DNA of 64,000 bases from Sphingomonadaceae bacterium OTU29LAMAA1 (GTDB lineage: Bacteria; Pseudomonadota; Alphaproteobacteria; Sphingomonadales; Sphingomonadaceae). This document shows positions 1 to 64,000 of the stretch, piece after piece. Location of the stretch: positions 725,001 to 789,000 of the forward strand of contig CP099617.1 of the NCBI GenBank assembly GCA_024072375.1, read 5' to 3'. Both the position numbers and the translations under genes were made by a program. Under the pieces are notes generated by a model, which saw only the letters and a program-made list of their open reading frames with translations, did no database searches and was not told the origin of the DNA. The number at the start of each line of letters is the position of its first letter. Position 1 is the first letter of the stretch.

Positions 1-1
1 G

Positions 2-349
2 CGGGCGAATCCTGCCGTATGGATGTGGCTGGAACGCCATCGCGCCGGCAACGGCCCGATCCGGCGAGTGGAGACGGTCGACGTCACCCAATCGATGGCG
101 AACGGCGGCGGACCTGCGTGCCTGAGGTTGCGTGTCGTCGCCGACCAGACGACGATCGATCCGCGCTTCATGGTCGACCCGGCGAAGCTGGACGTGATCG
201 GCGCCATAGTGCGGCGGTGGTGGCCGGAGGCCATCGATCCGCATGCGTTGGCCGATCCGGCGTTGGTCCGCGATATCGAAACGGCGCAGGCCAAGTTGCT
301 GGAGGCACTCGACATGTCGGGTTACCTGACAGTTAACCACGACGGTTGA
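2..349 (+). CDS. astB: N-succinylarginine dihydrolase, C-terminal end (partial)
   Basis: Only the last 115 codons are in the window; the frame is open from the left edge. The family hydrolyses N-succinylarginine to succinylornithine, ammonia and CO2 in the arginine succinyltransferase catabolic pathway. The recognisable piece is SMANGGGPACLRLRVV, near residues 32-47 of the visible part, which matches the conserved C-terminal block of AstB; the Cys in it is the family's catalytic cysteine as I recall it. The tail with alternating short helices also fits. The rest of the ast operon would lie to the left, outside the window. The TGA stop at 347-349 is clear. Identification rests on this one block, but the block is distinctive. 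Confidence 0.85.
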   Translation, partial: RANPAVWMWLERHRAGNGPIRRVETVDVTQSMANGGGPACLRLRVVADQTTIDPRFMVDPAKLDVIGAIVRRWWPEAIDPHALADPALVRDIETAQAKLLEALDMSGYLTVNHDG

Positions 350-414
350 TCCGGGAATGGCGAAAGTCCGCCATTGGCCCACCGCTTGCTTCGGGATGGA
401 CCATGTGGACCCGG

Positions 415-621
415 ATGAAGCGCCTTTTCACGATCAAGACGAAGTTCGAAGCGTTCCTCGTCATTTACGGCCTTGGACTCGGGGCCGTGGAACGCGGCGT
501 GCATTACCTGAACCAATATCCGGGCGTCGGCGGCTGGTTGCTGTTCGCCTGCTGCCCGATCGCGGTATTCATGGTCGGCGGTATCCTGATCGATTCAGTG
601 GAACGGCGGCAGCAGGATTAG
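415..621 (+). CDS. Small two-segment membrane protein, unknown function
   Basis: 68 residues starting MKRLFTIKTKFEAF. Two hydrophobic stretches are visible, roughly residues 12-25 (AFLVIYGLGLGAVERG) and 40-60 (WLLFACCPIAVFMVGGIL), with a charged C-terminus (ERRQQD). The start at 415 is preferred because it opens with a basic segment directly followed by the membrane region; an in-frame ATG at 403 and a TTG at 346 would make it longer. Similar short MKRLFTIKT... proteins are familiar from sphingomonads as uncharacterised membrane proteins. It stands alone between astB and cysD on the same strand. No function can be assigned. Confidence 0.65.
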   Translation: MKRLFTIKTKFEAFLVIYGLGLGAVERGVHYLNQYPGVGGWLLFACCPIAVFMVGGILIDSVERRQQD

Positions 622-679
622 GGTCGCCCCCAAGGATAAGTTGGTCGCATCCCGCGGCGACCGCCCTATCTGAACGATC

Positions 680-1579
680 ATGAACGGGCTTACCCATTTG
701 CAGCGGCTCGAGGCCGAAAGCATCCACATCATGCGCGAAGTCGTCGCCGAGGCGGAACGCCCGGTGATGCTCTACTCCGTCGGCAAGGATTCGGCGGTGA
801 TGCTGCATCTCGCCAAAAAAGCCTTTTATCCGGCCAGGCCGCCGTTCCCGTTGCTGCATGTCGATACGACATGGAAATTCCGTGCGATGTACGACCTGCG
901 CGACAAGGCGGCCGCGGATGCCGGTATGGATTTGATCGTCCACAAAAATCCGGAAGCGGTAGCGGCAGGCATCAATCCTTTCGATCACGGCGGGCGGCAC
1001 ACGGACCTGTGGAAGACGGAGGGGCTGAAGCAGGCGTTGAAGGCGGGCGGATATGATGTCGCCTTCGGCGGTGCGCGGCGCGACGAGGAAAAGAGCCGCG
1101 CTAAGGAGCGCATTTTCTCCTTCCGCTCCGCCAGTCAGGTCTGGGACCCCAAGGCACAACGTCCCGAATTGTGGAACCTATACAACGCCCGTATCCATCG
1201 CGGCGAGAGCATCCGGGTGTTCCCGATCTCCAACTGGACCGAGCTGGATATCTGGCAATATATCCTTGCGGAGGGGATCGAGATCGTGCCCCTGTACTTT
1301 GCCGCGCCGCGCCCGACCGTGGAGCGCGACGGCATGCTGCTGATGGTGGATGACGACCGATTCCGGCTGCATCCGGGCGAGGTCCCGGTGGAGCGATCGA
1401 TCCGCTTTCGCACGTTGGGCTGCTATCCGCTGACCGGCGCGGTGGAGAGCGAAGCAGCGACGCTGTCCGAGGTGATCCAGGAGATGCTGCTGACGACAAC
1501 CAGCGAACGGCAGGGCCGCGCGATCGACCACGATCAGGCGGCGAGTATGGAGAAGAAGAAGCGCGAGGGGTATTTTTAA
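680..1579 (+). CDS. cysD: Sulfate adenylyltransferase subunit 2 (CysD)
   Basis: 299 residues, normal for the family. CysD is the catalytic ATP-sulfurylase subunit that joins sulfate to ATP to make adenosine 5'-phosphosulfate (APS) in assimilatory sulfate reduction; it works as a heterodimer with the GTPase CysN. The PP-loop nucleotide binding motif is seen as [11 protein letters not shown] near residues 32-42, followed by [16 protein letters not shown], the conserved CysD arginine-rich block, and the C-terminal KKKREGYF typical of CysD. Its last base is the first base of the cysNC ATG (TAATG junction), so the two are translationally coupled. The 58-base gap upstream is where the promoter should lie. 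Confidence 0.97.
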
Positions 1580-3492
1580 TGAGCGCCTATACCCCCGATG
1601 CGCTGATCGCGCAGGATATCGATGCGTATCTGGATTCGCACGCGCACAAGACGATGTTGCGCTTTATCACCTGTGGATCGGTGGATGACGGAAAATCCAC
1701 GCTGATCGGCCGGTTACTGTACGATTCCAAGACGATATTCGAGGACCAGCTCGCCGCGCTCGAAGCCGATAGCCGGCGGATGGGAACGCAGGGGCAGAAC
1801 ATCGATTTCGCGCTGCTGGTCGACGGGCTTGCCGCCGAACGCGAGCAGGGCATCACGATCGATGTCGCCTATCGGTTCTTCGCAACCGACAAACGCAAGT
1901 TCATCGTCGCCGATACGCCCGGTCACGAACAATATACCCGCAACATGATCACCGGTGCATCGACCGCCGATTGCGCGGTGATCCTGATCGATGCGCGCAA
2001 GGGCGTGCTGACCCAGACGCGGCGCCATTCGTATCTCGCGCACCTGATCGGCATTCGCCAGATCGTGCTGGCGGTGAACAAGATGGACCTCGTCGACCAC
2101 GATCAGACGGTGTTCGACGCCATCGTCGCCGATTATGCGGCGTTCGCGCGCAGCATCGGGATCGAGGCGTTCACCGCCATCCCGCTGTCCGGCCTGTCGG
2201 GCGCGAACGTCGCCGCCCCGTCCGCCGATATGCCCTGGTACGACGGACCGGCGTTGCTGCCGCATCTGGAGACGGTGCCGGTCGACAGCGATCGCGCGGT
2301 GACCGCGCCGTTCCGGCTGCCGGTGCAATGGGTCAACCGGCCCGACCTCGATTTCCGCGGCTTCGCCGGCACGATCGCAGGCGGCCGGGTACGCGCGGGT
2401 GACACCGTACGGATCGTGCCGTCGGGCAAGACGACGACCGTGGCGCGTATCGTGACGCTCGACGGTGACCGCGACGAGGCGGTCGCCGGTGAGGCGGTGA
2501 CGCTGGTGCTGGCGGATGAGGTCGACTGTTCGCGTGGCGACGTGATCGCCGCGGCCGATGCCCCGCCCGAAGTCGCCAACCAGTTCGAGGCCACGATCGT
2601 CTGGCTATCCGACACCGCTCTCGTGCCCGGGCGTGGCTATTGGCTGAAGCTCGCCACCCGAACGGTCGGCGCGACGGTGCAGCCGCCGGGCCATGTCGTG
2701 GACGTCAATACGCAGGCGCATCTGTCGGCCAAGACGCTGGAATTGAACGATATCGGCGTGGCGGAGGTCTATACCGACGCGTCGATCGTATTCGCGCCCT
2801 ATGCCGACAGCCACGAACTGGGTGGCTTCATCCTGATCGATCGCGAAACCAACGCGACGGTTGCGGCGGGCCTGATCCATCACGCGCTGCGGCGGGCACA
2901 GAATGTGCACTGGCAGTCGGTCGACGTCACGCGCGAGGCGCACGCGCGGCAGAAGGGTCAATCGCCGCGGCTGCTGTGGTTCACCGGTCTGTCGGGATCG
3001 GGCAAGTCAACGATCGCCAATCTGGTCGAGAAGAAGCTGCATGCGCTCGGCCGGCACAGTTTCCTGCTGGACGGGGATAACGTTCGGCATGGTCTGAACC
3101 GCGATCTGGGCTTCAGCGATGCCGACCGGATCGAGAACATCCGCCGTGTCGGCGAGGTCGCGAAGCTGATGACCGATGCCGGTTTGATCGTGCTGACCGC
3201 CTTCATCTCGCCGTTTCGCGCCGAACGAGAGATGGTGCGCGGACTGATGCCGGCGGGCGAATTCGTCGAGATATTCGTCGATACCGCGATCGAGGCGGCG
3301 GAAGCCCGCGACGTGAAGGGGCTGTACGCCAAGGCGCGCAAGGGCGAGATCGCGCATTTCACCGGCATCTCCAGTCCATATGAAGCGCCCGAACGTCCTG
3401 AAATCCGCATCGACACGGCGGCCGAAAGCGCAGAGGCTGCGGCCGAGCGGATCGTCGAGCATGTGCTGGGCGTGTGGAGTTTCGAGCTGTGA
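1579..3492 (+). CDS. cysNC: Bifunctional sulfate adenylyltransferase subunit 1 / APS kinase (CysNC fusion)
   Basis: 637 residues, a CysN-CysC fusion. Residues 1 to about 450 are the EF-Tu-like GTPase CysN, with G1 GSVDDGKS (33-40), DTPGH (112-116) and NKMD (167-170); GTP hydrolysis drives APS formation by CysD. Residues about 460-637 are APS kinase, with P-loop GLSGSGKST near 470-478, which phosphorylates APS to PAPS. Fusion of the two is common in Alphaproteobacteria. The gene overlaps cysD by one base and cysQ by four, so the three form one transcription unit for sulfate activation and PAP removal. Confidence 0.97.
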
Positions 3493-4235
3493 CCATCGAC
3501 CGGAGCGACGTCGAACTGGCTCGCAGCGTCGCCGGGGAAGCGGGCGCGTTGCTGCTCGCGATCCGCGAGCGTGCCACGGAGCAGGGCAAGGCGCTGGGCG
3601 ATGCGGGCGACCACGAGGCGAACGTCCTGATCCTCGAACGCCTGCGCGCGGCCCGGCCGGACGACTTCATCCTGTCGGAAGAATCGATCGACGATACCGC
3701 GCGCTGTGCGGCAGAGCGCGTGTGGATCGTCGATCCTCTGGACGGCACGCGCGACTATGCCGAGGGGCTGGACGATTGGGCGGTGCATATCGGGCTGGCG
3801 ATCGGCGGACGGCCGGTGGTGGGCGCCGTTGCGGTGCCGACGACGGGGCGCATCTATACGACGGCCGATGCCGCGGGGCGCGCACGTGCGTGTGCGGTGC
3901 CGCCGCGGATGGTCGTCAGCCGCACCCGCGCGACGGACATGGTCGAGCGTGTCGGCATGGCGCTGGCGACGACACGGGTCGGTATGGGATCGGCGGGCGT
4001 GAAGGCGATGGCAGTGGTCGACGGACGGGCCGACATCTACCTGCATGACGGCGGGCAATACGAATGGGACAATTGCGCACCGGCGGCGGTGGCGCTGGCG
4101 GCGGGGCTGCACGCGTCGCGGATCGACGGCAGTCCCCTCGTCTACAATTGCGCCAACCCGCTGCTGCCGGACCTGTTGATATGCCGGCCCGAACTGGCGG
4201 ACCAGGTACTCGCCGCGATCGCCGCTACGCGATAG
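3489..4235 (+). CDS. cysQ: 3'(2'),5'-bisphosphate nucleotidase (CysQ-like inositol monophosphatase family)
   Basis: About 248 residues of the Mg2+-dependent inositol monophosphatase fold. The metal-binding signatures are [12 protein letters not shown] near residues 83-94 and [14 protein letters not shown] near 193-206; EES near 64 supplies a further acidic ligand. CysQ removes 3'-phosphoadenosine 5'-phosphate, the by-product of PAPS use, which fits its place directly behind cysNC. GTG at 3489 is chosen because it overlaps the cysNC stop in a GTGA arrangement; an in-frame GTG at 3474 would add five residues. It is shorter in its cap region than E. coli CysQ, so substrate range is inferred from context. 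The 3' end overlaps the convergent transporter gene by 11 bases. Confidence 0.9.
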
Positions 4236-5217
4236 CATCACCCTCGGCGATGCTCGCGGCGTCGGCGTATCGGCGCGCGATCACGGCGCAGGCGATCAGC
4301 TGGATCTGGTGGAACAGCATCACCGGCAGCAGTACCGCGCCGACCTGAGCCGCGGGGAACAGCACCCCGGCCATCGGTACGCCCGACGCCAGGCTCTTCT
4401 TGGAACCGCAGAACAGCAGCACGATCGCATCTTCGCGACTGAAGCCGAGCGCGCGTCCGGCAAGCCACGTCAGCAGCAACACCGCCGCGAGCAGCACGAT
4501 GCACAACCCGGCGATGAGGGCGAGATCGATCCCGGACACGCGGGTCCACAGCCCCTCGACCACCGCGGCCCCGAATGCGGTGTAGACGACGAGCAGGATC
4601 GATCCGCGATCGACGATCGTCAGCAACGCCTTCTGCCGTGCGACGAAGCCGCCGATCCACGGACGCAGCAGATGGCCGGCGACGAACGGCACCAGCAATT
4701 GCAGCACGATCGATTCGACCGCCGACAGCGAGATCCCGCCCCCCTGCCCGCCGATCCCGCCCATCAGCAGCGCAACGAGCGCAGGCGTGACGACGATACC
4801 GATGAGGTTCGAGAAGGACGCGCTGCAAACCGCAGCAGCGACATTGCCCCGGGCGATCGCGGTGAAGGCAATCGAAGACTGCACGGTCGAGGGCAGCAGC
4901 GTGAGGAACAGCAGGCCGGAAGCGACCGGACCGACCAGCCCCGGAACGTTGCCGAGCGCCAGTCCGAGCAGCGGAAACGCGACGAAGGTGGTGGCGAATA
5001 CCGCCAGATGCAGCCGCCAGTTGCGCGCTCCTTCCCAGATCGCCTCGCGCGACAGCTTCGCGCCGTGCAGGAAGAACAGCAGGACGATGCCGATGTCGGC
5101 GGCATAGCCCGCCACGACCGCCCATTGCCCGCGCGCGGGCAGCAGGCTGGCGAGCAGCACGGTGCCCAGCAACATCAGGATGAAGGGTTCGAAGACCGAG
5201 AGGATACGGCGGATCAT
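4225..5217 (-). CDS. Bile acid:sodium symporter family (SBF-like) transporter
   Basis: About 330 residues, almost wholly hydrophobic, with roughly ten predicted membrane segments beginning at FEPFILMLLGTVLLASLLPA. The order of segments and motifs such as FLTLLPSTVQSSIAFTAIARGN and CGSKKSLASGVPM are those of the SBF-like family (YfeH/RCH1 type), a branch of the bile acid:Na+ symporter superfamily; yeast RCH1 affects calcium, but substrates of the bacterial members are mostly unknown. The longer open frame to 5337 has no membrane-protein character, so MIRRILSVFEP at 5217 is taken as the start. It is convergent with cysQ and alone on its strand apart from the tRNA upstream. Confidence 0.88.
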   Translation of the reverse strand: MIRRILSVFEPFILMLLGTVLLASLLPARGQWAVVAGYAADIGIVLLFFLHGAKLSREAIWEGARNWRLHLAVFATTFVAFPLLGLALGNVPGLVGPVASGLLFLTLLPSTVQSSIAFTAIARGNVAAAVCSASFSNLIGIVVTPALVALLMGGIGGQGGGISLSAVESIVLQLLVPFVAGHLLRPWIGGFVARQKALLTIVDRGSILLVVYTAFGAAVVEGLWTRVSGIDLALIAGLCIVLLAAVLLLTWLAGRALGFSREDAIVLLFCGSKKSLASGVPMAGVLFPAAQVGAVLLPVMLFHQIQLIACAVIARRYADAASIAEGDAIA

Positions 5218-5323
5218 GCCGTAGCGTGTAGCGCCGGCACCCGGGGATGGCACCCCGTCACAGCTGCAAACAATGGCTGAAGGGTTGCAAGCAACGAACG
5301 CGTGCCCGTCTGCGGCGGACAGC

Positions 5324-5357
5324 AAAACCCCCGCCAAGCCGGAGCTTGAAGCGGGGG
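5324..5357 (-). terminator. Rho-independent terminator behind tRNA-Arg
   Basis: Read on the minus strand, GCGGGGG-type and CCCCCGC arms (5328-5334 with 5351-5357) plus an inner GCTTG/CAAGC pair (5335-5339 with 5344-5348) form a strong hairpin, followed by four T residues (complement of AAAA at 5324-5327). It lies 8 bases past the CCA end of the tRNA, as expected for a short tRNA transcript. Confidence 0.8.
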
Positions 5358-5364
5358 GAAATCC

Positions 5365-5441
5365 TGGTGCGCCCGGAACGATTCGAACGTCCGACCCTCA
5401 GATTCGTAGTCTGATGCTCTATCCAGCTGAGCTACGGGCGC
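5365..5441 (-). tRNA. tRNA-Arg (anticodon ACG)
   Basis: A full cloverleaf reads on the minus strand: acceptor arms GCGCCCG (5435-5441) and CGGGCGC (5369-5375), discriminator A, and an encoded CCA at 5365-5367. The D-arm has AGCTCAGCTGGATAGAGC, the anticodon loop is CTACGAA with anticodon ACG, and the T-loop contains TTCGAAT. ACG in bacteria is normally edited to ICG by TadA to read CGU, CGC and CGA. Confidence 0.98.
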
Positions 5442-5524
5442 ACATCGGAGGCGCGCTGATAGCAGACGGTTCGAAGGACGCAAGTGCGTTGCGTCATTTT
5501 CTTGGCTCCCATACAGCCGGGTGC

Positions 5525-6022
5525 ATGAAAGCACTTCCACTGCTCGGTCTGATCGCACTGTCCCTGTCCGCCTGTGCGAAGGATACCACCACCTATCCGT
5601 CGCTCGCGCCCCGTGCGGTCGAAAAGCTGGGATTTGCCGAACCGGAAGTCGCAGTCGTCGAAGCGAAACCCGATCCCACTCTCGATGCACGGATCGCGGC
5701 GTTCGCGCAGACCCTTGCGCGGACCCGTCAGGGCTTCGCCGCGGATGCCCGGACGGCCGGCGCCGCCGCGGCCCGCGCCAAGGGCAAGGCGGTCGGCAGC
5801 GATGCATGGCTCGACGCGCAGACTGCGCTCGCCGCGCTGGACGACTGGCGTGCGCAGACGGCGTCGTTGCTCAGCGACGTCGATCTCGCCGCAAGCGACC
5901 GTGCCGCGGCGCTCGAGCCCGTCTACCCCACGCTTGCCGAGCTACGCGGGCGCGTGTCGGAAGAGGTCGAGGGCCAAAGCGCAGCGATCGATCGCCTTCA
6001 GGCGACCCTTCCCGCCGCCTGA
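5525..6022 (+). CDS. Putative lipoprotein, unknown function
   Basis: 165 residues. The N-terminus MKALPLLGLIALSLSAC is a lipoprotein signal: short basic start, hydrophobic core, and lipobox LSAC with Cys17 as the lipidated residue. The mature part is rich in Ala, Arg and Asp and reads as mostly helical (ARIAAFAQTLARTRQGFAAD and later heptad-like stretches), with no catalytic motif that I recognise. It starts 83 bases after the tRNA on the other strand and ends 12 bases before the convergent spermidine-synthase-like gene. Likely an inner- or outer-membrane-anchored periplasmic protein; no role can be assigned. Confidence 0.8.
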   Translation: MKALPLLGLIALSLSACAKDTTTYPSLAPRAVEKLGFAEPEVAVVEAKPDPTLDARIAAFAQTLARTRQGFAADARTAGAAAARAKGKAVGSDAWLDAQTALAALDDWRAQTASLLSDVDLAASDRAAALEPVYPTLAELRGRVSEEVEGQSAAIDRLQATLPAA

Positions 6023-6033
6023 GCCGCAGCGGC

Positions 6034-8256
6034 TCAACGCCGCCACTTCAGCAGTGGCAGGATCGAGGAATAATCGTCGGTCCACGCGCCCAGACCGGCA
6101 CGCGGCGTCAATGGCTGCCAGTCGCCCGGTCCCCGCGACAGCGCATCGAGCGTCGCAGCGTCGCGCGACAGTGCGATCCACTGGCTCGCGGAAGCGACCG
6201 CGGTGTGTTTCGGCGGCAGGTAATAGAGCTTGGCCGCATGCCAGCCTCCATCCCGCGCGACCGCGTCCACCACGGGTTCGAGATCGAGAAACCGGTTGGA
6301 GATGTGGACGAGCAGCAATCCCTTCGGCTGAAGCGCATGGGCATACACCGCGAACGCCTCGCGCGTCATCAGATGCATCGGGATCGCATCGGACGAAAAG
6401 GCGTCCAGCGCCAGCAGGTCGAGGCTGGAGCGTGCCTCCCGTTCCAGGCTCAGCCGGGCGTCGCCGATCCGGATGACCGGATCGGGCAGGCAGTTCTTCA
6501 GATAGGTGAACTGCCCCGTGTCGCGGGCGATGCGGATGACGGCCGGATCGATCTCGTAGAAGCGCCAGCGCTGTCCGGGCTGCGCATAACAGGCGAGCGT
6601 TCCGGTCCCCAAACCGACGACGCCGACGCGCGCCTGCTTGCCGTACAGCCGATCGAGCGCACCCATCGCAAGGCCGATGCCGGACGGCGGGGCGTAATAG
6701 GTCGTCGGCAGGCGTTCGAGTACCGGGCTGCCGGTAAACTGGATACCGTGCACGGTCGTGCCGTGATCCAGCTCGCGCACGCCGCGCCCGTCGCGGATCG
6801 TATAAACCCCGAAATAGCTGCGGGTGCGCGCGCCCTGCTCCAGCGACAGCTCGACCGCGCGCCAGCCGCCGAAGATCACCAGCGTCACCGCAAGGATCAA
6901 CGCGTAGGAGGCCCGTGCGCCGACCGATGCGACTCCCAGGGCAGCGATGACGATGAACGTCAGCCCCTGATGCCCTTCGCCGAACAGGGCGGCAGGCCCG
7001 CGAAAGGTCAGACCGGCGAGGATCAGCAGCACCGCGACGACCACGCCATAGGCCATGCGGCGCTTCGCCGGGGTCGTCCACAGGGAGCGGATCCCATGGG
7101 TCAGGAACACCTGCGGCACCAATAGTCCCGCGGCGAAGATCAGGATCGGGTATTCGTATGTCCAGTCGAACACCGCAGGCGCGATCAGCCCCGCGAAGAC
7201 GCCGCCCAATGCGCCGCCGAACGCCATCGCGAGATAGAAACCGGTCAGCCGATCGGGCTCGGGCCGCAGCCGATACATCTGCGTGTGCAGCGCGACCGAC
7301 ACCATGAACAGCAGTGACAGCGCGATGGCGAGATTGACCAGCGGCAATTCATTGAAGCCGCCGATCATCACCCCGCCGAACAGCAGGATCGTGATCGGCG
7401 CGATCCGGGTCAGCAGGTCCGCGATCTCGCGGTTGGCGGCGAAGGCGATCGTGAAGCTGAGCAGGTATAGCCCGAGCGGAAGCACCCACAGCAACGGCAT
7501 CGCGACGATGTCGGTCGTGATATACGTCGATGTCGCCAGCATCAGTCCCGATGGCACCAGCGCGAGCGCGATCCAGTGCAGTACGCGTCTCCGCGTCGCC
7601 GGCTCGCTGGTCGGGCGGGCGGTTTCTCCGGTCGCCGCACGCGGCAGGCGCAGCGCGCAGGCGGCGACCAGCAGCATGAGCAACAGATAACCGCCGCTCC
7701 ACAACAGGCTTTGCTGACGCAATGCGAGCAGTGGCTCGACCACCAGCGGATAGGCGATCAGACCACCGAAGCTGCCGAGGTTGGAAGCGGCGTACAACGC
7801 ATAAGGGTCGCCGCCGCGGCTGGCGATGCTGAACCAGCGTTGCACCAGCGGCGCCTGTGCCGAGACCGCGAAGAACAACGGCCCGATCGAGGCGCCGAGC
7901 AGCCAGGGCACCCACAGGGTCGGGCTGACGCCATCGGGATTGCCGGCGAGCGACAATCCGATCGGCAGCCACGCGGCGCCGATCGCCAGCACCCCCAGAT
8001 GCACCATCGCCTGCATCCAAGGCCTGATCCGCGCCAGTGCATGCGCATAGGCGTATCCGCCGAGCAGCAACGTCTGGTAGACGAGCATCGCCGAGTTCCA
8101 CACGGCCGGTGCGCCCCCCAGTCGGGGCAACGCCATGCGCGCGACCATCGGCTGGACGAGGAACAGCAGAAACGATCCGGCGAGGATCGTCGCGACGAAC
8201 AGGACGCGACCGGCACGACCGAAGCCCGGCTGGTCGTTCGCCACGGGATCAACCAT
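6034..8256 (-). CDS. Membrane-anchored spermidine synthase-like protein (fused integral-membrane/SAM-fold)
   Basis: 740 residues with two parts. The first about 430 hold around a dozen hydrophobic segments (for example FVATILAGSFLLFLVQPMV near 20-38). The last 250 or so are a polyamine-synthase/methyltransferase Rossmann fold: VGVVGLGTGTLACYA, then the acidic EIDPAVIRIARD, then LDAFSSDAIPMHLMT. Such fused MFS/spermidine synthase proteins are widespread in proteobacteria and seldom characterised; aminopropyl transfer is not demonstrated for most. The ATG overlaps the hemB stop by eight bases, so it is likely co-transcribed downstream of hemB. Function of the membrane half is unknown. Confidence 0.85.
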   Translation of the reverse strand: MVDPVANDQPGFGRAGRVLFVATILAGSFLLFLVQPMVARMALPRLGGAPAVWNSAMLVYQTLLLGGYAYAHALARIRPWMQAMVHLGVLAIGAAWLPIGLSLAGNPDGVSPTLWVPWLLGASIGPLFFAVSAQAPLVQRWFSIASRGGDPYALYAASNLGSFGGLIAYPLVVEPLLALRQQSLLWSGGYLLLMLLVAACALRLPRAATGETARPTSEPATRRRVLHWIALALVPSGLMLATSTYITTDIVAMPLLWVLPLGLYLLSFTIAFAANREIADLLTRIAPITILLFGGVMIGGFNELPLVNLAIALSLLFMVSVALHTQMYRLRPEPDRLTGFYLAMAFGGALGGVFAGLIAPAVFDWTYEYPILIFAAGLLVPQVFLTHGIRSLWTTPAKRRMAYGVVVAVLLILAGLTFRGPAALFGEGHQGLTFIVIAALGVASVGARASYALILAVTLVIFGGWRAVELSLEQGARTRSYFGVYTIRDGRGVRELDHGTTVHGIQFTGSPVLERLPTTYYAPPSGIGLAMGALDRLYGKQARVGVVGLGTGTLACYAQPGQRWRFYEIDPAVIRIARDTGQFTYLKNCLPDPVIRIGDARLSLEREARSSLDLLALDAFSSDAIPMHLMTREAFAVYAHALQPKGLLLVHISNRFLDLEPVVDAVARDGGWHAAKLYYLPPKHTAVASASQWIALSRDAATLDALSRGPGDWQPLTPRAGLGAWTDDYSSILPLLKWRR

Positions 8257-9241
8257 TCAGCAACCGCGCGGCATAAGCGGCGTGATAGGTGAGCACGCCG
8301 GAGCAGCCGGCCCGCTTGAACGCCATCAGCGTTTCCAGCACCAGTGCATCGCGTTCGCCCGCGCCGACCGCGACGGACGCTTCGAGCATCGCATATTCGC
8401 CCGACACCTGATAGGCGAATACCGGCACCTCGAACCGCTGTTTCACCCGGACGATGATGTCGAGGTACGGCAGGCCGGGCTTCACCATGACGCTGTCCGC
8501 CCCCTCGGCCAGATCGAGCGCGACCTCGCGCAGCGCTTCCTCCGCGTTCGACGAATCCATCTGATACGTCTTCTTGTCGCCCTTCAGCAGGCCGCGGCTG
8601 CCGACCGCGTCGCGGAACGGGCCGTAGAAGCCGCTGGCATATTTGGCGGCATAGCTCATGATCTGGACGTTATGGGCGCCCTCGCCTTCCAGCGCGGTGC
8701 GGATCATGCCGATGCGGCCATCCATCATGTCGGACGGTGCGATGATGTCGGCGCCGGCGCGGGCCTGATTGATCGCCTGCTGGATCAGCAGATCCGCGGT
8801 GGCGTCGTTGACGACATAACCGGCGTCGTCGACCAGACCGTCGTGGCCGTGGCTGGTATAGGGATCGAGCGCGACGTCGGTGAGCACGCCGACCTCGGGC
8901 ACCGCATCCTTGATCGCGCGGGTTGCCCGGCACATCAGATTGTCGGGGTTGAGCGCCTCGCGCCCCTCTTCCGTCTTCAGGTGTGCCGGCGTGTTCGGGA
9001 ACAGGGCGACGCAAGGAATGCCGAGGTCCCGTGCTTCCCGCGCCCGTGCGACGATGCCGTCGACCGACCAGCGCGATACGCCGGGCAGGCTGGCGATCGG
9101 TTGCTCGATGCCCTGCCCCTCGACGATGAACAGCGGCCAGATCAGATTGGCGGGGGTCAGCACCGTTTCCGCATGCATGCGCCGGCTCCACGCAGAAGCA
9201 CGGGTCCGACGGAGGCGGAGGGCAGGATAGGCAGCGGTCAT
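8249..9241 (-). CDS. hemB: Delta-aminolevulinic acid dehydratase (porphobilinogen synthase)
   Basis: About 330 residues. HemB condenses two 5-aminolevulinate molecules to porphobilinogen in haem synthesis. The two Schiff-base lysines are seen in SYAAKYASGFYGPFRDAVGS (near 195) and MVKPGLPYLDIIVRVK (near 248). In the metal-site region the sequence is DVALDPYTSHGHDG, with no cysteines where zinc enzymes have three, so this looks like the Mg2+-dependent, zinc-independent class. MTAAYPALRLRR at 9241 is chosen as start; the open frame runs further but the extension is antisense to the lipid kinase. The next gene downstream overlaps by eight bases. Confidence 0.96.
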   Translation of the reverse strand: MTAAYPALRLRRTRASAWSRRMHAETVLTPANLIWPLFIVEGQGIEQPIASLPGVSRWSVDGIVARAREARDLGIPCVALFPNTPAHLKTEEGREALNPDNLMCRATRAIKDAVPEVGVLTDVALDPYTSHGHDGLVDDAGYVVNDATADLLIQQAINQARAGADIIAPSDMMDGRIGMIRTALEGEGAHNVQIMSYAAKYASGFYGPFRDAVGSRGLLKGDKKTYQMDSSNAEEALREVALDLAEGADSVMVKPGLPYLDIIVRVKQRFEVPVFAYQVSGEYAMLEASVAVGAGERDALVLETLMAFKRAGCSGVLTYHAAYAARLLNG

Positions 9242-9326
9242 GACGCATCCATTTCGAGATGGGGCGGCTTTGAGGGATCGCGCCGCGCTTGCCAAGCGTT
9301 GCGCAACCGTAACCGATCGGAACACC

Positions 9327-10205
9327 ATGACCCAATTCACGTCCGCCGCTCTGATCGTCAACGCCAAGTCGCGGAAGGGGCAGAAATTATTCAAGCGCGC
9401 CTGCGCCGCGCTGGAAGGCATGCCGTTCGCTGTCGACGCCCATGCTGTCGAAGACCCGAAGGATCTGGAGAAGACCGTCCATGCCGCGCTGGCCAGGAAA
9501 CCGCAGCTGGTGATCCTGGGCGGCGGCGACGGTACGGTCAGCGGGCTGGTGGACCTGCTCGTCGGCAAGGACGTGGTACTCGGTGTCCTGCCGCTCGGCA
9601 CTGCGAACAGCTTCGCCCGCACGCTGGGCTTGCCGCTCGACATCGAAGGCGCGGTAGAGGTGCTCCGCACGGGCAAGCCGAAACGGATCGATCTCGGCAA
9701 GATCGACAAGGACTATTTCGCCAATTGCGCGGCGATGGGGATCAGCCCGCAGATCGCGGAAACCGTCCCCCACGGCCTCAAGAAGGTGCTGGGCCGGATC
9801 GGCTATCTCGGCTGGGCGACATGGCAGTTCGCGCGATTCAAGCCGTTCATCCTAACTGTCGACGACGGCGACGAGGTGAAGACGATGCGTGTCGTCGAGG
9901 TCCGCATCTCCAACGGGCCATATCATGGCGGCACCTGGCTGGTGGACGAGGCGTCGATCGCGTCGGGCGAGATCGTCGTGCAGGCGGTGACCGGCCGCTA
10001 CAAAAGGACGCTCGCGAAGAATTGGGCGGCGAGCTTCTTCAAGCATGATTCGCGGCATCAGGATACGATCAGCTTCTCGGGCAAATCGCTGCGGATCGAC
10101 ACCAAGCCATCGCTGCCGATCTCGATCGACGGCGAGGTGCTGGCGCACACGCCGGTCACCGCCAGCATCGCGGCGGGGGTGATCGAGGTCATGGCGCCGG
10201 CCTGA
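9327..10205 (+). CDS. Diacylglycerol kinase family lipid kinase (YegS/DagK fold)
   Basis: 292 residues. The nucleotide-binding motif GGGDGTVSGLVDLLVG lies near residues 63-78, and PLGTANSFARTLGLP, the second family signature, near 90-104. C-terminal SIDGEVLAHTPVTASI is the usual end of the family. Members phosphorylate lipids such as diacylglycerol or sphingoid bases using ATP; since sphingomonads make glycosphingolipids, a sphingosine-kinase-like substrate is possible but cannot be told from sequence. ATG at 9327 (MTQFTSAALIVNAKSRKG) is chosen since homologous N-termini begin with this strand; ATG at 9240 would add 29 unconserved residues and abut hemB's divergent start. Divergent from hemB. 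Confidence 0.9.
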   Translation: MTQFTSAALIVNAKSRKGQKLFKRACAALEGMPFAVDAHAVEDPKDLEKTVHAALARKPQLVILGGGDGTVSGLVDLLVGKDVVLGVLPLGTANSFARTLGLPLDIEGAVEVLRTGKPKRIDLGKIDKDYFANCAAMGISPQIAETVPHGLKKVLGRIGYLGWATWQFARFKPFILTVDDGDEVKTMRVVEVRISNGPYHGGTWLVDEASIASGEIVVQAVTGRYKRTLAKNWAASFFKHDSRHQDTISFSGKSLRIDTKPSLPISIDGEVLAHTPVTASIAAGVIEVMAPA

Positions 10206-10211
10206 CCGCGC

Positions 10212-11654
10212 CTAGCCGCTGGGCTGCATCCGGCCACCGGGCTCCGCGACGGTATGGCTATGCTCGTGCGCTTCGCCGGGATCGGGGGCGACGACGAGGT
10301 TGCCCCGACGCCAGTTGCCGTAACGATAGTATAGCGCGGCCATCACCAGATTGACGACGGACCCGACGGGAAAGCTCCACCACAGCGCATCGACGCCGAG
10401 CCAGTCTCGCGTTCCGAGCGCGAAGCCGATGCGGACCGGATACATCGAGATGAACAGGAACAGCAGTGGCGCCAGCACTGCGCCGTTGGCCCGGACGGTG
10501 GAGAACAGCACCATCGTCACGCCGAAGACGACGAAGTTCCAGCTGGCGATCAACTGGATATGACGCGCGATCGGCAGCGCCGGGCTGTCGGCCGGTACGA
10601 ACAGCGTCATCACCGTCCGGTCGAACAGGATGACCGCGGCGACCATGACGCCGGTCAAGGCGATGTTGTAGAGGACCCCATAGCGGGTGATGCTCGCCAC
10701 CCGATCCCAGCGGTTCGCACCGATATTCTGTGCCGCCATTGCGCTGACCGCCGCGCCGATCGCCAGCGCCGGCATCTGGATATAGGTCCACAGCTGTTGC
10801 GACACGGCATAGGCCGCGGCGGTATCGACACCCTGGCGATTGACGAGACCGACCATCGTCAGACCGGCGGACGACATCACCAGCATCTGTGCCGCCATCG
10901 GTAACCCCTTGCGGACGATGGTGACGGCAAGGTCACGGCCAGGCCTGATCCATGCCAGTTCCGGCCCCTTCAACCGGATCGGCAGGTCCTTGGCGTAGAC
11001 GTAGAAGACGAGGCCGGCGACGGCGAGATGGTTGGCGATCAGCGTCGCCCATGCCGAACCCGCAATGCCGAGCCGGGGAAACAGACCGATCCCGGCGATC
11101 AGCAACGGGTTCAGCCCGCTGTCGAGGACGACGCTCAGTCCCATGAACCACAAGGGGGTCAGCGAGTCGCCAGTGCCGCGTAGCCCCATCATGATGAGCA
11201 CCAGCAGCATCGACGCCGGCAAACCGAGGAAGATCACCTGAAGATAAGCCTGCGCCAATTCCATCGCGTCGCCCGGCGTCGCGAGCAGCCGCAGGATTTC
11301 GGCGGAGAACAGCCAGCCGATGATTGCGATGACGACCGATCCCATCAGCACCAGTCCGATCGCCGCACCGAACGCACGCCGCCCGCCCTCGATATCGCGG
11401 CGGCCGAAGCTCTGCCCGACGAGGATCGTCGCGGCCATGCCGAAGCCGAAGACCGCACCGAACATCAGGAACATGATGATGTTGGCATTGGACGTCGCCG
11501 CCAATGCGCCCTCGCCGAGGAAGCGGCCGACCCAGATCGCGTTAATCGATCCGTTGAGCGACTGGAGGATGTTCGAGCCCAATGTAGGAAGCGCGAACGC
11601 CAGCAATGTGCCGCCGATCGCTCCGGTCGTAAGGTCGCGCTGCGGTTTCGGCAC
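10212..11654 (-). CDS. MATE family efflux transporter
   Basis: 480 residues with about twelve hydrophobic segments arranged in two similar halves, each beginning with a glycine- and asparagine-containing helix (LPTLGSNILQSLNGSINAIWVG in the first half is the typical MATE opening). Members export cationic drugs or toxins in exchange for Na+ or H+. The start MPKPQRDLTTGAIGGTLLAF follows the family pattern. The short soluble tail contains a His-rich EAHEHSHTV segment that is not part of the transport fold. Convergent with the lipid kinase (6-base gap); 308 bases separate it from valS. Confidence 0.92.
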   Translation of the reverse strand: MPKPQRDLTTGAIGGTLLAFALPTLGSNILQSLNGSINAIWVGRFLGEGALAATSNANIIMFLMFGAVFGFGMAATILVGQSFGRRDIEGGRRAFGAAIGLVLMGSVVIAIIGWLFSAEILRLLATPGDAMELAQAYLQVIFLGLPASMLLVLIMMGLRGTGDSLTPLWFMGLSVVLDSGLNPLLIAGIGLFPRLGIAGSAWATLIANHLAVAGLVFYVYAKDLPIRLKGPELAWIRPGRDLAVTIVRKGLPMAAQMLVMSSAGLTMVGLVNRQGVDTAAAYAVSQQLWTYIQMPALAIGAAVSAMAAQNIGANRWDRVASITRYGVLYNIALTGVMVAAVILFDRTVMTLFVPADSPALPIARHIQLIASWNFVVFGVTMVLFSTVRANGAVLAPLLFLFISMYPVRIGFALGTRDWLGVDALWWSFPVGSVVNLVMAALYYRYGNWRRGNLVVAPDPGEAHEHSHTVAEPGGRMQPSG

Positions 11655-11860
11655 GGGCGGGTCCTATCGCGTTGGGGCTGGCTTGGTGTGATTCGGAGCG
11701 CCGAAGCAGGCGGCTAGACGCGTGGAAGTTGCCGAAGTTGCCACTACGGCGCGTTGAGAAACGCTTGCCGTCGAGTGGCGGGGGTTCGGGTGGTGATAAG
11801 GGGGTAGCGGGCCATGCCGGCACGCTGGCAGATTTGGGCGTTGTAGGACAGCGGCGTTGG
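11655..11860. other. Non-coding stretch upstream of the MATE gene
   Basis: Part of the 308-base gap between the MATE start (11654) and the valS end (11963). Apart from the paired repeat listed separately at 11861-11955, I see no open frame with coding character and no tRNA or riboswitch shape. The promoter of the MATE gene must be in here, but no convincing -35/-10 pair stood out. Confidence 0.5.
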
Positions 11861-11955
11861 TCGTCCCCGCGCAGGCGGGGATCCATAGAGGCTGACGTAG
11901 CGTAGGGAGCCGCACCGCTTGCCAATATAGATCCCCGCCTGCGCGGGGATGACGA
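11861..11955. repeat. Paired inverted palindromic repeat, family A
   Basis: Two arms in opposite orientation: TCGTCCCCGCGCAGGCGGGG at 11861-11880 and the reverse complement-like CCCCGCCTGCGCGGGGATGACGA ending at 11955. Each arm is itself a GC-rich hairpin (CCCCGC/GCGGGG). The pair is separated by about 45 bases of unrelated sequence. Related copies are at 17051-17078 and 52434-52530. The layout is that of REP/BIME elements. Here it sits between convergent-tail and gene-start positions and could also terminate valS transcription. Confidence 0.8.
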
Positions 11956-11962
11956 ACGGGAG

Positions 11963-14758
11963 TTACCCCAACCGCGCCAGCGCAGCCGAGAGGCGTTCGG
12001 CTTCGGCGGCCTTGTCGGCATGGTCGGCCTTGGCCTTCTCCACCGCCTCCGGCTTGGCGCGTTCGACGAAGCTGGGGTTGCCGAGGCGACCCGACAGCCC
12101 GTCGCGTTCCTTTTCCGCGGCGGCGATCGCCTTGGTCAGGCGGGTCCGTTCGGCGGCGAGGTCGATAACCCCCTCCAGAGGCAGTACGAAGGTCGCTTCG
12201 TCCACGACGACCTGTGCGGCGCCGCCGGTCGCATCGCCATCGGTGCGGTCGACGCGAGCGAGGCGGGCCAGCACCGCCGATTGGCGGGCGAGCCGCTCGG
12301 TTGTCTGTGCGCCGGCATCGCGTACGTGCAGTGGCAGGCGCGCACCCGGCGGCACGTTGAGCTCCGTTCGCGCTGCGCGGATTTCGCCGACGAGGCGGAT
12401 CAGCCAGTCGATCTCCTGCTCCGCCGCTGGATCGAGGCTGCGGGCGTCGGCCATCGGCCATTGCGCGACGATCAGGTCATGATCGCGCGGAGCCATCGCG
12501 TGCCACAGCTCTTCGGTGATGAAGGGCATGAACGGGTGCAGCAGGACGAGGATCTGGTCGAGCACCCAGCCGGCGACCACCTTGCTCTCCGGATCGATCG
12601 TACCCCGCTCGTCGCCGACCGACACCGGCTTGATGAGTTCGAGATACCAGTCGCAGAAGCGGCTCCAGACGAACTGGTAGATCGCGTTCGCCGCACCGTC
12701 GAAACGGTAATCCGCCAGCGCGAGGTCGACCGCCTGCACGGTCTTAACCGTCTCGGCGATGATCCACTTGTTGACGGCCAGCGATGCCGCGGGCGGCTCC
12801 AGCGTGGTCGATCCGCCGATACCGTTGGCTTGGGCGAAGCGGCTGGCGTTCCACAGCTTGGTCGCGAAGTTGCGATAGCCCTCGACCCGCTTCTCATCCA
12901 TCTTGATGTCGCGGCCCTGGCTCTCCATCGCCGCCATGAAGAAGCGCAGCGCGTCGGCGCCGTATTTGTCGATCAGGCCGAGCGGATCGACGGTGTTGCC
13001 CTTCGATTTCGACATCTTCGCGCCGTCCGCCGCTCGGACGAGGCCGTGCAGGTACAGCGTGCGGAACGGCACGTCCTTCATGAAGTGAATGCCCTGCATC
13101 ATCATGCGGGCGTTCCAGAAGAACAGGATGTCGAAGCCGGAGATGAGGACGTCGTTGGGATAGCGGCCGCCGAGTTGCGACGCGGAAAGCCCTCTCCCCT
13201 CAGGGGAGAGGGTTGGGTGAGGGGTCGACGTCTCACCGAGACCGCCCTCTCCGTGAGACCCCTGCCCCTCACCCCAGCCCTCTCCCCCGAGGGGAGAGGG
13301 AGTTGAGCCATCCCAACCCAACGTCGCGAACGGCCACAGCGCCGAACTGAACCACGTATCCAGCACATCGGGATCGCGGGTCAGGGCGACGCCCTCACCC
13401 GCCTCGGCCTGCGCCTCGGCCTCGGTTTCCGCGACGAAGATACGACCATCCTCGGCGAACCACGCCGGGATCTGGTGGCCCCACCAGAGCTGCCGCGACA
13501 CGCACCACGGCTGAATGTTCTCCATCCAGTTGAAGAAGGTCTTTTCCCACGTCTTGGGGACGATCCTGATCGCCTCGCTGCGCACGGCCTCAATCGCCGG
13601 CTTCGCCAGCGTCGCGGCGTCCACGTACCATTGGTCGGTCAGCCACGGTTCGATCACCACGCCGGAGCGGTCGCCGTACGGGGTCTGGATCGTGCGCGGT
13701 TCGGATTCGTGCTTCTCGCCGTCCTTGTCGACGTGCGGGATCAGGAAGCCTTCATCCTTCAACCGCGCGACCACGGCCTTGCGGGCTTCGGCGGTGGTCA
13801 GGCCGAGCAGGTCGTCGGGGATCAGGCCGTCGCTCGTCTGGACGACGCGGGCCTTGGCGTCGAGCATGTTGAGCATGTCACGCGCCTCGATCCCGGCGCG
13901 GCGGCCGACCTCGAAATCGTTGAAGTCGTGGCCCGGCGTGATCTTGACCGCACCCGATCCGAGTTCGGGATCGGCGTGCTCGTCGGCAACGATCGGGATC
14001 AGGCGGCCGGTGATCGGCAGGCGCACCTGCTGCCCGATCAGCGCGGTGTAGCGCGCATCCTCGGGGTTCACCGCCACCGCCATGTCGGCGAGCATCGTCT
14101 CGGGCCGCGTCGTCGCGACCTCGATGAAGCCCGATCCGTCGGCGAGCGGGTAGCGGAGGTGCCAGAACTGGCCCTTGATCTCGCGCGTCTCGACCTCGAG
14201 GTCGCTGATTGCGGTGCCGAGGCCGGGATCCCAATTGACCAGCCGCTTGTCGCGGTAGAGCAGGCCCTGGCGGTGCAGCTCGACGAAGACCTTGAGGACT
14301 GCCTTCGAAAAGCCCTCGTCCATCGTAAAGCGTTCGTTGGCCCAGTCCATCGAACAGCCGAGGCGGCGGAGCTGGCGCGTGATCTCGCCGCCGCTTGTCC
14401 CCTTCCAGTCCCAGACCTTGGCGACGAATTCCTCCCGGGTGAAATCGGTGCGCTTCTGCTGCTTGAGCGCCATCTGCCGCTCGACCACCATCTGCGTCGC
14501 GATGCCGGCGTGATCGGTGCCGACCACCCACAATGCGTCCTTGCCCTTCAGCCGCGCGTGACGGGTCAGGATGTCCTGCAATGTGTTGTCGAGCGCGTGA
14601 CCGATGTGCAGCGAGCCGGTGACGTTGGGCGGCGGGTTGACGATCGTCCACGGCTCCGCGTTCGGGCGATCGGGGCGGAACTGGCCGGTGGATTCCCAAT
14701 GGTCGTACCAGCGGGCTTCGATGGCGGCGGGGTCGAAGGTCTTGGGAAGCTCGGTCAT
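11963..14758 (-). CDS. valS: Valyl-tRNA synthetase, with an in-frame repeat insert
   Basis: About 931 residues. Charges tRNA-Val; class I synthetase with HIGH motif SLHIGHAL (near 50-56), KMSKS in [16 protein letters not shown] (near 580), editing domain between them, and a C-terminal coiled-coil arm ([20 protein letters not shown]). Start [18 protein letters not shown] at 14758 fits homologues; the open frame extends ten codons further. Odd feature: between FATLGWDGS and [17 protein letters not shown], where the family has a linker of roughly ten residues, there are about 45 Gly/Pro/Glu-rich residues encoded by a palindromic repeat (13190-13300). It lies in the catalytic-domain approach to KMSKS and apparently is tolerated. 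Confidence 0.97.
13190..13300. repeat. Palindromic repeat element inserted in frame inside valS (family C)
   Basis: Two copies in inverted orientation: 13190-13224 and 13265-13300. Each has a near-perfect hairpin: CCCTCTCCCCT-C-AGGGGAGAGGG at 13190-13212 and the like at 13278-13300, joined to a G/C-rich tail (TTGGGTGAGGGG in one, CCCCTCACCCC in the other). The reverse complement of the first copy matches the second over about 35 bases with three or four differences. The unit keeps the valS reading frame and encodes Pro/Gly/Glu-rich sequence such as [13 protein letters not shown] and [10 protein letters not shown], at about residues 486-523. Confidence 0.85.
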
Positions 14759-14830
14759 GGCGAAGGCTTTAGACGGCGGACAGGGCATTCGTCACCCCCT
14801 GGGGTTCACCCCCGGCATCCCGACTCCCGC

Positions 14831-14936
14831 GTCACCCCGGACTTGTTCCGGGGTCCACTCTGCGGCGGATTTTATTGCTTCTTCGCAGGGTTTTCCCGTT
14901 GCCGTACGGTGGACCCCGGAACAAGTCCGGGGTGAC
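14831..14936. repeat. Perfect 28-base inverted repeat pair, family B
   Basis: 14831-14858 begins GTCACCCCGGACTTGTTCCG and 14909-14936 is its exact reverse complement, ending GTCCGGGGTGAC; 50 bases lie between. Each arm also contains an internal hairpin (CCCCGGA.../TCCGGGG). It fills most of the gap between valS (start 14758) and the S9 peptidase (end 14944), both on the minus strand, so it could act as a terminator for the peptidase as well as being a repeat element. Confidence 0.88.
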
Positions 14937-14943
14937 GGAGGAG

Positions 14944-16989
14944 CTATTGCGCCGACTTACCCGTCCACTGGTCCATCCAGCCGAGCACTTCGCGATACCA
15001 TTGGCGGGAGTTCTTCGGCTTCAACACCCAATGGTTCTCGTTCGGGTTGACCAGCAGGCGCGAGGGAATGCCGCGGCGCTGGAGCGCGGTGAACGCCGCC
15101 AGCCCCTGCGTGTAGGGAATGCGGAAGTCCTTTTCACCGGTGATGACCAGCATCGGCGTCTTCCAGTTCTGGACGTGGTTGACCGGGTTCCACTTTTCGT
15201 AGGCGGCGGGGTCCTGATAATAGGTCTTGCCGCCGTGTTCCCATTCGTCGAACCACAGTTCCTCGGTTTCGTACGCCATCGCGCGGGCGTCGAAGACGCC
15301 GTCATGCTGGACGATGCACTTGAAGCGATCGGGCCACTGCCCCTCGATCCAGTTCATCATATAGCCGCCGTAGGACGCGCCGAGCGCGCAGGCGCGGGTG
15401 CCGTCCAGCCAGCTGAACTTCGCCGTCGCGGCGCTCAGCCCAGCTTTCAGGTCGTCGAGCGGCCAGCCGCCCCAATTGTTGCTGATCGCATCGGTGAAGG
15501 CCTGACCGTAGCCGGTGCTACCGTGGAAATCGACCGCGACGAGGCCGTAGCCGGCGCCTGCGAAGACCGCGGGGTTCCAGCGGTACGACCAGCTGTTGTC
15601 GCTCGACCCCTGCGGGCCGCCGTGGACCATGAACGCGACGGGAACCTTGCCGGTGCTGCCCGCGGGTTTCACTGCGTAGCCCCAGACGGTGTCATTGTTA
15701 GCGCCGGTGAAGCTGAAGCGAGTGACCGTGGGCATGTCGATGCCGGCGAGTTTCGCGGCGTTGACGCTGGTGAGGCGGGCGGGTTTGCCCTTCGCGGAGA
15801 CGGCGTAGAAGTCGTCGGGGGCGGTCAGGCTGTTCATTGCGATCACCACGCCCTTCGGCGTCGGCGCGACGGCGGAGACATGGCCCTGCTGCGTCAGGCG
15901 CGTGACCTTGCCCGTGGCGGGATCGACCGCGAACAGCGGATTTTCCTGCGTGTCCTGCGCGGTGACGTAGATGCGCTTCGAATCGGGCGACCAGGCGATC
16001 GAGCCGACCGAGCGATCCCAACTCTCCGTGAGCGCGCGCACCTGTCCGGTGGCGAGGTCGCGGAGCATCAGGACCTGACGATCGGCTTCGAAGCCGGGGC
16101 GCTTCATCGCGAACCACGCGAGGCTGCGGCCATCGGGCGAGACAGTCGGCAGATTGTCGGTCGCTTGGTTGGTGGCGGTCAGGTTCACCGGTGCCGCCGA
16201 TCCGTCGGCGGGGGCAGACCAGATGTCGAGGTTGGTCGACAGCGGTTCGGTGGTGCCGGCGATGCGCAGCGCGAAATACACCGTCTTGCCGTCGGTGCTC
16301 CACGACACCTCTTCGGCCCCGCCGAACGGGCGCGAGGGGGCGTCGCCGTCGATGCCGTGGCCGATCGAGACGCCGTCGCCCGGCGCTCCGGCAGCAGTCA
16401 GCGGCAGGACGAACAGTTGCGAATGGGTGCCGTCGACCCATGTATCCCAGTGGCGGACGAAGAGCTTGTCGTAGACGCGGCCTTCGCCGGCGTTGGGGTC
16501 CTTCTTTTCCAATGCGGGCGCGAGGCTGGGCGCGTTGGGCTTGCGATCGGCCCAGACGAGGATGCGGTCGCCGGTGGGGGATACCTTGAAGCCGCCGAAG
16601 CCGCCTTGGAAACCGGTCAGCTTCTTCGGGGCGCCGCCGGTGACCGGGATCGACCAGATCGCATCGTCACCGCCCTTGTCGGACTGGAAGTAGACGGTGG
16701 TGCCGACGATCTGCGGCGCGTTCTCATTGACTTCGGCCTCGGCGAGCAGCGGCTCGGGCTTCGCGCCCTTGCGCGTCAGGTCGAGCCGCCAGAGGTCGTA
16801 GCGGCCACGGTTCGCGGCCAGGTCGGTCTCGCGCTGCGCCCAGACCAGCCACTTGCCATCAGCGGATGCCGTTGGTGCGCCAATGCGGCTCAGCGTGCTG
16901 ACATCGTCGATGGTGAGCTGGCGGGCGGCAGCGGGAGCGGTGGCCAGTGTGGCGGTGGCGAGCAGGCTCGCGACTAGGATGGTCTTCAT
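14944..16989 (-). CDS. S9 family (prolyl oligopeptidase-type) serine peptidase, exported
   Basis: About 681 residues. MKTILVASLLATATLATAPAAA is a Sec signal peptide. Residues about 40-400 form a beta-propeller of WD/PD40-like strands (SWSTDGKTVYFA, VSPDGRSLAWFA, AWSPDSKRIYVTA). The C-terminal 260 residues are an alpha/beta hydrolase: Ser in ALGASYGGYMM (near 536), Asp in ITGEKDFRIPYTQG, His in NPNENHWVLKP. This is the acylaminoacyl/dipeptidyl-peptidase-like S9C arrangement; it likely trims peptides in the periplasm. Start at 16989 is chosen for the signal peptide; an upstream in-frame ATG at 17007 exists. It sits between popZ and valS with repeats on both sides. Confidence 0.93.
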   Translation of the reverse strand: MKTILVASLLATATLATAPAAARQLTIDDVSTLSRIGAPTASADGKWLVWAQRETDLAANRGRYDLWRLDLTRKGAKPEPLLAEAEVNENAPQIVGTTVYFQSDKGGDDAIWSIPVTGGAPKKLTGFQGGFGGFKVSPTGDRILVWADRKPNAPSLAPALEKKDPNAGEGRVYDKLFVRHWDTWVDGTHSQLFVLPLTAAGAPGDGVSIGHGIDGDAPSRPFGGAEEVSWSTDGKTVYFALRIAGTTEPLSTNLDIWSAPADGSAAPVNLTATNQATDNLPTVSPDGRSLAWFAMKRPGFEADRQVLMLRDLATGQVRALTESWDRSVGSIAWSPDSKRIYVTAQDTQENPLFAVDPATGKVTRLTQQGHVSAVAPTPKGVVIAMNSLTAPDDFYAVSAKGKPARLTSVNAAKLAGIDMPTVTRFSFTGANNDTVWGYAVKPAGSTGKVPVAFMVHGGPQGSSDNSWSYRWNPAVFAGAGYGLVAVDFHGSTGYGQAFTDAISNNWGGWPLDDLKAGLSAATAKFSWLDGTRACALGASYGGYMMNWIEGQWPDRFKCIVQHDGVFDARAMAYETEELWFDEWEHGGKTYYQDPAAYEKWNPVNHVQNWKTPMLVITGEKDFRIPYTQGLAAFTALQRRGIPSRLLVNPNENHWVLKPKNSRQWYREVLGWMDQWTGKSAQ

Positions 16990-17050
16990 GCGCGGCAGGT
17001 TAAGCATGCTCGGGCGGGCGGGGCAATGTCGACGCCCACTCGTCGGTATC

Positions 17051-17078
17051 CGTCATCCCCGCGCACGCCAGGATGACG
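17051..17078. repeat. Short hairpin repeat, degenerate family A copy
   Basis: CGTCATCC at 17051-17058 pairs with GGATGACG at 17071-17078 around a 12-base GC-rich core. It resembles a single arm of the family A repeats at 11861 and 52434. It lies 15 bases beyond the popZ stop and 62 bases upstream of the S9 peptidase start, so it may double as a weak terminator. Confidence 0.6.
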
Positions 17079-17092
17079 ACGGTTACCCCGCC

Positions 17093-17620
17093 TCAGCGCA
17101 TCTGCGAGGTGATCTTGGCAATCTCGCGCGCAACCAGGGTTTCCACCATCTCCGGCAGATTGGCATCGAGCCAGTCGCGCAGCATCGGGCGCAGCATCTC
17201 GCGGACCAGTCCCTCGAGCGTGCCATCGGTTTCGGGCTCGGGCTTGACGAGCAGCTTGCTCAGCGTTTCCAGCGAACCAAGGCTTGCGGCGGCGGTGCGT
17301 TGCGACAGGATCGGTTCCTCGGTCATCGCAGGCTGAACGGACGGCGCGCGTGTCGGTTGCGGATCGGGAGCGGGTTCCGGTGCCGGCTGAGGCGCCGGCT
17401 GCATCCGCGGTGCAGGTGCAGGCGCAGGTTCGGGGTCATGACGCGGCGCCGGGATCGGGTCGCTCAGTTCCAGCACCTCTTCGGGCTCCGGCTCGATCGG
17501 CTGCGGCGTCGCGCGGGGGCGCCGGCCGCGAGCCTGCGTCCCTTCGCCTTCTTCCGCGATGATCCGTTTGATCGACGAGAGGATTTCCTCCATCGACGGC
17601 TCGGCGCTCATATCCCCCAT
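17093..17620 (-). CDS. popZ: PopZ-like polar organizing protein (DUF2497 family)
   Basis: 175 residues with the layout of PopZ. The N-terminal helix MSAEPSMEEILSSIKRIIAEE is the conserved partner-binding segment, followed by a long Pro/Glu/Ala-rich disordered region (about 30-110) and C-terminal helices (LSKLLVKPEPE, LEGLVREMLRPMLRDWLDANLPEMVETLVAREIAKIT) that mediate oligomerisation. In Caulobacter PopZ forms a polar condensate that anchors the centromere through ParB and recruits cell-cycle proteins. Start at 17620 (MGDMSAEPS); MSAEPS at 17611 is also possible. It lies 31 bases after the tolC-like gene on the same strand; this order next to valS is typical of Alphaproteobacteria. Confidence 0.9.
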   Translation of the reverse strand: MGDMSAEPSMEEILSSIKRIIAEEGEGTQARGRRPRATPQPIEPEPEEVLELSDPIPAPRHDPEPAPAPAPRMQPAPQPAPEPAPDPQPTRAPSVQPAMTEEPILSQRTAAASLGSLETLSKLLVKPEPETDGTLEGLVREMLRPMLRDWLDANLPEMVETLVAREIAKITSQMR

Positions 17621-17651
17621 TGCCCTGACGTCCCTGCCCTTTTCGTCGCCC

Positions 17652-19157
17652 CTATTGGCGGTTCGGCGAAGCAGCACCTGTCGTCAACGCGGGGCTTCTG
17701 TCAACCGGCGTATCGAGCAGCGGGTCGAGCGGCTTGTTGACCGCCGCGGTCTGCGGCGGCGTCTGCGCGGTCGTGACCGCGACGGGCACCGGTTCGGAGT
17801 CGCTGTCGAAGTCGTTGATCCGGTTTCGGACGCGCTTGTAATTGACCACCGGATCGTAGAGCGGGCCGCCCTCCAGCCCCAGATCGCGCGCCTCGGCATT
17901 GCCCATCGCCGCCAGCAGCGCGAAGCCCGCGACATAGGCATCGCGGCGTGCGGTGACGAGCGTCACCTGACTGTTGAGCAATTCCTGTTCGGCGTTGAGG
18001 ATGTCGAGGATCGTGCGCGTACCGACGCTGTTCTCGGCGCGGACGCCTTCGAGGCTCAGCTTGTTCGCGTTCACCGCCGTTTCGGACGAGGCGATCACCT
18101 GTTGCGAAGACCGCCAGATCGCATAGGCCGACCGTGCCTGCGATATCACTGCGCGTTCCGTCGCCGTCACGTTCTCCAGCGCCTGGCTACGCTGCGCCTG
18201 CGCCTGCCGGACCTGCGCGGCGGGGCGGCCACCCTGGAACAGGGGCAGCGTCAGTTGCAAACCGGCCGAGGCGGCGGTGCCGGAATTGCGGATGGGGCTG
18301 CCGGCGGGAAGCGACCCCAGATAGTTGAAGTAATTAGGTCCGCCGACGCCCGACACCCGCGGTAGCCGATTGGCACGGGCCACGTTGATGTCGAAGCGTG
18401 TCGCATCGGCCTGACGGCGAGCGGCGATCAGGTTGGGGTTGCTGTCTAGCGCGACGCTTACCGCCGTGGTCGGCGAATTGGGCAGGTTGGGCAGCACCGG
18501 CGGTTCTTCGAGCGCGACCGGCGGCGTGCCGACGACCTGGATATAGCTTTCGCGGCTGGAAATCAGCTGCGCCTCTGCCTGTTGCAGCTGTGCACGGGCG
18601 AGTGCCAGCCGCGCTTCCGACTGCGCGACGTCGGTGCGGGTCAGGTCGCCGACCTGAAACCGGTCGCGACTGGCGCGCAGATTGACCTCGAGCACGCGGA
18701 CGTTCTGCTGGTTCAGCGAGGTGATCGCCTCATCCCGAATCACGTTCATGTACGCTGCGACGACGTTGGTGAAGGTATTCGCCTCCGTCCCGCGCAACGT
18801 GGCGCGACCCGCATCGACGCGCGTTTCCGCAGCCCGCACCGAATTCTTCACCGCGCCGCCTTGATACAGCGGCACCGAGAAGTTGACCGCGCCCGACGCG
18901 GTGCGTTCCGGATTGGCGAAATTGTTGTTCGCGATCAGGAAATTGTCGATGACCGAACCGGAGGCGTTGACGCCCGGCAGACCGCTGGCACGGGCGATCG
19001 GGACATTCTCGTCCGTGGCGCGCTGTGCCGCACGCTGCCCGGTGATCGTCGGGTTCGACACATAGGCCTTCGCCAGCGCCTCGCGCAGCGTTTCCGCCCC
19101 CGCCGGCGCGGCGAGCCCCATCAACGCCGCGCTCCCCAGCAACAGTCCCCGCATCAT
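17652..19157 (-). CDS. tolC: TolC family outer membrane efflux protein
   Basis: About 501 residues. MMRGLLLGSAALMGLAAPAGA is a signal peptide, followed by ETLREALAKAYVSNPTITGQRAAQRATDE, the standard first helix of the TolC family. Two structural repeats of helix-rich sequence with beta hairpins (for example FSVPLYQGGAVKNSVRAAET and LTLPLFQGGRPAAQVRQAQ, both the conserved PLxxGG turn) give the 12-strand barrel and periplasmic tunnel. The tail (460-501) is Thr/Pro-rich and probably disordered. Start at 19157 has a G-rich stretch in front; ATG at 19172 is the alternative. Three genes pcm, tolC and popZ run together, with 18 or fewer bases from pcm. Confidence 0.94.
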   Translation of the reverse strand: MMRGLLLGSAALMGLAAPAGAETLREALAKAYVSNPTITGQRAAQRATDENVPIARASGLPGVNASGSVIDNFLIANNNFANPERTASGAVNFSVPLYQGGAVKNSVRAAETRVDAGRATLRGTEANTFTNVVAAYMNVIRDEAITSLNQQNVRVLEVNLRASRDRFQVGDLTRTDVAQSEARLALARAQLQQAEAQLISSRESYIQVVGTPPVALEEPPVLPNLPNSPTTAVSVALDSNPNLIAARRQADATRFDINVARANRLPRVSGVGGPNYFNYLGSLPAGSPIRNSGTAASAGLQLTLPLFQGGRPAAQVRQAQAQRSQALENVTATERAVISQARSAYAIWRSSQQVIASSETAVNANKLSLEGVRAENSVGTRTILDILNAEQELLNSQVTLVTARRDAYVAGFALLAAMGNAEARDLGLEGGPLYDPVVNYKRVRNRINDFDSDSEPVPVAVTTAQTPPQTAAVNKPLDPLLDTPVDRSPALTTGAASPNRQ

Positions 19158-19175
19158 CCCCCCGTCGTGCATATT

Positions 19176-19856
19176 CTAGAACCTGAAACCCTGCGGCTTC
19201 GCAAAGCCCGGCAGGACGATGCAGTCGCTGTCCATGAACGGCGAAAGGCCGAACCCGCCGTCGGTCTTGCGCCCACTGGCGAGGCGGATCACGCCGCCAT
19301 CGACCAGACCGGTGACGACGCGGCCCCCGGTTCTGACCTGACCGACGAGAACGTCGGGAACATGCTCTATCGCGCCGTCGACGATCAGTACGTCATACGG
19401 CCCGCCGTCGGCATGCCCGGCAGCGAGCGGTGCCTCGACGAGCGTGACGTTCGGGGTGCCGGCGAGTGCCTCGCGCGCCAGCGCCGCAAGTGCCGCATCC
19501 TCCTCGACCGCGACGACATCGGCGACGATCTGCGCCAGAATGGCGGCGGTGTACCCGCCGGCGGCGCCGATCAGCAGCACCCGGTCGTTCTTTTCCAGAT
19601 ACGCCTCGGTCAGCATGCGCCCGGTGACCATCGGAAGGTTGATCGCGCGTCCGCCCGCCACCGGCAGCGCCGTGTCGCGATAGGCGATGCTGCGCACCCC
19701 GGCGGGCACATAGGCCTCGCGCGGCAACGTATTCATCGCGACCAGAATACGCTGATCGCTGACGGCGTTTGTACGCAACTGGCTCGACACCATGGCATGA
19801 CGCATCGTTTCCGACGTCGCGGCATCCAGATGGCTATTATCGAGGCTGATGTTCAT
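19176..19856 (-). CDS. pcm: Protein-L-isoaspartate O-methyltransferase family protein
   Basis: 226 residues. The N-terminal half holds the family hallmark RHAMVSSQLRTNAVSDQRILVAMNTLPREAYVPA, in which Pcm proteins bind substrate; the SAM-binding motif I is LLIGAAGGYTAAILAQ near 95-110. Pcm methylates isoaspartyl residues to start repair of aged proteins. Here motif I reads GAAGGYTAA rather than the usual GTGSGYQAA, which is common in the alphaproteobacterial paralogue located beside tolC, so activity on isoaspartate is not certain. It precedes tolC by a few bases and probably starts the operon. Confidence 0.85.
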   Translation of the reverse strand: MNISLDNSHLDAATSETMRHAMVSSQLRTNAVSDQRILVAMNTLPREAYVPAGVRSIAYRDTALPVAGGRAINLPMVTGRMLTEAYLEKNDRVLLIGAAGGYTAAILAQIVADVVAVEEDAALAALAREALAGTPNVTLVEAPLAAGHADGGPYDVLIVDGAIEHVPDVLVGQVRTGGRVVTGLVDGGVIRLASGRKTDGGFGLSPFMDSDCIVLPGFAKPQGFRF

Positions 19857-20012
19857 GATGACCCCTCTCGCACAACCGTATTAGCTGCGCAATACACTTC
19901 GTGACAGTCCGGCTTGTATCGCGTGGGCCGCGCCACGCCAAGCGGACGCTGTGCCGAAATCGGCAATCCGCGCCGGATGGTCAGCGATCATACCGCGTCC
20001 TATTGAAGCGCC

Positions 20013-20387
20013 ATGATTCCGGCGACATATCATAAGTTCATCGAGTGGATCGGCGACGGCACCGGCCTTCCCGACGCCATTCTCCACATCCACGCCGGGC
20101 TCGCGGTGCTGATGCTGGCACGGCTGATCACGGGCCGGTCGCTCGGCAGCTTCGTGCCATGGTCGCTGGTGGTGCTCGCCGAAGCGTTCAATGAGGTGAT
20201 GGACCGGCTGAACTTCGGATCGTGGCGCTGGGAGGATACGACGGCGGACATCCTGAACACGCTGTTCTGGCCAACCGTCATCTGCCTCGGCATTCGCATG
20301 CGTCCCATGCTGCTGCCACGCGATTCCGCGCGGGTGCGAGTCAGGGACGATGGGCATGGGGAAGCCGAGGCTCCGGCAGACGCGTAA
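20013..20387 (+). CDS. Small conserved membrane protein, unknown function
   Basis: 124 residues. Two or three hydrophobic segments are seen: ILHIHAGLAVLMLARLITG (23-41), SFVPWSLVVLAEAFNEVMD (46-64) and ILNTLFWPTVICLGIRM (79-95), followed by a charged, probably cytoplasmic tail rich in Arg and Asp. The pattern of an acidic helix (AEAFNEVMDR) beside a Trp-rich loop (GSWRWEDTTADIL) recalls VanZ-like small proteins, but the similarity is too weak to assert. It is divergent from pcm and stands alone. The following 291 bases to the next gene end hold nothing I recognise. Confidence 0.65.
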   Translation: MIPATYHKFIEWIGDGTGLPDAILHIHAGLAVLMLARLITGRSLGSFVPWSLVVLAEAFNEVMDRLNFGSWRWEDTTADILNTLFWPTVICLGIRMRPMLLPRDSARVRVRDDGHGEAEAPADA

Positions 20388-20678
20388 TCCGACATAGTAC
20401 AGGGCTGCTCTCACTGCCCGGCCAATTGATCGAGTCCGTCGCGTTTCGAGCGAGGGTTATCATTATGTGATGAACGGCGCGGGATCTCACCCGTCTGATG
20501 GCAGACGCGCCGCTTTCAACTTGGGCGCGAGAGACCTGCCGGCATCAGGCTTCGGGCAAGCCGCTGCCCCCGGCCATTACCGCGGTGGGTATCGTAAGTG
20601 TCCCGCTGGAGGTGCGTTGATGGCAAAGCATATCGCGTCCGCTCTCGTACCAGTGGCACGCGTTCAGCCCCGTACCAC

Positions 20679-21383
20679 CTACTTCTTGCCCGCCCGCCAC
20701 GGCACAACCGCCGTTGAGGGTCGCCAGCAGCCTTCCAGACTGCCGGCAAAGTCGTTCGCCCATGCGGCGGGACTCCCGGGCTTCAGCCAGCCATCGAAGC
20801 GCGACCTTTTCAGATAATCGGACACCTCAAACGTGACCTTATCGGCATGTAAAACGATCTCGGCCGGCGAACCGGTGATATCCATACCCGGAGAAAATTT
20901 GAGATCGTGACCGGTCGCGAGATGAGCCATTGCAGGTATGCAGCTGCGAACATCGGCTTCGAGCCATTCCAAACCGGCCGCGTCGAGCGAACGGAGCAGC
21001 GCGTCGTCATTCTGCGGTTTCGATTGGGCGATAAAAGCAAATAGTCTCTGCCCGCGGACTCGTGGGCGTGGTGGTCGACCGTTGAAGGACGACCGAACCA
21101 TACGGGCAGTCAGTCGTGCGCCGCACGTTCGACGAGCCTCGCGCTGGTCAGCATCGACGCAGCCCCTACGCACTGCCAGCGCGTATACCGGAAAGCCGTA
21201 GTCGTCTCCCAGGTAACGGATCGACAATGCCGGTTGAGACTGTTCAGGAAAGAGCCGGGCCGGGTCGAATGCGAGTTCGCGTGTCCGTTCCTGGAAGTCA
21301 TACGCCGGCACCGCATCCTGCGCATGGGAAGGTGCCGACATACAGATGATGAGAGCGGCAGCGGTGAAAGGACGTCCGATCAT
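20679..21383 (-). CDS. Hypothetical exported protein
   Basis: 234 residues beginning MIGRPFTAAALIICMSAPSHAQ, a clear signal peptide with cleavage expected after SHA. The mature part has four cysteines (RRGCVDADQREARRTCGAR, VRSCIPAM, EGCWRP) that could make two disulfides. No known domain is recognised; stretches such as EIVLHADKVTFEVSDYL look like beta strands. The open frame extends upstream to 21554 but that part has no coding character, so 21383 is chosen. It has no close neighbours on its strand. Codon use is slightly less GC-rich at third positions than its neighbours, so recent acquisition or a relaxed gene is possible. Confidence 0.6.
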   Translation of the reverse strand: MIGRPFTAAALIICMSAPSHAQDAVPAYDFQERTRELAFDPARLFPEQSQPALSIRYLGDDYGFPVYALAVRRGCVDADQREARRTCGARLTARMVRSSFNGRPPRPRVRGQRLFAFIAQSKPQNDDALLRSLDAAGLEWLEADVRSCIPAMAHLATGHDLKFSPGMDITGSPAEIVLHADKVTFEVSDYLKRSRFDGWLKPGSPAAWANDFAGSLEGCWRPSTAVVPWRAGKK

Positions 21384-21655
21384 CTCCGTACGATGACATG
21401 GAGGATCAGGGCTGCCTAGCCTGCACAAGGTGCCGCAAGCGTCCGCTTGCCACAAATGGGCGAGAATTCCGAAACCTGATCCTTGTGGAGAACGGCGACA
21501 GTGTCGTTCAATGTTGGCGATCACTGTCTCAGTCCACGAACACGGACGGCACAAATCGTCAAACCCGGCGCGGCATCCGGCGCAACGCCCCGATCACGTC
21601 AGTGGATGGCTTGAGGGCATCTTGTCGACGCACCGGTCGACCGCTTCGAACACAC

Positions 21656-21729
21656 TGGAGGCCCGACCGGGAATCGAACCCGGGTGCGAGGATTTGCAGT
21701 CCTCTACGTCACCACTCCGCCATCGGGCC
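21656..21729 (-). tRNA. tRNA-Cys (anticodon GCA)
   Basis: Cloverleaf on the minus strand: acceptor arms GGCCCGA (21723-21729) and TCGGGCC (21660-21666), discriminator T, encoded CCA at 21656-21658. The anticodon arm reads GACTGCAAATC with anticodon GCA, and the T-arm has GGTTCGATTCCC. Single-copy type tRNA standing alone between two hypothetical stretches. Confidence 0.98.
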
Positions 21730-21809
21730 TCGATGCTCGGGAGGCGCGCAATTGCTCGGTTTTGTGGCGAGCGTCAACCGTCGATTGCAAGGCCGGCGGG
21801 GTGGCATCG

Positions 21810-22241
21810 TCACAACAACCGCTTCAGCGCCTCGACCAGCGGGACATCGGCGGGCGGCATCGCCACATCGTCCATCTCGCCGGGACGCAGCCATGCCAAT
21901 GCGCTGGCCTCAAGCGCGACGGGTTCGCCGTTCCAGTCGCGAATGACGTAGAGCAGCAGGAGCAGGTGTCGATCGCCAAGGCTGGCGCTGGCAAAGGCGA
22001 GCGGCGTGAGCGATACCGGTTCGACGCGAATCCCCAGTTCCTCCGCCAGTTCGCGCACCAGCGCGGCTTCCGGCGTTTCGCCAGCCTCCACCTTGCCGCC
22101 GGGAAATTCCCACAGATCGGCCATCTGCTTTCCCGGCGGACGTCGCTGCAACAGCACCCGGCCGCTGTCATCCACCAGTGCAGCGGCAACGACCGGCATC
22201 AAATGCCGGTTCGTCAGCGATCGGTTTGCATCGTCAGCCAT
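21810..22241 (-). CDS. mutT: MutT-type Nudix hydrolase (8-oxo-dGTP diphosphatase)
   Basis: 143 residues. The Nudix box GGKVEAGETPEAALVRELAEEL lies near 49-70 with REL.EEL.G catalytic pattern (the residues R, E, E, E and G are all in place). The N-terminal VVAAALVDDSGRVLLQRRPPGKQMADLWEFPGGK matches MutT, which hydrolyses 8-oxo-dGTP to prevent A-to-C transversions. In many alphaproteobacteria mutT lies by argJ or secA; here it stands between tRNA-Cys and the pilin genes. Length is normal. Confidence 0.88.
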   Translation of the reverse strand: MADDANRSLTNRHLMPVVAAALVDDSGRVLLQRRPPGKQMADLWEFPGGKVEAGETPEAALVRELAEELGIRVEPVSLTPLAFASASLGDRHLLLLLYVIRDWNGEPVALEASALAWLRPGEMDDVAMPPADVPLVEALKRLL

Positions 22242-22271
22242 TCCTTAAGCCTTCCTTGCTAGGCGGATGCT

Positions 22272-22472
22272 ATGAAGCCGCGCTCGCTCCTTCGCCGCCT
22301 CACCGGCCGGGTGTCACTGTCCCTGCGGGATTCGCGGGGGGCTACGGCCGTCGAGTACGGCTTGATCCTCGCGCTGATCGTCATCGTGATGATCGTCGCG
22401 CTCAAGCAGGTCGCGAACGCCAACACCGACATGTGGCGCAATGTGAGCGACAAGGTCGTCGCCGCCGGCTGA
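22272..22472 (+). CDS. Flp family type IVb pilin
   Basis: 66 residues with a 23-residue basic leader ending SRG and a mature start ATAVEYGLILALIVIVMIV, the Flp pilin signature in which prepilin peptidase cuts after the Gly and Glu is at position +5, then a single hydrophobic helix and a short tail. The leader is unusually long and Arg-rich. Flp pilins build Tad pili for surface attachment. No tad/cpa assembly genes lie nearby. Second pilin follows 131 bases later. Divergent from mutT by 30 bases. Confidence 0.88.
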   Translation: MKPRSLLRRLTGRVSLSLRDSRGATAVEYGLILALIVIVMIVALKQVANANTDMWRNVSDKVVAAG

Positions 22473-22603
22473 ACCCGGTCCGATGCGGGAACAAAAACCC
22501 GTTTCGCTTAAATGTTTGGCAACCTTGCCCGCGTAAATCATTCCTCGCTGCTCCGGTTCACCGGTTCAGCCGGGTGACTGAAGTATCGGATATGGAGACC
22601 GGA

Positions 22604-22771
22604 ATGCAGACGATTCGCAAGTTCATCAAGAACAGCAAGGGCGCGACCGCCATCGAGTACGGCCTGATCGCCGCGCTGATCGCCGTGGCCGCTATTGCTG
22701 CCATGCAGGGTCTGGGCAACAAGCTCAAGACGACCTTCAACAACGTTTCGTCGAACATGACCGCTTCGTAA
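22604..22771 (+). CDS. Flp family type IVb pilin
   Basis: 55 residues: MQTIRKFIKNSKG leader, then ATAIEYGLIAALIAVAAIAAMQGLG, the Flp pilin core, and a short polar tail (KLKTTFNNVSSNMTAS). This is the standard size and layout for the major Flp pilin. ATG at 22604 is chosen because GGAG at 22594-22597 sits six bases upstream; an in-frame ATG at 22592 overlaps that site. It is followed by a strong terminator at 22797-22832, so it is the last gene of its unit, likely expressed strongly. Confidence 0.92.
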   Translation: MQTIRKFIKNSKGATAIEYGLIAALIAVAAIAAMQGLGNKLKTTFNNVSSNMTAS

Positions 22772-22796
22772 GAGCGACGTTCGACCAGGATACGAC

Positions 22797-22832
22797 GAGG
22801 GCGGCGGAACGCAGGTTCCGCCGCCCTCTTTC
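22797..22832 (+). terminator. Rho-independent terminator behind the Flp pilin gene
   Basis: A perfect 14-base stem, GAGGGCGGCGGAAC (22797-22810) with GTTCCGCCGCCCTC (22815-22828), a GCAG loop, and a TTT run behind it. It lies 26 bases past the pilin stop and before the convergent accA. Confidence 0.9.
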
Positions 22833-22854
22833 GTTCAGCGTCGGTCGAGGCGAC

Positions 22855-23802
22855 TCAGAGCCGCCCCATCGCCAGGAATTTGGCTCGACGTTCCTGCCGC
22901 AGCGTTTGCGGATCGCGGGTGCCGAGCGAATCGAGCGCCGTCGCCAGTGCATCGCCGAGCATCCTGATCGCCTCGGCCGGGTCACGGTGCGCACCGCCCA
23001 AAGGTTCGGGTACGATCGTATCGATCACGCCGAACGTCTTCAGATCCTGCGCCGTCACGCGCATTGCCTCCGCGGCATCCGCCGCCTTGTCGGCGGTCCG
23101 CCACAGGATCGACGCACAGCCTTCGGGGCTGATCACCGAATAGATCGCATGTTCGAACATCAGCACTCGATTGCCGGCGGCCAGCGCCACCGCGCCGCCC
23201 GATCCGCCTTCGCCGACGATCGCCGCGACCACGGGCACACCCGCGGCGAGGCATGCCTCGGTCGACCGCGCGATCGCTTCCGCCTGCCCACGCTCTTCGG
23301 CCTCGATACCCGGGAAGGCGCCCATCGTGTCGACGAGTGTCACCACGGGCAGGCCGAACCGGTCGGCAAGCGCCACGAGGCGGATCGCCTTGCGATAGCC
23401 CTCGGGCTTGCCCATGCCGAAATTGTGGCGCAGCCGGGATGCGGTGTCCGATCCCTTTTCGTGCCCCAGCACCATGACCTTGCGACCGCGAAAGCTCGCG
23501 AAGCCGCCCATGATCGCCTGATCGTCGGCAAAGGCGCGGTCGCCCGCCAGCGGCACGAACTCGTCGAACAGGCCGGCGACGTAATCCCTGAAATGCGGAC
23601 GTTCGGGATGACGCGCGACCTGCGTCTTCTGCCACGGGGTCAGCTTCGCGAAAGTATCGCGCAGCAGCTTGTCCGACTTGGCCTGCAATCGCGTCAGGTC
23701 CGCCGCGATGTCGATGGTGCCGTCGGCCGCGGTCGCCCGCAGCTCGTCGATCCGGCCCTGCAGTTCGGCAATCGGTTTTTCGAATTCGAGGAAGCTCGCC
23801 AT
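22855..23802 (-). CDS. accA: Acetyl-CoA carboxylase carboxyltransferase subunit alpha
   Basis: 315 residues, normal length. AccA with AccD moves the carboxyl group from biotin on AccB to acetyl-CoA, giving malonyl-CoA for fatty acid synthesis. Seen are the N-terminal [23 protein letters not shown] helix, [57 protein letters not shown] (the CoA-binding crotonase core), and [31 protein letters not shown]. It precedes, on the minus strand, nothing but the terminator region; xerD ends 10 bases upstream, so both probably share transcripts. The partner accD is in the window at 51577. Confidence 0.97.
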
Positions 23803-23812
23803 GCCGCGCGGG

Positions 23813-24730
23813 TTACGGGCGACGCGGCGTTACGTCAACGCGGCCGGCATCGGCCAGCGGATGCCGTGTATTGACCAGCTCGACCAGTCGGCTGGCATCG
23901 ACGTGGGTGTAGATCTCGGTCGTCGCGATGTCCGCATGACCCAGCATCGTCTGGAGCGCGCGCAGGTCGGCGCCCCCTTCGAGCAGATGCGTGGCGAAGG
24001 CGTGACGCAGCACGTGCGGACTCATCCGATCGGGGGGAATGCCTGCGTCCGCCGCCAGCGCCTTGATCAGCTGATACAAACGGATGCGCGTCAGATGCCC
24101 CTTGCCCGAAGGAAACAGCCATGGCCGATCCGCCGCGACATGCGCGCGCCACGCCGCCACGGCCGCGCGTGCGCGATCGGAGATCGGCACCAGCCGCTCG
24201 CGCCCGCCCTTCCCCTTCAGGATCAGGAACGGCCGGTCGGGATGGATGGCGTTGCGCGGCAGGCTGACGAGCTCGGTCGCCCGGAGGCCCGATCCATACA
24301 GCAATTCGGTCAATGCCGAGAGCCGCAGGTCACCGGGCAGCGGTCGCGCGGTGGCACAGCGGTCGGCGATGACCGCAAACAGCCGATCGACGTCCGCATG
24401 GCTCAGCACCTTGGGCAACGACCGCGCCGTGCTCGGCCGCGGCAGGGCCTTGCCCGGATCGTCGGACCGATGCCCCTCGTCGAGCAGAAAGGCGTAAAAG
24501 CGGCGTAATGCCGCCGACTTGCGGGCCACGGTCGCGCGGGCAAGGCTTTGCCAACCCTCCGCCAGCGTTTGCAGTTGCGCGATGCTCGCCGCCGCCAGCC
24601 CGCCCTCGATCGCCGCCGATGCCAGCGCCAGGTCGCTGCGATAGGCTGCCACGGTGTTCGCCGCCGCGCCCGCCTCCGCCGTCAACATCTCGAGGAACCG
24701 CTCGATCAACGCGCGATCGGCCGCAATCAT
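23813..24730 (-). CDS. xerD: Tyrosine recombinase XerD
   Basis: 305 residues. N-terminal SAM-like core-binding domain ([28 protein letters not shown]) and C-terminal catalytic domain with the R-K-H-R-H-Y set: [64 protein letters not shown], where the final Y is the nucleophile. XerD with XerC resolves chromosome dimers at dif. Gene position between accA and aroK-linked genes is typical for alphaproteobacterial xerD, arguing against a phage integrase. ATG at 24730 is chosen; the six-base gap to the upstream gene suggests co-transcription. Confidence 0.93.
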
Positions 24731-24735
24731 GTGCG

Positions 24736-26577
24736 TCAGACCCGCGCCAGTGCCTCGGCAGCGACCATCCGCGCCTCGCCCTCCAACCCGACCGAGCGTA
24801 AGGCGCCGACGATCCGGTACAGCATCGCCGGCGGTACACCGCGCCACCCCGGCGTCTGCATGCCGATCGCGGCGAGCAGCACCACCGTGCCTTGCTGGCC
24901 GTCCGCCGCCGCGCGGTCGATCGCGCGCGTCCAGCTGTTCTCCGCACCGATCCGCACATCCAGCGCCGCTGCGGCGCGCTCGATATCGTCGGGGGCGAGC
25001 CGGCCGAGACCGGCCAGACCCGCGAAGAACAACCGCTGCTTCAACGCCGCGTCGCCGCGGCCCGAATAGGACGACAGCTCGCCATAGCTCAGCCGCCCAC
25101 CCGCATCCGGATCGGCCAGCGCGATCATCGCCCACGCGTCGCCGCCCTCTTCTACCGCGGCACGCCAGCGCGCGGCACTGCGATCCAGACCGGCGGTCAG
25201 CATCGAGGCGACCACGTATCGCGCATCCTCGACGCCGAGGCGCGCGGGAATACGCGCGGCGGCGCGCGACGTCAGGATCAGACGGGCATAAGGCGGCGTC
25301 TTGTCGCCACTACCCCACACCTGCCGCATCGCCGCAAGTCGTGCGTTGACGTCGCCGGCCGTGTAGGCGCTGCGCAGATCGTTCGCCAGCGCGCTCGCCG
25401 CGCCCGGCATGTCGTTGGCGGTGTCGACCGCGCCATACAGATCGATCAAGGCCGCCGCCGACAGCACGCCCTGCGCCGCCGCCGCCTCGGCCGATGCGAT
25501 CCGCTCCGCGAGCGGAATGCCGGGCGCGAGCGCATACCAGTAGCGCGCCTGCGGACCGGCCGTCGCCAGCATATCGTCGGGGATCGTCACCCCGGTCGCG
25601 GCGGCGAGTCCGAATCGCCATGCCGAAAGCCGGTCGACGCCGGCCCATTCGATCGTCACGGCCTGTCCGCCGCCCGGCCCTGCGCCCACAACCTTCTGCG
25701 CCAGTTGCAGATCGATCCCCGTCGCGACCTTGCGTCGTCGCGCAGCCGTGATCAGCGCCTTCGCCCGCGCGGGCTCGGCGGCCAGACCCGCGCACATCGC
25801 CTGCGCCAGCGTCCAGCCACGCTCCTGCGTGGCTGCCAGTCCCGCATCGGCGATCGGGCACAGCCCCGCCGGGTCGCCCGCCGCCAGCGCGGCGTTCATC
25901 GCGACCTGATAGAGTTTGGGCGTGTAGTTGCCGTTGTCGACGCTCTGCACCACGGCGCGTGCGCCGACCGCTTCGCCCATCCGCAGCAGCAGCCATGCGC
26001 GTTCCGCCGCGAAATTCGCGCCATCGACGCGTGCAGGAGTATCAAGCTGCGCCACCAGCGTGCGCCGCAACACGATCGACAGCCAGCGCGACGGCACCGG
26101 CGCGGCGATGCGACGCATCAATCCCTCGACGAACCGTCCGTCCGCGCCATCAAATGCTGCTGCTGCGAGAGCGCCCTCGCGCGGTCCGGCCGCGCCGACG
26201 CTGGACAGCGAACGGCGGGCGAAGTCCGGCATCTCATATTGCGCCAGTACCGCCGGATCGACCGACGGCGCCGGTGTGGGCGTCGCGCTCGCGAGCGGCG
26301 TCGGCGTCGCCACCGGCAACGGCTGAACGAACCCCGTCGGCGTCTCGGTGGGCGCCGTTCCGGGTGCTGCGACGCCGGTGCCCGATCGCGGCGAGCCGGG
26401 CGTCGCACGTGCCGTCGGCTGGGTGGCAGGCTCGCCGAAGCCGGGGGGCAGGATCGATTCGGGTCGGTCCTGGCCCACTGCGGGACCGTAAGCCGACAGG
26501 CCGGCGGTCGCGATCGCCACCGCCGCGACGCCGACCCGCGCGCAGAGGATGACCCGCGCCTTAGCTGAGGTTCGCAA
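24736..26577 (-). CDS. Conserved hypothetical exported protein, repeat-rich helical
   Basis: 613 residues. N-terminal RVILCARVGVAAVAIATAGLSAYGPAVGQ is a probable signal anchor or signal peptide. Residues about 40-105 are Pro/Thr-rich and disordered (ATQPTARATPGSPRSG and following), and the rest is a long alpha-helical array (for example GEAVGARAVVQSVDNGNYTPKLYQVAMNAALAAGDPAGLC and RAKALITAARRRKVATGIDL) suggestive of a TPR-like or Sel1-like solenoid. No catalytic motif. Between xerD and aroK it recurs in sphingomonads without a known role. Its start overlaps the 44-residue gene upstream by 17 bases. Confidence 0.72.
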   Translation of the reverse strand: MRTSAKARVILCARVGVAAVAIATAGLSAYGPAVGQDRPESILPPGFGEPATQPTARATPGSPRSGTGVAAPGTAPTETPTGFVQPLPVATPTPLASATPTPAPSVDPAVLAQYEMPDFARRSLSSVGAAGPREGALAAAAFDGADGRFVEGLMRRIAAPVPSRWLSIVLRRTLVAQLDTPARVDGANFAAERAWLLLRMGEAVGARAVVQSVDNGNYTPKLYQVAMNAALAAGDPAGLCPIADAGLAATQERGWTLAQAMCAGLAAEPARAKALITAARRRKVATGIDLQLAQKVVGAGPGGGQAVTIEWAGVDRLSAWRFGLAAATGVTIPDDMLATAGPQARYWYALAPGIPLAERIASAEAAAAQGVLSAAALIDLYGAVDTANDMPGAASALANDLRSAYTAGDVNARLAAMRQVWGSGDKTPPYARLILTSRAAARIPARLGVEDARYVVASMLTAGLDRSAARWRAAVEEGGDAWAMIALADPDAGGRLSYGELSSYSGRGDAALKQRLFFAGLAGLGRLAPDDIERAAAALDVRIGAENSWTRAIDRAAADGQQGTVVLLAAIGMQTPGWRGVPPAMLYRIVGALRSVGLEGEARMVAAEALARV

Positions 26578-26695
26578 GCGTCACGTCTTTCTCGACATGG
26601 GTCTGCGGCCGCTCCGACGCCCGCCCGGCGAGCAGGAACAGGCCGCCGACGACCAGTACGAGGACAACGACGACGGAAAGGGCAAAGCGGGACAT
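26561..26695 (-). CDS. Small single-pass membrane protein
   Basis: 44 residues: MSRFALSVVVVLVLVVGGLFLLAG forms one membrane helix, followed by a polar segment RASERPQTHVEKDVTLANLS. The frame open further upstream lacks coding character. It overlaps the following exported protein gene by 17 bases in a different frame, so the two are translationally coupled. The N-terminus may be a membrane anchor that partners the downstream exported protein. Divergent from aroK (95-base gap that must hold promoters for both directions). Confidence 0.7.
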   Translation of the reverse strand: MSRFALSVVVVLVLVVGGLFLLAGRASERPQTHVEKDVTLANLS

Positions 26696-26789
26696 ACCGT
26701 ACCTTGATGTACAAGAACGCGAGGGGATCACGTAAAACGTGGCGCGGAGCTTTTGCCCCGTCCTGACCCGCTGTATAGCGCACCCGGCC

Positions 26790-27359
26790 ATGTTGCAAAG
26801 CGCTCATCCCCCGACCATCGGATCCGCCCGCCCGGGAGCCCCGCGCGCGATCGTGCTGGTCGGCCTGATGGGCGTCGGCAAGTCGACCGTCGGCCGCCGG
26901 CTCGCCAGTCGTCTGCGCCTGCCGTTCGTGGACGCCGACCACGCGATCGAGGAAGCGGCGGGGATGACGGTGGCCGAAATCTTCGAGCGCTTCGGCGAGC
27001 CCTATTTCCGCGACGGTGAACGCCGCGTCATCGCCCGGCTGATGGATGGCACGCCAAAGGTTATCGCAACCGGTGGCGGCGCGTTCATCAACGACGATAC
27101 CCGCGCGTTGATCCTCGCCGAATCCACCGCGATCTGGCTCGATGCGCATCCCGACGTGCTCGCCGAACGCGTCGGCCGGCGCGACACCCGCCCCTTGCTG
27201 CGCGGCCGCAATCCACGGCAGGTGCTGAGCGAGCTCGCCACCGTCCGCAACCCGATCTACGCCGAGGCGCATATCCACATCACCAGCAACAAATCTCCAC
27301 ACGAAACGACGGTGAACGCGATCCTGAAGGCGATCGGCCTGCGGCGCACGGACGTATGA
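26790..27359 (+). CDS. aroK: Shikimate kinase
   Basis: 189 residues. Walker [16 protein letters not shown] near 32-46 binds ATP; shikimate-binding residues lie in [34 protein letters not shown] and ATGGGAFI. It phosphorylates shikimate at the 3-hydroxyl in the chorismate pathway. Its short N-terminal Pro-rich extension is normal in this group; ATG at 26790 is chosen because the frame upstream is not conserved. It overlaps aroB (ATGA), forming the classic aroK-aroB unit. Confidence 0.97.
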
Positions 27360-28459
27360 GTACGACGATCACCGTCGCACTTGGCGACCGCAGCTACCCC
27401 ATCCTAATCGAGGCGGGATTACTGGCGCGGGCCGCCGATCACCTGGCGCCGCTGGCGCGCGGACGGACGATGGCGATCGTCACCGACCGCAACGTCCTGC
27501 CGCATTGCCAAGCGCTGCGTGCCGCGCTCGGCGTTGCGGGTATCCGGACCGAAGCGATCGTGCTGGAGCCGGGCGAGAAGACCAAGAGCTGGGATCAACT
27601 CGCCGCCCTGTGCGACAGGCTGCTGGACCTCGGCGTCGAGCGCGGCGATCACGTCATCGCCTTGGGCGGCGGCGTCATCGGCGACCTCGTCGGCTTCGCC
27701 TGCGCGATCCTCAAGCGCGGGTGCCGGTTCGTACAGATCCCGACGACGCTGCTGGCACAGGTCGACAGTTCGGTCGGCGGCAAGACGGCAATCAATACGC
27801 GCGCCGGCAAGAATTTGATCGGCGCCTTTCACCAGCCGGCGATGGTGCTGATCGATCCTTCGGTGCTCAACACCCTGCCCGTGCGCGAAGTTCGCGCCGG
27901 TTATGCGGAGGTCGTCAAATACGGCCTGATCGACGATCCCGCCTTTTTCGCATGGTGCGAGACCCATGGCACCGACCTGATTGCCGGCGATCCTGCCGCA
28001 CGCGATCATGCCATCGCCCACGCGGTCGCCGCAAAGGCGCGGATCGTCGCCGCCGACGAGCACGAGACGAACGGCACGCGCGCCCTGCTCAACCTCGGCC
28101 ATACTTTCGGCCACGCGCTGGAGGCGGAGGCCGGATTTTCGCAGGCGTTGACCCACGGCGAGGGGGTCGCCGCAGGGTGTGCGCTGGCATTCGCCTTTTC
28201 CGCCGCGCAAGGCATCTGCCCTCGAGACGATTCGGAACGCGTCGCGGCGCACTGGCGCGACGTCGGCCTGCCCGACGGACCCGCCGCCGCCGGCATCGCC
28301 GCGACCGGCGCAACGCTGGTGGAGCATATGCGCCACGACAAGAAGATGGCGGCCGGCACGCTCCCCTTCCTGCTGGCCCACGGAATCGGGAAAACCTACC
28401 TCGACAAGACCGTCGACCTCGACGTCGTCGAAGCCTTTCTCGATGCGCAGCCGCGCTGA
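27356..28459 (+). CDS. aroB: 3-dehydroquinate synthase
   Basis: 367 residues. AroB turns 3-deoxy-D-arabino-heptulosonate 7-phosphate into 3-dehydroquinate with NAD+ and a divalent metal. The NAD-binding block [19 protein letters not shown] and the substrate block [23 protein letters not shown] are conserved, as are the metal-binding Glu (EVVKYG) and the two His ([11 protein letters not shown] and THGEGVAAG). Start at 27356 overlaps the aroK stop by four bases; its TGA overlaps the following DUF2256 ATG. Confidence 0.97.
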
Positions 28460-28599
28460 TGCCCAACGGCGTCGCCAAGCAGAACCTCCCGACCAAAATC
28501 TGCCCGGCATGCGGGCGTCCGTTCACGTGGCGGAAGAAGTGGGCGAAGGATTGGGACAGCGTGATCTATTGCTCCGACGCGTGCCGTAAAAAGCGCTGA
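28459..28599 (+). CDS. DUF2256 family mini zinc-finger protein
   Basis: 46 residues. The core [18 protein letters not shown] with a second pair CSDACRKK gives a four-cysteine treble-clef-like zinc site (CPAC...CSDAC), highly basic elsewhere. That is the DUF2256 pattern; members are found beside unrelated genes in many proteobacteria and their role is unknown, though a nucleic-acid partner is plausible because the protein is basic. The ATG overlaps the aroB stop (TGATG). Confidence 0.85.
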
Positions 28600-28672
28600 C
28601 GCTATTCATGCCGGGGTTGGGCCGAAGGGGTGTAGGCCGCAGGGGGGCGTCCCGCCCCGAAGGATAGCGACG

Positions 28673-28798
28673 ATGGCGAAGAGCCAGCAGAAGTCGAACA
28701 AGGAAGTCCGCAAGCCCAAGGCGGAAAAGGTCAAGACGATCGCCGCCAATGCATCGACCAAGGACAATCCCGTCGGCATGGTGACGATCCGCAAATAA
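28673..28798 (+). CDS. Lys-rich mini-protein, unknown function
   Basis: 41 residues: MAKSQQKSNKEVRKPKAEKV followed by an uncharged tail ending MVTIRK. Lys and Arg make over a quarter of the protein. A clear AAGGA ribosome binding site sits 8 bases before the ATG (28660-28664). Related short Lys-rich proteins occur behind DUF2256-type genes in sphingomonads. Too short to model; a ribosome- or RNA-associated role is a guess. Confidence 0.65.
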   Translation: MAKSQQKSNKEVRKPKAEKVKTIAANASTKDNPVGMVTIRK

Positions 28799-28973
28799 TT
28801 TAGACGTGCGTCGCGCAGCGTCGCGGCGCACCGGCAAGGGCCACCGCAGGGATCATCGGGCTCTTACAAATTCGTCCCTCAACGGCTATATCGCACGCAT
28901 CGCAGGCAACCGATCGTAGGCGCCTCCGACTGAGAGACCATGTGTGCTCCCGCTTACAGCAGGGGGAGTCGTC

Positions 28974-29150
28974 ATGGATCTCAATTATCTTTTCCACCGT
29001 CATCAGGTGTCGCTGGCCGCATCGACCGGGGCCAGCTCACGCGAAGCACGCGCAGCGCATCGCGGGTTGACCGCAGCTTATGCCGACAGAATCGCCGGCT
29101 TGCGCGCCGCCGCTGGTAATTCCGCCCTGCTGGCGGCGCGCGTCAGTTGA
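28974..29150 (+). CDS. Small hypothetical protein, first gene of a four-gene mini-cassette
   Basis: 58 residues from MDLNYLFHRHQVSLAAS to LLAARVS; the N-terminal block DLNYLFHRHQVSL looks conserved among sphingomonad small proteins, the rest is an Ala/Arg-rich helix. GGGGGAGT sits just upstream of the ATG as a ribosome binding site. The TGA overlaps the next gene's TTG start. No function recognised. Confidence 0.62.
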   Translation: MDLNYLFHRHQVSLAASTGASSREARAAHRGLTAAYADRIAGLRAAAGNSALLAARVS

Positions 29151-29431
29151 TCGCCGCCGATCGCGAAACGTCCGTTCCGCAGGACAAACCAAGCCGCGTC
29201 TTCCGCAAGTCGCGACCCATGATGCCCAGACAGGACGCAGCACGTCAGGCGCGCGTAGCAGCGCTTGCGTGGTCGACCTTCGGTGACCGCGAGCGGGTCA
29301 TGGCATTCCTCAACGCCGATCATCCGCAGCTTGGTGGCCGACCGCTCGACCTGGCGATCGCCAGCGATGCCGGCCTGAATCGGGTGGAAGGCGTACTGGC
29401 CGAACTGGCTGTTGCAGTTCCGTCGCGTTGA
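29147..29431 (+). CDS. Small protein with MbcA/ParS/Xre antitoxin-like C-terminal segment
   Basis: 94 residues if started at TTG 29147, which overlaps the previous stop; ATG at 29219 would give about 70. The C-terminal part FLNADHPQLGGRPLDLAIAS followed by DAGLNRVEGVLAEL closely resembles the toxin-binding domain (DUF2384) of MbcA/ParS/Xre antitoxins, whose hallmark is a short NxxhPxLgGxxPldla segment. There is no N-terminal helix-turn-helix as in full-length Xre antitoxins, and no RES-type toxin gene is adjacent. It may be a stand-alone adaptor. Basic N-terminus (KPSRVFRKSRP). Confidence 0.6.
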   Translation: MIAADRETSVPQDKPSRVFRKSRPMMPRQDAARQARVAALAWSTFGDRERVMAFLNADHPQLGGRPLDLAIASDAGLNRVEGVLAELAVAVPSR

Positions 29432-29447
29432 ACAGGGGGACCATGGC

Positions 29448-29663
29448 ATGTCCAGGGCGATGAATGTCACCGCACCCCTGGCGGAGGTCAAGGCGACCGC
29501 CGCCAGCCATGGCGCGAGCATCAGCGCGATCGAGGCGATCATGCCGGCCGGCACCCGCGTCGTCTTCACGAACGGCGAGGATGCCGCTCGCATGCGCGTC
29601 GTGTTCGCCGATCGGATGGTGACCGGCGCCGTCACGCGGGCAAAGTGGGTGCGCAATGACTGA
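29448..29663 (+). CDS. Small hypothetical protein
   Basis: 71 residues starting MSRAMNVTAPLAEVKATAAS. An AGGGGGA ribosome binding site lies 6 to 12 bases upstream of the ATG at 29448. The part TRVVFTNGEDAARMRVVFAD resembles a short beta-rich unit, with a basic end (RAKWVRND). No known domain. It overlaps the following gene by eight bases. Confidence 0.55.
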   Translation: MSRAMNVTAPLAEVKATAASHGASISAIEAIMPAGTRVVFTNGEDAARMRVVFADRMVTGAVTRAKWVRND

Positions 29664-29829
29664 CGCGGTCGCGATATCAGCAGTGCATCGCCGCTGGACG
29701 CAGGGCGATATCACCGCCCTGCGCCGCGGGATCGGATCGGGCGAGACGCTCGAACAGCTCGCTACCGCGCTCGGCCGCGATCCAATTGCCGTGATGACGA
29801 TGATGGATCGCCTCCGGCTGCGCTTCTGA
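29656..29829 (+). CDS. Mini helix-turn-helix-like protein
   Basis: 57 residues, too short for the usual length cutoffs: MTDAVAISAVHRRWTQGDIT and then a segment ETLEQLATALGRDPIAVMTM. The order W...D...LRRGIGSGETLEQLATALGRDPIAV is that of an HTH (Myb/SANT-like W-rich helix plus turn plus recognition helix, AALGR). It overlaps the previous gene by eight bases, which argues it is translated. It ends the cassette; a DUF423 gene follows convergently. Confidence 0.55.
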   Translation: MTDAVAISAVHRRWTQGDITALRRGIGSGETLEQLATALGRDPIAVMTMMDRLRLRF

Positions 29830-29874
29830 TACTAGCCGTTCGAACGGTCGTCAGCAGTCTGTTCGACCCGGCGA

Positions 29875-30201
29875 TCAGCCGCGTAGCGTCCATGCCAGCC
29901 AAAGCCATCCGCCGATCAGCAACAAACCGCCGATCGGGGTCACGGCACCCAGCCAGCGCGGCGCACCCAAGGCCATCAGGTACAACGTGACTGCGAAAAT
30001 CGCGCCACCAATGACGAACAGCGACGCCGGTCCGCGCGCCTCCATCCGCAACGCGACCAGTGCCACGACCGCGTGGATCAGCTGATACTGGCCACCGGTC
30101 TTCAGCCATTCGACCGCGGGGCCGCTGGCACCATGCGCGCCGAACGCCCCGGCGGCCACCGCGATTGCGCCCGACAGCGCGGCGAGAATACCGAGGATCA
30201 T
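29875..30201 (-). CDS. DUF423 family membrane protein
   Basis: 108 residues with four hydrophobic segments: ILGILAALSGAIAVAAGAFGAHG (opening typical for the family), LIHAVVALVALRM, SLFVIGGAIFAVTLYLMAL, and VTPIGGLLLIGGWLWLAWTL. The GAFGAHG motif is the DUF423 signature. Function unknown. The ATG overlaps the antiporter stop in an ATGA arrangement, so it is the last gene of the antiporter operon. Confidence 0.9.
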   Translation of the reverse strand: MILGILAALSGAIAVAAGAFGAHGASGPAVEWLKTGGQYQLIHAVVALVALRMEARGPASLFVIGGAIFAVTLYLMALGAPRWLGAVTPIGGLLLIGGWLWLAWTLRG

Positions 30202-31964
30202 CGCGGATCGTTCCCCCACGGCTGTTGTTCCGCCACCATCGATCGCGCCGCGCGCAGATCCCCCGCCTCGATCTGGATGCGCAGCCGCTCCTTGTCCCGG
30301 GAGCGGTACATATCCTCCGCACGGTCGATATCGGCACCGGCAATCCCGAGATCGCGCATCGCCACCCGCGCCATCTTTACCGCCGATTCCAGCACTTCGC
30401 GTACGACGTAGACGGCGGAGGTTTTCTTGAGCTTGACCAACGCGCGTCGATCGAAGGCGCGTACATAGATGGCAGCCTTTGGGAATGCCTCACGCACGCC
30501 TTCCAGCGTGTCGGGCTGGATCTGGTCGCCGTCGATGCAGAACAGGATCAGTTCCGCATCCGCCGCACCCGCCTGCCGCAACAGGTCCATCCGCGTGCCG
30601 TCGCCGTAATAGACCTTCGCGCCGAATTCGCCGGCGATGTCGATCATCTCGATATCGGTATCGATCAGCGTCACCGGAATGCCCTGCGCCAGCAGCATCT
30701 GCCCGACCGTCTGGCCGAATCGCCCGTATCCGACGATGATCGCGTTCGCCCCGTCCGCGGTCGGTCCGTCGCGCGCCTGATCCTTCGCCACCGGTTCCTC
30801 GCGGAAACGTTTGGTCGCGGCCATCAGGAACGGTGTCGTCGCCATCGACAGCGTGATGATCGCCCCGAACAGGCTCGCCGCTTCCGGCGCGACGAGAAGC
30901 CCGGCTTGTGCCTGCGCGAACAGGACGAACCCGAATTCACCGCCCTGACTGAGCAGCAACCCGAGTGCGAGCGCGCTGCGCCACGTCATCCGGAACACCA
31001 TACCGATCAGCGTTATCACTGCCGTCTTGGTCGCGATCAGCGCGAGTGCCATCGACAGCACGAACAGCGGCCGGTCGGCAATTGCCTGCAGGTTCAGCAG
31101 CATGCCGACGGCAAGGAAGAACAGGCCGAGCAGGATCGAGCGGAACGGCTCTACGTCCGCCTCCAGCTCGTGCCGATACGGGCTGTCCGCCAGCATCACG
31201 CCGGCGATGAACGCGCCGAGCGCGGTCGACAGGCCCAAAGCCTCCATGACCGCCGCGCTGGCGATGACGGTGAACAGCGCTGCGAACACGAACATCTCGC
31301 GCTCGCCCAGATTGCCGATCAGCCGGAACAACGGCCGCAGCAGGAACCGGCCGGCGAGGATCAGCCCCACCACCGCGAGTACGGTATAGACCGCCAGCAA
31401 CCACCCGGGCGGTCCGTCGGCATCGGCCGGGTTCCGGCTCATCGCGGCGACGATCGTGATCAGCGGGACGATCGACAGGTCCTGAAACAGCAGGATCGAA
31501 AACGCCCGCTCGCCGAACGGCGTCCGCATCCTTCCCGAAGATTGCAACATCGGCAACACCTGCGCCGTCGACGACAGCGCCAGCGGCAGTCCGAGCGCGA
31601 ACGCGGCGGGCGCGGAAAAGCGGGCGAGGCCCCATACCACGGCGGTGATTGCAAGGCCGCAGGTAACCACCTGCAACAGGCCGACGCCAAAGATTTCGTG
31701 CTTCATCCGCCACAATCGTGTCGGGTTGAGTTCCAGCCCGACCACGAACAGCAGCAGCGTGATGCCGAGTTCGGCGATGCCCAGCTTCGATTCGGCATCG
31801 CCGACGAGGCCCAGCAGATGTGGGCCCACGACCGCACCTGCGACGAGAAACCCCAGCGTCGCACCAAGGCCCAGCTTGCGGAACAGCAACACGAACGCCA
31901 GCCCGAAACCGAGCAGGATCATCCCGTCCCTCAGCATCGAGACGTCCCCGGCGGCCTCATGCAT
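30198..31964 (-). CDS. CPA2 family cation:proton antiporter, KefB/KefC-like, with TrkA-N domain
   Basis: About 588 residues. Residues 1-385 form around thirteen membrane segments of the CPA2 type (for example ELGITLLLFVVGLELNP and GLSTALGAFIAGVMLADSPYRHELEADVEPFRSILLGLFF). Residues about 405-520 form a TrkA-N Rossmann domain, IIVGYGRFGQTVGQMLLAQG, for nucleotide or glutathione control. This is the KefC/YbaL layout of K+ or Na+/H+ exchange. ATG at 31964 overlaps the scaffold-protein stop; eight further codons are open. Middle gene of an operon with cvpA, the IscU-like gene and DUF423. Confidence 0.92.
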   Translation of the reverse strand: MHEAAGDVSMLRDGMILLGFGLAFVLLFRKLGLGATLGFLVAGAVVGPHLLGLVGDAESKLGIAELGITLLLFVVGLELNPTRLWRMKHEIFGVGLLQVVTCGLAITAVVWGLARFSAPAAFALGLPLALSSTAQVLPMLQSSGRMRTPFGERAFSILLFQDLSIVPLITIVAAMSRNPADADGPPGWLLAVYTVLAVVGLILAGRFLLRPLFRLIGNLGEREMFVFAALFTVIASAAVMEALGLSTALGAFIAGVMLADSPYRHELEADVEPFRSILLGLFFLAVGMLLNLQAIADRPLFVLSMALALIATKTAVITLIGMVFRMTWRSALALGLLLSQGGEFGFVLFAQAQAGLLVAPEAASLFGAIITLSMATTPFLMAATKRFREEPVAKDQARDGPTADGANAIIVGYGRFGQTVGQMLLAQGIPVTLIDTDIEMIDIAGEFGAKVYYGDGTRMDLLRQAGAADAELILFCIDGDQIQPDTLEGVREAFPKAAIYVRAFDRRALVKLKKTSAVYVVREVLESAVKMARVAMRDLGIAGADIDRAEDMYRSRDKERLRIQIEAGDLRAARSMVAEQQPWGNDPR

Positions 31965-32394
31965 GCGCACGCGCCTCACGTGCCGCAATGGCTGCTTCGG
32001 CCGCGGCTTCGAATGCCAGCCGGATCGAGGGATGGCGCGCGGTATAGGTCAACGCCGGTTCGAACACGCGAAGCCCCGGCCAGTCCGGTATGTCCCCCTC
32101 GCCCGAGAGCCATGCGGTCAGTGCATCGCGCGCCGCAGTCAGTTCCTCGGGCGTCTTGCCAAGGATGTCCGCGGCGAGCAGCGATGCCGATGCCTGACCC
32201 AGAGCGCAGGCGCGGACCAGCAGGCCAACTTCGCTGACACGTCCCCCGTCGTCGATCCCGACATCGACCGTCACCCGGCTGCCGCAGATCGGCGAACGTT
32301 TCTCGGCCGTGGCAGCGGCATGCTCCAGCCGGGCGTGATGCGGGATCGATGCCGCGAGGCGCAGGATCTCGGCGTTGTAGAGGGGCGCGTTCAT
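31957..32394 (-). CDS. IscU/NifU-like iron-sulfur scaffold protein, degenerate
   Basis: 145 residues with the IscU/NifU N-terminal layout: MNAPLYNAEILRLAASIPHH, first conserved Cys in RSPICGSRVTVDV, second in RACALGQASASLL. In IscU a third Cys lies near the C-terminus (HxxC); here the matching stretch ARHPSIRLAFEAAA has no Cys, so only two of three cluster ligands remain. The open frame upstream (to 32538) is antisense to cvpA. It overlaps cvpA and the antiporter gene by a few bases each. Confidence 0.78.
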   Translation of the reverse strand: MNAPLYNAEILRLAASIPHHARLEHAAATAEKRSPICGSRVTVDVGIDDGGRVSEVGLLVRACALGQASASLLAADILGKTPEELTAARDALTAWLSGEGDIPDWPGLRVFEPALTYTARHPSIRLAFEAAAEAAIAAREARAHA

Positions 32395-32954
32395 GGCCGG
32401 TCGCTCGCATTGTCGGACTGGTCCATGCTCTGCCGCGATCCGAAGACCGGTTGTCCGCGGCGCCGACGGTCGACGAAATCGGCGATCCCGGCGCTGGTCG
32501 CGTTGAGCAACGGATAGGTGCGCGACGCCGTCATCCACTCAGGCCGCTGCGACGGGCCGCCGCGTGCGGTGTCGACCAGCAATGCCGCGACGAGAAATCC
32601 GAGGCTGGCGATGATCAGGCCCTTCAATGCGCCGAAGCCGAAGCCCAATGCGCGGTCGACCGGCCCCAGGATCGACTGCCGCGTTCGCTTACCGATCGCA
32701 TTGGCGACCAGCTTGCCGCCCAGATACGTGCCGCCCGCGATCACCACGAACGCCGCCACCGCCGCGCCGGATGGCGTGCCGATGACCGTCGACAGCTTCG
32801 CGGCGAGCGCGACGTGGAACAGCTTCAGCATCGCAACGATTGCAATCCACGCGAACAGCGACAGCACTTCGGTGACGAAGCCCCGCTTCAATCCGAGCAA
32901 AGCGGCACCGCCCACGGCGATGAGTACGATGATGTCGAGTGCGGTCAGCCCCAT
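32391..32954 (-). CDS. CvpA family membrane protein
   Basis: 187 residues with four hydrophobic segments (ALDIIVLIAVGGAALLGLKRG, VLSLFAWIAIVAMLKLFHVAL and two more) and the CvpA-type opening; ATG overlaps the IscU-like gene's start region. CvpA is tied to colicin V production in E. coli and often to purine biosynthesis regions; its molecular role remains unclear. The C-terminal 40 residues are polar and probably cytoplasmic (VFGSRQSMDQSDNASDRP). Same transcription unit as the antiporter; radA ends 86 bases upstream of it. Confidence 0.88.
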   Translation of the reverse strand: MGLTALDIIVLIAVGGAALLGLKRGFVTEVLSLFAWIAIVAMLKLFHVALAAKLSTVIGTPSGAAVAAFVVIAGGTYLGGKLVANAIGKRTRQSILGPVDRALGFGFGALKGLIIASLGFLVAALLVDTARGGPSQRPEWMTASRTYPLLNATSAGIADFVDRRRRGQPVFGSRQSMDQSDNASDRP

Positions 32955-33040
32955 GGATAGGGGAATAGGGATGCGAGTGCCTCGCCGCTAGTCCCGCGTC
33001 GTGCATGTCCTCACCGGACGCGACACCTTCCCGGCAGAAC

Positions 33041-34414
33041 TCACCCCCGCCCCAGCATATGATCGACGAACTGCCCCAGCGTCCGGAACCCCGTCATCCG
33101 CAGCGGGCTGTCCTCTTTCGCGACCGCTGCGGGCACCAGCGCACGCTCGAAGCCGAGCTTGGCCGCTTCCTTCAGCCGCAGCGCGCCATGCGCCACCGGG
33201 CGCACCTCGCCCGACAAGGCGACCTCGCCGAACGCCACCGCATCGACCGGCACCGGCCGTTCCGACAACGCCGACACCAGCGCCGCGGCCACCGCCATAT
33301 CGGCCGCGGGATCCTGCACCCGATATCCCCCGGCGATATTCAGATACACTTCGGCGCTGGAAAAGCTCAGCCCGCACCGCGCCTCCAGGACCGCGAGGAT
33401 CATCGCCAGCCGCCCACTGTCCCAGCCGACCACCGCGCGCCTCGGCGTCGCTCCGCTCGCCAGCCGCACGACCAGCGCCTGGATCTCGACCAGCACCGGC
33501 CGCGTTCCTTCGAGTGCGGGGAACACCGTCGTCCCCGTGACGCCCTCGTCGCGCTGCGTCAGGAACAGCGCCGACGGGTTCGATACCTCCTCCAGCCCCT
33601 CGCTCTGCATCGAGAAGACGCCGATCTCGTCGGTGCCGCCGAAGCGGTTCTTGATCGCACGCAGGATACGATACTGGTGGCTGCGCTCGCCCTCGAACGC
33701 CAGCACCGTATCGACCATATGCTCCAGCACGCGCGGCCCCGCAATCGATCCATCTTTCGTGACGTGCCCGACCAGCACCAGCGAGGTGCCGCGTTCCTTG
33801 GCGAAGCGGATCAGTTCCTGCGACGAGGCACGGACCTGGCTGACCGTACCGGGCGCCCCCTCGATCAGATCGGAATGCATCGTCTGGATCGAATCGATCA
33901 CCAGCAGCGCGGGAGGCGGCCCCATCGACAGCGTCGTCAGGATGTCGCGCGTCGACGTCGCCGCCGCCAGCTGAACCGGCGCATTGCCGAGGCCCAACCG
34001 TCGCGCCCGCAACCGGACCTGATCGGTTGCCTCTTCGCCCGAGACATAGGCGACGCTGCGCCCCGCCATCGCCAGCTTCGCCGCCGCCTGCAGCAGCAAG
34101 GTCGATTTGCCGATCCCCGGATCGCCGCCGATCAGCGTCGCCGACCCTTCGACGAAACCGCCGCCCAGCGCCCGGTCGAGTTCGGCGATCCCCGTTGCCA
34201 TCCGTTCGGGCAGCACGATCTCGGCATCCAGGCCGACCAGCTGCACCGTCCGTCCACCGGTGCGCAGGTCATGCTTTGCCTGAAACGGCGTGACGGTCCC
34301 GCCGACCTCCTCGACCAGCGTGTTCCATTCCGCGCAATCGCCGCACTGCCCTGCCCAGCGATGCGACACCGATCCGCACGCCTGACATACGTAACGCTTC
34401 TGGGGTTTCGCCAT
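33041..34414 (-). CDS. radA: DNA repair protein RadA
   Basis: 457 residues. Zinc finger CQACGSVSHRWAGQCGDCAEW near 9-29; ATPase Walker A GGDPGIGKSTLLLQAAAK near 97-114; RadA signature KNRFGGTDEIGVFSM near 252-266; C-terminal Lon-like domain. RadA drives branch migration during recombination and helps process Holliday-like intermediates. A 1133-residue plus-strand frame covering this gene is an artefact of the opposite strand. Confidence 0.96.
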   Translation of the reverse strand: MAKPQKRYVCQACGSVSHRWAGQCGDCAEWNTLVEEVGGTVTPFQAKHDLRTGGRTVQLVGLDAEIVLPERMATGIAELDRALGGGFVEGSATLIGGDPGIGKSTLLLQAAAKLAMAGRSVAYVSGEEATDQVRLRARRLGLGNAPVQLAAATSTRDILTTLSMGPPPALLVIDSIQTMHSDLIEGAPGTVSQVRASSQELIRFAKERGTSLVLVGHVTKDGSIAGPRVLEHMVDTVLAFEGERSHQYRILRAIKNRFGGTDEIGVFSMQSEGLEEVSNPSALFLTQRDEGVTGTTVFPALEGTRPVLVEIQALVVRLASGATPRRAVVGWDSGRLAMILAVLEARCGLSFSSAEVYLNIAGGYRVQDPAADMAVAAALVSALSERPVPVDAVAFGEVALSGEVRPVAHGALRLKEAAKLGFERALVPAAVAKEDSPLRMTGFRTLGQFVDHMLGRG

Positions 34415-34495
34415 GCGCAGGGGTGTAGCGGAATGAGAACGGGAAGGGAACAGAATTTCGGGGTCGCCCCGCGCGCTAGCGGGGGTGGCATGGAA

Positions 34496-35194
34496 CTACG
34501 ACGGGATCTTCAATCCCCTCTGCACCGCCGGTCGTGCAAGTCCAAGATCCAGCCAAGCCCGCACGTTCCGGTAGCGATCGAACCCGACCAGATCGCCGGC
34601 GCCGTAGAAGCCGACCAGTCCGTTCACCCATCCCAGCATCGATATGTCGGCAATCGAATATTCGTCGCCCAGGAACCAGTCCCGCCCCTCCAGCGCTCGG
34701 TCCATCACCCCCAGCAGCCGCGTCGCCTCCGCCGCGTATCGGTCGCGCGGCCGCTTGTCCTTGTAATCCTTGCCCGCGAATTTGTGGAAGAAGCCCAGCT
34801 GTCCGAACATCGGCCCGACGCCCCCCATCTGGAACATGACCCATTGGATCGCCTGCCAGCGCCCCGCCGGATCGATGGGCACGAACCTGCCCGTCTTGTC
34901 CGCCAGATACAGCAGGATCGCACCGCTTTCGAACAGCCCGAATGGCCGATCGCCCGGACCCTGCGGATCGATCATCGCCGGGATCTTGCCATTGGGATTG
35001 AGCGACAGGAACGCCGCCGACTTCTGGTCTTCCCGGCCGAAATCGATGCGATGCGCCTCATATGGCAGACCGAGTTCCTCCAGCATGATAGACACCTTGA
35101 CGCCATTGGGTGTCGGCATGGAATAGAGCTGGATGCGATCAGGATATTGCGCGGGCCAGCGCTGCACGATCGGAAATGCGGAGAGGTCGGTCAT
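34496..35194 (-). CDS. Glutathione S-transferase family protein
   Basis: 232 residues. The N-terminal thioredoxin-like domain has PTPNGVKVSIMLEELGLPYEAHRID, with NPNGKIPAMIDP and FESGAILLYLADKTGRF giving the glutathione-binding loop (SNAIL/TRAIL-like Ser-Gly...E-S-G). C-terminal all-helical domain with DISMLGWV. This is close to the YghU/Gst-like branch (nu-class or GstB-type) that often shows peroxidase activity with glutathionylspermidine or glutathione. ATG at 35194 is chosen; upstream frame covers the GT gene in antisense. No co-operonic partner. Confidence 0.9.
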   Translation of the reverse strand: MTDLSAFPIVQRWPAQYPDRIQLYSMPTPNGVKVSIMLEELGLPYEAHRIDFGREDQKSAAFLSLNPNGKIPAMIDPQGPGDRPFGLFESGAILLYLADKTGRFVPIDPAGRWQAIQWVMFQMGGVGPMFGQLGFFHKFAGKDYKDKRPRDRYAAEATRLLGVMDRALEGRDWFLGDEYSIADISMLGWVNGLVGFYGAGDLVGFDRYRNVRAWLDLGLARPAVQRGLKIPS

Positions 35195-35266
35195 GATTTC
35201 GGATCCCTCGATGACGGGACCGACGACATAGTCACGCCGCATTCGCGACGCTATGGCCGCGCCAGC

Positions 35267-36406
35267 ATGCAACTTACCGATCTTCGTGTCGCTTTGTTCA
35301 GCGGCAACTACAATTACACACGTGACGGCGCCAATCAGGCGCTGAACCTGCTCGTTCGCCATCTGCTCGATTCCGGCGTCGTCGTACGCGTCTATTCGCC
35401 GACCACCGATCGTCCGGCCTTTCCGCCGGCGGGCGATCTGGTCTCGGTGCCAGCGATCCCGATGCCGGCCGGACGCGGCGAATATCGCATCGGCCGCTAT
35501 CTGCCCGCCGCCATCCGCGCCGATCTGGAGGCATTCGCGCCCAACGTCGTCCATGTCTCCGCACCCGATTTCCTGAACCACGGCGCAGTCAGCTGGGCGC
35601 GCAAGCACGACATCCCGACTGTCGCATCCTTTCACACGCGCTTCGAAACCTATTTCCGCTATTACCGTGTCGGGTTCGTCGAGCCGGTGATCAAGGCGAT
35701 CATGAGGCGCTTCTACAACCGTGTAGATCGCGTCATGCCGCCCAGCCCGAGCATGGGCGCGCTGCTACGACAATGGGGCGTCACCACGCCGATCACCATC
35801 TGGTCGCGCGGCATCGATCACGATCGCTTCACCCCTGCCCGCCGCAGCCTTGCTTGGCGTCGCAGCCTCGGCATCGCTGATCACGACATCGCGATCGGTT
35901 TCCTCGGCCGACTGGTGAAGGAAAAGGGCCTCGACGTCTTTGCCGACGTCGTGAAGGAACTCACCCGACGGGGCGTGCCGCACAAGGTGCTGGTGGTCGG
36001 CAAGGGGCCGGCGCAGGGCTGGTTCGCCGAACAGGCGCCAGGCGCGATCTTCGCCGGTTTCCAGTCCGGCGACGATCTCGGTCGCGCGGTCGCCTCGATG
36101 GACGTGTTCTTCAATCCGTCGATCACCGAAACCTTCGGCAACGTGACGACCGAGGCGATGGCGGCCGGCGTCCCCGTCGTCGCTGCGCGCGCGACCGGCG
36201 CGGTGGATCTGGTCGAGGATGGAGTGACCGGCTACCTCGTCGAGCCGACCGATGTGTCCGGTTATGCCGACGCCATCGGTCGCATCGTCGCCGATGCGGC
36301 GCTGAAGTCTGCGATGGCCTTGGCAGGCGTGGACCGGGCAGCGGGATATCGGTGGGTGACGGCAAACCAGGCGGTACTCGATACTTACCTCGAGTTGCAC
36401 GGGTAA
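35267..36406 (+). CDS. Glycosyltransferase family 4 protein
   Basis: 379 residues with two Rossmann halves. N-terminal RVALFSGNYNYTRDGANQALN and FHTRFETYFRYYRVG; C-terminal EKGLDVFADV, and the ExxxxxxxE donor site in [28 protein letters not shown]4 enzymes use GDP-mannose or other nucleotide sugars. Related sphingomonad proteins (alpha-mannosyltransferase type) take part in glycolipid or exopolysaccharide synthesis, but the acceptor here is unknown. ATG at 35267 opens the gene; it is divergent from the GST gene, sharing a 72-base spacer. Confidence 0.9.
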   Translation: MQLTDLRVALFSGNYNYTRDGANQALNLLVRHLLDSGVVVRVYSPTTDRPAFPPAGDLVSVPAIPMPAGRGEYRIGRYLPAAIRADLEAFAPNVVHVSAPDFLNHGAVSWARKHDIPTVASFHTRFETYFRYYRVGFVEPVIKAIMRRFYNRVDRVMPPSPSMGALLRQWGVTTPITIWSRGIDHDRFTPARRSLAWRRSLGIADHDIAIGFLGRLVKEKGLDVFADVVKELTRRGVPHKVLVVGKGPAQGWFAEQAPGAIFAGFQSGDDLGRAVASMDVFFNPSITETFGNVTTEAMAAGVPVVAARATGAVDLVEDGVTGYLVEPTDVSGYADAIGRIVADAALKSAMALAGVDRAAGYRWVTANQAVLDTYLELHG

Positions 36407-36484
36407 CAGACCCGCACCGAAGACGCGTCGACCGAATCTTCGTTTGTCCCCGACCCCCCTTGCGGGGTAGCAATGTGAAGGTTC

Positions 36485-36775
36485 CTACCCTTCCCGCCAG
36501 TCGAACGTCAGCGGCGCCTCGCGAAAGGCGAACCGATCGAGATGGCTCGACACTACGTCCCGCATTCGTTCGACATCGTCGCCGTCCGGTACGGTCAGCA
36601 CCACATCCAGCGTATCGCTGTCCGCCTTCATTTCCAGCACCGATCCGCCGGGGAACGCGATACGGCCCTCTTCCGCGGTGAAGCTGACCTCCATCTTGTG
36701 GCTCCAGTGCTTGGCGAGCTGCTGAAGGTAACGACTGGCCGACCCGGTCGGCACACGGGCAACGGACACACTCAC
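36485..36775 (-). CDS. DUF2218 domain protein
   Basis: 96 residues: ARVPTGSASRYLQQLAKHWSHKMEVSF and LEMKADSDTLDVVLTVPDGDDVERMRDVVSSHLDRFAFRE, which match the DUF2218 pattern. In other genomes this domain often sits in or beside siderophore-interacting ferric reductases and PadR/YqjI-type regulators. The start is GTG at 36775, overlapping the PadR stop (GTGA), so it belongs to the PadR operon. Role unknown; a metal-related function follows from context only. Confidence 0.85.
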   Translation of the reverse strand: MSVSVARVPTGSASRYLQQLAKHWSHKMEVSFTAEEGRIAFPGGSVLEMKADSDTLDVVLTVPDGDDVERMRDVVSSHLDRFAFREAPLTFDWREG

Positions 36776-37362
36776 TTCAACCTCTCGATCTTCTGGACCA
36801 CCGCGTCGATTAGCGCCGCGACCTCATGCGCAGCCTCGTCCGACAGGTCACCGTCCTCCAGCCGGTTCTGCAACACGGTGCGCAGGTTGCGCATCGCCCG
36901 CCGGATCGGCGCGCGGTCGCTGCGTGCGCGATGTTCGCCAGCCGCCGTCAGCCGCGCCATCATCGCCGCAACCAGTTCGGCATTCTCCAGCAGATGGGCA
37001 GTGCCCGCATCGGTCACCCCGAAGCGTTTGCGCGTCGTCTCCGATGGCTGTTCGGCGATCAGTTCCATCTCCGCCAGCATCGTCAGTGCCGGATAGACCA
37101 TACCGGGGCTGGGCGCATAGGCCCCGCCGGTTAGTTCCTCGACCGCCTTGATCAGTTCGTATCCGTGCCGCGGTTCGTCCGCGATCATCTTCAACAGCAC
37201 GAGCCGCAACTCGCTGCCGTCGAACATCCGCCGCCGGCCGCCACCGCCGCGACCGTCCTCCTGAAACCCACCGAAGCGCGCTTCGGCATGAGCGGCCCAG
37301 CCGCCCCATCCGCCACGCGGTCCGCAGCCGCGACCACCGTGTCCGTGCATATGTTTAAACAT
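36772..37362 (-). CDS. PadR family transcriptional regulator, YqjI-like with His/Gly-rich N-terminus
   Basis: 196 residues. N-terminal MFKHMHGHGGRGCGPRGGWG is rich in His, Gly and one Cys, a likely metal-binding tail. From about residue 42 to 120 lies the PadR winged-helix: SELRLVLLKMIADEPRHGYEL, PSPGMVYPALTMLAE. C-terminal helices follow. The whole layout, including RRRMFDGSELRLVLLKMI, resembles E. coli YqjI, a nickel-responsive repressor of the ferric reductase gene yqjH. ATG at 37362 has AGAGGA seven bases ahead. The two AGATATATCT palindromes at 37389-37436 lie upstream and suggest autoregulation. Confidence 0.88.
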   Translation of the reverse strand: MFKHMHGHGGRGCGPRGGWGGWAAHAEARFGGFQEDGRGGGGRRRMFDGSELRLVLLKMIADEPRHGYELIKAVEELTGGAYAPSPGMVYPALTMLAEMELIAEQPSETTRKRFGVTDAGTAHLLENAELVAAMMARLTAAGEHRARSDRAPIRRAMRNLRTVLQNRLEDGDLSDEAAHEVAALIDAVVQKIERLK

Positions 37363-37388
37363 CGTCGTTCCTCTATTCCGATGCATCC

Positions 37389-37436
37389 AAGATATATCTT
37401 TCAAGGAAATGTACAAGATCTTTCAAGATATATCTA
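37389..37436 (-). promoter_or_regulatory. Twin AGATATATCT operators upstream of the PadR gene
   Basis: Two AAGATATATCTT-like palindromes (perfect AGATATATCT cores at 37390-37399 and 37426-37435), 36 bases apart centre to centre, between the padR-like start (37362) and the rarA start (37495). Around the cores, TTTCAAG recurs in the same order on the plus strand. AT-rich palindromes in GC-rich DNA of this type are the usual PadR binding sites. Candidate for autoregulation of the PadR-DUF2218 operon. Confidence 0.7.
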
Positions 37437-37494
37437 ACGAGCTACAGTCTGCTCCGGGGGTGACGCGCTCGCCCAGCCATCCTACGGACACGGC

Positions 37495-38814
37495 ATGGCC
37501 GACCTGCTGACCGGGCTGGAACCCGAACCCGGACCGGATATTCCCGGCGCCAACGCCCCCCTCGCCGACCGGCTGCGTCCTCGCGTGCTGGCGGACGTCG
37601 TCGGACAGGAGCACCTCACCGGCCCTGAGGGTGCAATCGGACGGATGGTCGCGGCCGGTCGCCTATCCTCCATGATCCTGTGGGGACCGCCGGGCACCGG
37701 CAAGACCACGATCGCCCGCCTGCTCGCCGCCGCCGTCAACCTTCGCTTCGTTGCAATCTCCGCGGTCTTTTCCGGCGTCGCCGATCTGAAGAAAGCCTTT
37801 GCCGAAGCGCGCGACCATGCCCGTCTCGGCAGGCGCACGTTGTTGTTCGTGGATGAAATCCATCGGTTTAATCGCGCACAGCAGGACGGGTTTCTTCCTT
37901 ATGTGGAGGACGGCACCGTCACTCTCGTCGGCGCCACGACCGAAAACCCGTCGTTTGAACTTAACGCCGCCCTCCTCAGCCGCGCGCAGGTTCTGATCCT
38001 CGAACGTCTCGGTCGCACGGCGCTCGAGCAGCTGATCGACCGGGCCGAGGCGTTGGAGGACCGCCCCCTGCCCCTCACCCCGCCGGCCCGCGATGCACTC
38101 ATCGCCAGCGCGGACGGCGACGGGCGTTTCCTGCTCAATCAGGCAGAGACCCTGTTCTCGGTCGACCTGCCCGGACCGCTCGATCCCTCTGGCCTGTCGA
38201 ACTTTCTCCAGCGTCGCGTCGCGATCTACGACAAGGATCGCGAAGGCCATTACAACCTGATCAGCGCCCTTCATAAAAGCATCCGCGGTTCGGACCCGCA
38301 GGCCGCGCTCTATTACCTCGCCCGGATGATCACGGCAGGGGAAGAACCGCTCTACCTGCTACGCCGGCTCACCCGTGCGGCGGTCGAGGATATCGGCCTC
38401 GCCGACCCGCAGGCGCTGGTCCAGTGCATCGCCGCGAAGGACACATACGACTTCCTCGGCAGCCCGGAAGGCGAACTCGCGATCGCGCAAGCCTGCCTCT
38501 ATCTCGCCACCGCTCCCAAATCGAACGCGGCCTATATGGCCCAGAAGAAGGCGTGGCGCAGCGCGAAGGAGACGGGGTCGCTGATGCCCCCCGCCAATAT
38601 CCTCAACGCACCGACCCGATTGATGAAGCAGATCGGCTATGGTGCCGATTACGCCTATGATCACGATGCCGAGGGTGCATTTTCCGGCGCCAATTACTGG
38701 CCCGACGAACTGGAGCCGCAGACCTTCTACGAACCATCCGGTCGTGGGTTCGAAGCCCGGCTGGCCGAACGTCTTGCGCATTGGGAAGCGTTGCGCCGCG
38801 AACGACGCGGCTGA
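37495..38814 (+). CDS. rarA: Replication-associated recombination protein A (MgsA/RarA)
   Basis: 439 residues of the AAA+ clamp-loader-like family. Walker A WGPPGTGKTTIARLLA near 63-78, Walker B FVDEIHRFNRAQQDGFLPYVEDG near 118-140, sensor TTENPSFELN, and C-terminal family domains (DIGLADPQALVQC, NAAYMAQKKAW). RarA acts at stalled forks and at gaps and works with SSB. Start at ATG 37495 (MADLLTGLEPEPG). Its spacer to the divergent PadR gene holds the twin operators; the PadR may or may not affect it. Confidence 0.95.
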   Translation: MADLLTGLEPEPGPDIPGANAPLADRLRPRVLADVVGQEHLTGPEGAIGRMVAAGRLSSMILWGPPGTGKTTIARLLAAAVNLRFVAISAVFSGVADLKKAFAEARDHARLGRRTLLFVDEIHRFNRAQQDGFLPYVEDGTVTLVGATTENPSFELNAALLSRAQVLILERLGRTALEQLIDRAEALEDRPLPLTPPARDALIASADGDGRFLLNQAETLFSVDLPGPLDPSGLSNFLQRRVAIYDKDREGHYNLISALHKSIRGSDPQAALYYLARMITAGEEPLYLLRRLTRAAVEDIGLADPQALVQCIAAKDTYDFLGSPEGELAIAQACLYLATAPKSNAAYMAQKKAWRSAKETGSLMPPANILNAPTRLMKQIGYGADYAYDHDAEGAFSGANYWPDELEPQTFYEPSGRGFEARLAERLAHWEALRRERRG

Positions 38815-38859
38815 TCCCTCTGGACTAGCCGGCCCGCTTGTCGCATGGGGCCACCGAAC

Positions 38860-38935
38860 GCCGGTTTAGCTCAGCTGGTAGAGCAGCGGTTTTGTAAACC
38901 GAAGGTCGCGGGTTCGATTCCTGCAACCGGCACCA
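38860..38935 (+). tRNA. tRNA-Thr (anticodon TGT)
   Basis: Acceptor arms GCCGGTT (38860-38866) and AACCGGC (38925-38931), discriminator A, encoded CCA at 38933-38935. D-arm AGCTCAGCTGGTAGAGC, anticodon loop TTTGTAA with anticodon TGT, T-loop with GGTTCGATTCC. Reads ACA and related Thr codons. Confidence 0.98.
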
Positions 38936-38949
38936 CGTTTTGGCGGAAG

Positions 38950-41301
38950 TTATCCCTGCCCCTCCAGCATCGACCGGATACGGGCGGCGAGCGCCTCCAT
39001 CGCAAACGGCTTGGTGATCATCGCCATGCCCGGTTCGAGGAAGCCCGACGCCAGCGCCGCGTTTTCGGCATAGCCGGTCATGAACAGCACCTTGAGGTCC
39101 GGCCGCGCATCCCGTGCCGCGTCGACCATCTGGCGCCCGTTCAAGCCCGGCAGGCCGATGTCGGTGACCAGCAGATCGATTCGCCGCCGGGTTTGCAACA
39201 CCTCCAGCCCTTCCGGGCCATCCGCTGCCTCGAGCGCGCCATAGCCCAGTTCGGCAAGTTCCTCGACGACGAGACCACGCACCACCGGATCGTCCTCGAC
39301 GACGAGCACGATTTCACCGTCGTCGGCATGATGCGCTTCGGTGATCGACGGAAGCGCGTCGTCGTCATCCACCGTACCACGATAACGCGGCAGGTAGAGC
39401 TTGAACGTCGTGCCCAAGCCGACCTCGCTGTAGATCTTGGCATAGCCTTCAGATTGCTGGGCGAAGCCATAGATCATGGACAGGCCCAGCCCGGTACCCT
39501 GCCCGATCGGCTTGGTGGTGAAAAACGGCTCGAAGGCCTTGGCGGCCGTATCCGCATCCATCCCGGTGCCGGTGTCGGTCACGCAGATGCATACGTAATG
39601 ACCCGCTCTCACGCCACGCTGACGGGCGACATAGGCGCTGTCGAGGTATGCGTTGCAGGTCTCGATCGTCAGCGTGCCGCCGTCCGGCATCGCGTCGCGG
39701 GCGTTGATGGCGAGATTGAGCACCGCGCTTTCGAGCTGGTTGGGATCGCACCGCGTCGTCCACAGGCCACCGGCGAGAACCATGTTCAACGTGATTCGCT
39801 CGCCGATGGTCCGGCGCAGCAAATCCTCCATCGACGCCGCCAGCGTGTTGGCGTGCACCGGCCGGGGATCGAGCGGCTGCCGACGGGAGAAGGCAAGCAG
39901 GCGATGGGTCAGCGCAGCGGCCCGCCCCGCCGCGGTCGACGCGCCGTCGATGAACCGTTCGAGTTCGTTCGTCCGCCCCTGCGCGACCCGCCGCTGGACG
40001 ATCTCGAGGCTGCCGGTGATCCCCTGCAACAGATTGTTGAAGTCGTGCGCGATGCCGCCGGTCAGCTGACCGACGGCCTCCATCTTCTGCGACTGGCGCA
40101 GCGCCGCCTCTGTCTCGGCCAGCGCGGCCTCCGCCTCCGCTTCGGCAGTGACATCGCGGCCGAAGCCGTAGAAGGTCTCGCCTTCCGGCACTGTCGTCCA
40201 GGCGATTAGCCGATGCCCGCCGTCCTTGCAGCGCAGAGTGGTGCGATAATCGTGCAGGGGCGTACCTGACCGCAGCGTCCGGACGCGCCTGTTCCAATCG
40301 GCCTCGTCATCGACCATGAACTCGGTGGTCCGCCGACCTAGTGTTTCCTCGCGCGTCCAGCCTAGCGCGCTGGTCCAGGCGGGATTAACGTCGGTCACCT
40401 GCCCGCTGCGATCGGTTACCACCTTGAACACCGGCGAGAGGTTCCAGATACGCTCGCGGTCGCGCGCCAGTCGCCGTTCGTCGGTGATATCGCGACCGAT
40501 GGCGTGAATACGGCCGTGGTCCGGCACCGCGGTCCACGCGAGAAGACGGTAGTCGCCCTTGCTGGTTCGATAGCGGTTCTCGAACGCCAGCGTCGTGATG
40601 CCGTCGCTCAGCTTGCCCACCTCGCTCGCTGTCGCGGCCAGATCGTCGGCATGAAGAAAATCGGACAGCGAACGTCCGACCATCTCGTCCTCCGCCCAGC
40701 CGAGCATGCGTGTCGCGCTGGGATTGACCGCCGTGATCGTGCCGTCGAACGTGCACACCAGCAACAGGTCGCGCGACAAGGACCACAGCCGGTTGCGATC
40801 GTCCTCCAGCTGGCGGCTTGCGAGCACCTTCTGCGTCGTCTCGATCACCACCGCCACCACGCCGATGGCCTCACCCCGATCATCGAAGGCGGGCGAATAT
40901 TCGAGGTCCGTCCACAATTGCCGCGGCGTTCCGTCGCGGATCAGCGTCAGTTCCTGATCCTTGTACGACAGTGTGCCGCCTTCGCGGTACACGCGCTGCA
41001 TGACGTTGGCGTTGAATGCGGCGACCTCGTGCCAGCCCTCCAGCACGTTGGTGCCAAGGATCGCGGGATGGCGGCCACCGGCGAAGCTGCGGTAGGCGTC
41101 GTTGTAGATCATCACGCCGCGATCGCCCCACAGGGTGACGATCGGCACCGGCGATCGCAGCACGAAGGCCAGCGTCGTCTTCATCGCGGCCGACCAGCCA
41201 TGGATCGGGCCGATCGGCGTGCGCCGCCAATCCAGCGTCGCGATCCGCTCGGCGAGCTCGCCGCCGCCCTGCAGGAACGGTTCACTGTCAATCGTACGCA
41301 C
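38950..41301 (-). CDS. PAS-domain hybrid sensor histidine kinase
   Basis: 783 residues. Several PAS-type domains come first: one around 30-150 (VTLWGDRGVMIYNDAYRSFAGG), a second and third in the middle (FDGTITAVNPSATRMLGWAED, VTDVNPAWTSALGWTREETLG). The kinase core follows: phosphoacceptor His in GGIAHDFNNLLQGITGSLEI near 417, HATPase N-box NLAINARDAMPDGG and G-boxes. The C-terminal 120 residues are a receiver domain with Asp near 710 (LLVTDIGLPGLNG). No transmembrane segment, so a cytoplasmic sensor; signal and output unknown. Divergent from the PepSY operon, separated by 186 bases that include a Fur-like box. Confidence 0.93.
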   Translation of the reverse strand: MRTIDSEPFLQGGGELAERIATLDWRRTPIGPIHGWSAAMKTTLAFVLRSPVPIVTLWGDRGVMIYNDAYRSFAGGRHPAILGTNVLEGWHEVAAFNANVMQRVYREGGTLSYKDQELTLIRDGTPRQLWTDLEYSPAFDDRGEAIGVVAVVIETTQKVLASRQLEDDRNRLWSLSRDLLLVCTFDGTITAVNPSATRMLGWAEDEMVGRSLSDFLHADDLAATASEVGKLSDGITTLAFENRYRTSKGDYRLLAWTAVPDHGRIHAIGRDITDERRLARDRERIWNLSPVFKVVTDRSGQVTDVNPAWTSALGWTREETLGRRTTEFMVDDEADWNRRVRTLRSGTPLHDYRTTLRCKDGGHRLIAWTTVPEGETFYGFGRDVTAEAEAEAALAETEAALRQSQKMEAVGQLTGGIAHDFNNLLQGITGSLEIVQRRVAQGRTNELERFIDGASTAAGRAAALTHRLLAFSRRQPLDPRPVHANTLAASMEDLLRRTIGERITLNMVLAGGLWTTRCDPNQLESAVLNLAINARDAMPDGGTLTIETCNAYLDSAYVARQRGVRAGHYVCICVTDTGTGMDADTAAKAFEPFFTTKPIGQGTGLGLSMIYGFAQQSEGYAKIYSEVGLGTTFKLYLPRYRGTVDDDDALPSITEAHHADDGEIVLVVEDDPVVRGLVVEELAELGYGALEAADGPEGLEVLQTRRRIDLLVTDIGLPGLNGRQMVDAARDARPDLKVLFMTGYAENAALASGFLEPGMAMITKPFAMEALAARIRSMLEGQG

Positions 41302-41429
41302 CGCTACCTCACATGGACTGGATCGGGTGCATCCAACACCCGAAACCGGAACGGACGTGCGTCATGCCGCAGACGACGCCGATCCGCAAATCGACGATCC
41401 GGCGCTTCGGCATCTCCGACTCTCATGCT

Positions 41430-41448
41430 GATGATAATCATTCGCATC
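41430..41448 (+). promoter_or_regulatory. Fur-box-like site upstream of the PepSY-apbE operon
   Basis: GATGATAATCATTCGCATC, a 19-base site resembling GATAATGATAATCATTATC (14 of 19 by eye), lies 40 to 58 bases before the PepSY GTG at 41488. It is AT-rich relative to its surroundings. It would place the operon under Fur, the ferric uptake repressor. A motif scan and Fur binding data would test it. Confidence 0.6.
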
Positions 41449-41487
41449 AATATTGAAACCGCGCGCGATCCCCGGTAGGCGATATGC

Positions 41488-42153
41488 GTGAACCAGTCAG
41501 AAACCGTCCAGCGTCCGAATGCCAGACCGTCCGCCCGCAAGCCGAAAAGCAAATGGCGTGGCTGGTGGCTCAGGCAATTGCACACGTGGCATTGGATGAG
41601 CGCGGCGATCTCGCTCGTCGGCATGCTGCTGTTCGCGGCGACCGGCATCACCCTGAACCACGCTGCGACGATCGGCGCCGACCCCGTCGTGACGGACAAG
41701 GCCGGGACGCTCCCTACGCCCCTGCTCCGCACGCTGCGCGCGCCCGCCGCGACCGATGCGGCGCTGCCCGCGTTGGTCGCTGCTGCGGTGGAAGATGCGG
41801 TCGGCCTCGATCCCGCAGGCAAACCCGCCGAATGGTCCGACACGGACGTCTATGTCGCGCTGGCACGGCCGGGCGGCGATGCGTGGGTCAGCATCGACCG
41901 GACGACCGGCGCGATCACATCCGAAGTCACCAGCCGCGGCTGGATCGCCTATCTCAACGATCTGCATAAAGGCCGCAATTCCGGCGCCGCGTGGAGCTGG
42001 TTCCTCGATATCTTCGCGGGCGCCTGCATCCTGTTCACACTGACCGGGCTGCTGCTGTTGCAACTGCACGCCCGGCATCGGCCGACGACATGGCCGATCG
42101 TCGCCGCCGGCGTCGTCATTCCGGTCATCCTCATCCTGATCTTCATTCACTAA
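41488..42153 (+). CDS. PepSY-type membrane protein of the ApbE-linked operon
   Basis: 221 residues. A basic N-terminus (RKPKSKWRGWWLRQLHTWHW), one membrane segment near 37-57 (AAISLVGMLLFAATGITLNH), a periplasmic region of about 110 residues with a PepSY-like fold (DVYVALARPGGDAWVSIDRTTGAITSEV), and two more membrane segments near 171-193 and 199-220. Similar PepSY-TM proteins carry electrons across or within the inner membrane in flavin-linked systems. Start GTG 41488 is preferred. First gene of a four-gene operon with a Fur-box-like site 40 bases upstream. Confidence 0.85.
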   Translation: MNQSETVQRPNARPSARKPKSKWRGWWLRQLHTWHWMSAAISLVGMLLFAATGITLNHAATIGADPVVTDKAGTLPTPLLRTLRAPAATDAALPALVAAAVEDAVGLDPAGKPAEWSDTDVYVALARPGGDAWVSIDRTTGAITSEVTSRGWIAYLNDLHKGRNSGAAWSWFLDIFAGACILFTLTGLLLLQLHARHRPTTWPIVAAGVVIPVILILIFIH

Positions 42154-42170
42154 CAGGGGCACACGCCAAC

Positions 42171-42650
42171 ATGCGCACTTCGACCTTCGTCCTGCTCGGC
42201 GGCGTGATCGCCGCGCCCGCGACCGCAGCGACCGTCACGGTCACGATCCCGCGCCAGACCGTAGCGGAATATCATCGTCCCTATGTCGCGATCTGGCTTG
42301 AGCCGGTCGGCGGCGGCAGCGCCCGCACCGTCGCTTTATGGTACGAGACCAAAAAGATCGGCAAGGACGCGGGGACGAAGTATCTCGCCGACCTGCGCGC
42401 ATGGTGGCGCAAGGGCGGACGATCGATGACCGTTCCCGCCGACGGCGTCAGCGGCGCAACCCGCGCACCGGGGCAGTATGCGGTGAAGCTGCCCGACAAT
42501 ATCAAGCCCGGCGCCTATGTACTCAACGTCGAGGCCGCGCGGGAGACCGGTGGGCGCGAACTGGTGACGCTGCCGCTGACCGTCCCCAACCCCAATGCGC
42601 GCGCCGCCGGCAAGTCCGAACTCGGCGCCATCACTCTGTCCGCTCGCTAA
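42171..42650 (+). CDS. DUF2271 protein with an ApbE flavinylation motif
   Basis: 159 residues with signal peptide MRTSTFVLLGGVIAAPATAA. The mature protein is beta-rich (VTVTIPRQTVAEYHRPYVAIWLEP) and contains DGVSGAT at 91-97, the pattern in which ApbE attaches FMN to the Thr through a phosphoester bond in NqrC- and RnfG-type proteins. This makes it a strong candidate for a periplasmic covalent flavoprotein. It sits between the PepSY membrane gene and the DUF4198 gene, and apbE follows, all with short gaps, so the modifying enzyme is next door. Confidence 0.9.
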   Translation: MRTSTFVLLGGVIAAPATAATVTVTIPRQTVAEYHRPYVAIWLEPVGGGSARTVALWYETKKIGKDAGTKYLADLRAWWRKGGRSMTVPADGVSGATRAPGQYAVKLPDNIKPGAYVLNVEAARETGGRELVTLPLTVPNPNARAAGKSELGAITLSAR

Positions 42651-42663
42651 GGAACCCGCGATC

Positions 42664-43500
42664 ATGAAGCCAGTCGCCATCCGCCTTCTCGCCGCCGCCG
42701 CGCTGATCTCCGTGCCGGCGATGCTATCCGCGCACCGCATGTGGATGCTGCCGTCGGGCACCGTCTTCTCCGGCACCGACAGCTGGGTCACGATCGACGC
42801 CGCGGTATCGAACGACCTGTTCTTCTTCGATCATCAGCCGCTGCGCCTCGACGGCGTCAAGGTGTGGCAGCCCGACGGGTCGGAAGGGAAGTTGCAGAAC
42901 GGCGCGACCGGTCGCTATCGTTCGGTGTTCGACGTCGAGCTAGACAAGCCCGGTACGTGGAAGGTCGGCACGCAGATGGCGACGGTCATGGGCAGCTTCA
43001 AAGTCGACGGTGTCGAGAAGCGCGTCGGCGGCCGTGGCGGACCGCGTCCCGGCCAGCCGGCACCGCTGACCGTCGCCGACATCCCCGCCAACGCGACCGA
43101 CGTGAAGCTGATCGAAGTATCGTCGCGCAACGAAGTGTTCCTGACCGCCGGTGCACCGACCACTACCGTCTTCAAGACGAGCGGCAAGGGCCTCGAGTTC
43201 GCACCCGTCACCCACCCCGACGAACTCGTCGCGGGCGAAGCGGCGAAGTTCCGCTTCCTGATCGACGGCAAACCCGCACCCAACCTGAAGGTCACGGTGA
43301 TCCCCGGTGGCAAGCGCTACCGCAACGACGAAGGCGCAATGGACCTCACCACCGGCGCGGATGGCGTGCTGACGGTGACGTGGTCCACCGCGGGCATGTA
43401 TTGGCTCAATGCGACCGCCACCGATTCGAAGGCGGCAAGTCCTCGCGCGACGGAGCGGCGGATGAGCTATGTCACCACGCTGGAAGTGCTGACGCCGTGA
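42664..43500 (+). CDS. DUF4198 periplasmic protein
   Basis: 278 residues. Signal peptide MKPVAIRLLAAAALISVPAMLSA, cleaved before HRMWMLPSGTVF, giving an N-terminal His as in metal-binding relatives. Beta-rich repeats follow, including a Ni2+-binding-type DUF4198 core (APTTTVFKTSGKGLEFAPVTHPDELVAGE and VPGGKRYRNDEG). The domain is often annotated as a nickel or cobalt-related periplasmic component and is found in ApbE-linked operons. Third gene in the operon; 10 to 14 bases separate it from its neighbours. Confidence 0.86.
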   Translation: MKPVAIRLLAAAALISVPAMLSAHRMWMLPSGTVFSGTDSWVTIDAAVSNDLFFFDHQPLRLDGVKVWQPDGSEGKLQNGATGRYRSVFDVELDKPGTWKVGTQMATVMGSFKVDGVEKRVGGRGGPRPGQPAPLTVADIPANATDVKLIEVSSRNEVFLTAGAPTTTVFKTSGKGLEFAPVTHPDELVAGEAAKFRFLIDGKPAPNLKVTVIPGGKRYRNDEGAMDLTTGADGVLTVTWSTAGMYWLNATATDSKAASPRATERRMSYVTTLEVLTP

Positions 43501-43510
43501 TACGACGCCG

Positions 43511-44494
43511 GTGAGGATCGCGCTTCCTCCACGCATATCGCCGGCGGCCGTTGCCGCCTGCGATCCGTCGATGCCGGTGTCGATGTTCGGCGGCGAGACG
43601 ATGGGAACGCGGTGGAACGTACTGGCGGTCGTTCCACGGCCCTGTTCCGTCGACCTCATACGAACCGGGATCGCGGCCCGGCTGGAATCGATCGTTGCCC
43701 AGATGAGTCACTGGTCGGACGACTCGCTGCTGTCCCGGTTCAATCGGGCACCGCCGGGGCAATGGACGACGTTGCCGCCGGATTTTGCGACGGTGGTCGC
43801 TCGCGGTCTTTCGATCGCGGCCATTATCGGGGGTGCGTATGATCCGACCATCGGCAGGCTGGTCGATCTTTGGGGATATGGCGCGACACCTGTCGATGCG
43901 CAGGACCTGCCGCCTTCCGCCGGCGCGATCCTCAGCGCACTGGCGACGTCCGGCTGGGAACGGCTGACCTATACGGCCGGTGACCGGCGACTACGCCAGC
44001 CGGGCGGCCTGTCGCTCGACCTGTCCGGTAGCGCCAAGGGGTTCGCGGTCGATGCCCTCGCCGACTGGCTGGAAGGCATCGGCGTGGTCCACAGTCTGAT
44101 CGAGATCGGCGGTGAATTCGCCGGTCGGGGCATACGTCCCGATGGCGAACCGTGGTGGGTCGATCTGGAAGTGCCGCCGGGGCTGTCGGTTCAGCCGTTG
44201 CGGATCGCACTGCACGGTCTCTCGGTAGCGACATCGGGCGACTACCGGCGCGGCGCGCATACCATCGATCCACGAACCGGCTATCCGGCGTCGCATCACG
44301 TCGTTTCCGCCAGCGTCATCGCCGACACGACGCTGGACGCCGATATCTGGGCAACCGCGCTCACCGTGACCGGCGCCGACGAGGGCGCTCGGCTGGCCGC
44401 GCGATACGGTATCGCCGCACAGATCGTCACGATGATCGATGGCTTGCCTGCCGAGCATATCACCCCGGCGCTTCATACGATGCTTGCCGATTGA
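43511..44494 (+). CDS. apbE: FAD:protein FMN transferase ApbE
   Basis: 327 residues. ApbE moves FMN from FAD onto a Thr or Ser of exported proteins. Seen are MGTRWNVLAV and YDPTIGRLVDLWGYG, DLSGSAKGFAVDALADWLE, IEIGGEFAGRG, and the metal and FAD-binding TIDPRTGYPASHHVVSASVIAD with downstream ADIWATALTV. No obvious Sec signal peptide: it starts MRIALPPRISPAAVAACD, so it may act from the cytoplasmic face or be exported another way; relatives usually carry a lipobox. GTG at 43511 starts ten bases after the DUF4198 stop. Its substrate is most likely the DUF2271 protein two genes up. Confidence 0.92.
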   Translation: MRIALPPRISPAAVAACDPSMPVSMFGGETMGTRWNVLAVVPRPCSVDLIRTGIAARLESIVAQMSHWSDDSLLSRFNRAPPGQWTTLPPDFATVVARGLSIAAIIGGAYDPTIGRLVDLWGYGATPVDAQDLPPSAGAILSALATSGWERLTYTAGDRRLRQPGGLSLDLSGSAKGFAVDALADWLEGIGVVHSLIEIGGEFAGRGIRPDGEPWWVDLEVPPGLSVQPLRIALHGLSVATSGDYRRGAHTIDPRTGYPASHHVVSASVIADTTLDADIWATALTVTGADEGARLAARYGIAAQIVTMIDGLPAEHITPALHTMLAD

Positions 44495-44535
44495 GTGACG
44501 GCACCAATTGAGCCTGTCGGCGTTACGCTTGCGCA

Positions 44536-45243
44536 ATGGTTTCTCGTCCCCTGAAGGTCGCCAGCTATAATATCCACAAGGGCATCGGCCTCGATCGCCG
44601 CCGCAATCCCGAGCGCGTGCTCGAGGTGCTGCGCGAGATCGACGCCGATGTGATCGCGTTGCAGGAGGCGGACCGCCGGTTCGGCACGCGCGAATCGGTG
44701 CTGCCGCTACACCTGCTGGACGAGCACAGCGACTGGAAGCCGGTGGAGTTCGGTATGCGCGCACTGTCGATGGGATGGCACGGCAATGTCATACTCGTCC
44801 GCAAATCGGCACAGGTGGTCGATCGCGAGGCGATCCATCTGCCCTCGCTCGAACCGCGCGGTGCGGTGATGGCGGATATCAGGACCGACGCCGGCATCGT
44901 TCGCGTCGTCGGCATGCACCTCGACCTGTCGGGACTGTGGCGCCGACGCCAGGCCGCGGCGATCATGGCCCACGTCGATGCATCGACCCACCGCCGACCG
45001 ACGGTGCTGATGGGCGACCTGAACGAATGGACCGCTGCCGCCGGGTGCCTACGCGATTTCGCTCGCGACTATGCCGTCGCGACGACCGGTCCCAGCTTCC
45101 ACTCCCGCCGTCCGGTCGGTAGGCTGGATCGTATCATGGTGTCGCGCGATCTGAGGGTAGAAGACTGCGGCGTGCACGCCAGCCCGGCGGCACGCAAGAC
45201 ATCAGACCATCTGCCGATCTGGGCCATGCTGGCGCCGGCATGA
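44536..45243 (+). CDS. Endonuclease/exonuclease/phosphatase family protein
   Basis: 235 residues of the DNase-I-like fold. Seen are LKVASYNIHKGIGLDRRRNPE, the metal-binding Glu in VIALQEADRR, catalytic His in VVGMHLDLSG, GDLNEW and the end motif SDHLPIWAML. Sphingomonad and other alphaproteobacterial proteins of this size are close to the EEP family and may act on phosphoesters such as lipid head groups or nucleic acids; the substrate cannot be told. It starts 41 bases after apbE and is followed by a patatin-like gene 22 bases later. Confidence 0.9.
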   Translation: MVSRPLKVASYNIHKGIGLDRRRNPERVLEVLREIDADVIALQEADRRFGTRESVLPLHLLDEHSDWKPVEFGMRALSMGWHGNVILVRKSAQVVDREAIHLPSLEPRGAVMADIRTDAGIVRVVGMHLDLSGLWRRRQAAAIMAHVDASTHRRPTVLMGDLNEWTAAAGCLRDFARDYAVATTGPSFHSRRPVGRLDRIMVSRDLRVEDCGVHASPAARKTSDHLPIWAMLAPA

Positions 45244-45265
45244 CTGCCCCGGGATTTGCCGATTG

Positions 45266-47548
45266 ATGCGTGAAAAGGAGCTTCGCCTTGCGCTCGTCTG
45301 TTACGGCGGCATCAGCCTAGCGGTCTATATGCACGGCATAACCAAGGAGGTGTGGCGGCTGGTCCGCGCGAGCCGTGCTTATCATGCCGGCGAACCGGCG
45401 GCCGGGGGCAGCCAGGGCGTGTACCGCGTGCTGATCGAGGAGATCGAGGGGCTCGCCGACCTGAAGCTGCGTGTGCTGGCCGATATCGTCGCGGGCGCGT
45501 CGGCGGGCGGAATCAACGGCATCTTTCTGGCGCAGGCGATCACCACCGGACAAAGTCTCGAGCCGCTGACCGACCTGTGGCTGACGTCGGCGGACGTCGA
45601 GGCGCTGATCGATTCGGATGCGGCACCGGCGAGCCGCTTTTCCAAGATGTGGGCCTTGCCGCTCGCATGGGTGGCGGCTGGGCGGAGTGCCGACACGGTC
45701 GAAGCCCTTGACGAGGCCACTCGCGACGAGGTGCGCACGAAGCTGTCGCATTTCGTCCGCTCGCGCTGGTTCGAACCACCCTTCGGCGGCGCCACTTTCA
45801 CCGGTCTGCTCCTCGACGCGTTTGCGGCAATGGCGGACAGCGAGGTCGGACCTCGACTGCTTCCCGACGGCCAGCCACTCGACCTGTTCGTCACCGTCAC
45901 CGATTTCACGGGCCACCCCGAACGGCTCCGTCTCAACTCGCCGCCCGAAGTGCTGGAAACCGAACACCGGCTCGTCCTCGCGTTCTCGGACCACGCCGCG
46001 AACGGAACGATAGGGGCGATACCCGATCTCGCCTTTGCCGCGCGCGCCACGTCCAGTTTTCCCGGCGCGTTTCCCCCCTTCACCGTCGGCGAACTCGACG
46101 GCGTCCTTGCGAACCGCAGCATCGCGTGGCCGGAGCGGACGGCCTTTCTGAAGCGTGCGCTTCCCCGGCAGTTCGCGGCGAATCAGGTCGAGAATGCGGT
46201 GCTTATCGATGGATCGGTGCTTGCCAACGCGCCGTTCCGGCCGGCAATCGACGCGCTGAAGGAACGTCCCGCACGGCGCGAGATTGATCGGCGTTTCGTT
46301 TACATCGACCCGTCGCCGGGCATCAAGATCCGGCTGGGTTCCGGCGGCGAGAAGCCCGGCTTCTTCCAGACCATTCTCGGCGCGCTCAGCGACCTGCCGC
46401 GACAGCAACCGATTCGCGACAATCTCGACGCCATCGCCGAACGATCGGCGCGGATCGACCGAATGCAGGGGATCGTCACCGCCCTGCGCCCGGCGGTCGA
46501 GGAGGAGATCGAACACCTGTTCGGCCATACCCTGTTCCTCGACCGGCCGACGCCGGCTCGGCTGATCGCCTGGCGACGGCGCGCCCAGACCGCGGCGGCG
46601 ACACGCTCTGGCTACAGCTATGCCGCTTATGGTCATCTGAAGCTGAGCGGCGTCGTGCAGGCGATCGCGGCGCTGTTGTATCAGGTCGGCGGCGAACTCG
46701 GCCAGCAGCGCTGGCGCCGCATCCGAACCGCGATCGAGGGCGCGATCGACGAGCGCGGATTCGGTGGGGTCGCGCCGTCCTTTTCCGGGAAGGAAAGCGC
46801 GGCGACGATCGACTTCCTGCGGACCTTCGACATCGGTTTCCGCATCCGCCGGCTGCGACTGATGGCGCGACGACTGGGCGAGATCGAGGCCGATAACGTG
46901 GAGACGACGCCGATGCGCGAGGCGATCTATGCCTCGCTCGCCGCCTATCTCGATCGACAGCGGGCCGACAGCCATCCGCAGTTGCGGCAGCAGGTGCGGC
47001 GCTTACGGAGCAACGAGGCGGGACTGTTGCTCGATGCGCTCGGCGAGGCGCTCGATCTCTCCTCGCTGGATGCGAAAACCGACCAACGGCTCGCCGACGC
47101 CTTTGCCACGCTGGACAAGGGCGTGCGAAGGGCGTTGCTGCTCGCCTATCTCGGCTTCCCGTATTTCGATGCTGCCACGCTGCCGCTGTTGCAGGGCGAG
47201 GGGCTCGATGAGTTCGATCCGATCAAGGTCGATCGGATCGCACCCGACGACGCGACCTCGATCCGGTCGGGGGGTGCGGAAGCGACGTTGAAGGGTATCC
47301 AGTTCAACAGCTTCGGCGCATTCTTCAGCCGCGCCTATCGCGAGAACGACTATCTGTGGGGACGCCTGCACGGCGCCGAGCGGATGATCGACATCTGCGT
47401 TTCGACTTTGCCGGCCAGCGTGCGGATGAAGGCGGGCCGGGTTGCGGCGATCAAGCGCGCCGCCTTTCACGCCATCCTCGACGAAGAGGAGCCGCGACTG
47501 ACCGCAATCCCTTCGCTGATCGCGAGCCTTCGCCGGGAAGTGGGCTGA
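45266..47548 (+). CDS. Patatin-like protein (DUF3376 family)
   Basis: 760 residues, much larger than a single patatin domain. N-terminal LRLALVCYGGISLAVYMHGITKE (the oxyanion-hole GGxx region), nucleophile Ser in GASAGGINGIFLAQA near 78-86, and catalytic Asp in VLIDGSVLANAPF near 313. A long C-terminal helical region (about 350-760) follows, typical of the patatin-related proteins with a DUF3376 extension. Patatins are lipid acyl hydrolases. ATG at 45266 is used; a TTG three bases upstream is equally in frame. No secretion signal. The close EEP gene hints at a linked phospholipid role, which is inference. Confidence 0.9.
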   Translation: MREKELRLALVCYGGISLAVYMHGITKEVWRLVRASRAYHAGEPAAGGSQGVYRVLIEEIEGLADLKLRVLADIVAGASAGGINGIFLAQAITTGQSLEPLTDLWLTSADVEALIDSDAAPASRFSKMWALPLAWVAAGRSADTVEALDEATRDEVRTKLSHFVRSRWFEPPFGGATFTGLLLDAFAAMADSEVGPRLLPDGQPLDLFVTVTDFTGHPERLRLNSPPEVLETEHRLVLAFSDHAANGTIGAIPDLAFAARATSSFPGAFPPFTVGELDGVLANRSIAWPERTAFLKRALPRQFAANQVENAVLIDGSVLANAPFRPAIDALKERPARREIDRRFVYIDPSPGIKIRLGSGGEKPGFFQTILGALSDLPRQQPIRDNLDAIAERSARIDRMQGIVTALRPAVEEEIEHLFGHTLFLDRPTPARLIAWRRRAQTAAATRSGYSYAAYGHLKLSGVVQAIAALLYQVGGELGQQRWRRIRTAIEGAIDERGFGGVAPSFSGKESAATIDFLRTFDIGFRIRRLRLMARRLGEIEADNVETTPMREAIYASLAAYLDRQRADSHPQLRQQVRRLRSNEAGLLLDALGEALDLSSLDAKTDQRLADAFATLDKGVRRALLLAYLGFPYFDAATLPLLQGEGLDEFDPIKVDRIAPDDATSIRSGGAEATLKGIQFNSFGAFFSRAYRENDYLWGRLHGAERMIDICVSTLPASVRMKAGRVAAIKRAAFHAILDEEEPRLTAIPSLIASLRREVG

Positions 47549-47622
47549 CACCGGACCCGCGCGTCCGAGGCTGGTCATCGCCGCCGCCCGCCGCTACCCT
47601 CCGCTTCCCTCAGGAGTGTCGC

Positions 47623-47946
47623 ATGCAGTTCCTAAAAATCCTGTTCTGGTTCCTCCTCGCCTTCGTCGCGGCGCTGTTCACCTATGGCAATTGGAAGATC
47701 ATCCAGATCAATTTGTGGAGCGGCCTGATCGCGGACGTTAATCTGCCGCTGCTGCTGTTGGTGACGTTCCTGATCGGCTTGCTGCCGACCTATCTGTACC
47801 TTGGTACGGTCCGCTGGCGGCTGCGACAGCGACTTGCTACCTCTGAGCGAATGCTGGCGGACAGCCGCGCGCTGGCAGCAGCGCCCGCCGCGCCGTCGGT
47901 CGTGACCGTGGAGACACCGATCGTGGTCGAGGAACGGCTGGCATGA
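47623..47946 (+). CDS. LapA family membrane protein
   Basis: 107 residues with two membrane helices, LKILFWFLLAFVAALFTYGN and LPLLLLVTFLIGLLPTYLYLG, then a helical tail (RWRLRQRLATSERMLADSRAL). This is the lipopolysaccharide assembly protein A (LapA/YciS) layout, where LapA works with LapB (absent here) to control LpxC turnover. ATG 47623 has CAGGAG ten bases upstream; four bases overlap pyrF. Confidence 0.88.
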   Translation: MQFLKILFWFLLAFVAALFTYGNWKIIQINLWSGLIADVNLPLLLLVTFLIGLLPTYLYLGTVRWRLRQRLATSERMLADSRALAAAPAAPSVVTVETPIVVEERLA

Positions 47947-48614
47947 GCCCGATCTACGTTGCCATCGACACCCCCGACATCGCCCGGGCAAAGGCGATCG
48001 CGGCACGCACGCGTGCGCATATCGGCGGGCTGAAGCTGGGGCTAGAATTCTTCTGCGCGCATGGTCAGCATGGCGTCCGCGAGATGGCGGAACTGGGCCT
48101 GCCGATCTTCCTCGATCTGAAGCTGCACGACATTCCGAATACGGTCGCGAAAGCGGTTCAGGCGCTCGGCCCGATCGAACCGGCGATCCTGACGGTTCAC
48201 GCCAGCGGCGGTCGCGCGATGCTGGAGGATGCCAAGGCCGCGGCATCCCCGCATACGAAGGTCATCGCAGTCACGATGCTGACCAGCCTCGACCATGCCG
48301 ATCTGACGGCGACCGGCGTCACCGGCACGGCCCACGATCAGGTGCTGAGGCTGACCGAGCTGGCGCGTGAGGCGGAAATCGACGGGATCGTCTGCTCCGG
48401 TGCGGAAGTCGCTGCCGCCCGTGCGGCATGGCCCAAGGGGTTCTTCGTCGTGCCCGGCGTGCGTCCCGCAGACGGCCCTGTCGGGGATCAGAAGCGCGTC
48501 GTCACCCCTCGCGCCGCGCTGGATGCGGGTGCCTCGATCCTGGTGATCGGCCGGCCGATCACCCAGGCCGACGATCCCGACGCGGCCGCCCGTGCAATCG
48601 GCGCAACGCTGTAA
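47943..48614 (+). CDS. pyrF: Orotidine 5'-phosphate decarboxylase
   Basis: 223 residues. PyrF makes UMP from orotidine 5'-phosphate in pyrimidine synthesis. The catalytic array is LDLKLHDIPNTVAKA (Lys-Asp-x-x-Asp-type KLHD), with LKLGLEFFCAHG and C-terminal VVPGVRPADG and PITQADDPDAAARAIGATL. It overlaps lapA by four bases (ATGA). This lapA-pyrF-trpF order is usual in Alphaproteobacteria. Confidence 0.96.
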   Translation: MSPIYVAIDTPDIARAKAIAARTRAHIGGLKLGLEFFCAHGQHGVREMAELGLPIFLDLKLHDIPNTVAKAVQALGPIEPAILTVHASGGRAMLEDAKAAASPHTKVIAVTMLTSLDHADLTATGVTGTAHDQVLRLTELAREAEIDGIVCSGAEVAAARAAWPKGFFVVPGVRPADGPVGDQKRVVTPRAALDAGASILVIGRPITQADDPDAAARAIGATL

Positions 48615-48903
48615 CGCCAGCCACAGGCAACCGATCACTCTTTCGGGAGAAGGGATATGGAGCGTTCGGGGTGCGCGGGACGGGCTTAAGAAGCCCGCAT
48701 CGTGTCGAATCATCGCCTCTGTCCTGCACACCAGCGTTCCTGTACGGCGTTGTGATCATGCTTCGTTCTTCGTCACCATGATCGCGCGGCCGTCATTTGG
48801 TGTCACGCAGGCAGTGCATGATGACGACATCCGGATGTTGCCTTTCAAGTTCTCAGCTCCCTCAACTGCCGCATTCCCTGCCTCGAAGGTCGATTAGCCT
48901 GCC

Positions 48904-49539
48904 ATGTCCGTCACCACCAAAATTTGCGGCCTGTCGACACCCGCCACCATCGATGCGGCGTTGCGCCATGGTGCGACGCACATCGGGCTGGTGTTCTTTC
49001 CTCCGTCACCGCGCCACCTGGGTTTCGCCCAAGCCGAGCAACTGACGGCCCGCATTCCCGATCACGTCGGCCGGGTCGGCGTGTTCGTCGATCCGGACGA
49101 CGAATGCATCGAACGCGCCCTCGTCAGCGGCCGGCTCGACGTGTTGCAACTGCACAAGGTATCGCCGGACCGCGCTGCGGCGATCCGTACGCGCACCGGC
49201 CGCGCCATATGGGCAGCCGTCGCGGTCAAGACCCGCCTCGATCTCGATGCCGCACGATCCTTTGTCGGGGCGGCTGACCGTATCCTCTACGATGCAAAGA
49301 CGCCCGACGACGCCCGATTGCCCGGTGGCATGGGGCTGCGATTCGACTGGTCGCTACTCGACGATCTTCGTCATCCGCTGCCCTGGGCATTGTCGGGCGG
49401 CCTCGACCCGACGAACGTCGCTGCGGCCATCGCCCGCACCCGTGCCGATCTCGTCGACGTATCCTCGGGCGTAGAGAGCGCGCCGGGGGTCAAGGATGTG
49501 GACAAGATCGCCGCCTTCCTTAAAGCGACGCAGCCATGA
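48904..49539 (+). CDS. trpF: Phosphoribosylanthranilate isomerase
   Basis: 211 residues. Converts N-(5'-phosphoribosyl)-anthranilate to CdRP in tryptophan synthesis. TIM-barrel motifs [28 protein letters not shown] and [23 protein letters not shown] are standard, with Cys at the start and Asp at the active site. The 289 bases between pyrF and trpF contain nothing I recognise; a Trp-codon leader was looked for and not found. First gene of trpF-trpB-trpA-accD-folC. Confidence 0.96.
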
Positions 49540-50780
49540 CAGCCTTCACCCCCGCCCCCAATTCCTTCAGGGCCCAGCCGGACGATCGCGGCCATTTCGG
49601 CGCGTTCGGCGGCCGCTACGTCGCCGAAACGCTGATGCCGCTGATCCTCGATCTGGAGCGGGAGTATCGCGCCGCCAAGGCCGATCCTGCGTTCGCCGCT
49701 CAGTTTGACGACCTGATGGAGCATTACGTCGGCCGTCCGAGCCCGCTCTACCATGCGGAGCGTCTGAGCGCTGCTATTCGCGAAGGCGGAGACGCGGGCA
49801 TGGGTGCTCAGGTCTGGTTCAAGCGCGACGAGCTGAACCATACCGGCGCGCACAAGATCAACAATTGCATCGGCCAGATCCTGCTCGCCATCCGCATGGG
49901 CAAGACGCGGATCATCGCCGAGACGGGGGCGGGCCAGCATGGCGTCGCTACCGCCGCGGTCTGCGCACGCTTCGGCCTGCCCTGCGTAATCTACATGGGT
50001 GCGAAAGACGTCGTCCGTCAGCAGCCCAACGTGTTCCGGATGAAGCTGCTCGGCGCCGAAGTACGCCCGGTCACCAGCGGCGCGCAGACGCTGTCGGATG
50101 CGATGAACGAGGGCCTGCGCGACTGGGTCGCGAACGTCCACGACACCTTCTACATAATCGGCACCGCCGCCGGCCCTCACCCCTATCCGGAAATGGTCCG
50201 CGACTTCCAGAGCATCATCGGCCGCGAAGCCCGCGCGCAAATGCTCGCCCGCACCGGTCGCCTGCCCGACCTGCTGGTTGCGGCGATCGGCGGCGGATCG
50301 AACGCGATCGGCCTGTTCCACCCCTTCCTCGACGACCCCGAAGTGGGGATGCTCGGCGTCGAGGCGGCTGGCCATGGCCTTGAAGGCAGCGAACATGCCG
50401 CCAGCCTGGCGGGCGGCTTTCCCGGGGTGCTTCATGGTAATAAGACCTATTTATTGCAGGACGAGGACGGCCAGATCGCCGAAGGGCATTCGATCTCCGC
50501 CGGGCTCGATTATCCCGGTATCGGGCCCGAACACGCATGGCTGCGCGATATCGGCCGCGTCGAATACACCAACGCCACGGACACGCAGGCGCTCGACGCC
50601 TTCCAGTTGCTGTGCCGGACCGAGGGGATCATTCCCGCGCTGGAACCGGCGCATGCCATCGCGGCCGTGACGACACGCGCGCGGACGATGCGCGACGACC
50701 AGATCATCCTCGCCAATCTGTGCGGTCGCGGCGACAAGGACATCTTCACCGTCGCCGAAGCGCTGGGCGTGGCGATATGA
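49536..50780 (+). CDS. trpB: Tryptophan synthase beta chain
   Basis: 414 residues. TrpB condenses indole with L-serine using PLP; Lys of the Schiff base is in [19 protein letters not shown], and GGGSNAIG binds the phosphate. Standard length. Overlaps trpF by four bases and trpA by four, so the set is coupled. Confidence 0.98.
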
Positions 50781-51580
50781 GCGCGCGGCTGGCACGTGCC
50801 TTCGCAGAGCGGCGCCCGGCGCTGGTGACCTTCGTCACCGCTGGCGATCCGACGCCGGAGGCTACCGGGGCGATCCTCGACGCGCTGGTCGACGGCGGCG
50901 CCGACGTCATTGAACTCGGCATGCCGTTCACCGATCCGATGGCCGACGGTCCGGCGATCCAGGCGGCCAACATCCGCAGCCTCGCCGCCGGGACCCGCAC
51001 GGCGGATATCCTGAAGATCGCGACCGCCTTTCGGGAGCGTCATCCCGACGTACCGCTGGTGCTGATGGGCTATGCCAATCCGATGCTGCGTCGCAGCCCC
51101 GGCTGGTTCGCCGAGGCGGCTGCCGCTGCCGGCGTCGACGGCGTCATCTGCGTCGACATCCCGCCCGAAGAGGACGACGCGCTGGGCCCCGAGCTACGCG
51201 CACGCGGCATCGATCCGATCCGTCTCGCTACACCGACGACCAATTCGGCGCGCCTGCCGCAGGTGCTGGATGGTGCCTCCGGCTTCCTCTATTACGTCTC
51301 GGTCGCCGGTATCACCGGTTTGCAACAGGCGGCGCAGGGATCGATCGACCAGGCCGTCGCCCGGCTGAAAGCATCGACCGACCTGCCGATCGCGGTCGGC
51401 TTCGGTGTCCGTACACCCGAACAGGCCGCGGCGATCGGCAAGGTCGCCGACGGTGTCGTCGTCGGCTCCGCGATCGTCGAGCTGGTCGCAACGCATGGCG
51501 CGGATGCACCAGCCGCCGTGCGGACCTATGTACAATCCTTGAGCGAGGCGCTCGCCTCCACGCGAAAGGCGCTTTCATGA
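50777..51580 (+). CDS. trpA: Tryptophan synthase alpha chain
   Basis: 267 residues. TrpA cleaves indole-3-glycerol phosphate to indole and glyceraldehyde 3-phosphate. Catalytic Glu and Asp are in [14 protein letters not shown], with GYANP and GFGVRTPEQ typical of the TIM barrel. ATG at 50777 overlaps the trpB stop; the longer frame upstream lies within trpB. Confidence 0.98.
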
Positions 51581-52431
51581 GCTGGATCAGCAACGTCCGC
51601 AACGCCCTGCCGTTCGTCGCCAAGCGCGAATCGTCGGACGAGAATCTCTGGCACAAGTGCAAGGGCTGCGGTCAGATGATCTTCGCGCGCGAGCTGGAAG
51701 AGAATCTGTACGTCTGCCCCAAATGCGACCACCACGAACGGATCGGCCCGAAGCAGCGCTTCGCCCAGATCCTCGATGAGGGCAGCTGCGCGGAACTGCC
51801 GGTCCCCAAGGTTCCCGAGGATCCGCTCAAGTTCCGGGATTCCAAGCGCTACACCGATCGTCTGAAGGCAGCACGCACATCGGCGCAGGAACAGGACGCG
51901 CTGATCAACGCGCGCGGTACGATCCTGGGCCATCGCGTCGTCATGGGCGTGCAGGACTTCGCCTTCATGGGTGGATCGATGGGCCTCGCGGTCGGCGAAG
52001 CCTTCGTTCGCGGTGTCGAGGCGGCGATCAAGGACAAGGCGCCGTACGTCATCTTCACCGCTGCGGGCGGCGCACGCATGCAGGAAGGTATCCTCAGCCT
52101 GATGCAGATGCCGCGCAGCACCGTGGCGATCCAGATGCTGCACGATGCCGGTCTGCCCTATGTCGTCGTGCTGACCGATCCGACGACCGGTGGCGTTACC
52201 GCAAGCTATGCGATGCTCGGCGACGTGCAGATTTCCGAGCCGGGTGCGCTGATCGGCTTCGCTGGACAGCGGGTGATCGAGAGCACGATCCGCGAAAAGC
52301 TGCCCGAGGGATTCCAGCGCGCGGAATATCTGCTCGATCACGGCATGCTCGACATGGTGGTGCATCGCAAGCAGCTGCGCGACCGGCTGGCAACGGTGAT
52401 CGGCTATCTGACCGCGGCGAAGGCGGCCTGA
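51577..52431 (+). CDS. accD: Acetyl-CoA carboxylase carboxyltransferase subunit beta
   Basis: 284 residues. N-terminal zinc ribbon [17 protein letters not shown] followed by [13 protein letters not shown] (four Cys), then the carboxyltransferase crotonase fold with [19 protein letters not shown] and [16 protein letters not shown]. AccD pairs with AccA, whose gene is at 22855-23802. ATG overlaps the trpA stop. Grouping with trpFBA and folC is a common proteobacterial arrangement. Confidence 0.97.
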
Positions 52432-52433
52432 CG

Positions 52434-52530
52434 CCGTCCTCGCGCAGGCGGGGACGCATAGCCACGATGTTCGCGATGATACCGGCACGTCAGCCACTAG
52501 CGATTTCCGCCCGCGCGGGCATGACGACAC
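52434..52530. repeat. Paired inverted repeat, family A copy
   Basis: One arm (CGTCCTCGCGCAGGCGGGGA, starting near 52436) and an inverted partner (CCGCCCGCGCGGGCATGACG, ending near 52527) flank about 45 bases of unrelated sequence. Degenerate relative of 11861-11955. It lies immediately behind accD and before folC, and does not code. Confidence 0.75.
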
Positions 52531-52575
52531 GAGGGTTCGGAGCAGTTGCGCGCCGAGACCGAGCGGACTGAGGAC

Positions 52576-53901
52576 ATGCCAGACCACGCCACCTCCTCCG
52601 ACGCCGCCGTGCAGGCGCAGCTGGACCGATTGTGGTCGCTGTCGCCGGGCGCCGACGTGCTCGGGCTGGAACGGATCACGCAGCTGCTGGCGAGGCTGGG
52701 CGACCCGCACCACGCACTGCCGCCGGTGTTCCACGTCGCGGGGACCAACGGCAAGGGTTCGACCTGCGCCTTCCTTCGCGCGGCACTGGAGGCGGCGGGT
52801 CACGACGTCCACGTCTTTTCGAGTCCGCATCTCGTCCGCTTCAACGAACGTATACGGATCGCCGGGCGGCTGATCGACGATCCCTCGCTGGCGGCGCTGC
52901 TGGAGGAGGTGCTCGACCACAGCGATGGGATCGGTGCGAGCTTCTTCGAGATCACGACGGCCGCAGCCTTCCTCGCCTTCGCGCGGACGCCCGCCGCAGC
53001 GACGATCGTCGAGGTCGGTCTCGGCGGACGGCTGGATGCCACCAACGTCCTGCCCCGGCCGGCGGTAACCGGGATCGCGGCGCTGGGGATGGATCACGAA
53101 GCGTTCCTGGGGAACCGCATCGTCGATATCGCCGGCGAGAAGGCCGGGATCGCCAAGCGCGGCGTCCCACTGGTCACGATGAATTACCCGGCACCCAGTC
53201 GAGACCGCATCGCCGATATCGCCGCACAGGCGGGCGCGCCGGTGATCGCACGCAATGCGATGTGGTGGAGCGAGGCGGACCGGGGCACGTTGCGCTATCG
53301 CGACGCCAAATTCGCCGTGACCACGCACCGGCCCCGGCTGGTCGGGGCGCATCAGTCACGCAATCTGGCGCTCGCTATCGCCATGCTGCGCCATCAGGAC
53401 GCGGTGCCGATGGGTGAGGCAGCATTGCGTGCCGCTGCGGATTGGGCGCGCTGGCCCGCGCGGATGCAGCGGCTGAATCGAGGACCGCTCCGCGACCTGC
53501 TGCCGCCGGGATGCGAGCTGTGGCTCGACGGTGCCCACAATCCCTCCGCCGCGCAGCCCGTGGCGCGCGCGTTGCGCCACATTGCGGATGGGCGTCCGGT
53601 CGTGCTCGTTCTCGGCATGCTTGCCAACAAGGATGCGGCCGGCGTCCTGCGTCTGCTCGCCCCGGCGGTATCGCGGATGATCGCCGTGCCGGTGCCCCAT
53701 CACGCCTGCCATCCCCCCGCTCACCTGCGGCGGATCGCGACAGGCCTCGGGATCGCCGGCGAACCGGCGGACGACCTGCCGCAAGCCGTTGCCCGGGCGG
53801 TATCCGATGCCAATACCGATGCCGACACCGTCGTGTTGATCGCCGGTTCGCTATACCTTGCCGGCGAAGCGCTCGCCTTGAACGGCGAGGCACCGGACTG
53901 A
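52576..53901 (+). CDS. folC: Dihydrofolate synthase / folylpolyglutamate synthase
   Basis: 441 residues. FolC adds glutamate to dihydropteroate and extends folate polyglutamates. The ATP-binding P-loop GTNGKGSTCAFLRAALEAAG, then SPHLVRFNERIRI and VGLGGRLDATNVL, and the Mur-ligase-like DGAHNPSAAQPVARAL are all present. ATG 52576 has GAGGAC five to ten bases ahead. Follows accD after a repeat element. Confidence 0.95.
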   Translation: MPDHATSSDAAVQAQLDRLWSLSPGADVLGLERITQLLARLGDPHHALPPVFHVAGTNGKGSTCAFLRAALEAAGHDVHVFSSPHLVRFNERIRIAGRLIDDPSLAALLEEVLDHSDGIGASFFEITTAAAFLAFARTPAAATIVEVGLGGRLDATNVLPRPAVTGIAALGMDHEAFLGNRIVDIAGEKAGIAKRGVPLVTMNYPAPSRDRIADIAAQAGAPVIARNAMWWSEADRGTLRYRDAKFAVTTHRPRLVGAHQSRNLALAIAMLRHQDAVPMGEAALRAAADWARWPARMQRLNRGPLRDLLPPGCELWLDGAHNPSAAQPVARALRHIADGRPVVLVLGMLANKDAAGVLRLLAPAVSRMIAVPVPHHACHPPAHLRRIATGLGIAGEPADDLPQAVARAVSDANTDADTVVLIAGSLYLAGEALALNGEAPD

Positions 53902-53969
53902 GTGATTATTGCGATTGACTTGCAATAGCGGAGGATAGAATGTCGGCGGCGAACACAGGAGTCGCCATC

Positions 53970-54398
53970 ATGACCGACCTCACCACTACGATCGCCGCCC
54001 TTCCCCATACGCTGCCGGCTTGTCCGAATGCCCGGATCGCGCTGTTCGCGCTTCGGCGGATGGGGGCGCACGGCCTGCATGATGCGCGTGCCAGCCATGC
54101 GATGTTCACGGCGTTCGGCCAGGATTTCCGCCGGCCGCTCGTCTTGATGCGTGCGCTGATGGCGGAGCTGGCGGGGACTGCGGCGGACACGATCGCGATC
54201 GCGCCATGTTGCTGCCCGCGGATGACCGCCGCGGAACGGACGATGCTGACCATCCTGTCGCGGGTTGAGACGGCACCGGACGCTGCGCGGCTGCTGCTCG
54301 GCGACCTGCTCGGCGTGCGGCGCGTCGATGGCGTGCTGGCGAGCGCAGCCGTCCTCGCCACCGCCTTCGCCGACGATGGCCGACCGATCTGCGCCTGA
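53970..54398 (+). CDS. DUF6628-type hypothetical protein
   Basis: 142 residues from MTDLTTTIAALPHTLPACPN; AGGAG at 53958-53962 precedes the ATG at 53970, which is why the longer ATG (53940) is not used. A conserved-looking core LFALRRMGAHGLHDARASHAMFTAFGQDFRRPLVLMRALMAELAG is followed by IAPCCCPRMTAAE, three adjacent cysteines. The set matches a sphingomonad family I know as DUF6628 and its function is unknown. Convergent with the AmpG-like permease (4-base gap). Confidence 0.75.
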   Translation: MTDLTTTIAALPHTLPACPNARIALFALRRMGAHGLHDARASHAMFTAFGQDFRRPLVLMRALMAELAGTAADTIAIAPCCCPRMTAAERTMLTILSRVETAPDAARLLLGDLLGVRRVDGVLASAAVLATAFADDGRPICA

Positions 54399-54402
54399 AC
54401 GG

Positions 54403-55806
54403 TCAGGCTTGCGGGTCGTCCGCGCGCACGTCGCCGTCGCCAGCGACACCCGCGGTGCCGATCGACCGGTCGACCAGTCCGGAACGGCTCATCCACCAGA
54501 ATAGCAGCACGCCGGGCAAGGCGGCAACGGTGGTGCCCCAATAGAAGTTCACATAGCCGAAGTTGTCGACCAACCGCCCTGTCGTCGTCGCGGTCAGCAC
54601 GCGCCCGACGATGCTCGCTGCCGCAGAGATCAGCGCATATTGCGCGGCGGTAAAGCGGAGGTCGCAGAGCGCGGAGAAATAGGCGATGACGGTCACCCCG
54701 CCGATCCCGCTCGACATATTTTCGAACGCCATCGCCGCCGCCAGCCCGATATTGCTGTGCCCCGCCGCGGCGAGCAGCGCGAAGCTGGCGTTGGACAGCA
54801 TCATCAGCACGAGGCTGAGCAGGACCGAATGCTTCAGCCCAAGGCGCGCATACAGCACACCGCCGATCGCCAGTCCCACCCAGAATGCCCAGAAACCGAT
54901 CACCACGTCGTACAGCGCGATCTCGTCGTTGCTGAAACCCAGATCGTCGAGCAGCAGACGCAACGCCTGCTGCCCCAGCGTATCGCCGATCTTGTGGACG
55001 AGGATGAAGGCGAGGATGATCCACGCGCCGTGCCTGCGGAAGAATTCGGTGAACGGCCCGACGATCGAGGCGCCCAGTTCCGCCATGCCGCGGCGCCGGA
55101 CCGGCGCGCGCCGGCGCCGCGGTTCGCCACGCAGCACGGCGACGATCATCGCGGGCAAGGCGAACAGCACACAGGCAAGATAGGCGACGTGCCAGTTCGA
55201 TCGCGCCGCGATCACCAGCGCCAGCGATCCCGCCAGCACCGCTCCGATCTTCCAGCCATATTGCGTCATGCCGGACCCGACGCCCATCTGGTTGGGCTCC
55301 AGCGTCTCGATGCGGTACGCGTCGATGACGATGTCGTAGGTCGCACCGGCGAAACCGACCAGGATCGCGGCGACGATCGTCGCCTGCAGGTTGGCGGCCG
55401 GATCGACCAGCGCCAGGTTGATCACCGCCAGCATCACCAGCACGCCCGACAACAGGATCCACGATACCCGCTGCCCCAGACGGCCGATCACCGGCAGCCG
55501 TACGCCGTCGACCATCCATGCCCATAAGGGCTTCAGATTGTAGACGAGGAACCCGAGCGTGAACGCCGTGATCGTCGCCTTGTCGAGCCCATCCTGCTTC
55601 AGGCGGGTGGTCAGCGTGGCACCGATCATCGTGAACGCGAGCCCCGATGAAATCCCCATGAAGAACACCGCGATCGGCCCGCGTTCGGCATAGGGAGCCA
55701 GCGGCGTCAGTCGGCTGCGGATCGCGGGGGACCGGCGCATCGCGACGATCAGGAGGACGGCCAGCGCCGCGACGATCAGGAAATACAGATTGCTGCCGGT
55801 CAACAT
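54403..55806 (-). CDS. AmpG family MFS permease
   Basis: 467 residues with 12 to 14 hydrophobic segments. Motifs LGFLVYNLKPLWAWMVDGVRLPVIGRLGQR and GFAGATYDIVIDAYRIETLEPNQMGVGSGMTQYGWKIG match AmpG, which imports anhydromuropeptides (GlcNAc-anhMurNAc peptides) for cell-wall recycling and can influence ampC induction. Standard length. Isolated from other recycling genes here; the pairing is thus by family only. Confidence 0.88.
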   Translation of the reverse strand: MLTGSNLYFLIVAALAVLLIVAMRRSPAIRSRLTPLAPYAERGPIAVFFMGISSGLAFTMIGATLTTRLKQDGLDKATITAFTLGFLVYNLKPLWAWMVDGVRLPVIGRLGQRVSWILLSGVLVMLAVINLALVDPAANLQATIVAAILVGFAGATYDIVIDAYRIETLEPNQMGVGSGMTQYGWKIGAVLAGSLALVIAARSNWHVAYLACVLFALPAMIVAVLRGEPRRRRAPVRRRGMAELGASIVGPFTEFFRRHGAWIILAFILVHKIGDTLGQQALRLLLDDLGFSNDEIALYDVVIGFWAFWVGLAIGGVLYARLGLKHSVLLSLVLMMLSNASFALLAAAGHSNIGLAAAMAFENMSSGIGGVTVIAYFSALCDLRFTAAQYALISAAASIVGRVLTATTTGRLVDNFGYVNFYWGTTVAALPGVLLFWWMSRSGLVDRSIGTAGVAGDGDVRADDPQA

Positions 55807-55857
55807 CGGCCGGACACTAGCGGGAATTTTCGCCGCGACCAGCCGGTTCGGAAACGG

Positions 55858-56292
55858 TCAGACGGTCGGAACGCCGAACAGGCGGAACCCCGCGGGCAGG
55901 CGCTTGTGCTTGCGCCCCGCGATCGTCGCCTCGATCGCCTCAATCGCGCCGATCAGATCACGCTGCTGATACGGTTTGTCGAGGCATCCAGCCGCCAGCG
56001 CGGCGGCTTCCGCCGGCAGATTGCCGGTCACGAACAGAACCGGCACCCCCCGTTCGCCGGCGACACGCGCGACATCCAGCCCCGAGCCATCGGCAAGATT
56101 GACATCGACGAGCACCAGATCGACCTCGGCCGCCGAACGCAGCACGTCGCGTGCATGGGCCACGCGATCCACCGTCGCGACGATCTGGTAATTCGCCTCC
56201 GTCAGCAGATGTTCGGTATCGAAGGCGATGAGCGGCTCATCCTCGACGACGAGGAGCCGGACGATCGAGCGCTTCTTCTTCCCGAACAGCAT
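55858..56292 (-). CDS. Single-domain response regulator (CheY-like receiver)
   Basis: 144 residues: MLFGKKKRSIVRLLVVEDEP, acidic pocket, and phospho-acceptor Asp63 in LVLVDVNLADGSG; Thr and Lys at later receiver positions (VLFVTGNLP, CLDKPYQQRD). No output domain. In sphingomonads such proteins are frequent single-domain receivers, some tied to the general stress response. Frame is open to 56364 but MLFGKKK at 56292 is a better start. It is alone on its strand. Confidence 0.88.
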   Translation of the reverse strand: MLFGKKKRSIVRLLVVEDEPLIAFDTEHLLTEANYQIVATVDRVAHARDVLRSAAEVDLVLVDVNLADGSGLDVARVAGERGVPVLFVTGNLPAEAAALAAGCLDKPYQQRDLIGAIEAIEATIAGRKHKRLPAGFRLFGVPTV

Positions 56293-56405
56293 CAGCCCGC
56301 TCCCCGGCGTCACCAGATTGTTACGCCTGCGCCACATAACGCGTGCCGGCGTGATCGGGCGCAAATATTTTCGCCTGGGGGACGAATGCGCGTTATGGGC
56401 GCATC

Positions 56406-57758
56406 ATGGCCCAGACCGCAGACCCTCGCACCGGCGACCGTATCGCCAAACTACTCGCGCGCGCAGGCGTTGCCAGCCGCCGCGAGGTCGAACGCATGAT
56501 CGAGGAGGGGCGCGTCGCGCTCGATGGCAAGGTGCTGGACACGCCCGCGACCATTCTCCGGTCGCTGCAGGGCGTCACCGTCGATGGCCAGCCGGTCGCC
56601 CTGTCCGAGCCGACGCGGCTGTTCCTGTACCACAAGCCGACCGGCCTGCTGGTGACGGAACGCGATCCCAAGGGGCGGCCGACGATCTACGACCGGCTGC
56701 CCCGCGACCTTCCAAGGCTGGTGCCGGTCGGTCGGCTCGATCTCAACACCGAAGGGCTGTTGTTGCTGACCACCGACGGCGGCTTCAAGCGGCAGCTCGA
56801 GCTCCCCTCCACCGGCGTCGAACGCAGCTATCGCGCGCGCGCCTATGGCAACGTGACCCAGCAACAGCTGGAGGAACTGGCCGAGGGTGTGGAAATCGAG
56901 GGCGTGCGCTACGGCTCGATCGATGCCAATATCGAACGGCGTACCGGTGCGAACGTCTGGATCGAGGTCACGATTACCGAGGGCAAGAACCGCGAAGTGC
57001 GGCGGGTGCTCGAATATCTGGGCTTGCAGGTCAGCCGGTTGATCCGCACCCGCTACGGCCCGTTCGTGCTCGGCGACCTGCCCGTCGGCGGGGTCGGCGA
57101 GGTCAAGCAGCACGAGGTCGTCGCCTTCCGCCGCACGCTGAAGGGCGGTGCGCCCGACGAGCCCGTGGTCGAGGCACCACGCGACGGCTTCCGCTCGGCA
57201 CCGACGGTCGATCGCAGCGCCCGGGCGCGCACCCGCGTCGAGCAGGCGCCCCGACCCGTCACGCCCGCCCGCAAGCCGGAGACCTTCAAGCCCCGGCGCG
57301 AACCAGAGCGCACGGGAGAGGTCGCTCGCGCGGGCTTCCGCAAGGCTGCGACGACGGATCGCGCCGCCCGATCGCGCGACCGCGGTGAACCGATGCCGAA
57401 CGCGCGCGAGGCGCAGGAGCGGCCCTCCCGCGCACGACCTGCCGTCGAGGGCCAGGGCCGCCGCGCACCCCGGCGCAGCGACGCCGAGGCCAGCGGCGTG
57501 GCGGCACGTCCGGCGAAACTGGGTGGTCGGCCGAACCGCGACGGGGCCCCGACGCGTGACGATCGCTCCGCTTCGTCCGGTCGCCGCGACCGGACGCCAT
57601 CGGACCGCGACGCGCCGCGTAGCAGCCCGCCCGGAAATGGCGGGCCGCGTTCGCCGAAGCCCGGTGCACGTCCGCCACGGCGCGACGGACCATTCTCGGG
57701 TGGTGCGCCCCGGCCTGCTACGCCCGGCGGCCGTCCTCCGCGGGGTCGCCGTCCATGA
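56406..57758 (+). CDS. rluB: Pseudouridine synthase RluB-like, with long basic tail
   Basis: 450 residues. N-terminal S4 RNA-binding domain (RIAKLLARAGVASRREVERMIEEGRVALDG), then the pseudouridine synthase core, catalytic Asp in GRLDLNTEGLLLLTTDG (near 111), and the later RRVLEYLGLQVSRLIRTRYGPF. RluB modifies 23S rRNA. The last 200 or so residues are low-complexity and very rich in Arg, Pro and Gly (for example GGPRSPKPGARPPRRDG), likely disordered RNA-binding. Overlaps rsmD by four bases. Confidence 0.93.
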   Translation: MAQTADPRTGDRIAKLLARAGVASRREVERMIEEGRVALDGKVLDTPATILRSLQGVTVDGQPVALSEPTRLFLYHKPTGLLVTERDPKGRPTIYDRLPRDLPRLVPVGRLDLNTEGLLLLTTDGGFKRQLELPSTGVERSYRARAYGNVTQQQLEELAEGVEIEGVRYGSIDANIERRTGANVWIEVTITEGKNREVRRVLEYLGLQVSRLIRTRYGPFVLGDLPVGGVGEVKQHEVVAFRRTLKGGAPDEPVVEAPRDGFRSAPTVDRSARARTRVEQAPRPVTPARKPETFKPRREPERTGEVARAGFRKAATTDRAARSRDRGEPMPNAREAQERPSRARPAVEGQGRRAPRRSDAEASGVAARPAKLGGRPNRDGAPTRDDRSASSGRRDRTPSDRDAPRSSPPGNGGPRSPKPGARPPRRDGPFSGGAPRPATPGGRPPRGRRP

Positions 57759-58291
57759 GGGTCATCGCCGGACAATGGCGCGGCCGTCCGCTGGTCGCGC
57801 CCAAGGGTGACGCGACCCGCCCGACCGCCGATCGCACCCGCGAGGCATTGTTTTCGATGCTGACCAGCAGGCTCGGCAGTTTCGAGGGGCTGGCGGTCGC
57901 CGATCTGTTCGCGGGGTCGGGCGCGCTCGGGATCGAGGCACTGTCGCGTGGTGCGGGGTCATGCCTGTTCGTCGAGCAGGATGGCGCGGCACTGGATGCG
58001 CTGAAGGCCAATCTCGCCAAACTCGGCACCCGCGCCGATGTGCGTGCGGGTTCGGTGATGGCGCTCGGCCCGGCGAGCGCGCCGCTGGACCTCATCATGA
58101 TGGACCCGCCCTATGGCACGGGCGCAGGACTGGTCGCCCTCGACAAGCTTGCTCGTCTCGGCTGGATCGGTCCGGCGACGTGGGTGAGCCTCGAGACCGC
58201 CAAGCCGGAGGAGGTCTCGCCCGCAGGGTTCACCGTCGATGCGAGCCGCGTGCACGGCAAGGCCCGCCTCACCCTGCTGCGTCAGCTCTGA
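57755..58291 (+). CDS. rsmD: 16S rRNA (guanine(966)-N(2))-methyltransferase
   Basis: 178 residues. SAM-binding motif DLFAGSGALGIEALSRGAG near 48-66; the catalytic DPPYGTG near 117-123. RsmD methylates G966 of 16S rRNA. ATG overlaps the rluB stop, which is a common pairing in Alphaproteobacteria. Its 3' end overlaps the convergent MFS gene by 10 bases. Confidence 0.95.
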   Translation: MRVIAGQWRGRPLVAPKGDATRPTADRTREALFSMLTSRLGSFEGLAVADLFAGSGALGIEALSRGAGSCLFVEQDGAALDALKANLAKLGTRADVRAGSVMALGPASAPLDLIMMDPPYGTGAGLVALDKLARLGWIGPATWVSLETAKPEEVSPAGFTVDASRVHGKARLTLLRQL

Positions 58292-59556
58292 TCCGTATGT
58301 CCGCGTAACAGCGCCAGCCCGCCCAGACTGAGCAGACCTGCACCGACCAGATACAAGCCGATCCAATTCAGTCCGCGCGGTGCCAGCGCCTCCGCCGCCA
58401 ATGGCGCCAGCGCCCCGCCGATGATGCCCCCCAGATTGAATGTCATCGACACGCCGGTGTAGCGTACGCCGGCGGGGAACAGGCTCGGTAGCCAGCCACC
58501 GAGCGGCCCATAAGCGAACCCCATGACGAACAGGGCGAAGGCCAGCCAGAGGAAGATCACGAACAGCGATCCCGCGCCCAGCATCGGCCCCATCAGGACG
58601 CCGGCGACGATACAGCCGAGGAAGCCGATCACCAGCATCCGTTGCGCACCCGTGCGATCCGCGATCACGCTCGCGACGATCACGCCCGCGGCCAGAAACA
58701 GGATCGCAGCCAGTTCGACACCCAGCATCGCCTGCCGGCCATAGCCCAGCGTCCTGGTGCCATAGCCGAGCGTGAACGCCGTCGCGAGATAGAAGAGCGC
58801 GAAGCAGGCGACCACACCGCCCGTCCCCGCCAGCAGCGCACGACCGTGATGACGGATCAGGGTCGCGATCGGCACCTTGGGCAGTGCCTCCGCCTGCGAC
58901 GCCTCGATGAACACCGGCGTCTCGGTCAGCTTCAGCCGCACCCACAATCCCAGCGCGACCAGCACCGCGCTGACGAGGAACGGCAGGCGCCAGCCCCAGT
59001 CGCGAAACTGCTCCTCGCTCAGGATCAGTCCCAGGATCAGGAACAGCCCGTTCGCCATGATGAAGCCGACAGGCGCCCCCAGCGGCGGGAACATCCCCCA
59101 GGTGTTGCGGCGATGCGGCGGCGCATTCTCCACCGCCAGCAACGCCGCCCCGCCCCATTCGCCGCCAAGGCCCAGCCCCTGCCCCAGCCGCATCAGGCAC
59201 AGCAGCATCGGCGCCACCCATCCGACCGAGGCATAGGTCGGCAGGAATGAGATCGCGACGGTCGATCCGCCCATCAGCATCAGGCTGGCGACCAGCGTCG
59301 ACTTGCGCCCCACCCGATCGCCGAAATGCCCGAACACGATCGCCCCGATCGGCCGCGCGACGAAGGCGAGGCCGAAACTGGCGTAACTCAGCATCTGCTG
59401 CGCGGTCCCGCTCTCCGCCGGGAAGAACAACATGCCGAACACCAGCGCCGCGGCGGTCGCGTAGATATAGAAGTCGTAGAATTCGACGGCAGTGCCGACC
59501 AGACTGGCGGTGAGAATGCGGCGCGGGGACGCGGACGGTGCGACGATCTGGCTCAT
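58282..59556 (-). CDS. MFS transporter, metabolite:H+ symporter type
   Basis: 424 residues with 12 membrane segments. The MHS-type opening ILTASLVGTAVEFYDFYIYATAAALVFGMLFFP and the motif FGHFGDRVGRKSTLVASLMLMGGSTVAISFLP identify the metabolite:H+ symporter branch (ShiA, ProP, KgtP relatives), which transports organic acids or zwitterions. Substrate not predictable. Normal length, no partner gene. Confidence 0.9.
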   Translation of the reverse strand: MSQIVAPSASPRRILTASLVGTAVEFYDFYIYATAAALVFGMLFFPAESGTAQQMLSYASFGLAFVARPIGAIVFGHFGDRVGRKSTLVASLMLMGGSTVAISFLPTYASVGWVAPMLLCLMRLGQGLGLGGEWGGAALLAVENAPPHRRNTWGMFPPLGAPVGFIMANGLFLILGLILSEEQFRDWGWRLPFLVSAVLVALGLWVRLKLTETPVFIEASQAEALPKVPIATLIRHHGRALLAGTGGVVACFALFYLATAFTLGYGTRTLGYGRQAMLGVELAAILFLAAGVIVASVIADRTGAQRMLVIGFLGCIVAGVLMGPMLGAGSLFVIFLWLAFALFVMGFAYGPLGGWLPSLFPAGVRYTGVSMTFNLGGIIGGALAPLAAEALAPRGLNWIGLYLVGAGLLSLGGLALLRGHTDQS

Positions 59557-59826
59557 ATTCGCACCCTAACCGCGAAATAATGGGAGCGGGCAACATTCTT
59601 GAAATCCGTTCGCAACAATCCGCGCCTAGAAAGGGGTTGTCGCTGCTCCTCTCCCCCTGTGGGTAGCGACGCGCCGGTCGCCTCCCCTGTCGACCGGCTC
59701 TCCCTGAACTACGGGGCGGTCGCTCAAGCGGCTGCCCCGATTTTTCACGGGTTCTCCAGCGATCTCGATCGGCGCGCGTACGGATCGGGGTTGCCCGCAT
59801 CGTCGCCGTTCCCTACCTGTTCACCG

Positions 59827-62106
59827 GTGACCGATACCGCCACCCACCTGCAAGATCCGCCCTATCTCAAGGGCCTGAACCCGCCGCAGCGCGAGGCCGT
59901 GCTGACCACCGAAGGCCCGGTGTTGATGCTGGCCGGCGCCGGTACCGGCAAGACCGCCGCGTTGACCGCACGACTGGCGCATCTGCTCTTTACCCGCAAG
60001 GCGTGGCCGTCCGAGATCCTGAGTGTCACCTTCACCAACAAGGCCGCACGCGAAATGCGCGAACGCGTCGGCCGACTGGTCGGCGATGCGGTGGAAGGCA
60101 TGCCGTGGCTCGGCACCTTTCACGCTATCGGCGCCAAGATGCTGCGTCGGCATGCGGAACTGGTCGGGCTGCAATCCAACTTCACCATACTCGACACCGA
60201 CGACCAGTTGCGCTTGCTGAAGCAGTTGATCGTCGCCGCCGACCTCGATGAAAAACGCTTTCCCGCGCGTAGCCTCGCGGGCCTGATCGACGACTGGAAG
60301 AACAAGGGGCTGGTGCCCGCCGACATCGATGCCGGCGAAAGCGAGCGCTATGCCAACGGGCGTGGCGGCGAATTATACGCGCAATATCAGACTCGGCTGA
60401 AGACTCTGAACGCCTGCGATTTCGGCGACCTGCTGCTTCACATGCTGACGATCCTGAAGACGCGTCCCGACGTGCTGCGGATGTATCAGGAACGCTTCAA
60501 ATACATCATGGTGGACGAGTATCAGGACACCAACGTCGTTCAGTATCTGTGGCTGCGGCTGCTGGCGCAGCAGCGCAAGAACATCGCCTGCGTCGGCGAC
60601 GACGATCAGTCGATCTACTCGTGGCGCGGCGCTCAGGTCGAGAACATCCTGAAGTTCGAGAAGGATTTTCCGGGCGCAACGGTCATCAAGCTCGAACAGA
60701 ATTACCGGTCGACCCCGCATATTCTGGGTGCCGCCTCGGGCGTGATCGCCAACAACGGCGGACGACTCGGGAAGACGCTGTGGACCGAACTCGATGCGGG
60801 TGAAAAGGTCCGCGTTCTCGGCGTCTGGGATGGTCCGGAAGAGGCACGCCGGGTCGGCGAGGAGATCGAGGCCTGCCAGCGTAATGGCAAGACGCTGGAC
60901 GACATCGCCATCCTCGTTCGCGCGCAGCACCAGACGCGCGAGTTCGAGGATCGCTTCATCGCGATCGGCATGCCCTATCGCATCGTCGGCGGCTTCCGCT
61001 TCTACGAGCGCGCCGAAATCCGCGATGCCCTCGCCTATCTGCGCATCGTCAACCAGCCGTCCGACGACCTTGCGTTCGAACGCATCGTCAACGTTCCCAA
61101 GCGTGGGCTCGGCGACAAGGCGCTGGCCAAGATCCACCAGCTTGCCCGGATCGAGGGCGTGCCGCTGACGATCGCATCGGCGCGCATTCTGGATACGGAC
61201 GAACTCACACCGCAGGCCCGACGCGCGCTCGGCAATCTGGTCGGGGATATCGCCCGGTGGCGCGACCGGGCACGCGACCTGCCCCATGCCGAACTCGCCC
61301 GCCAGCTGCTCGACGAAAGCGGGTACACCGCGATGTGGCAGGCGGAGAAGTCGGTCGAGGCATCTGGCCGCCTCGAGAATCTGTCCGAGCTCGTCCGCGC
61401 GATGGAGGAATATGAATCGCTGGGCGCGTTCCTCGAACACGTCAGCCTCGTCATGGACAAGGAAGGCGGCGCGCAGGACCCGCAGGTGACGATCATGACG
61501 ATCCACGCCGCCAAGGGACTGGAATACGACACGGTCTTCCTCGTCGGCTGGGAGGAAGGACTGTTCCCCTCGCAACGATCGCTGGACGAAGGCGGGACGA
61601 AGAGCCTGGAGGAGGAACGCCGCCTCGCCTATGTCGCGATCACCCGGGCGCGGCGCCGCGCGGTCATCCTGCATGCGTCCAACCGGCGGATATACGGGCA
61701 ATGGACGTCGAGCATTCCCAGCCGCTTCGTCGGCGAACTCCCGCCCGAGCACACCGATTCGGAAACGACGATGTCGGGCGGTGAAAGCCTGTGGCGCGCC
61801 AACTGGAGCGAGCGGGCGGACCCGTTCGCCGATGTCGGCCGTGGCACCGGTCGCGGCCCGGGCTGGCAGCGTGCGGCGGGAGCGGGTTCGAACTTCACAA
61901 CTGCTCCCACACGGCTGGTCGAAAGCCGGTCGAGTGCGGTCAGCATCGGTAACAAAGGCCGAAGCGACCTGTCGGTCGGCTTGCGCGTCTTTCACCAGAA
62001 GTTCGGCTATGGTGCGATCGCGGAAATCGAGGGCAACAAGCTGGAGATCGATTTCGAAGCCGCCGGGCGCAAGCGCGTAATGGACAGCTTCGTCACGCTC
62101 GGTTGA
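59827..62106 (+). CDS. UvrD/PcrA-type ATP-dependent DNA helicase
   Basis: 759 residues, superfamily 1A. Walker A AGAGTGKTAALTARLAHLLF near 36-55, DEYQDTNVVQ near 229, QSIYSWRGAQ, EQNYRSTPHIL, and later TIHAAKGLEYDTVFLVGWEEGLFPSQRS. C-terminal PcrA-type extension with a Tudor-like RNA polymerase contact (FHQKFGYGAIAEIEGNKLEIDFE). Unwinds 3' tailed DNA in repair and replication restart. GTG 59827 (VTDTATHLQDPPYL) is chosen over a TTG at 59599 because the 76 extra residues lack conservation. Called uvrD or pcrA in different species. Confidence 0.94.
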   Translation: MTDTATHLQDPPYLKGLNPPQREAVLTTEGPVLMLAGAGTGKTAALTARLAHLLFTRKAWPSEILSVTFTNKAAREMRERVGRLVGDAVEGMPWLGTFHAIGAKMLRRHAELVGLQSNFTILDTDDQLRLLKQLIVAADLDEKRFPARSLAGLIDDWKNKGLVPADIDAGESERYANGRGGELYAQYQTRLKTLNACDFGDLLLHMLTILKTRPDVLRMYQERFKYIMVDEYQDTNVVQYLWLRLLAQQRKNIACVGDDDQSIYSWRGAQVENILKFEKDFPGATVIKLEQNYRSTPHILGAASGVIANNGGRLGKTLWTELDAGEKVRVLGVWDGPEEARRVGEEIEACQRNGKTLDDIAILVRAQHQTREFEDRFIAIGMPYRIVGGFRFYERAEIRDALAYLRIVNQPSDDLAFERIVNVPKRGLGDKALAKIHQLARIEGVPLTIASARILDTDELTPQARRALGNLVGDIARWRDRARDLPHAELARQLLDESGYTAMWQAEKSVEASGRLENLSELVRAMEEYESLGAFLEHVSLVMDKEGGAQDPQVTIMTIHAAKGLEYDTVFLVGWEEGLFPSQRSLDEGGTKSLEEERRLAYVAITRARRRAVILHASNRRIYGQWTSSIPSRFVGELPPEHTDSETTMSGGESLWRANWSERADPFADVGRGTGRGPGWQRAAGAGSNFTTAPTRLVESRSSAVSIGNKGRSDLSVGLRVFHQKFGYGAIAEIEGNKLEIDFEAAGRKRVMDSFVTLG

Positions 62107-62178
62107 GGCGACCGATGCGGCCGCACGAATTTAGCCGAACCATCACTTACGTGTCCGTCAGTTCGAACGCAGCGAAGT

Positions 62179-62206
62179 GGCCCGGGATCCTGCGAGGTCC
62201 CGGGCC
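62179..62206. terminator. Hairpin between convergent helicase and eda genes
   Basis: GGCCCGGGA (62179-62187) pairs exactly with TCCCGGGCC (62198-62206) around a 10-base loop. It lies between the helicase stop (62106) and the eda stop (62232) and could serve both directions. No clear U-run follows, so the call rests on the stem and position. Confidence 0.55.
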
Positions 62207-62231
62207 GATCCGCTGCGCTTGCAGAGACAGT

Positions 62232-62837
62232 TTATCCTCGCAGGCTGGACGCGGCGCGGGCCTTCGCTTCGACGTCGGCGATCGAGCCGCCCGTTACCCA
62301 GCTGCCACCGACGCAGAGTACCGGCTTGAATGCCAGCCAGTCGGGCGCGGAGGCTTCGGTGATCCCGCCGGTGGGGCAGAAGCGGCACTGGTAGAATGGA
62401 GCGGCGAGTGCCTTCAGCGCCTTCAGCCCGCCCGAGGTTTCGGCGGGAAAGAACTTGAAGTGGGTCAGGCCGAGGTCAAGGCCGCGCATGATGTCGCCCG
62501 CGGTCGCGGTGCCCGGCAAATAGGCGACGCCAGCGTCGAGGATCGGTCGCGCCAGCCGTTCGGTCAAACCGGGCGAGACGATGAATTCGACGCCCGCATC
62601 GATCACATCGCGCGCCTGCGCCTCGTTGACGACGGTACCGGCGCCGACAATCGCGCCGGGGACCTTCCTCATCTCGGCGATCGCTTCCATCGCCGCACCT
62701 GTGCGGAGGGTGACTTCGAGCACCTTCAGGCCGCCGGCTACCAGCGCCTCGGCCAGCGGACGGGCGGTGGCGGCGTCGTCGATCACCAGCACCGGGATGA
62801 CGGCGCTGGTCTGCATGATAGTCGCGATATCGGTCAC
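62232..62837 (-). CDS. eda: 2-dehydro-3-deoxy-phosphogluconate (KDPG) aldolase
   Basis: 201 residues. Eda splits KDPG to pyruvate and glyceraldehyde 3-phosphate in the Entner-Doudoroff pathway, the main glucose route in sphingomonads. Seen are IMQTSAVIPVLVIDD, Glu in VLEVTLRT, GAGTVVNEAQA, and the Schiff-base Lys in LTHFKFFPAETSGG, PTGGIT for phosphate. GTG 62837 is chosen because TDIATIM matches the usual N-terminus and AAGG sits about ten bases upstream; the longer frame would overlap glk. Second gene after glk. Confidence 0.94.
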   Translation of the reverse strand: MTDIATIMQTSAVIPVLVIDDAATARPLAEALVAGGLKVLEVTLRTGAAMEAIAEMRKVPGAIVGAGTVVNEAQARDVIDAGVEFIVSPGLTERLARPILDAGVAYLPGTATAGDIMRGLDLGLTHFKFFPAETSGGLKALKALAAPFYQCRFCPTGGITEASAPDWLAFKPVLCVGGSWVTGGSIADVEAKARAASSLRG

Positions 62838-62853
62838 GATGCGTGCTGCCTTT

Positions 62854-63819
62854 CTAAGCGTGTTCTTGGGCAAAAGCGGCCGCGGCACCGAACAGGCCCG
62901 GCTGCGGGTGGGTAATGAGCTTGACGGGAATGCCCGCCATCAAAGTCTGAAACCGGCCCTTGGCCTGAAAGCGCTGGTCGAAGCCGGAGCGGATCAGTTT
63001 GTCCTTGATCCGCAGGCCGAGCCCACCCGCGATCACCACGCCCTTCGCGCCATGCGCCAGCGCGAGGTCGCCCGCCACCGCGCCTAGCGCGAGGCAGAAG
63101 CGGTCGAGCGCGGCGAGCGCGATCGAATCGGTGCCTTCGATCGCTTCAGTCCAGATCGTCTTGTCGTCGCGGCTGGGTACGGCGCGCCCCTCCATCTCGG
63201 CGAGCGTTTCGTAGATCGCGACGATACCGGGACCGGAGCAGATGCGCTCGGCGGAGACGCGCGTGTAGGTGCGACGGAGGCGCTTGACGAAGGCGTCCTC
63301 GATCCCGTCGAGTGGCGCGTAATCGACGTGCCCTCCCTCGGTCGGGAGAACATGGTAGCGGCCATCGGTCTTGAAGACCTGCGCCACGCCAAGCCCGGTG
63401 CCGGGTCCGCAGACGGTGGTGACGCCCTGCGCCGGCAGTGCGTTGTCCGGACCACAGAGATGTTCGAAATGCTCGCCCGGCAATTGCGCCACGGCGTGGC
63501 CTACCGCGCCGAAATCGTTGATGACGGTGTAGACATCGGCCCCCAGCCGTTCGGGGATCAGCGAGGGGCGGATCACCCACGGATTGTTAGTCAGACGGAT
63601 GATGTCGCCAGTGATGGGCGAGGCGACGGAGATCGCCGCCGCCTTGGGGAGCGGGGTGCAGTGACGGGCGGCGAACGCCTGCCATGCGGTCTGCAGGCTG
63701 GCGTGTTCCGCGGTCTTCAGCGTGACCGGTTCGCCGAGCGCGACGACGTGGCCGTCCTCCACTTCCGCAATGGCGAAGCGGGCGTGGGTGCCGCCGATGT
63801 CGACGCTGACGAGTTGCAT
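62854..63819 (-). CDS. glk: Glucokinase
   Basis: 321 residues. Phosphorylates glucose with ATP. Family motifs: VSVDIGGTHARFAIAE (phosphate 1), sugar-binding NPWVIRP and INDFGAVGHA, VCGPGTGLGVAQVF, the EGGH-type TEGGHVDYAP, and C-terminal GGLGLRIKDKL. This is the bacterial glucokinase (ROK-unrelated Glk) type. Between edd and eda in the Entner-Doudoroff block, with an intergenic repeat upstream. Confidence 0.95.
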   Translation of the reverse strand: MQLVSVDIGGTHARFAIAEVEDGHVVALGEPVTLKTAEHASLQTAWQAFAARHCTPLPKAAAISVASPITGDIIRLTNNPWVIRPSLIPERLGADVYTVINDFGAVGHAVAQLPGEHFEHLCGPDNALPAQGVTTVCGPGTGLGVAQVFKTDGRYHVLPTEGGHVDYAPLDGIEDAFVKRLRRTYTRVSAERICSGPGIVAIYETLAEMEGRAVPSRDDKTIWTEAIEGTDSIALAALDRFCLALGAVAGDLALAHGAKGVVIAGGLGLRIKDKLIRSGFDQRFQAKGRFQTLMAGIPVKLITHPQPGLFGAAAAFAQEHA

Positions 63820-63850
63820 TACCTATCCTCTCCAATCACCGCTTCTTGTA

Positions 63851-63922
63851 CTCCTGCGAAGGCGGGAGGCCCAGAGTTCCGAGCGCATCGCTGCTGGCCT
63901 TGGGCTCCTGCCTTCGCAGGAG
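63851..63922. repeat. Paired inverted repeat, family D, in the edd-glk gap
   Basis: CTCCTGCGAAGGCGGGAGG at 63851-63869 pairs inversely with CCTGCCTTCGCAGGAG ending at 63922; the two arms are imperfect, each with a small hairpin of its own. Fills most of the 112-base gap between glk and edd. Same architecture as families A to C. Confidence 0.75.
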
Positions 63923-63931
63923 CACGGTCCG

Positions 63932-64000
63932 CTACAACCCCGCTGCCGCCAGCATGCCCGATGCGCCCTTTTCGGCCTCGTCAGCCAGTCCGCGGAACAT
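63932..64000 (-). CDS. edd: Phosphogluconate dehydratase, C-terminal end (partial)
   Basis: Only the last 22 codons, starting from the right edge: FRGLADEAEKGASGMLAAAG and a TAG stop at 63932-63934. The F(R)xLxxxAExGAS pattern fits the C-terminus of Edd, and the position directly upstream of glk and eda is the standard Entner-Doudoroff order. Edd makes KDPG from 6-phosphogluconate. Called mainly from context. Confidence 0.65.
   Translation of the reverse strand: MFRGLADEAEKGASGMLAAAGL

Follow-up and report, generated by a model that had tools for sequence, protein, structure and literature searches.

We know of no answer as to how short palindromic repeats move in genomes devoid of a RAYT, or why some of them sit in frame in essential enzymes. 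Among the elements to which such repeats can be compared, MITEs are short and gene-less, with ends resembling those of a longer, gene-bearing element. A first-pass annotation of the locus described here knew of no comparable in-frame events in sphingomonads, a group to which 'E. lithoralis' and 'S. alaskensis' belong. REPs in tRNA synthetase genes of these two bacteria are, however, already in print (Di Nocera, 2013; PMC3733652) and, in the parts of that paper available to us, different REPs are also described at about one site in recB of Xanthomonas. The Rickettsia palindromic elements (RPEs) comprise, according to the available part of a review, several palindromic families of about 150 bp which are located in frame in the ORFs of enzymes (PMC10969869, relaying Ogata et al. 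2000/2002). In-frame palindromes as such are known.

The repeats reviewed below share with RPEs the existence of several palindromic families and an in-frame position in the ORFs of enzymes (valS, ileS, glyS, rnr, and carA), a likeness by description. Unlike what is described for RPEs, several families have each entered one and the same loop of valyl-tRNA synthetase (ValRS) in repeated invasions, and a nuclease gene is present in longer relatives of the repeats. With REP/RAYT systems, which are tagged GTAG or CGTC, they have in common, as far as the accessible text of PMC3733652 goes, inverted hairpin dimers that are mostly intergenic and occasionally in frame, tRNA synthetases included, as well as hairpins placed around a small gene whose product processes DNA. 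The partner found here is DUF559 instead, a Y1 tyrosine transposase not having been found in the genome under study. In the literature covered, from which subscription papers are mostly absent, no report was found that describes a single ValRS loop as being invaded repeatedly, or a nuclease as the partner of the repeats.

The palindromic insert of valS

The window, i.e., the whole stretch of 64,000 nucleotides that was analyzed, carries valS at 11963..14788 on the minus strand, a location that the first-pass annotation did not give. The listed ORF of 941 aa, in which the conserved ValS start lies 10 codons inside, matches 1gax (E 7e-198) and NCBIfam NF004349/TIGR00422. Within this gene, a palindromic dimer of 115 nt (13188..13302, no strand given), belonging to the family named F1 below, is located in frame and encodes part of a ValRS loop. 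As had been claimed, it contains two mutually inverted hairpins, which are found at 13190..13212 (CCCTCTCCCC TCA GGGGAGAGGG) and at 13278..13300 (CCCTCTCCCC CGA GGGGAGAGGG), each with a perfect stem of 10. An inner imperfect palindrome (13210..13279) is made of a subterminal GGGTTGGGTGAGGGG arm and a centre GTCTCACCGAGAC, both also present in F2 copies elsewhere in the same genome. Complementarity is 93% between the arms 13190-13217 and 13273-13300, and 78% between the inner parts 13210-13241 and 13248-13279. When folded, the insert forms one hairpin of -103.4 kcal/mol as RNA, against -62.7 (SD 4.2) for 200 shuffles (z -9.6), and so displays the whole-length palindrome folding that is a feature of RPEs. 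The outer hairpin pattern occurs twice in the window at up to 3 mismatches, with a mean of 0.00 in 100 shuffles. The valS ORF is free of stops across the insert, four of the six frames of the element being open.

Regarding the loop itself, the closest comparison is offered by Sphingomonas sp. UBA978 (L011), whose ValS is 90% identical. This protein is the best match in the named set, forms the sister row on the tree, and has an empty loop. From GW to RYPND, 49 residues can be counted in the window protein and 10 in this relative (+39), and over a longer interval 66 and 27, respectively. The annotation was right to expect about ten loop residues in an ordinary ValS and to call the insert in frame, while its size estimate of about 45 residues comes near, without equaling, the 39 additional residues or the 49-residue loop. 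Alignment to the ValRS of T. thermophilus (1gax), on which the placement is based, puts the insert site between residues 473 and 476; an AlphaFold model built on an alignment of 38 rows was of poor quality (mean pLDDT 58.5, pTM 0.38) and played no part in this placement. Since 1gax is without the insert, the empty loop is probably the ancestral state.

The reading that we favor, at a probability of roughly two in three, is that the insert of valS derives from a hairpin-nuclease element, has lost or never had its gene, and is tolerated in the loop, with a nuclease (DUF559, or GIY-YIG for family F5) as the candidate mover. A non-autonomous palindromic mobile element of about 115 nt, with two inverted hairpins and no gene, would have landed in frame in a ValRS loop able to tolerate some 30-45 extra Gly/Pro/Ser/Glu-rich residues. 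The DUF559 nuclease would recognize its own cognate hairpins, a GIY-YIG nuclease would take the same role for F5, and full units as well as gene-less dimers would be moved through cutting and repair. Selection would then retain intergenic copies, or in-frame copies in tolerant loops, and remove those out of frame.

The surroundings of the insert hold further repeats. Two palindromic dimers of another, CGTC-like kind are located directly after valS (11855-11958) and directly before it (14824-14943), so that the gene is bracketed by repeats besides containing one. An inverted pair of the CTCCTGCGAAGGCGGGAG type at 63848-63925 of the window is like some ileS and glyS inserts, and no DUF559 gene is found within the window. 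In ValS itself, another variable region, not palindromic in appearance, lies at about residues 431-455 of the window protein (P0001), where tens of extra residues are seen in L013, L025, L026, L031, L037, and others.

Inserts and empty loops across ValRS

The loop was read in 178 loci (171 by motif and 7 by hand), giving 148 ValS rows after duplicate removal and 147 in the tree, from which L062 was omitted for low coverage. With L076/L186, which have 33 residues in the loop, classed as being without insert, 43 rows of the tree display an insert and 104 do not. An evenly drawn sample of the genus has the insert in 23 of the 97 genomes read (of 101), in frame in 21 of these 23, while the named set has it in 25 of 80, these 80 being the best matches to an insert-bearing query. 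The inserts were assigned to families whose names, F1 to F5, were coined in the present analysis: F1 (CCCTCTCCCC/GGGGAGAGGG) in 20 ValS rows, F2 (CCCCTCCCCTTCAGGGGAGGGG) in nine, F5 (CCGTTCGTCCTGAGCGAAGTCGAAGG and variants) in eight, F3 (CCCCTCCCGC/GCGGGAGGGG) in three, F4 (CCTCCCCGG/CGGGGAGG) in two, the insert of L013 being of the F4 form, and another kind in one. F1, F2, and F3 are alike, and F5 is unlike them. As in RPEs, the inserts are open in frame in 40 of the 43 rows, the function of the protein being assumed from its essentiality.

On the ValS tree, the insert/empty state changes at least 17 times, and the count is 23 with F1 to F3 merged and 30 with all families, gain and loss being indistinguishable in such counts. 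A single ancestral insertion was rejected (AU test, one-clade constraint, p-AU 5.8e-36). The alignment across relatives, where the insert is present in some and missing from the nearest one, supports, together with dispersed copies and the occupation of this loop by other families, the earlier suggestion of a mobile MITE- or REP-like element that is tolerated in frame. The annotation would have counted against this suggestion the finding of the same loop with unrelated DNA in all sphingomonad ValS proteins. Such loops can in part be found, yet their unrelated DNA consists itself of palindromic repeats, which argues for repeated invasion. The recurrently invaded loop amounts to a set of natural replicates of selfish-peptide insertion in a single enzyme. 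It also calls for caution in annotation, stretches like 'SPLRGEG...PHPNPLPEGE' in synthetases being repeat DNA and no conserved domain.

As judged from nine close rows, where pN is 0.033 and pS 0.117 in the insert against pN of 0.006-0.010 and pS of 0.14-0.20 in the next four 126-nt stretches, constraint on the insert is relaxed, not neutral, which fits a peptide that is tolerated rather than needed. The mean number of open frames out of six is 3.75 in 40 valS inserts and 2.7 in their letter shuffles, a modest excess. A mean of 2.9 was obtained for 16 F2 copies in the genome of the window that do not lie in frame within a gene, all 16 of which have at least one open frame. As the dimers usually possess several stop-free frames, survival in frame becomes possible.

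In L074/L145 and L205, hairpin inserts are also located in frame in a second loop of valS, which follows LELIKP; the peptide of L039 at this second loop resembles, by its appearance, F5 in another frame. By eye, a further and different palindrome is nested inside the first-loop insert of L038.

DUF559 and GIY-YIG genes between hairpins

F2 hairpins are recurrently found about 410 nt apart, and the short ORF between them is DUF559 (Pfam, E 1e-26 to 5e-30 in three ORFs). An RNA gene in this interval was considered and rejected, Rfam giving no match in L266 and the content being DUF559. The protein is nuclease-like (PDB 3hrl, 'Endonuclease-Like Protein', E 4e-15) and belongs to the same Vsr-like/DUF559 domain as Caulobacter VsrA, which is treated as a mismatch-repair endonuclease in PMC12907096, in the available main text of which neither 'transpos' nor 'palindrom' occurs. 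Within the partly accessible literature, no link of DUF559 to palindromic repeats or mobility was found. According to a small HMM run over the studied loci, DUF559 adjoins hairpins of F1, F2, F4, and F8 (CCCTCTCCCACAAGGGGAGAGGG), the resulting hairpin-gene-hairpin units measuring about 420-570 nt. The examined loci from the genome of the window include no unit of DUF559 with F1 hairpins, and in this genome the DUF559 locus L007 has hairpins on neither side by the criterion used below.

Twenty-nine DUF559 loci were compared, 12 of them chosen because of their hairpins and 17 blind to hairpins, namely L338, L356, and L362 (chosen for glyS) and 14 plasmid records (of 31 with DUF559). By one fixed criterion, pyrimidine-rich hairpins flank the gene on both sides in 16 of the 29 loci and on at least one side in 25; among the hairpin-blind loci, these figures are 6 and 14 of 17, all six two-sided cases being from Sphingomonas. 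Randomly placed intervals in Sphingomonas loci gave 0 of 2720 for both sides and 37 of 2720 for at least one, and intervals elsewhere in the 14 plasmid loci gave 13 and 19 of 448, respectively.

It may be objected that the genes for DUF559 and GIY-YIG are mere passengers, the hairpins serving as their terminators or insulators while another factor moves the repeats. Association is not causation, the link between nuclease and hairpins being a genomic one only, and outside Sphingomonas the criterion is satisfied on one side at most: the 11 plasmid DUF559 loci in question comprise none with two sides, eight with one, and three with neither (L385, L389, and L397), although in L389 a 37-nt inverted repeat spans the gene. 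We nevertheless consider such a passenger role unlikely, if worth keeping in view, given the two-sided hairpins at 16 of 29 genes and three further lines of evidence. Firstly, nuclease clades largely track hairpin families. On a DUF559 tree with labels assigned in the present analysis (23 rows labeled and 6 left out), the hairpin families require 6 changes, the minimum being 5, against a mean of 14.3 after shuffling (0 of 200 as low). F1, F2, F4, and F8 each lie on one side of a branch, while F3 and the loose group AZ, which lumps several one-sided hairpins, are not single clades; in this labeling, L389 counts as F4 from its inverted repeat and L254 as F1 from one hairpin. Secondly, gene-less dimers and DUF559 units share like terminal and subterminal sequence in F2 (genome of the window), F1, and F4. 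Thirdly, a complete unit is present or absent between close genomes, the unit of about 574 nt in L362 being replaced in L361 by 6 nt, a near-clean empty site with flanks 94% and 96% identical.

In having short gene-less dimers with ends like those of longer, gene-bearing and putatively autonomous DUF559 units, these repeats are like MITEs, and dispersed multiple copies, another MITE criterion, can be found in the genome of the window, where the genome-wide search proposed in the annotation places the F1 pattern at 10 sites (up to 2 mismatches) beside 23 F2 hairpins. They differ from MITEs in that the gene is no known transposase and that the ends are themselves hairpins. Of the two loci considered for target duplication at the unit edges, L356 has a 5-bp repeat and L362 none that is evident.

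As for F5, a GIY-YIG gene is located between its hairpins in L301, where the gene comes from ORF reading, and in the plasmid locus L398. Of the 30 GIY-YIG plasmid records, three were examined (L398, L399, and L400); L400 has a different inverted pair around the gene and L399 has none. From these gene arrangements, we infer the nuclease to be the probable mover of the repeats. In a wider form, for which we would give barely better than even odds, many of the C/T-rich palindromic repeats that are widespread in Proteobacteria would be the gene-less debris of a class of mobile elements still without a name, in which a small DUF559 or GIY-YIG nuclease lies between cognate hairpins. A few synthetase loops of Sphingomonas (ValRS, IleRS, and GlyRS beta) would then be recurrent in-frame safe harbors, leaving core translation enzymes with shifting selfish peptides. 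Both questions raised at the outset, i.e., movement without a RAYT and in-frame sites in essential enzymes, can now be tested, as there is a specific candidate enzyme to which a hairpin family of its own belongs, besides an empty site and a recurrently invaded loop.

DUF559 units can also be found inside operons, between sufB and sufC in L384 (annotated) and between transhydrogenase genes in L390; by eye, the units of L266 and L369 apparently adjoin sufC.

Turnover of valS inserts and sites in other genes

The family present in valS is more abundant in the same genome than with shuffled labels (permutation p 5e-5, n=20 genomes with F1, F2, or F5 in valS), and the association holds with related genomes collapsed (p 0.015, n=13). 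For these counts, F5 was searched on both strands and F1 and F2 once, reversed control patterns giving 0 or 1 per strand. Some genomes run counter to this rule. The genome of the window has 23 F2 against 8 F1 hairpins, though its valS insert is F1; G072 has no F1-pattern match, and G082 and G099 are richer in another family. F5 repeats were also sought in the genome of the window and rejected, 7 matches being obtained at 2-3 mismatches, compared with 1 when the pattern was reversed, and 0 with a stricter pattern.

The valS pattern could also stem mostly from interspecies homologous exchange of valS alleles combined with gene conversion among the repeats already resident, true insertions being few. 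Such an origin would account for the loop edges common to distant rows (DGS on the left and QLGG on the right) and for the coexistence of F1, F5, and empty loops inside one tight clade. However, families and edges differ among rows, and the family in valS follows local genome abundance. Allele exchange may add to the turnover and leaves the first arrival unexplained, and it is quite unlikely to be the main source of the pattern.

Movement by a RAYT (Y1/HUH) transposase, the enzyme that usually mobilizes REPs, is suggested by the inverted REP-like dimers and by the CGTC REP families reported for S. wittichii and S. chlorophenolicum in the accessible part of PMC3733652. Y1_Tnp (PF01797) is, however, not found in the genome of the window. 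It is present in 11 of the 101 genomes of the genus sample, and the 90 others include the repeat-rich G017 (84 F1 hairpins) and G021 (136 F2 hairpins). By eye, no GTAG/CGTC tag can be seen at the F1 ends of the valS insert. A RAYT as mobilizer is therefore unsupported and highly improbable, the DUF559 nuclease being the better candidate.

Three valS inserts break the frame. In L032 (S. metalli), an in-frame TAA is found in the insert at 4430-4460; in genome G023 (L107/L177), the insert is collapsed to one hairpin with a frameshift; and in G082 (L189), a G run has an extra base. In G023 and G082, nothing matched ValS except the two fragments of this gene. The likely cause of these breaks is sequencing error, while a frame-broken valS may otherwise give a split or re-initiated ValRS. 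That the insert of the window is itself an assembly or sequencing artefact is scarcely credible: strong hairpins do provoke errors, as the three broken frames and the pattern matches that G089 and G053 have at contig ends would suggest, but 40 of the 43 insert rows, which come from many projects, keep the frame, and the window genome is assembled in 2 contigs and rated 100% complete.

A hairpin scan around valS (1.81 Mb, 126 loci) gave 80 elements. The valS loop holds 25 of these and one more that has a stop (L032), another 2 lie in frame at the second loop of the gene, and the other 52, located elsewhere, are not in frame by coding score. Besides valS, 2 of 21 tested places in the genome of the window are in frame (glyS and rnr), as are 2 of 62 sampled elements from six other genomes (ileS and carA). 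The gene names were checked with NCBIfam, rnr scoring below the RNase R cut-off (575.6 vs 597.85 bits). Ten or more extra residues are present behind IPMD of IleRS in 23 of 30 loci, 20 of which have a hairpin stem of at least 8, and behind ILKKEG of GlyRS beta in 20 of 30 loci, 19 of which have such a hairpin; the 30 + 30 loci being the best matches to insert-bearing queries, these rates are biased upward. As a measure of chance, 2 of 23 stretches of a neighboring palindrome-free glyS block have a stem of 9. Several palindrome families recur at each of the two sites.

In the glyS of the window genome (L123, 377-2860), two different in-frame palindromic inserts can be seen, the second peptide being like the element nested in the valS of L038. 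Upstream of glyS, the junction with the preceding gene, presumably glyQ, differs between species across L336-L365, some having a small overlap and others up to about 600 nt, and it is filled by DUF559 units in L338, L356, and L362.
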